Assembly: GCA_021166815.1 (NCBI GenBank)
Contig: JAJPEO010000136.1
Span: forward strand, 1-16,786
Direction: 5' to 3'
DNA length: 16,786 bases
DNA from: Nocardioides sp.
GTDB lineage: Bacteria > Actinomycetota > Actinomycetes > Propionibacteriales > Nocardioidaceae
Numbering within the stretch: position 1 is the first letter of the stretch; every line of letters starts with the position of its first letter. The translations under genes and the position numbers were made by a program. The notes below the pieces were generated by a model. It was not told where the DNA came from. It searched no databases and was given only the letters and a program-made list of their open reading frames with translations. Below, in pieces: positions 1 through 16,786 of the stretch.

Positions 1-156
1 CTCGCCACGCCTGCGCTCGTCGCCACCATCTCCCCGACGCGCCTGGTCGTCCTCGCGCTCCTCGCCGCCGCCGTGCTCGGCGCCGTCGCCCTGGTCAGCG
101 CCTCCCTCACGGTCCGCGGTGCGCGCGGCGCGACCCTGCGCGAGTCGGCGCGGTAG
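1..156 (+). CDS. C-terminal fragment of a membrane protein, possibly FtsX-like permease
   Basis: Frame 1 is open from the window edge to a TAG at 154-156 and gives 51 residues. It holds one strongly hydrophobic segment (about residues 16-36, rich in L, A and V), followed by a short basic tail ending TLRESAR. A last transmembrane helix followed by a short basic cytoplasmic tail fits the end of FtsX/MacB-type ABC permeases, but many integral membrane proteins end this way. The fragment has no diagnostic motif, so the permease call is inference. A long hairpin starts 13 nt after the stop. The start and most of the gene lie outside the window. Confidence 0.55.
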   Translation, partial: LATPALVATISPTRLVVLALLAAAVLGAVALVSASLTVRGARGATLRESAR

Positions 157-168
157 GTCGTCCGGCGC

Positions 169-247
169 GTCGGACAGGAGGAAGTCGTCCCCGCGGCGGC
201 TGCCACGCGGCGGCGGGGGCTGGCCAGCAGACTTCGTCCTGTCCGAC
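169..247 (+). terminator. Long hairpin downstream of the membrane-protein gene
   Basis: Arms at 169-186 (GTCGGACAGGAGGAAGTC) and 230-247 are complementary over 18 bp with a single mismatch. The 43-nt loop holds a nested CCCCGC (189-194) and GCGGGG (213-218) pair. No T-run follows, which is common for actinobacterial GC-rich terminators. A second, smaller structure lies at 264-298 (GGGTCTG/CAGACCC, with an inner TGCGC/GCGCA). The rest of the 157-350 gap shows nothing else apart from the MazG promoter. It is probably a terminator; the long arms leave a regulatory RNA structure possible. Confidence 0.6.
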
Positions 248-337
248 CCGCCGTGGCCCCGCTGGGTCTGTCCCAGGGTGCGCGGAGTGCGCAGACCCGG
301 ACGTCTCGGCTGAGTGATGCCCTGGACGCTGTGCTGC

Positions 338-350
338 CAGACTGCCCGCC
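338..350 (+). promoter_or_regulatory. Leaderless-type -10 (CAGACT) of the MazG-like gene
   Basis: CAGACT at 338-343 is separated by exactly 7 nt from the ATG at 351. No purine-rich Shine-Dalgarno sequence precedes the ATG. The same spacing recurs at six other starts in the window. No convincing -35 is seen. Confidence 0.35.
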
Positions 351-668
351 ATGGACTTCAGCGAGATGCGCGAGCTGGCTCGAGGCGTGCGCACGAGGTA
401 CGCCGCCGTCGAGCACGAGCGGTACGGGCGGTCGTGGACCCGGGAGGAGATCATGCTCGGATTCCTCGGGGACGTCGGCGACCTCGCAAAGCTGGTCCAG
501 GGCAAGGAAGGGGTTCGGCCGCGTGACGATCTGGACGATGCGTTCGCGCACGAGCTCGCTGACTGCCTGTGGAGCGTGATGACGCTGGCCGATGCGTACG
601 CCGTGGACCTCGAGGACGCCTTCGTCTCCACGATGAAGGCACTGGCCCGAGGCCTCGACGAGAAGTAG
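351..668 (+). CDS. MazG-like nucleotide pyrophosphohydrolase
   Basis: A 105-residue all-alpha protein resembling single-domain MazG-like NTP pyrophosphatases, which hydrolyse NTPs or dNTPs to NMP and pyrophosphate with Mg2+ and often remove non-canonical nucleotides. The first metal motif, normally EExxE, reads GDVGD (about residues 40-44). The second, ExxD, is intact in HELADCLWSV (about residues 68-77). The length fits the short family members. The ATG at 351 is chosen because the homology-like region starts right after it (MDFSEMRELA) and a -10-like hexamer sits 7 nt upstream. It stands alone: a hairpin lies upstream and the next gene faces it. The family call is fairly safe; the substrate is unknown. 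Confidence 0.8.
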   Translation: MDFSEMRELARGVRTRYAAVEHERYGRSWTREEIMLGFLGDVGDLAKLVQGKEGVRPRDDLDDAFAHELADCLWSVMTLADAYAVDLEDAFVSTMKALARGLDEK

Positions 669-678
669 TGCCACCCGG

Positions 679-796
679 CTAACCGGCGTCCAGCCACGCC
701 AGGATCTGCTCGGCGCTCTCCTGCGCGGAGAGGTCTGCCGTCGACTTGGTTCTGATGCCTGGCAACGGTCGCTTCTCGACGCCTTGCAGGTGGGTC
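679..796 (-). pseudogene. Possible C-terminal remnant of a P-loop kinase
   Basis: On the minus strand, one frame is open into the end of the downstream response-regulator gene and stops with TAG at 679-681. Its last residues, SAQESAEQILAWLDAG, preceded by RPLPGIRTKSTADL, look like the final helix of small P-loop kinases or phosphotransferases, where a 'D(T/L)S..EE.AE.IL..L' pattern is typical. No start codon, P-loop or other kinase motif is present, since the region upstream is occupied by the regulator in another frame. I read it as a scrap left after deletion of a kinase gene. A chance open frame in GC-rich DNA is a real alternative. Confidence 0.25.
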
Positions 797-1552
797 TCAG
801 ACGGGGTCGAAGCGCAGGCCGACGCCGCGGACCGTACGGATCCAGTCCTGGCCGCCGTTGCTGCGCAGCTTGCGGCGGACGTTGGCCAGGTGGACGTCGA
901 CGAGGTGGGTGCTCTCGGGGTGGAACTCGCTCTCCCAGATCTCGCGCAGCAGCTCGTCGCGGCCCACGACCACGCCCGGCCGGCGGGCCAGGTGGGCCAG
1001 CAGGTCGAACTCCGTACGGGTCAGCTCGACGACCCGGCCGCCGACGCGGACGAGTCGTGCGTGCGGGTCGACCTCGAGGTCGGCGCGCCGCTGCGCCGGC
1101 ACGACCGGGCGTCGACCCGCCTCGGCGGGGGCGCTCACCAGCCGGTCGGAGACCGGCCCCGGCTGGGCCGGGATCCCTGCGAAGGTGCGCGGGCGGCGAA
1201 ACAGCGCCCCCACGCGAGCCTGCAGCTCGCGCGGCGAGAACGGCTTGGGCAGGAAGTCGTCGGCGCCGACCTCCAGGCTCATCAGCCGGTCGACCTCCCC
1301 GTCCTGGGCGCTGATCATCACGACGTAGCACCGGCTGAGCGCGCGCACCTGCCGGCACAGCTCGATGCCGTCCATGTCGCTGAGGCCGATCTCGGTGGTG
1401 ACCAGGTCGGGCAGTCCGGAGCGCACGGCGGACAGGGCCTCGGCGCCGGTGCGTGCGTGGGTGACCTCGAAGCCGCAACGGCGCAGGACCTCGACGACGA
1501 GGTCGCTGGTCTGCAGGTCGTCCTCCACGACGACGGCGGTACGGCTCTTCAT
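797..1552 (-). CDS. OmpR/PhoB-type response regulator with Glu at the phosphoacceptor site
   Basis: A 251-residue protein: receiver domain (about residues 4-117), a variable linker, then a winged-helix DNA-binding domain (about 150-250) ending in HLVDVHLANVRRKL and IRTVRGVGLRF. The receiver keeps the acidic cluster E10-D11-D12, S81 and K103, but the phosphoacceptor position, in PDLVTTEIGL, is Glu54 (GAG, 1393-1391). The paralogue just upstream has Asp54 in the same alignment column. Glu there often mimics phosphorylation, so this protein may be constitutively active or regulated otherwise. The ATG at 1552 is chosen because receiver strand 1 starts directly after it; a GGGGGA stretch lies about 4 nt upstream. 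No histidine kinase gene is nearby. Confidence 0.9.
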   Translation of the reverse strand: MKSRTAVVVEDDLQTSDLVVEVLRRCGFEVTHARTGAEALSAVRSGLPDLVTTEIGLSDMDGIELCRQVRALSRCYVVMISAQDGEVDRLMSLEVGADDFLPKPFSPRELQARVGALFRRPRTFAGIPAQPGPVSDRLVSAPAEAGRRPVVPAQRRADLEVDPHARLVRVGGRVVELTRTEFDLLAHLARRPGVVVGRDELLREIWESEFHPESTHLVDVHLANVRRKLRSNGGQDWIRTVRGVGLRFDPV

Positions 1553-1625
1553 CTGGTCCCCCACGTACGGCGCTCCCCGACGAGCGTCCCGACGCGCACC
1601 CACATGCGCCGTCCGGGGCTACGTA

Positions 1626-1636
1626 CCCAATCGGTC
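1626..1636 (-). promoter_or_regulatory. Shared 11-mer GACCGATTGGG upstream of the Glu-type regulator gene
   Basis: The minus strand reads GACCGATTGGG 74 nt upstream of the ATG at 1552. The same 11-mer occurs on the plus strand at 2545-2555, upstream of the paralogous regulator gene. TCGGTCG (1631-1637) also pairs with CGACCGA (1652-1658). It could be a common regulator-binding site; no -10/-35 pair is clear in this 145-bp gap. Confidence 0.3.
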
Positions 1637-1697
1637 GCAGCCGTGCGGGGTCGACCGAACCCGGCCGATTTACCCCAAAGTGATGAAGGGGGAGGGG

Positions 1698-2432
1698 TCA
1701 GTCCTCGACGGGGTCCAGCCGGTAGCCGATGCCGCGGATGGTGTGGATCCACGTCGTCTCGCTGTGGCGTCGCAGCTTGCCGCGCAGGTTGGCCACGTGG
1801 ACGTCGACGAGGTGGTTGTCGTGCGAGAGCGCGCTGCTCCAGATGTCGAGGACCATCTCCTCGCGGGTGCACACGCGAGAGAGGCGCGTCGCCAGGTGGG
1901 CGAGGACGTCGTACTCGATACGGGTGAGGTCCACGACCTCGCCGTGGATGGTGACCTCACGGCGGTCGGGGTCGATCACCAGTCCGGCGCCGCAGTGGAT
2001 GGTGTTGTCCTCCGCGCGAGCGCCCCCGGCGTTGTTGTGCGGTGCTGCCTCGGCGGCGCCCCCGGTGCGCGGGCGTCGGAAGAGCGCGGCCACGCGGGCT
2101 CGCAGCTCGCGCGGCGAGAACGGCTTGAGGACGTAGTCGTCGGCGCCGACCTCCAGGCCGATCAGGCGGTCGATCTCGTCGGCGCGAGCCGAGACGATCA
2201 CGATGTAGCAGTCGCTGATCTCGCGGATGCGGCGACACACCTCGATGCCGTCCATGTGGGGCAGCGTGAGGTCGAGCGTGACCAGGTCGGGCGGGTCGCT
2301 GGCCGCGACCTCGACCGCGGCGCGTCCGTCAGCCGCCGAGGAGACCCGGAAGCCTGCCCCGGCGAGTGTCTCGACGAGCACCGCCGAGATGTCGGCGTCG
2401 TCCTCCACCACGAGTGCGTGCAGATCCTGCAT
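1698..2432 (-). CDS. OmpR/PhoB-type response regulator with canonical receiver
   Basis: A 244-residue regulator with a full set of receiver residues: E10-D11-D12, phosphoacceptor D54 in PDLVTLDLTL, S81, aromatic Y100 and K103 in VLKPF. The linker (about 120-145) is rich in Ala, Gly and Asn. The winged-helix domain ends with HLVDVHVANLRGKL and IHTIRGIGYRLDP. It is a close paralogue of the next gene on the strand: the receiver residues align without gaps. Start: ATG at 2432, with GGGTGGG about 5 nt upstream; a GTG at 2441 in the same frame would add three residues. No sensor kinase is encoded in the window, so it is an orphan here. Target genes cannot be read from sequence. Confidence 0.9.
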   Translation of the reverse strand: MQDLHALVVEDDADISAVLVETLAGAGFRVSSAADGRAAVEVAASDPPDLVTLDLTLPHMDGIEVCRRIREISDCYIVIVSARADEIDRLIGLEVGADDYVLKPFSPRELRARVAALFRRPRTGGAAEAAPHNNAGGARAEDNTIHCGAGLVIDPDRREVTIHGEVVDLTRIEYDVLAHLATRLSRVCTREEMVLDIWSSALSHDNHLVDVHVANLRGKLRRHSETTWIHTIRGIGYRLDPVED

Positions 2433-2452
2433 TTGTCCCACCCCACATTTTC

Positions 2453-2555
2453 CCCAAGCCGGGTTCCCAAGCCCGGACGCTGTCGAGCATATGGGGGGCC
2501 ACCGACACAGACACGGAGACCGCCCACCTCGGCCTAGTGGTCTAGACCGATTGGG
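2453..2555. promoter_or_regulatory. Upstream region of the canonical regulator gene with repeated motifs
   Basis: CCCAAGCC occurs twice (2453-2460 and 2466-2473; 13-nt period). GGTCTAGACC at 2539-2548 is a perfect 10-bp palindrome overlapping GACCGATTGGG (2545-2555), which is also found upstream of the paralogue at 1626-1636 in opposite orientation. OmpR-type regulators often bind such repeats, so autoregulation is possible. No firm -10/-35 is assigned. Confidence 0.3.
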
Positions 2556-2562
2556 CGTGACG

Positions 2563-3501
2563 CTACAGCGCCTCGCCCGGCACCGTGCCGGTTTCCGGAG
2601 TCAGGTGGACCGCGCGGTTGACCCACACGGCGTGCACCTGCATGCCGACCTTCTCGTAGAGGCCCAGGGCGCCCGTGCGCGAGTCGGTCGACAGCTCGAA
2701 GACGGTGGCGCCATGAGCACGCCCCGCGGCGAAGGAGTCGACCAGCAGGGCCTGGGCCAGGCCACGTCCGCGCTGGTCACGATCAACGGCGAGCCGCGCG
2801 ATGTAGACGCAGTCCTCCGCCAGGTGGATCACCGACGCCCCGACGACGCGGCCGCTCGGATCGGTGGCGACGCGCATCAGCCAGGGTTCGAAGCCCGGGC
2901 GCTGCAGGATGCTCGCCGCGAAGTCGTCGTACGGCTCTCGCTCGCGCTCGGACCACTCGAGGAAGGCGTCCTCCAGCACGTCGTGCATCGCCGGGTAGTC
3001 CTCCGGCGTCGCCTCGCGCACCGCGTAGCCCTCGGGCAGCTCGCGCGTCGCGATCTCCGCCTCGGGCGGGAGCCGCAGCACCCAGCTGGTCCAGCGCACG
3101 TGGTAGCCCAGCGACTCCAGGAGCCGGTCGCCCGGGGAGCCCTGCGGCACCGGCATGCCCAGCACCGGGGTGCCCGTACGCCGTCCCAGGTCGCGCAACC
3201 AGGCGGCCAGCCAGGTGCCGATGCCACGACCGCGCCACTCCGGGTGGACGGCCACGTCCGCGCGGTCGCGGCCCATGAGCTCGGCGGTCGCGACGATCCG
3301 GTCGCCGTCGAGCACGCCGACGGACCGCGAGGCCAGGTCGTGGCTCGGCTTCGACCAGTCGGAGACGATGTCGGCCTCCTCGATGTTGACCTCGCCGGTG
3401 TCAGCCTGCTCCTGGGCGGCGTAGACCTCGAACACCGCCCTGGCGTCGGCCTGGGTGAGTGGCCTGGTCGTCAGGCCGTCGGGGAGCGTGGGATCCGTCA
3501 T
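2563..3501 (-). CDS. Tandem-domain GNAT acetyltransferase
   Basis: A 312-residue protein with two GNAT domains. Domain 1 (about residues 10-150) has the acetyl-CoA motif A as DVAVHPEWRGRGIG; domain 2 (about 165-305) has it as IARLAVDRDQRGRGLA. Both R/Q-x-x-G-x-G/A loops look intact. GNAT enzymes move an acyl group from acyl-CoA to an amine; double-domain forms include mycothiol synthase MshD, but I see nothing specific to MshD and leave the substrate open. The ATG at 3501 is preferred over upstream starts because the GNAT fold begins about residue 9 and a CACACT hexamer lies 7 nt upstream. It is divergent from the helicase gene across about 80 bp. Confidence 0.85.
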   Translation of the reverse strand: MTDPTLPDGLTTRPLTQADARAVFEVYAAQEQADTGEVNIEEADIVSDWSKPSHDLASRSVGVLDGDRIVATAELMGRDRADVAVHPEWRGRGIGTWLAAWLRDLGRRTGTPVLGMPVPQGSPGDRLLESLGYHVRWTSWVLRLPPEAEIATRELPEGYAVREATPEDYPAMHDVLEDAFLEWSEREREPYDDFAASILQRPGFEPWLMRVATDPSGRVVGASVIHLAEDCVYIARLAVDRDQRGRGLAQALLVDSFAAGRAHGATVFELSTDSRTGALGLYEKVGMQVHAVWVNRAVHLTPETGTVPGEAL

Positions 3502-3514
3502 GGCCAGCAGTGTG
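3502..3514 (-). promoter_or_regulatory. Leaderless-type -10 (CACACT) of the GNAT gene
   Basis: The minus strand reads CACACT (3514-3509), then 7 nt, then the ATG at 3501. No Shine-Dalgarno sequence is present. The 9-mer GGGCACACT recurs at the gntP start (14576-14584). Confidence 0.4.
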
Positions 3515-3556
3515 CCCGGGTGACGCACGTCGCCGCGACGGTATTTCCCCGCGTGA

Positions 3557-3581
3557 CCTGCGCAGGCCCTACCGTGGAGGG
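3557..3581 (+). promoter_or_regulatory. Helicase promoter region: CCTGCGCAGG palindrome and TACCGT -10
   Basis: TACCGT (3570-3575) fits the TAnnnT -10 pattern and ends 6 nt before GTG 3582. A perfect palindrome CCTGCGCAGG (3557-3566) lies just upstream, where a repressor or activator could act. GGAGGGG (3576-3582) could alternatively serve as Shine-Dalgarno sequence for GTG 3591. Confidence 0.4.
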
Positions 3582-5321
3582 GTGGAAGACGTGAATGGCC
3601 AGCCCGAAGACGCACAGATGAGGTTCGACGAGCTCGGCCTCGACCCCGCAGTACTCAAGGCCCTGGCCGACGTGGGCTACGAAACTCCCTCGCGCATCCA
3701 GGCCGAGACCATCCCTCCCCTCCTCGAGGGGCGCCACGTGGTCGGCCTGGCCCAGACGGGCACCGGCAAGACCGCCGCATTCGCGCTGCCGATCCTCTCC
3801 CAGCTCAACCTGGCCCAGAAGACCCCGCAGGCACTCGTCCTGGCCCCCACCCGCGAGCTCGCGCTGCAGGTGTCGGAGGCGTTCGAGAAGTACGCCGCCC
3901 ACGTCAAGGGCGTCAAGGTGCTGCCGATCTACGGTGGCCAGGGCTACGGCGTCCAGCTGTCGGCGCTGCGTCGCGGCGTCCATGTCGTCGTCGGGACCCC
4001 CGGCCGCATCATGGACCACCTCGAGAAGGGCACCCTCGACCTCACCGAGCTGAAGTTCCTCGTGCTCGACGAGGCCGACGAGATGCTCAACATGGGCTTC
4101 GCCGAGGACGTCGAGACGATCCTGGCCGACACCCCGGACGACAAGCAGGTCGCGCTGTTCTCGGCGACGATGCCCGCGCAGATCCGCCGGATGTCGAAGA
4201 AGTACCTCACGGACCCGGTCGAGATCACCGTCAAGAACAAGACGACGACGTCGGCCAACATCACCCAGCGCTACCTCATCGTCTCCTACCCGCAGAAGGT
4301 CGACGCGCTCACCCGCATCCTCGAGGTCGAGAACTTCGAGGCGATGATCGTCTTCACCCGTACCAAGAACGAGACCGAGACGCTGGCCGAGAAGCTGCGC
4401 GCCCGCGGCTTCTCCGCGATGGCGATCAACGGCGACGTCCCCCAGGCGGTCCGCGAGCGCACGGTCAACCAGCTCAAGGCGGGCAAGCTCGACATCCTCG
4501 TCGCCACCGACGTCGCGGCGCGCGGTCTCGACGTCGAGCGGATCAGCCACGTCGTCAACTACGACCTGCCGACCGACACCGAGTCCTATGTCCACCGCAT
4601 CGGACGCACCGGCCGCGCTGGACGTTCCGGCGACTCGATCGCCTTCGTCACCCCCCGCGAGCGCCACCTGCTGCGCGCGATCGAGAAGGCCACCCGCCAG
4701 CCGCTCACCCAGATGCAGCTGCCGACGGTCGACGACATCAACTCCACCCGCCTCTCCCGCTTCGACGACGCGATCACCGAGGCGCTGGCCGGCGACCGGA
4801 TCGACTTCTTCCGCGACGTGGTGAGCCATTACGTCAACGAGCACGACGTGCCCGAGGCCGACGTGGCCGCGGCCCTGGCGGTCGTCCTCCAGGGCGACGA
4901 GCCGCTCCTGCTCGAGGAGAAGGACATGCGTCCCGCGGCGTTCCGCGAGGACCGCCCCGCGCGCACCGACCGGCCCGACCGGGCCTCGCGCGGTCGCAAC
5001 GACCAGCCCATGGCGACGTACCGCATCGCCGTCGGCAAGCGCCACAAGGTCGAGCCGCGCCAGATCGTCGGCGCCCTGGCCAACGAGGGCGGGCTCTCCC
5101 GCGGCGACTTCGGCTACATCTCCATCAAGCCGGACTTCTCCCTCGTCGAGCTGCCTGCCGACCTGCCCGCCGGCACCCTCGACCGGCTCTCCGGCACCCG
5201 CATCTCCGGCAAGCTCATCGAGATCCGTCCCGACGCCGGCCCACCGCGGGGTCGCCCGGCCCCCCACCGCGGTCGCGGCGACAAGGGCGACCGGGGCGGC
5301 TACCAGGGCAAGCGCCACTGA
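3582..5321 (+). CDS. deaD: DEAD-box ATP-dependent RNA helicase (DeaD/CsdA type)
   Basis: A protein of about 579 residues that unwinds RNA duplexes using ATP, in ribosome assembly, mRNA decay or cold adaptation. In order: Q motif (FDELGL, about 15-40), motif I AQTGTGKT (57-64), Ia PTREL (89-93), Ib TPGR (139-142), II DEAD (163-166), III SAT (194-196), V ATDVAARGLD (308-317) and VI YVHRIGRTGRAG (336-347). A DbpA-type RNA-binding domain follows (about 480-560), then a basic Arg/Gly-rich tail likely to contact RNA. All catalytic motifs are intact. Start choice is uncertain: GTG 3582 fits a leaderless transcript, GTG 3591 has GGAGGGG upstream, and ATG 3618 lies just before the Q motif. The gene ends at a convergent, repeat-rich gap. 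Confidence 0.95.
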   Translation: MEDVNGQPEDAQMRFDELGLDPAVLKALADVGYETPSRIQAETIPPLLEGRHVVGLAQTGTGKTAAFALPILSQLNLAQKTPQALVLAPTRELALQVSEAFEKYAAHVKGVKVLPIYGGQGYGVQLSALRRGVHVVVGTPGRIMDHLEKGTLDLTELKFLVLDEADEMLNMGFAEDVETILADTPDDKQVALFSATMPAQIRRMSKKYLTDPVEITVKNKTTTSANITQRYLIVSYPQKVDALTRILEVENFEAMIVFTRTKNETETLAEKLRARGFSAMAINGDVPQAVRERTVNQLKAGKLDILVATDVAARGLDVERISHVVNYDLPTDTESYVHRIGRTGRAGRSGDSIAFVTPRERHLLRAIEKATRQPLTQMQLPTVDDINSTRLSRFDDAITEALAGDRIDFFRDVVSHYVNEHDVPEADVAAALAVVLQGDEPLLLEEKDMRPAAFREDRPARTDRPDRASRGRNDQPMATYRIAVGKRHKVEPRQIVGALANEGGLSRGDFGYISIKPDFSLVELPADLPAGTLDRLSGTRISGKLIEIRPDAGPPRGRPAPHRGRGDKGDRGGYQGKRH

Positions 5322-5328
5322 ACGCGCT

Positions 5329-5459
5329 GACCGGGCACTTCTCCGCACCCACCGCGCGCTGACCGGGCACGTCTCCGCACGCCAAATGCACCGACCGGGC
5401 ACCTCCCCTGCGGGAAAGTGCCCGGTCGGCGTGTGACCAGTGCGGGAAAGTGCCCGCTC
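5329..5459. repeat. Cluster of five GACCGGGCAC repeat units
   Basis: Direct units lie at 5329-5347 and 5361-5379 (GACCGGGCAC, one variable base, TCTCCGCA) and in part at 5393-5411. Inverted units lie at 5409-5427 and 5441-5459; their reverse complements are GACCGGGCACTTTCCCGCA and the same with one change (GAG for GAC). The cluster fills almost the whole 142-bp convergent gap between the helicase and YceI genes. Confidence 0.75.
5391..5429. terminator. Bidirectional hairpin between helicase and yceI genes
   Basis: Perfect 12-bp arms CCGACCGGGCAC (5391-5402) and GTGCCCGGTCGG (5418-5429) enclose a 15-nt loop that can itself pair TCCC with GGGA. It lies between convergent genes, so it can serve both as a terminator. 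It is formed by a direct and an inverted copy of the local repeat. Confidence 0.7.
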
Positions 5460-5463
5460 GTGA

Positions 5464-6030
5464 TCAGGCGTTCTTGATCGCCGAGATGTCGAACTCGAGC
5501 TTGATCTTCTCGGAGACGAGCACGCCGCCGGTCTCGAGCGCGGCGTTCCAGGTCAGGCCGAAGTCCTTGCGGTTGACGGTGGTCTCGCCCTCGAAGCCCA
5601 CGCGGACGTTGCCGAACGGGTCCTGGGCCGAGCCGGTCTGCTCGAACTCGATGGTGACGGGCTTGGTGACGTCCTTGATGGTCAGGTCGCCGGTGATGGT
5701 CCAGTCGTCGCCGTCGCGCGAGACGTTGGTCGACTTGAAGGTCCAGGTCGGGTAGTTCTCCACGTCGAAGAAGTCGCCGGAGCGGATGTGGCCGTCGCGG
5801 TCGGCGTTGCCGGTCTGGACGGACGAGGCGTCGATGGAGACCTCGACCGACGAGTTGGCCGGGTTGGCCGCGTCGATGTGGGCCTTGCCCTCGAACTTGT
5901 CGAAGTTGCCGCGGACCTTGGTCACCATCGCGTGGCGGGCCACGAAGCCCAGGCGGGTGTGCGAGACGTCGAGGGCGTAGTCGCCGGTGATGTCGGCGAG
6001 GGCGGTGGTGGGGGTGTCGAAGGTGCTCAT
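5464..6030 (-). CDS. YceI-family lipocalin-like protein
   Basis: A 188-residue protein with the YceI fold, a beta-barrel that in studied members binds isoprenoid or other lipidic ligands. It opens with the typical strand GDYALDVSHTRLGFVARH (about residues 16-33), followed by NFDKFEGKAHID, DFFDVENYPTWTFKS, GDLTIKDVTKPV and NRKDFGLTWNAALE. There is no signal peptide or lipobox, so it is probably cytoplasmic, unlike the periplasmic E. coli form. The ATG at 6030 has AAGGAG about 7 nt upstream; the in-frame ATG at 6105 would add an unconserved-looking stretch. A promoter and 18-bp dyad lie about 80-120 nt upstream. It is monocistronic and convergent with the helicase gene. The ligand is unknown. 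Confidence 0.92.
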   Translation of the reverse strand: MSTFDTPTTALADITGDYALDVSHTRLGFVARHAMVTKVRGNFDKFEGKAHIDAANPANSSVEVSIDASSVQTGNADRDGHIRSGDFFDVENYPTWTFKSTNVSRDGDDWTITGDLTIKDVTKPVTIEFEQTGSAQDPFGNVRVGFEGETTVNRKDFGLTWNAALETGGVLVSEKIKLEFDISAIKNA

Positions 6031-6106
6031 GATGGTTCTCCTTGGGGGTGGTGGTGAGGTGGTGATGGCTCTCGAGCCGGGGGTCACCCGGCTTGGAGGG
6101 CCCAAG

Positions 6107-6151
6107 TAGGTGAAGTTTCAACTAATGTAACCCACGGCCCCCGGATGTCAT
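6107..6151 (-). promoter_or_regulatory. yceI promoter with MarR-like 18-bp operator
   Basis: On the minus strand, ATGACA (6151-6146) and TACATT (6129-6124), 16 nt apart, fit -35 and -10. Directly downstream, at 6124-6107, is TAGTTGAAACTTCACCTA, a near-perfect dyad of form TAGnTGAAnnTTCAnCTA that would cover the transcription start. The geometry suggests repression by a dimeric MarR-type regulator; MarR control of yceI-like genes is known in other bacteria. No marR gene lies in the window. Confidence 0.55.
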
Positions 6152-6193
6152 TCCCGGGCGAGCGAACTTTTTTCGGACGAGCGTGAAATGGCT

Positions 6194-6227
6194 GCGAGCC
6201 GCGCCCCGGGAAGGGGGCGCGGCTCGC
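6194..6227 (-). terminator. Strong GC-rich hairpin after the small-protein gene
   Basis: A perfect 14-bp stem (6194-6207 with 6214-6227, arm GCGAGCCGCGCCCC) with a 6-nt loop lies 18 nt past the stop of the 40-residue gene. It separates that gene from the yceI promoter. There is no clear U-run. Confidence 0.7.
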
Positions 6228-6244
6228 GCGAGGAATGGCGTCGG

Positions 6245-6367
6245 TCAGGCGGCAGCGGCGCGGGCCAGGGCCGCGGCCGTGGTCCAGCGTGCCTCCATGT
6301 GGGTGCGACCGCGTGCGTCGGTGACGGGCACCCAGATGCAGCAGGGTCGCTCAGTCGTGTTCCTCAT
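6245..6367 (-). CDS. Small 40-residue protein, Cys-Cys and RTHMEARW motif
   Basis: A 40-residue open frame from ATG 6367 to TGA 6247-6245. The case for a real gene is strong: AGGAGGTG, nearly the full anti-Shine-Dalgarno complement, lies 5 nt upstream, a -10/-35 pair with 17-nt spacing precedes it, and a 14-bp terminator follows. The protein starts MRNTTERPCCIWVPVTDARG, continues RTHMEARW and ends in an Ala-rich tail. It has no signal peptide or membrane helix. The adjacent cysteines at 9-10 could bind metal or form disulphides. I do not assign a function. The frame is open further upstream, but nothing there has a start signal as good. Confidence 0.65.
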   Translation of the reverse strand: MRNTTERPCCIWVPVTDARGRTHMEARWTTAAALARAAAA

Positions 6368-6370
6368 GTG

Positions 6371-6427
6371 ACACCTCCTGTTCACTTTCTGTTCACCTAA
6401 GATAGCCCATCTCCACCCACGCGCCAA
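6371..6427 (-). promoter_or_regulatory. Promoter of the small gene with 11-bp direct repeats resembling a PhoP box
   Basis: On the minus strand, TTGGCG (6427-6422) and TATCTT (6404-6399) are spaced by 17 nt, followed by the AGGAGG Shine-Dalgarno sequence (about 6377-6372). On the plus strand, two adjacent 11-nt units, GTTCACTTTCT (6380-6390) and GTTCACCTAAG (6391-6401), match the Streptomyces PhoP direct-repeat consensus G(G/T)TCAYYYR(G/C)G at 9 and 10 of 11 positions. They overlap the -10, so binding would more likely repress. Confidence 0.45.
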
Positions 6428-6495
6428 CGCTCCCGTCTCAAGTGGCGGAAATTCCCCACTCGCGCACCACCCCACACGGGCAGATGGAGCGTCGT

Positions 6496-6628
6496 CCCCA
6501 CTTGTGGCGCGTGGGGCGAAAGGGATCCACCGCGCACATGCCCGGAAATAGGACCGCCCCTTGCTGCATGGGGTCAGCAAGGGGCGAGCAGGAGAAAGTC
6601 TGTCAGGCAGGCTCCGGCCTGTCCGGAG
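6496..6628 (-). terminator. Hairpins downstream of glpD, including a perfect 12-bp stem
   Basis: The best hairpin pairs CGCCCCTTGCTG (6555-6566) with 6575-6586, loop 8 nt, and is followed on the minus strand by a TATTTCC stretch: a likely glpD terminator. A weaker stem, CTCCGG/CCGGAG (6612-6617, 6623-6628), lies nearer the stop, and CCCCAC/GTGGGG (6496-6501, 6511-6516) further on. The remaining part of the 6428-6652 gap shows nothing I can name. Confidence 0.65.
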
Positions 6629-6652
6629 AATGCCGGGAAGAGAAGGTAAATC

Positions 6653-8194
6653 TCAGGCGTGCGCCGCGGCGAGCGCGAGGGCGCGTGCGGCGAGCGGCTC
6701 GGCGACCGCCCTGTCGGTGGCCACGAGGCCCACGCGCGTGCGTCGGTCCAGCAGGTCTCCGACGTCGTGGGCGCCCTCGTGCGTCACCCCGAAGAGCAGC
6801 TCGGCCAGGGTGACGGGCACGTCCGGGGAGGCCGGTGCGAGCAGCTCGTCGTCGTCGAGCCCGCTGACGCGCCGAGCGGTGTCGAGCACGAGCGTGGCAT
6901 CGGTGCCGTACCTGCGGACCAGGCGAGCCGGGCCGCCGATCCGGGCCAGCGCGGCCGGGGTCGCGGCCCCGAGCAGGGGGAGGGAGGTCGTACGGCACGG
7001 GCCGGCCTCGATGCCGGCGGCAGACAGCGCCACGTCGAGCGCGTCCTGGGCCAAGCGGCGGTACGTCGTGAGCTTGCCGCCCACGACCGTCACGACCCCG
7101 GACGGCGAGGTCAGCACGGCGTGCTGGCGGGAGAGGTCGCTGGTCCCGCCCTCGACGCCCTCGACCTCCAGGAGCGGTCGCAGCCCGGCGAACGCGCCGA
7201 CGACGTCGGCGCGGGTCGGCGGCACCTCGAAGGCGGACGCCACGACGTCGAGCAGGAAGTCGATCTCGTCCTCGCTTGGCTCGGGGACGTCGGGGACCGG
7301 GCCGTCGGCGGGGACGTCGGTCAGCCCGACGTAGATCGTGCCGTCGGGCTGGGGGAGCACCAACGCGAAGCGGGACGTCGCGTGCGGGATCGGCACCGTC
7401 ACCGCGACCCGCAGGTGCGGGAGCGTGGAGCCGCGCAGCACCAGGTGGGTGCCGCGGCTGGGGCGCAGCCGGATGCCCTCGGCGAGGTCGGCCGCCCACA
7501 CGCCGGTGGCGTTGATGACCGTACGGGCCTTGACCTCGTGGGTCGTGCCGGTCAGCTCGTCGCGCAGGGTCGCGCTCGTGCCGGTCGCGCTCAGCACGCG
7601 GGCGCGGGTGCGTACGTCCGCCCCGAGGTGGGCTGCCGTCCGGGCGATGGTGACGACGAGCCGGGCGTCGTCCTCGAGCTGCCCGTCCCAGGAGAGGAGG
7701 CCGCCGCGCAGCGACTCGGTGCGCAGCGGGGGCGCGAGCTGGATCGTCTCCGTCGCGTTGAGCCGGCGCGGGCGCGGGAGGGTGGTCTGGGGCGTGCGCG
7801 AGGTGCGGCGCAGCACGTCGCCGGCGCGCAGCCCGCCCCAGGTGATCGCCGACCGCAGGGCGGGCAGGGCGTCGTTGACGGGGGTGAGCATGGGCAGCGG
7901 GTGGACGAGGTGGGGCGCGGTGACGCCCATGAGGATGCCCCGCTCGACCGCGCTCTCGTGCGCGATGGCGAACTGGCCCTGCGCGAGGTAGCGCAGGCCG
8001 CCGTGGACGAGCTTCGAGGACCACCGGGAGGTGCCGAAGGCGAGGTCGTGCGCGTCCACGGCCAGGACCCGCAGCCCGCGGGCCGCGGCGTCGAGCGCGA
8101 CGCCCACCCCGGTGATGCCGAGCCCCACGACCAGGACGTCGACGTCGGTGGGCGCCTGGTCGAGCCCCGGGCGCAGCCGGCGCTCGCGGGTCAT
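6653..8194 (-). CDS. glpD: Aerobic glycerol-3-phosphate dehydrogenase
   Basis: A 513-residue FAD enzyme that oxidises sn-glycerol-3-phosphate to DHAP at the membrane and passes electrons to quinone. Visible: the dinucleotide-binding GLGITG (24-29), the GlpD/GlpO signature GTSRWSSKLVHGGLRYL (54-70), the FAD-proximal INATGVWA (about 220-227), a GLRPLL and GGKLTTYR pair in the C-terminal half of the FAD domain, and a C-terminal helical domain. Length is normal. The ATG at 8194 overlaps the TetR stop (ATGA, 8194-8191), so translation is coupled to the regulator. Context: the TetR protein probably represses its own operon, and an AGPS-like enzyme on the other side could use DHAP-derived substrate. 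Confidence 0.95.
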   Translation of the reverse strand: MTRERRLRPGLDQAPTDVDVLVVGLGITGVGVALDAAARGLRVLAVDAHDLAFGTSRWSSKLVHGGLRYLAQGQFAIAHESAVERGILMGVTAPHLVHPLPMLTPVNDALPALRSAITWGGLRAGDVLRRTSRTPQTTLPRPRRLNATETIQLAPPLRTESLRGGLLSWDGQLEDDARLVVTIARTAAHLGADVRTRARVLSATGTSATLRDELTGTTHEVKARTVINATGVWAADLAEGIRLRPSRGTHLVLRGSTLPHLRVAVTVPIPHATSRFALVLPQPDGTIYVGLTDVPADGPVPDVPEPSEDEIDFLLDVVASAFEVPPTRADVVGAFAGLRPLLEVEGVEGGTSDLSRQHAVLTSPSGVVTVVGGKLTTYRRLAQDALDVALSAAGIEAGPCRTTSLPLLGAATPAALARIGGPARLVRRYGTDATLVLDTARRVSGLDDDELLAPASPDVPVTLAELLFGVTHEGAHDVGDLLDRRTRVGLVATDRAVAEPLAARALALAAAHA

Positions 8195-8784
8195 GACGGC
8201 TCCAGGAAGGAGCGCACCATGCGGTCGAGCTCCGCGTCGAGGTCGTCGAGGCTGATGTGGTCGTCGACCATGGTCATCGCCGAGAACACCGAGCCGTGCC
8301 CGGCGAGGGTGATGGCCCGCGCCATGGTCATCGGGTCGCCGTCGTGGACCAGGCCCTCCGCCTGCCCGGCACGGATCTCCGCGGACAGCACCTCGAGCAG
8401 CGACTCCTGGGAGCGCCCGCGGCGCGAGAGCAGGTAGGGGAGGAGGAGCTCGGGGTCGAGCTCGACGATGCGCACGAAGAACTCGTTGTCGCGCAGTGCC
8501 TGCACCGTGGCGACCGCGGCGCTGGCGATGGCCTCGGGGGTGCGGGCGCCGCCCGGGTGGGCGACCGCGGCGATGCCGAACCACTCGCGGGTCATGAGGT
8601 CGGCGAGCAGGGCGCCCATGTCGGGCCAGGTGCGGTAGATCGTCATGCGGGAGACGCCGGCGCGGCGCGCCACCTCGGTCAGGGTCGTACGCCGCCAGCC
8701 GAACTCGAGGATGCAGGCGCGGGCGGCGGCGAGGTAGTGCTCGGTCCGCTGGTCACTCGGAGTGCTGTTACGAAGTGACGACAT
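8191..8784 (-). CDS. TetR/AcrR-family transcriptional regulator
   Basis: A 197-residue protein. The N-terminal helix-turn-helix (about 34-53) reads TLTEVARRAGVSRMTIYRTW, a textbook TetR recognition region; the C-terminal half (about 70-190) is an all-helical ligand and dimer domain with no recognisable ligand motif. It is the first gene of a two-gene operon with glpD (4-bp overlap) and is divergent from the AGPS-like gene, with only 17 bp between start codons. The ATG at 8784 lies inside a four-part dyad and has TACAGT 7 nt upstream, so leaderless translation and autorepression are likely. The inducer could be a lipid or glycerol-derived metabolite; that is inference from neighbours only. Confidence 0.92.
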   Translation of the reverse strand: MSSLRNSTPSDQRTEHYLAAARACILEFGWRRTTLTEVARRAGVSRMTIYRTWPDMGALLADLMTREWFGIAAVAHPGGARTPEAIASAAVATVQALRDNEFFVRIVELDPELLLPYLLSRRGRSQESLLEVLSAEIRAGQAEGLVHDGDPMTMARAITLAGHGSVFSAMTMVDDHISLDDLDAELDRMVRSFLEPS

Positions 8785-8799
8785 GTGTCACACTGTAAC
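8767..8799. promoter_or_regulatory. Four-part dyad operator between tetR and the AGPS-like gene
   Basis: Perfect symmetry of pattern: GTTAC (8767-8771), 3 nt, GTGAC (8775-8779), 7 nt, GTCAC (8787-8791), 3 nt, GTAAC (8795-8799). It covers the TetR start codon and both candidate -10 elements: CACACT (8789-8794), 7 nt before ATG 8802, and TACAGT (8797-8792, minus), 7 nt before ATG 8784. TetR dimers, often two per operator, bind sites of this type. One bound complex would block both promoters. Confidence 0.7.
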
Positions 8800-8801
8800 G
8801 C

Positions 8802-10409
8802 ATGACGTCGCGTCCGAACACCCCTCAGCAGCCCCGCGTCCCCCAGGTGGAGATGCATCCGCAGCGCTGGGGCGACCCGGCTGCAGCGACGAGTCTCCCG
8901 GACTCCGCCCGCGGCCTGGTGGAGCTGGCCTTCGGCCTGCGGGAGACCCCGGCTGCCGAGGCGGCGACCCCTCCGGCTCCGGCGCTGGACGAGGCGCTCC
9001 TCGACGGGCTGCGCGCCATCGTGGGTGAGGCCCACGTCCACACCGACGACGCCCTCCGTGTCCTGCGGACCCGCGGCAAGTCGACGCCCGACCTCCTGCG
9101 CGCCCGCGCGGGCGACCTGTCCGACGCGCCCGACGCCGTCGTCCGCCCCGACGGCCACGACGAGGTCGCGGCCGTGCTCGCCTGGGCGTCGGAGCACCGG
9201 GTCGCGGTCGTCCCGTTCGGGGGTGGCACCTGCGTGACGGGTGGCCTGGCCGCCCGCCGCGACGGGTACGCCGGCGTGGTCAGCCTCGACCTGGTCCGGA
9301 TGAAGCGGCTGCTCGCCGTCGACGAGGTCTCGATGACCGCGACCCTCGAGCCGGGGCTGCGCGGCCCCGAGGCCGAGGCGCTGCTCGCCGAGCACGGCCT
9401 CGTGCTCGGCCACTACCCCCAGTCGTTCCAGCACGCCTCGATCGGTGGCTTCGCCGCCACCCGTTCGAGCGGGCAGTCCTCGGCGGGGTACGGCCGCTTC
9501 GACGCGATGGTCGTGGGCCTGCGGGCCGCCACGCCCACCGGCTCGCTCGACCTCGGCACCGCGCCCGCCACGGCGGCCGGTCCCGACCTCCGCCAGGTGC
9601 TCCTCGGCTCCGAGGGTGCCTTCGGCGTGATCACCGCCGTCACGGTGCGCGTGCGCCGCCTGCCGGAGCAGAAGGTGTACGACGGCTGGCGCTGGCCGTC
9701 CTTCTCGGCCGGGGCCGACGCGATGCGCGCTCTCGCTCAGGGCGGGCTGCTGCCGACGGTGCTGCGGTTGTCCGACGAGGCGGAGACGGCGATCAACCTC
9801 GCCGATCCCTCGTCCATCGGCAGCGACGGCGACCCGGGCTGCCTGATGATCGTCGGCCACGAGGGCACCCCCGAGCAGGTCGCCAGCCGGCGTGCTGCCG
9901 TGGCCGCCGTGCTCGCGGACCTCGGCGGCACCGACCTCGGCGAAGGCCCGGGGGAGTCGTGGGCCCACGGCCGCTTCAACGCCCCCTACCTGCGCGACGC
10001 CCTGCTCGACGTCGGCGTGCTCGTCGAGACCCTCGAGACCGCCACGTTCTGGTCGAACCGTGAGCGGCTCCACTCCGACGTCAAGGCCGCGCTGGAGGCG
10101 ACGCTGGGCGAGGGCACGCTCGTCCTCTGCCACGTCTCCCACGTCTACGAGACCGGCTGCTCGCTCTACTTCACCGTCGCCGCGCGCCAGGGCGACGACC
10201 CCCAGGCCCAGTGGCACGCGGCCAAGGTCGCGGCCAGCGACGCGATGATCGCCGCGGGTGCGACGATCACCCACCACCACGCGGTCGGCACCGACCACAA
10301 GCCCTGGCTCGCCCAGGAGATCGGCGAGGTCGGCGTACGGGTGCTGCGGGCCGTCAAGTCCGAGCTCGACCCGGAGGGGATCCTCAACCCCGGGGTGCTG
10401 GTTCCCTGA
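8802..10409 (+). CDS. FAD-linked oxidase, alkyl-DHAP synthase (AGPS)-like
   Basis: A 535-residue flavoprotein of the VAO/PCMH type. The FAD-binding part has VVPFGGGTCVTGG (136-148), GHYPQSFQHASIGGF (203-217) and SSGQSSAGYG (222-231), and the FAD-linked C-terminal domain has CSLYFT (about 453-458) and THHHAVGTDHKPWL (about 490-503). The Tyr and the His run match catalytic residues of eukaryotic alkyldihydroxyacetonephosphate synthase, which swaps the acyl group of acyl-DHAP for a fatty alcohol to make the ether bond. True AGPS activity in actinobacteria is not established, so a related oxidase role is possible. There is no Shine-Dalgarno sequence; the ATG at 8802 probably starts a leaderless mRNA. 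The 3' end overlaps the pirin gene by 26 bp. Confidence 0.88.
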   Translation: MTSRPNTPQQPRVPQVEMHPQRWGDPAAATSLPDSARGLVELAFGLRETPAAEAATPPAPALDEALLDGLRAIVGEAHVHTDDALRVLRTRGKSTPDLLRARAGDLSDAPDAVVRPDGHDEVAAVLAWASEHRVAVVPFGGGTCVTGGLAARRDGYAGVVSLDLVRMKRLLAVDEVSMTATLEPGLRGPEAEALLAEHGLVLGHYPQSFQHASIGGFAATRSSGQSSAGYGRFDAMVVGLRAATPTGSLDLGTAPATAAGPDLRQVLLGSEGAFGVITAVTVRVRRLPEQKVYDGWRWPSFSAGADAMRALAQGGLLPTVLRLSDEAETAINLADPSSIGSDGDPGCLMIVGHEGTPEQVASRRAAVAAVLADLGGTDLGEGPGESWAHGRFNAPYLRDALLDVGVLVETLETATFWSNRERLHSDVKAALEATLGEGTLVLCHVSHVYETGCSLYFTVAARQGDDPQAQWHAAKVAASDAMIAAGATITHHHAVGTDHKPWLAQEIGEVGVRVLRAVKSELDPEGILNPGVLVP

Positions 10410-11082
10410 AGCTCCACACCAGCAGCTCGGTGGGTGCCTGCGCGGTGACGGTGTGCCCGGGCTCGCCGGTGATCCGTACGGCGTCCCCGCCCACCAGGCG
10501 GTGGTCGCCCACCGCGGCCTCGCCGGTCGCGGCGAAGACGTGCAGGAGCGGTGCGTCCGGCAGCGAGACCGAACGTCCGGCGTCGAGGCGGGCGACGAGC
10601 AGCCGGGCGGAGGGCGTACGGACCGGGAGGGCGGACCCGCCGGCCACCTCCACGAGGCCGTCGCCCAGCGCCGGCGCCTCGCCGATGGCGTAGCGCGGCG
10701 GCAGCCCGGGCTCGGACGGGGTCAGCCACACCTGGACGAACCGGCACGCGCCCGACGCGGCATCCGCGATCTCGCTGTGCCGAAGGCCGCTGCCGGCCGA
10801 GAGCACCTGGGCCCGTCCGGCCTCCAGGACGTGGCGCCCGCCGGTGGAGTCGGTGTGGACGAGCGCGCCCTCGAGCACCCAGGTGACGATCTCCAGGTCG
10901 GTGTGCGGGTGGTCGGGGTAGCCGGCGTCCGGGGCCAGGGCGTCGTCGTTGTGGCAGACCATCGGGCCGAAGCCCAGGTTGGCCGGGTCGTAGTGCGGAC
11001 CGAACGAGAAGGAGTGGTGCGTCACGCGACCCGGAGCAGACTCCGACGACCTCTGCGAACCGGCGTACAGCACCACTGTCAT
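10384..11082 (-). CDS. Pirin family protein
   Basis: A 232-residue bicupin. The N-terminal cupin carries the metal ligands H58 and H60 in YPDHPHTDLEIVTWVLEG and H102 and E104 in SGLRHSE, the set that binds Fe(II) in YhhW and pirin. Some pirins have quercetinase activity or act as redox-sensitive co-regulators; the function here is unknown. The C-terminal cupin (about 140-225) lacks such ligands, as is usual. The ATG at 11082 is chosen by the family start (MTVVLYAGSQR); the open frame beyond it runs antisense through the glucosidase gene and is not coding. The gene converges on, and overlaps by 26 bp, the AGPS-like gene and is divergent from the glucosidase gene across 18 bp. Confidence 0.9.
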   Translation of the reverse strand: MTVVLYAGSQRSSESAPGRVTHHSFSFGPHYDPANLGFGPMVCHNDDALAPDAGYPDHPHTDLEIVTWVLEGALVHTDSTGGRHVLEAGRAQVLSAGSGLRHSEIADAASGACRFVQVWLTPSEPGLPPRYAIGEAPALGDGLVEVAGGSALPVRTPSARLLVARLDAGRSVSLPDAPLLHVFAATGEAAVGDHRLVGGDAVRITGEPGHTVTAQAPTELLVWSFREPAPRG

Positions 11083-11087
11083 GCGGA

Positions 11088-11100
11088 TATCTTCGCTGGT
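11088..11100 (+). promoter_or_regulatory. Leaderless-type -10 (TATCTT) of the glucosidase gene
   Basis: TATCTT at 11088-11093 lies 7 nt before GTG 11101 in the 18-bp divergent gap. No Shine-Dalgarno sequence is seen and no good -35. It supports the GTG start. Confidence 0.45.
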
Positions 11101-12459
11101 GTGACCTCCCCGGCCTCCGACTTCCCCATGCTGCCGCCCGGGTTCCGCTTCGGGACCAGCACGGCCGCCTACCAGATCGAGGGCGCGTGGGACGAGGACG
11201 GCAAGGGCCCGAGCATCTGGGACACGTTCGTCCACACCGAGGGCAAGGTCTCCGACGGCTCGACCGGTGACGTCGCGTGCGACCACTACCACCGCGTCGA
11301 CGAGGACGTGGCGCTGATGAAGGCGCTCGGCACGGGCGGCTACCGCTTCTCCATCAGCTGGCCGCGCATCCAGCCGACCGGGCGCGGCCCGGCCAACGCC
11401 GCCGGCCTCGACTTCTACGACCGGCTCGTCGACAAGCTCCTCGCCAACGGCCAGCAGCCGATGGCGACGCTCTACCACTGGGACCTGCCGCAGGCGCTGG
11501 AGGACGACGGCGGCTGGCTCAACCGCGACACCGTCGATCGCTTCGCCGACTACGCCGCGATCGTGGGCGAGCGCCTCGCCGACCGCGTCGAGCACTGGAT
11601 CCCGATCAACGAGCCCAACGTGGTGACCATGCTGGGCTACGGCCTGGGCATGCACGCGCCCGGCAAGGCCCTCCTCTTCGACGCCCTCGGCGTGGCCCAC
11701 CACGTCCTGCTGGCCCACGGCCGGGCCGCGATCGAGCTGCGCCGGGCCGGCGCGACCTCGATCGGCTGCGCCAACAACCACGCACCCATCTGGCCCAACA
11801 GCGACGACGACGCCGACGTGGGCGCGAGCAAGTTGTTCGACGCGCTCTGGAACGGCATGTTCCTCGAGCCGATGCTGCTCGGCCGCTATCCCGCGGACCT
11901 GCAGCCGCTCATGGAGCAGGACATCGTCGAGGGCGACATGGCGACGATCCGCCAGCCGCTCGACTTCTACGGCGTCAACTACTACAACCCGATGCGGGTC
12001 GCGGCCTCGACCAGCGAGGACGCCGAGATGCCGTTCGAGTACCGCGAGGTCGTCGGCTACCCCACCACCGACTTCGGGTGGCCGATCGTCCCCGACGCGC
12101 TGCGCGAGTGGCTCATCATGTTCCGCGCCCGCTACCGCGCCGCCCTGCCGCCGATCTACATCACCGAGTCCGGCTGCTCCTACAACATGGGCCCCGACGA
12201 GCACGGCGTCGTCGACGACCAGCCCCGCATCGACTACCTCCGCGCCCACCTCAAGGCCGTCCAGGAAGCCGTCCAGCGCGGCGTCGACATCCGCGGCTAC
12301 TACACGTGGTCGCTGATGGACAACTTCGAGTGGGCCGAGGGCTTCGCCCAGCGCTTCGGCCTCGTGCACGTCGACTACGACACCCTGGTCCGCACGCCCA
12401 AGAAGTCGTTCCAGTGGTACGCCGACCTGATCGCCGCGCAGCCGAGGTCCAACGGCTGA
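11101..12459 (+). CDS. Beta-glucosidase, glycoside hydrolase family 1
   Basis: A 452-residue single-domain (beta/alpha)8 enzyme that hydrolyses beta-glucosides such as cellobiose with retention. The GH1 N-terminal signature FRFGTSTAAYQIEGAW (about 15-30) is present. The acid/base is E171 in PINEPNV and the nucleophile is E356 in YITESGCS; most GH1 members read ITENG there, so Asn is replaced by Ser next to the nucleophile. The aglycone-side YYTWSLMDNFEWAEGF (about 400-415) is also typical. There is no signal peptide, so it acts on imported oligosaccharides in the cytoplasm. The start is GTG 11101, about 10 residues before the fold begins; ATG 11128 is a shorter alternative. No transporter gene is adjacent, so sugar specificity is open. 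Confidence 0.95.
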   Translation: MTSPASDFPMLPPGFRFGTSTAAYQIEGAWDEDGKGPSIWDTFVHTEGKVSDGSTGDVACDHYHRVDEDVALMKALGTGGYRFSISWPRIQPTGRGPANAAGLDFYDRLVDKLLANGQQPMATLYHWDLPQALEDDGGWLNRDTVDRFADYAAIVGERLADRVEHWIPINEPNVVTMLGYGLGMHAPGKALLFDALGVAHHVLLAHGRAAIELRRAGATSIGCANNHAPIWPNSDDDADVGASKLFDALWNGMFLEPMLLGRYPADLQPLMEQDIVEGDMATIRQPLDFYGVNYYNPMRVAASTSEDAEMPFEYREVVGYPTTDFGWPIVPDALREWLIMFRARYRAALPPIYITESGCSYNMGPDEHGVVDDQPRIDYLRAHLKAVQEAVQRGVDIRGYYTWSLMDNFEWAEGFAQRFGLVHVDYDTLVRTPKKSFQWYADLIAAQPRSNG

Positions 12460-12467
12460 GGGTGCTG

Positions 12468-12498
12468 GAGGCCCGTACGGGCTCTTTCCCCGGGCCTC
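12468..12498 (+). terminator. Terminator of the glucosidase gene
   Basis: GAGGCCCG (12468-12475) pairs perfectly with CGGGCCTC (12491-12498), loop 15 nt. Alternatively GCCC/GGGC around GTAC is followed by TCTTTCCCC. Both start within 10 nt of the stop codon. Confidence 0.5.
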
Positions 12499-12518
12499 GC
12501 GCGTGGCGCGTTGCGGCT

Positions 12519-12669
12519 GGAATCACCGGATAACCCCCATGTGGCCACGTTGTCGACCGGTGCAACGGGGGCGAACCTGGAGGAGTGGGTCGGGCTCGCG
12601 CACTTCACCCGGTTGTCGGCCGCTGCAACCGCATCAAACCCGGCGCACTGGGGGTTATCCGGTGATTCC
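12519..12669. repeat. 151-bp inverted-repeat element with perfect 21-bp ends
   Basis: The 12519-12539 arm (starts GGAATCACCGGATAACC) is perfectly complementary to 12649-12669. Inside, two 18-mers, GTTGTCGACCGGTGCAAC (12549-12566) and GTTGTCGGCCGCTGCAAC (12612-12629), differ at two positions and are near-palindromic themselves. The element fills the gap between the convergent glucosidase and gntK genes and ends 2 nt before the gntK stop codon (on the plus strand). No coding frame and no target-site duplication are seen. It may be a small non-autonomous mobile element (MITE-like) or a large terminator structure. Confidence 0.75.
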
Positions 12670-12670
12670 G

Positions 12671-13176
12671 TCAGGCCGTACGCCGTCCCAGCGCGTCCAC
12701 CAGCTCGGCGACGAGGTCGTCGAGGGGCCGGGAGATGTCGACGACGATGCCGTCCTCGTCGGGTTCGAGGTCCTCGAGGGTGGCGAACTGCGAGTCGAGC
12801 AGGCTGGCGGGCATGAAGTGCTCGCGCGAGCCCATCCGTTCGAGGATGACGTCGGCGGTGCCGGCGAGGTGCACGAAGACGGTGTCGGGGTCGCCCTCGC
12901 GCAGCACGTCGCGGTAGACCCGCCGCAGCGCCGAGCAGGCGACGCCGGTGCCCTTGCCGGCGGCGGCGTGGCGGGCGGTCCAGTCGGCGAGCTCGCGCAG
13001 CCAGGGCCAGCGGTCCTCGTCGGTGAGGGGGACGCCCGACGACATCTTGTCGATGTTGGCCCGGGGGTGGAAGTCGTCGCCCTCGGCGAAGGTGAGGCCG
13101 AGCGCCTCGGACACCGGGCGCCCGACGGCGCTCTTCCCTGTGCCCGAGACGCCCATGAAGACCACGTGCAGGGGCA

Positions 13177-13177
<1 letters not shown>
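12671..13177 (-). CDS. gntK: Gluconokinase
   Basis: A 168-residue P-loop kinase that phosphorylates D-gluconate to 6-phosphogluconate, feeding the pentose-phosphate or Entner-Doudoroff route. The Walker A GVSGTGKS (9-16) is followed by the GntK signature EGDDFHPRANIDKMSSGVPLTDEDRWPWL (given in part; about 34-62), then CSALRRVYRD, FVHLAGT and a lid region with REHFMPASLLDSQFATLE. The length matches the thermoresistant GntK type. The ATG at 13177 shares its A with the gntP stop (TGATG), so the two genes are translationally coupled in the order gntP-gntK. No GntR-type repressor gene is nearby. The 3' end abuts the 151-bp inverted-repeat element. Confidence 0.95.
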
Positions 13178-14568
<1,391 letters not shown>

Positions 14569-14581
14569 GCCCGCCAGTGTG
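14569..14581 (-). promoter_or_regulatory. Leaderless-type -10 (CACACT) of gntP
   Basis: The minus strand reads CACACT (14581-14576), 7 nt, then ATG 14568. The preceding GGG makes the same 9-mer, GGGCACACT, as at the GNAT gene. A weak purine stretch (GGCGGG) falls in the 7-nt gap, so a short leader cannot be excluded. Confidence 0.4.
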
Positions 14582-14634
14582 CCCTGCGTCACACGACGCG
14601 TGGGAGAGGCCGGGAACCCGGGCGCGCCCCCGGA

Positions 14635-14647
14635 TAGGGTTCGACCC
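14635..14647 (+). promoter_or_regulatory. Leaderless-type -10 (TAGGGT) of the sulfotransferase gene
   Basis: TAGGGT (14635-14640) matches TAnnnT and stands 7 nt before ATG 14648. There is no Shine-Dalgarno sequence. This is the cleanest example in the window. Confidence 0.55.
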
Positions 14648-15736
14648 ATGAGCAATCGCAGGGCCGTCTTCGTCGTCGGGTCCGGTCGCAGTGGGACGAG
14701 CGCGATGTCCGGCACCCTGCGCACGCTCGGTGTGCACGTGCCCCAGCCCGAGGTGGTGGCCAACCGCACCAACCCCAAGGGCTTCGGTGAGCCGCGGTGG
14801 GTGGTCGACCTCCACGACGAACTGTTGGGCCGCAGCCATGTCACCGTCTCCGACGCCCGCCCGCGCGCCGGCGAGGACGCCGCCCTGGCCGCGCAGGACC
14901 CCGCGGTCCGTGAGCGTGTCGCGCAGTGGCTGGGCGCGAAGTTCGCCGGCGAGGACGGCGAGCCCGTCGACGAGATCGTCGTGAAGGACCCGCGTACGTC
15001 GTGGTTCGTCGACCTGTGGGCCGACTCGGCCCACGCCTGCGACGCCACGGCGTCGTACATCACGATGCTGCGCCCGGTCACCGAGGTCGTCGGGAGCAAG
15101 CAGAAGTACTACGGCAAGCTCGGCGCGCACGGCTCGGACCGGACCCTCATCACGCGCACGGCCGGCTGGATCAACATGATGCTCCACACCGAGGCGACCA
15201 CGCGCGGCCAGCAGCGCCGCTTCGTGCGCTACGTCGACCTGCTCTCCGACTGGTCCACGCCCGTCTTCGCCCTCGGTGACGCGTTCGACCTGCAGGCGCT
15301 GCGCCACGCGCGCCCCGAGGCCGTCGAGGAGGTCAACCGGTTCATCGACCCCGACCTCCACCGGGTCACCCTCACGTGGGACGACGTGCCGGTCCCGTCA
15401 TGGCTGCGCGAGATCGCCGACGAGACCTGGGCCGTGCTCGACGCGGTCGTCGACCCCGAGCGCGACGACGCCGACGCGCACCGCACGTTCGACCAGCTGC
15501 GCGAGGCGTACGCCGACCGTTACGCCGAGGCCGAGGCGCTCGTGGGCGCCAGCATCGCGGCGGCCCGCCGCGACGGCGCCCGCAAGGCGCGGCAGGCGGC
15601 GCGGGAGAAGCAGCAGGCCACGGCGCCGCAGCAGGCCAAGCCGTACGCCGCCGACCGCGTGCCCCATGCGGTCCGGGCGATGGTGCCGGCCGGGGTCCGG
15701 AAGTCGGTGCGCAAGGTGCTGCGCCGGGAGCGCTGA
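14648..15736 (+). CDS. Sulfotransferase family protein
   Basis: A 362-residue protein of the P-loop sulfotransferase superfamily, which transfers sulfate from PAPS to an alcohol or amine. The 5'-phosphosulfate loop is GSGRSGTS (11-18). The 3'-phosphate site is R142 and S150 in ITMLRPVTEVVGS. The core ends about residue 300; an Ala/Arg/Lys-rich, probably helical and strongly basic tail follows (ARRDGARKARQAAREKQQ, ending RKSVRKVLRRER), which may bind membrane or polyanions. There is no signal peptide. The ATG at 14648 is fixed by the P-loop start and a -10 7 nt upstream. The next gene starts 3 nt after its stop, so the two form an operon. The acceptor is unknown; a cell-surface glycan is a reasonable guess. 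Confidence 0.85.
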   Translation: MSNRRAVFVVGSGRSGTSAMSGTLRTLGVHVPQPEVVANRTNPKGFGEPRWVVDLHDELLGRSHVTVSDARPRAGEDAALAAQDPAVRERVAQWLGAKFAGEDGEPVDEIVVKDPRTSWFVDLWADSAHACDATASYITMLRPVTEVVGSKQKYYGKLGAHGSDRTLITRTAGWINMMLHTEATTRGQQRRFVRYVDLLSDWSTPVFALGDAFDLQALRHARPEAVEEVNRFIDPDLHRVTLTWDDVPVPSWLREIADETWAVLDAVVDPERDDADAHRTFDQLREAYADRYAEAEALVGASIAAARRDGARKARQAAREKQQATAPQQAKPYAADRVPHAVRAMVPAGVRKSVRKVLRRER

Positions 15737-15739
15737 CCC

Positions 15740-16786
15740 GTGCCCGGCCATCCCCTCCACGACCTGCGGCTGCCGGGGCCGACCCTTGTCCTGGTCGACG
15801 ACGCCGACGGCCTGGCGCTGGAGGCGCTGCAGGGCATCGAGGACGTGGCCGGCCTCGCCCCCCACGTCGTCGGGGTGGCCGACCTGCGCGAGCCGCGCCG
15901 AGGATGGGGCTCCGTGCTCGTCGTCGCGGGCGACCGCGCGCGGTTGCGGCGCATGGTCGGCGGGCTGCCCCCGCTGGGGATGTGTCGCGCGTTCGCGTGC
16001 TGGCTCACCGACGCCGAGGTGCCGTGGGTCCTGTCGCCGCGCCCCGACTGGCCCGCGGCGTCCCACCTCGTCGCCCGCCACGCCGGTGATCGCGGCGTCC
16101 TGACCGTCGCCCGCTTCAGCGCCGGCGTCCGCGCCCAGCACGTCGTCCTCGAGATGGGGCGACAGGCGGCCGGCGCGGGCGACACCGCGCAGGGCGGCCT
16201 CGTCACGGCCTATGCCGGGCGGCCCCCGGTGCCCGGCCTCGACCCCCGCACCCTGGTCGTGGCCGACGTCGCGGACGCCGGCGACCCCGAGCGTGACGTG
16301 CCCCCCGATGTCGTCGTGGCCCCCGCCGAGGGCGAGGTCGCGGTCCACCCGGTGACCGACCGCGCGCCGACGGTCGTGACCGACCCCGGGCCCGAGCCGG
16401 TCGACGAGCGGGTGTTCAACCCCGTGGGCTACCAGAAGCAGTGGACCGAGCCCGTCGTCGACCTCGCGGACCTCGCGCGCGGGCCCGTCACCGAGGCCGT
16501 CGTGGCCGCCGCGCGCGCCCACCAGGGGGTGCAGGTCGACCCGGCGGTCGCCCTGTCCGACCTGCTCGCGCTGGCGATGAGCGGCGTACCCCTCGTGCTG
16601 CCACGACTGCCCGACTCGGCACTGCCGCTGGCCGCCCCTCTGCGCGACGCGTTGGCCGCGGGCGTCGACCTCGACGACCCCCTGCGCCGCGAGGAGCACA
16701 GCCTGGCCGTGCGGCGCGCGGCGTTCGACCACCACTCGACGCTGGCGTGGCGCTCGGCGCTGGCCACGAGCGCCGGTGTCCGCCAC
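15740..16786 (+). CDS. Unrecognised protein, 3' end outside window (possibly glycan-related)
   Basis: From GTG 15740 the frame is open for 349 codons to the window edge. GGGAG lies 9 nt upstream, and the start is 3 nt after the sulfotransferase stop, which supports a real operon gene. It opens VPGHPLHDLRLPGPTLVLVD; a Cys pair and W-rich part follow (about 80-105), then an Ala/Val/Asp/Pro-rich middle (about 170-225), FNPVGYQKQW (about 231-240), SDLLALAMSGVPLVLP (about 274-289) and EEHSLAVRRAAFDHHSTLAWR. The 'ALAMSGVPLVLP' and 'HS...RR...HST..WR' parts resemble the ends of CgeB-like or family-1 glycosyltransferases, but I cannot confirm this. There is no signal peptide or membrane helix. The gene is incomplete. 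Confidence 0.65.
   Translation, partial: MPGHPLHDLRLPGPTLVLVDDADGLALEALQGIEDVAGLAPHVVGVADLREPRRGWGSVLVVAGDRARLRRMVGGLPPLGMCRAFACWLTDAEVPWVLSPRPDWPAASHLVARHAGDRGVLTVARFSAGVRAQHVVLEMGRQAAGAGDTAQGGLVTAYAGRPPVPGLDPRTLVVADVADAGDPERDVPPDVVVAPAEGEVAVHPVTDRAPTVVTDPGPEPVDERVFNPVGYQKQWTEPVVDLADLARGPVTEAVVAAARAHQGVQVDPAVALSDLLALAMSGVPLVLPRLPDSALPLAAPLRDALAAGVDLDDPLRREEHSLAVRRAAFDHHSTLAWRSALATSAGVRH

What the first reader, a model, noticed from the sequence alone, without database searches (positions are those of the whole stretch)
12519..12669. 151-bp element with perfect 21-bp inverted ends and internal GTTG...CAAC repeats
Two perfect 21-bp ends more than 100 nt apart are very unlikely by chance. The inside has paired near-palindromic 18-mers, and a weaker inverted similarity extends inward from the ends, so the whole is one large imperfect palindrome. 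No protein frame accounts for it. It could be a non-autonomous mobile element, a palindromic repeat family, a structured RNA, or a double terminator for the convergent genes.
Basis: seen in the sequence. Interest (0 to 1): 0.7.

Follow-up and report, generated by a model that had tools for sequence, protein, structure and literature searches.

The report
Palindrome repeat tied to nuclease gene
A 151-base palindromic repeat in a bacterial genome turns out to be the two ends, without the middle, of a small gene unit that encodes a predicted DNA-binding nuclease; similar units sit in many related bacteria, and their ends are scattered through genomes like a miniature mobile element.

Summary
In detail: 12519-12669 has perfect 21-bp inverted ends and is one imperfect palindrome. 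It is not single-copy: the genome (Nocardioides, a draft) holds five further doublets (108-162 bp) and a 1411-bp version whose same ends enclose one recognisable gene, for a 330-aa protein. The protein is predicted to be an AbiEi-antitoxin-like half plus a Vsr/I-Bth0305I-type PD-(D/E)XK nuclease half. Homologs are bracketed by long inverted arms in 77 of 80 named Nocardioides/Marmoricola loci, against 2 of 314 random intervals, and in 29 of 38 loci from other genera and families. The outer arm palindromes covary; the two arms of a locus resemble each other far more than the same arm in orthologs; arms follow protein similarity. Arms also lie dispersed, present in some species and absent at the orthologous junction in others. 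No Y1/RAYT transposase was found in 14 of 14 genomes. Best reading: a REP/REPIN-like repeat whose partner enzyme is an AbiEi-Vsr nuclease. Mobilisation by that enzyme is inferred, not shown.

The parts
12519..12669 (.). 151-bp doublet: two inverted arms of an AbiEi-Vsr element joined without the gene (REPIN/MITE-like)
   Evidence: five other doublets in the genome plus the gene-bearing version C231:4558-5968
12519..12539 (+). outer end, left (GGAATCACCGGATAACCCCCA)
   Evidence: 18 sites of the 17-bp end in the genome at up to 3 mismatches, 0 for the reversed control pattern
12649..12669 (-). outer end, right, perfect inverted copy
12549..12566 (.). inner near-palindrome of the left arm (GTTGTCGACCGGTGCAAC)
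   Evidence: sequence; similar module in the other copies and in the C231 arms by reading
12612..12629 (.). inner near-palindrome of the right arm (GTTGTCGGCCGCTGCAAC)
   Evidence: sequence
11278..12459 (+). upstream neighbour, GH1 glycosidase (host gene, not part of the element; only the piece scanned, start not determined)
   Evidence: PF00232 E 2e-128
12671..13189 (-). convergent downstream neighbour, small kinase (host gene; piece chosen by eye; its stop lies 1 bp from the element)
   Evidence: PF01202 21.2 bits, just under its cut-off of 22.1

Best explanation
The window holds a non-autonomous doublet of a two-part genetic system. Part one is a gene, present as distinct single copies, for a protein made of an AbiEi-like DNA-binding half and a Vsr/homing-endonuclease-like PD-(D/E)XK half, standing between two inverted arms; each arm is an outer palindrome of about 26 bp plus an inner imperfect palindrome (about 80 bp in all). 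Part two is the dispersed arms: single arms, inverted doublets such as this one, or outer palindromes alone, mostly in intergenic gaps. SHOWN: architecture, copy number, covariation, concerted evolution of the two arms, arm-protein correlation, presence/absence between species. INFERRED: the AbiEi half binds the arm palindromes, the nuclease half nicks or cuts at arms or targets, and repair copies arms to new places and from one arm to the other; the gene unit itself moves rarely. In working it resembles REP/REPIN plus RAYT, with an unrelated enzyme.
Against: No movement within a strain seen: one genome per species is held. No target-site duplication or fixed target found, and filled/empty junctions carry extra bases. 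The gene is syntenic in 65 of 77 loci and not on plasmids (one partial 44% match) or phages, so the whole unit is not a busy transposon. In five of nine genomes (G010, G112, G120, G121, G125) the repeat matches a gene of another genome better than the own gene tested, though not every homolog of each genome was tested. G096 has 12 hits of the motif but only weak homologs (best 4.7e-16). Arm-protein correlation may partly reflect shared descent. Three of 80 named loci and 9 of 38 outside loci lack arms at the threshold. Only the N-terminal AbiEi_4 has a Pfam hit at E 1e-3 in C231; the nuclease half rests on a predicted fold and invariant residues.
Confidence: 0.62

Rival explanations
1. The arms are operator sites: the AbiEi-like half represses its own gene by binding the flanking inverted repeats, and dispersed copies form a regulon; the nuclease half is incidental.
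For: AbiEi antitoxins autoregulate through inverted repeats in the promoter (PMC7319586, abstract seen); arms lie on both sides of the gene.
Against: One arm lies downstream of the gene; dispersed copies are not upstream-biased (2 divergent and 8 convergent of 22 placed G108 sites); the two arms evolve in concert and differ between orthologs; copies come and go between species.
Confidence: 0.13
2. The repeats are transcription terminators or RNA hairpins kept by selection; the gene sits between two terminators like any gene.
For: Strong fold; convergent location of the window copy and of 12 of 27 placed sites against 12 of 62 background gene pairs, Fisher p 0.016, with crude gene calls; G108 alone 8 of 22, p 0.096.
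Against: Random 960-bp intervals in the same loci lack such arms (2 of 314 at 16, 0 at 20); concerted arms and protein correlation; sites filled in one species are empty in relatives with the same gene order; no Rfam match.
Confidence: 0.1
3. An ordinary MITE of a DDE or other conventional insertion sequence; the AbiEi-Vsr gene is a passenger.
For: Inverted ends, size 108-162 bp, dispersed copies.
Against: The only recognisable gene inside the C231 element is AbiEi-Vsr (other long frames there are overlapping frames of GC-rich DNA and were not searched); the same pairing recurs with different arm sequences across families; no target-site duplication seen. Transposases other than Y1 were not searched for.
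Confidence: 0.12

Closest known systems
REP/REPIN repeats with RAYT (TnpA-REP) enzymes
   Same: Short dispersed intergenic palindromes, inverted doublets, tandem clusters; a dedicated gene present as distinct single copies, flanked by the repeats and apparently not self-mobile (PMC3116915 and PMC3733652, passages seen).
   Different: The partner is not a Y1/HUH transposase: none found in 14 of 14 genomes; ends lack the GTAG tag by reading; the unit is a double palindrome of about 80 bp; Actinobacteria are not among the phyla that the PMC3733652 passages list.
TIRtrons (tyrosine transposase genes flanked by long TIRs; PMC3733652, passages seen)
   Same: One gene between long inverted repeats, some TIR families dispersed.
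   Different: Unrelated enzyme; the arms here are themselves palindromes.
AbiEi antitoxins (type IV toxin-antitoxin AbiE)
   Same: N-terminal half has the AbiEi fold (6y8q) and PF13338; AbiEi binds inverted repeats.
   Different: A nuclease half is added; no AbiEii-like partner noticed next to C231 by reading.
Vsr endonuclease and homing endonuclease I-Bth0305I
   Same: C-terminal half has the same predicted fold.
   Different: Fused to an AbiEi half and bracketed by palindromic arms; no intron or intein looked for or noticed.

Membership tests
REP/REPIN-RAYT | multi-copy intergenic palindromes | tested here: met
   27 of 30 examined copies fall outside called ORFs
REP/REPIN-RAYT | inverted doublets (REPIN) | tested here: met
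   six doublets in G000; single arms dominate in G108
REP/REPIN-RAYT | associated Y1 (HUH) transposase gene | tested here: not met
   PF01797 in 0 of 14 genomes, some of them drafts; rings in 5 of 14 control genomes
REP/REPIN-RAYT | GTAG or CGTC tag at one end | tested here: not met
   ends read GGAATCACC, no GTAG or CGTC at the borders; by reading, no tool test
MITE | terminal inverted repeats and a related longer element with the same ends | tested here: met
   C231:4558-5968
MITE | target-site duplication | tested here: inconclusive
   none visible by eye in the G000 copies or at filled/empty junctions; junctions too diverged to exclude
MITE | partner is a known transposase | tested here: not met
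   the gene between the same ends is AbiEi-Vsr
AbiE type IV toxin-antitoxin | AbiEi fold | tested here: met
AbiE type IV toxin-antitoxin | adjacent AbiEii (DUF1814) toxin gene | tested here: inconclusive
   only C231 looked at, by reading its neighbouring ORFs; no family search of neighbours
Vsr / EDxHD homing endonuclease | PD-(D/E)XK nuclease fold | tested here: met
Vsr / EDxHD homing endonuclease | catalytic residues | tested here: inconclusive
   E217, D250, E261, D263, K267, E285, R288 invariant in 30 rows; not mapped onto the solved active sites
Vsr / EDxHD homing endonuclease | DNA cleavage | not testable with these tools
   needs purified protein

The most novel reading that the evidence does not exclude
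A new class of bacterial selfish element, common in Actinobacteria: a PD-(D/E)XK nuclease fused to an AbiEi palindrome-binding domain spreads its own palindromic arms by cut-and-repair copying into gaps between genes, and keeps the two arms beside its gene alike while arm sequence and protein specificity drift together. It would be a RAYT-independent, non-HUH origin of REP-like repeats.
Probability: 0.5. Interest if true: 0.92.

Novelty: new variant of a known kind. Interest (0 to 1): 0.8.

Why it matters
GTAG-type REP repeats have been tied to one enzyme family, the RAYTs, and how other palindromic repeats spread is open (PMC3733652, passages seen). Here palindromic repeats in Actinobacteria come with a different, identifiable candidate enzyme, so a binding, cutting and copying test is directly possible. 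It would also give a role to a large group of actinobacterial proteins, some of which databases call AbiEi-family antitoxin domain proteins or very-short-patch-repair endonucleases (names seen). Ten searches of open-access papers gave no description of this pairing in the listings and abstract starts that I saw; one search listed 12 of 330 papers and one search listed 20 of 39.

Full report
What is there. The element at 12519-12669 is real: perfect 21-bp inverted ends, 100 of 151 positions palindromic, fold better than all 200 shuffles on both strands. It sits between a GH1 glycosidase gene ending at 12459 and a convergent small kinase gene whose stop starts at 12671.

Copies in the same genome. 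The window's assembly (2.83 Mb, 400 contigs, 89.7% complete) has 18 sites of the 17-bp end at up to 3 mismatches, and none for the reversed control. They include six doublets: the window copy (151 bp), C366 (152), C269 (151), C323 (151), C52 (162) and C271 (108); pairwise identity is 0.64-0.81, so they are not recent. On C231 the same ends lie 1411 bp apart and enclose one recognisable gene, a 330-aa ORF (4755-5747, minus); other mechanical frames are open there, the longest wholly inside being 295 aa on the plus strand, as expected of GC-rich DNA. The C231 arms align with the 151-bp element at 75-84%. So the 151-bp element looks like the two arms of the C231 unit without its middle, which is why it reads as one big palindrome.

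The architecture is general. In the first 31 loci nearly every gene lies between inverted arms (weakest L103, score 13, against shuffles up to 13 over all loci). In 80 named loci, 77 score 16 or more and 74 score 20 or more; mismatched arm pairs reach 16 in 13 of 240 and 20 in 4 of 240; random 960-bp intervals in the same loci reach 16 in 2 of 314 and 20 in none. Misses: L185, L217, L210. Outside the genus: 13 of 13 loci of other genera of the same family, 10 of 14, 5 of 8 and 1 of 3 in three other families of the order; the cross control reached 16 in 3 of 120, with one pair at 88, not looked into. Homologs occur in 338 of 391 genomes sampled in the order.

Arms. Each arm has an outer palindrome of about 26 bp and an inner imperfect palindrome. 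Of 154 arms, 111 have an outer palindrome with 9 or 10 of 10 pairs, against 3 of 320 random gene stretches. On the 73 distinct left outer palindromes of 77 loci (each chosen as the best palindrome of its arm, which favours pairing; one row misplaced and one gapped by the aligner), 89.3% of cells pair, 12 of 13 pairs show two-sided change, 185 such cells against 55.7 +- 7.0 in shuffles and at most 54 when slid.

Concerted arms at fixed places. Of 77 loci, 65 fall into 11 groups with shared flanks, so the gene is mostly inherited in place; the C231 flanks hit none of those flanks at E 1e-30. Yet in the 53 loci of groups with three or more members, the two arms of one locus score median 46 against each other while the same arm of orthologs scores 14; the within-locus score exceeds the ortholog mean in 52 of 53 and the best ortholog in 28. 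The arm windows were placed by the left-right match, which favours the within-locus score somewhat. Some process seems to copy one arm onto the other. Arm and protein similarity correlate (Mantel Spearman 0.376, 0 of 999; median rank 2 of 72; 73 loci after 4 with stops were dropped).

Dispersed arms. In G108 the copies are mostly single arms of about 80 bp of the type that brackets its own gene: 28 outer palindromes were found in the 23 loci examined, the gene's own two included; 20 have a tail on one side, one of them (L136) doubtful, and 8 do not. In G031 the outer palindrome of the gene's right arm is that of the listed copies (4 of 40 pattern hits listed; a palindrome gives hits on both strands). 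Across nine genomes the own gene ranks 1, 1, 1, 1, 3, 4, 8, 9, 17 of 96.

Presence and absence. One G108 copy between convergent genes was traced in that locus and 16 of the 30 loci fetched: arm-type copy in 6 (G108, G161, G176, G030, G125, G180), none or at most 15 extra bases by extrapolating the flanks in 5 (G046, G184, G183, G186, G141), another palindrome family or longer insert in 4 (G045, G017, G012, G019), not readable in 2 (G206, G120). In a 30-kb block, a unit of a different arm subfamily in G108 is absent from G176 at about 91% identity, and from G046, G184 and G183, while G161 and G125 carry yet other units at the same junction and G030 was not readable; two further G108 sites are filled in G176, one of them absent from G161, and unreadable in the rest. 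The gene unit of G108 was traced in 13 of the 30 loci: full-length in G161 and G176; missing, with 5-9 bases between the aligned flanks, in G132, G045 and G206; arm-type units without the gene in G211, G046, G152, G168 and, in a longer insert, G113; other repeats in G017, G225 and G154. Gain and loss were not told apart by a tree. No target-site duplication could be read.

Position. With crude gene calls, 12 of 27 placed copies are convergent against 12 of 62 background pairs (Fisher p 0.016; G108 alone 8 of 22, p 0.096); three further sites fell inside called ORFs, perhaps miscalls. REPs in other bacteria are also mostly between convergent or unidirectional genes (PMC3733652, passages seen).

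Enzyme question. RAYTs, the known REP partners, are Y1 transposases; PF01797 was found in none of 14 Nocardioides genomes while the control rang in 5 of 14 known genomes. Other transposase families were not searched. The bracketed AbiEi-Vsr protein is therefore the best candidate. AbiEi antitoxins bind inverted repeats (PMC7319586, abstract). That the protein cuts and spreads arms is inference.

Verdict. It works like a REPIN with its RAYT; it is not a member of that family, because the Y1 enzyme and the GTAG tag are missing. I file it as a new variant of the repeat-plus-enzyme kind, with a bolder reading as a new class of selfish element.

Noticed in passing
G000 C366:5766 and 5818; C269:2041 and 2093; C231:5936 and 5968: Two doublets have an extra left end exactly 52 bp upstream, and C231 has two right ends 32 bp apart, near whole helical turns; perhaps traces of repeated or misplaced copying.
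   Followed up: no
L250, L255, L262, L253 (G045, G017, G012, G019), same junction as L127: A different palindrome family with GGTAGTCC..GGACTACC-like ends sits where others have arm-type copies; it looks GTAG-tagged, yet no Y1 transposase is found in these genomes.
   Followed up: partly
L377 (G154), L397 (G113), L371 (G017): GCGTCATRCGAACC..GGATGACGC-like palindromes, tandem in L377, resembling CGTC-tagged REPs, at the place where G108 has its gene unit.
   Followed up: no
window 12471-12489: GCCCGTACGGGC hairpin followed by TCTTTCC after the GH1 gene, a terminator-like site just before the element (sequence).
   Followed up: no
G096: Twelve hits to the outer palindrome but only weak protein homologs (best E 4.7e-16): repeats that may have outlived their enzyme.
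   Followed up: no
L145 (G010:C25:291612 onward): Tandem array of alternating outer and inner palindromes, period about 62 bp.
   Followed up: no
L044 (G000:C284): Second paralog in the window's genome (53% identity) with quite different arms, CGGTCGGTTTCCCCGCTTGAGCGGGGAACTGG; its dispersed copies were not searched for.
   Followed up: no
L130 (G108:C2:1093605 and 1093781): Two arm copies beside repeated tRNA-like 3' ends (TTCGAGTCTCGTCATCCGCTCCAG), by reading.
   Followed up: no
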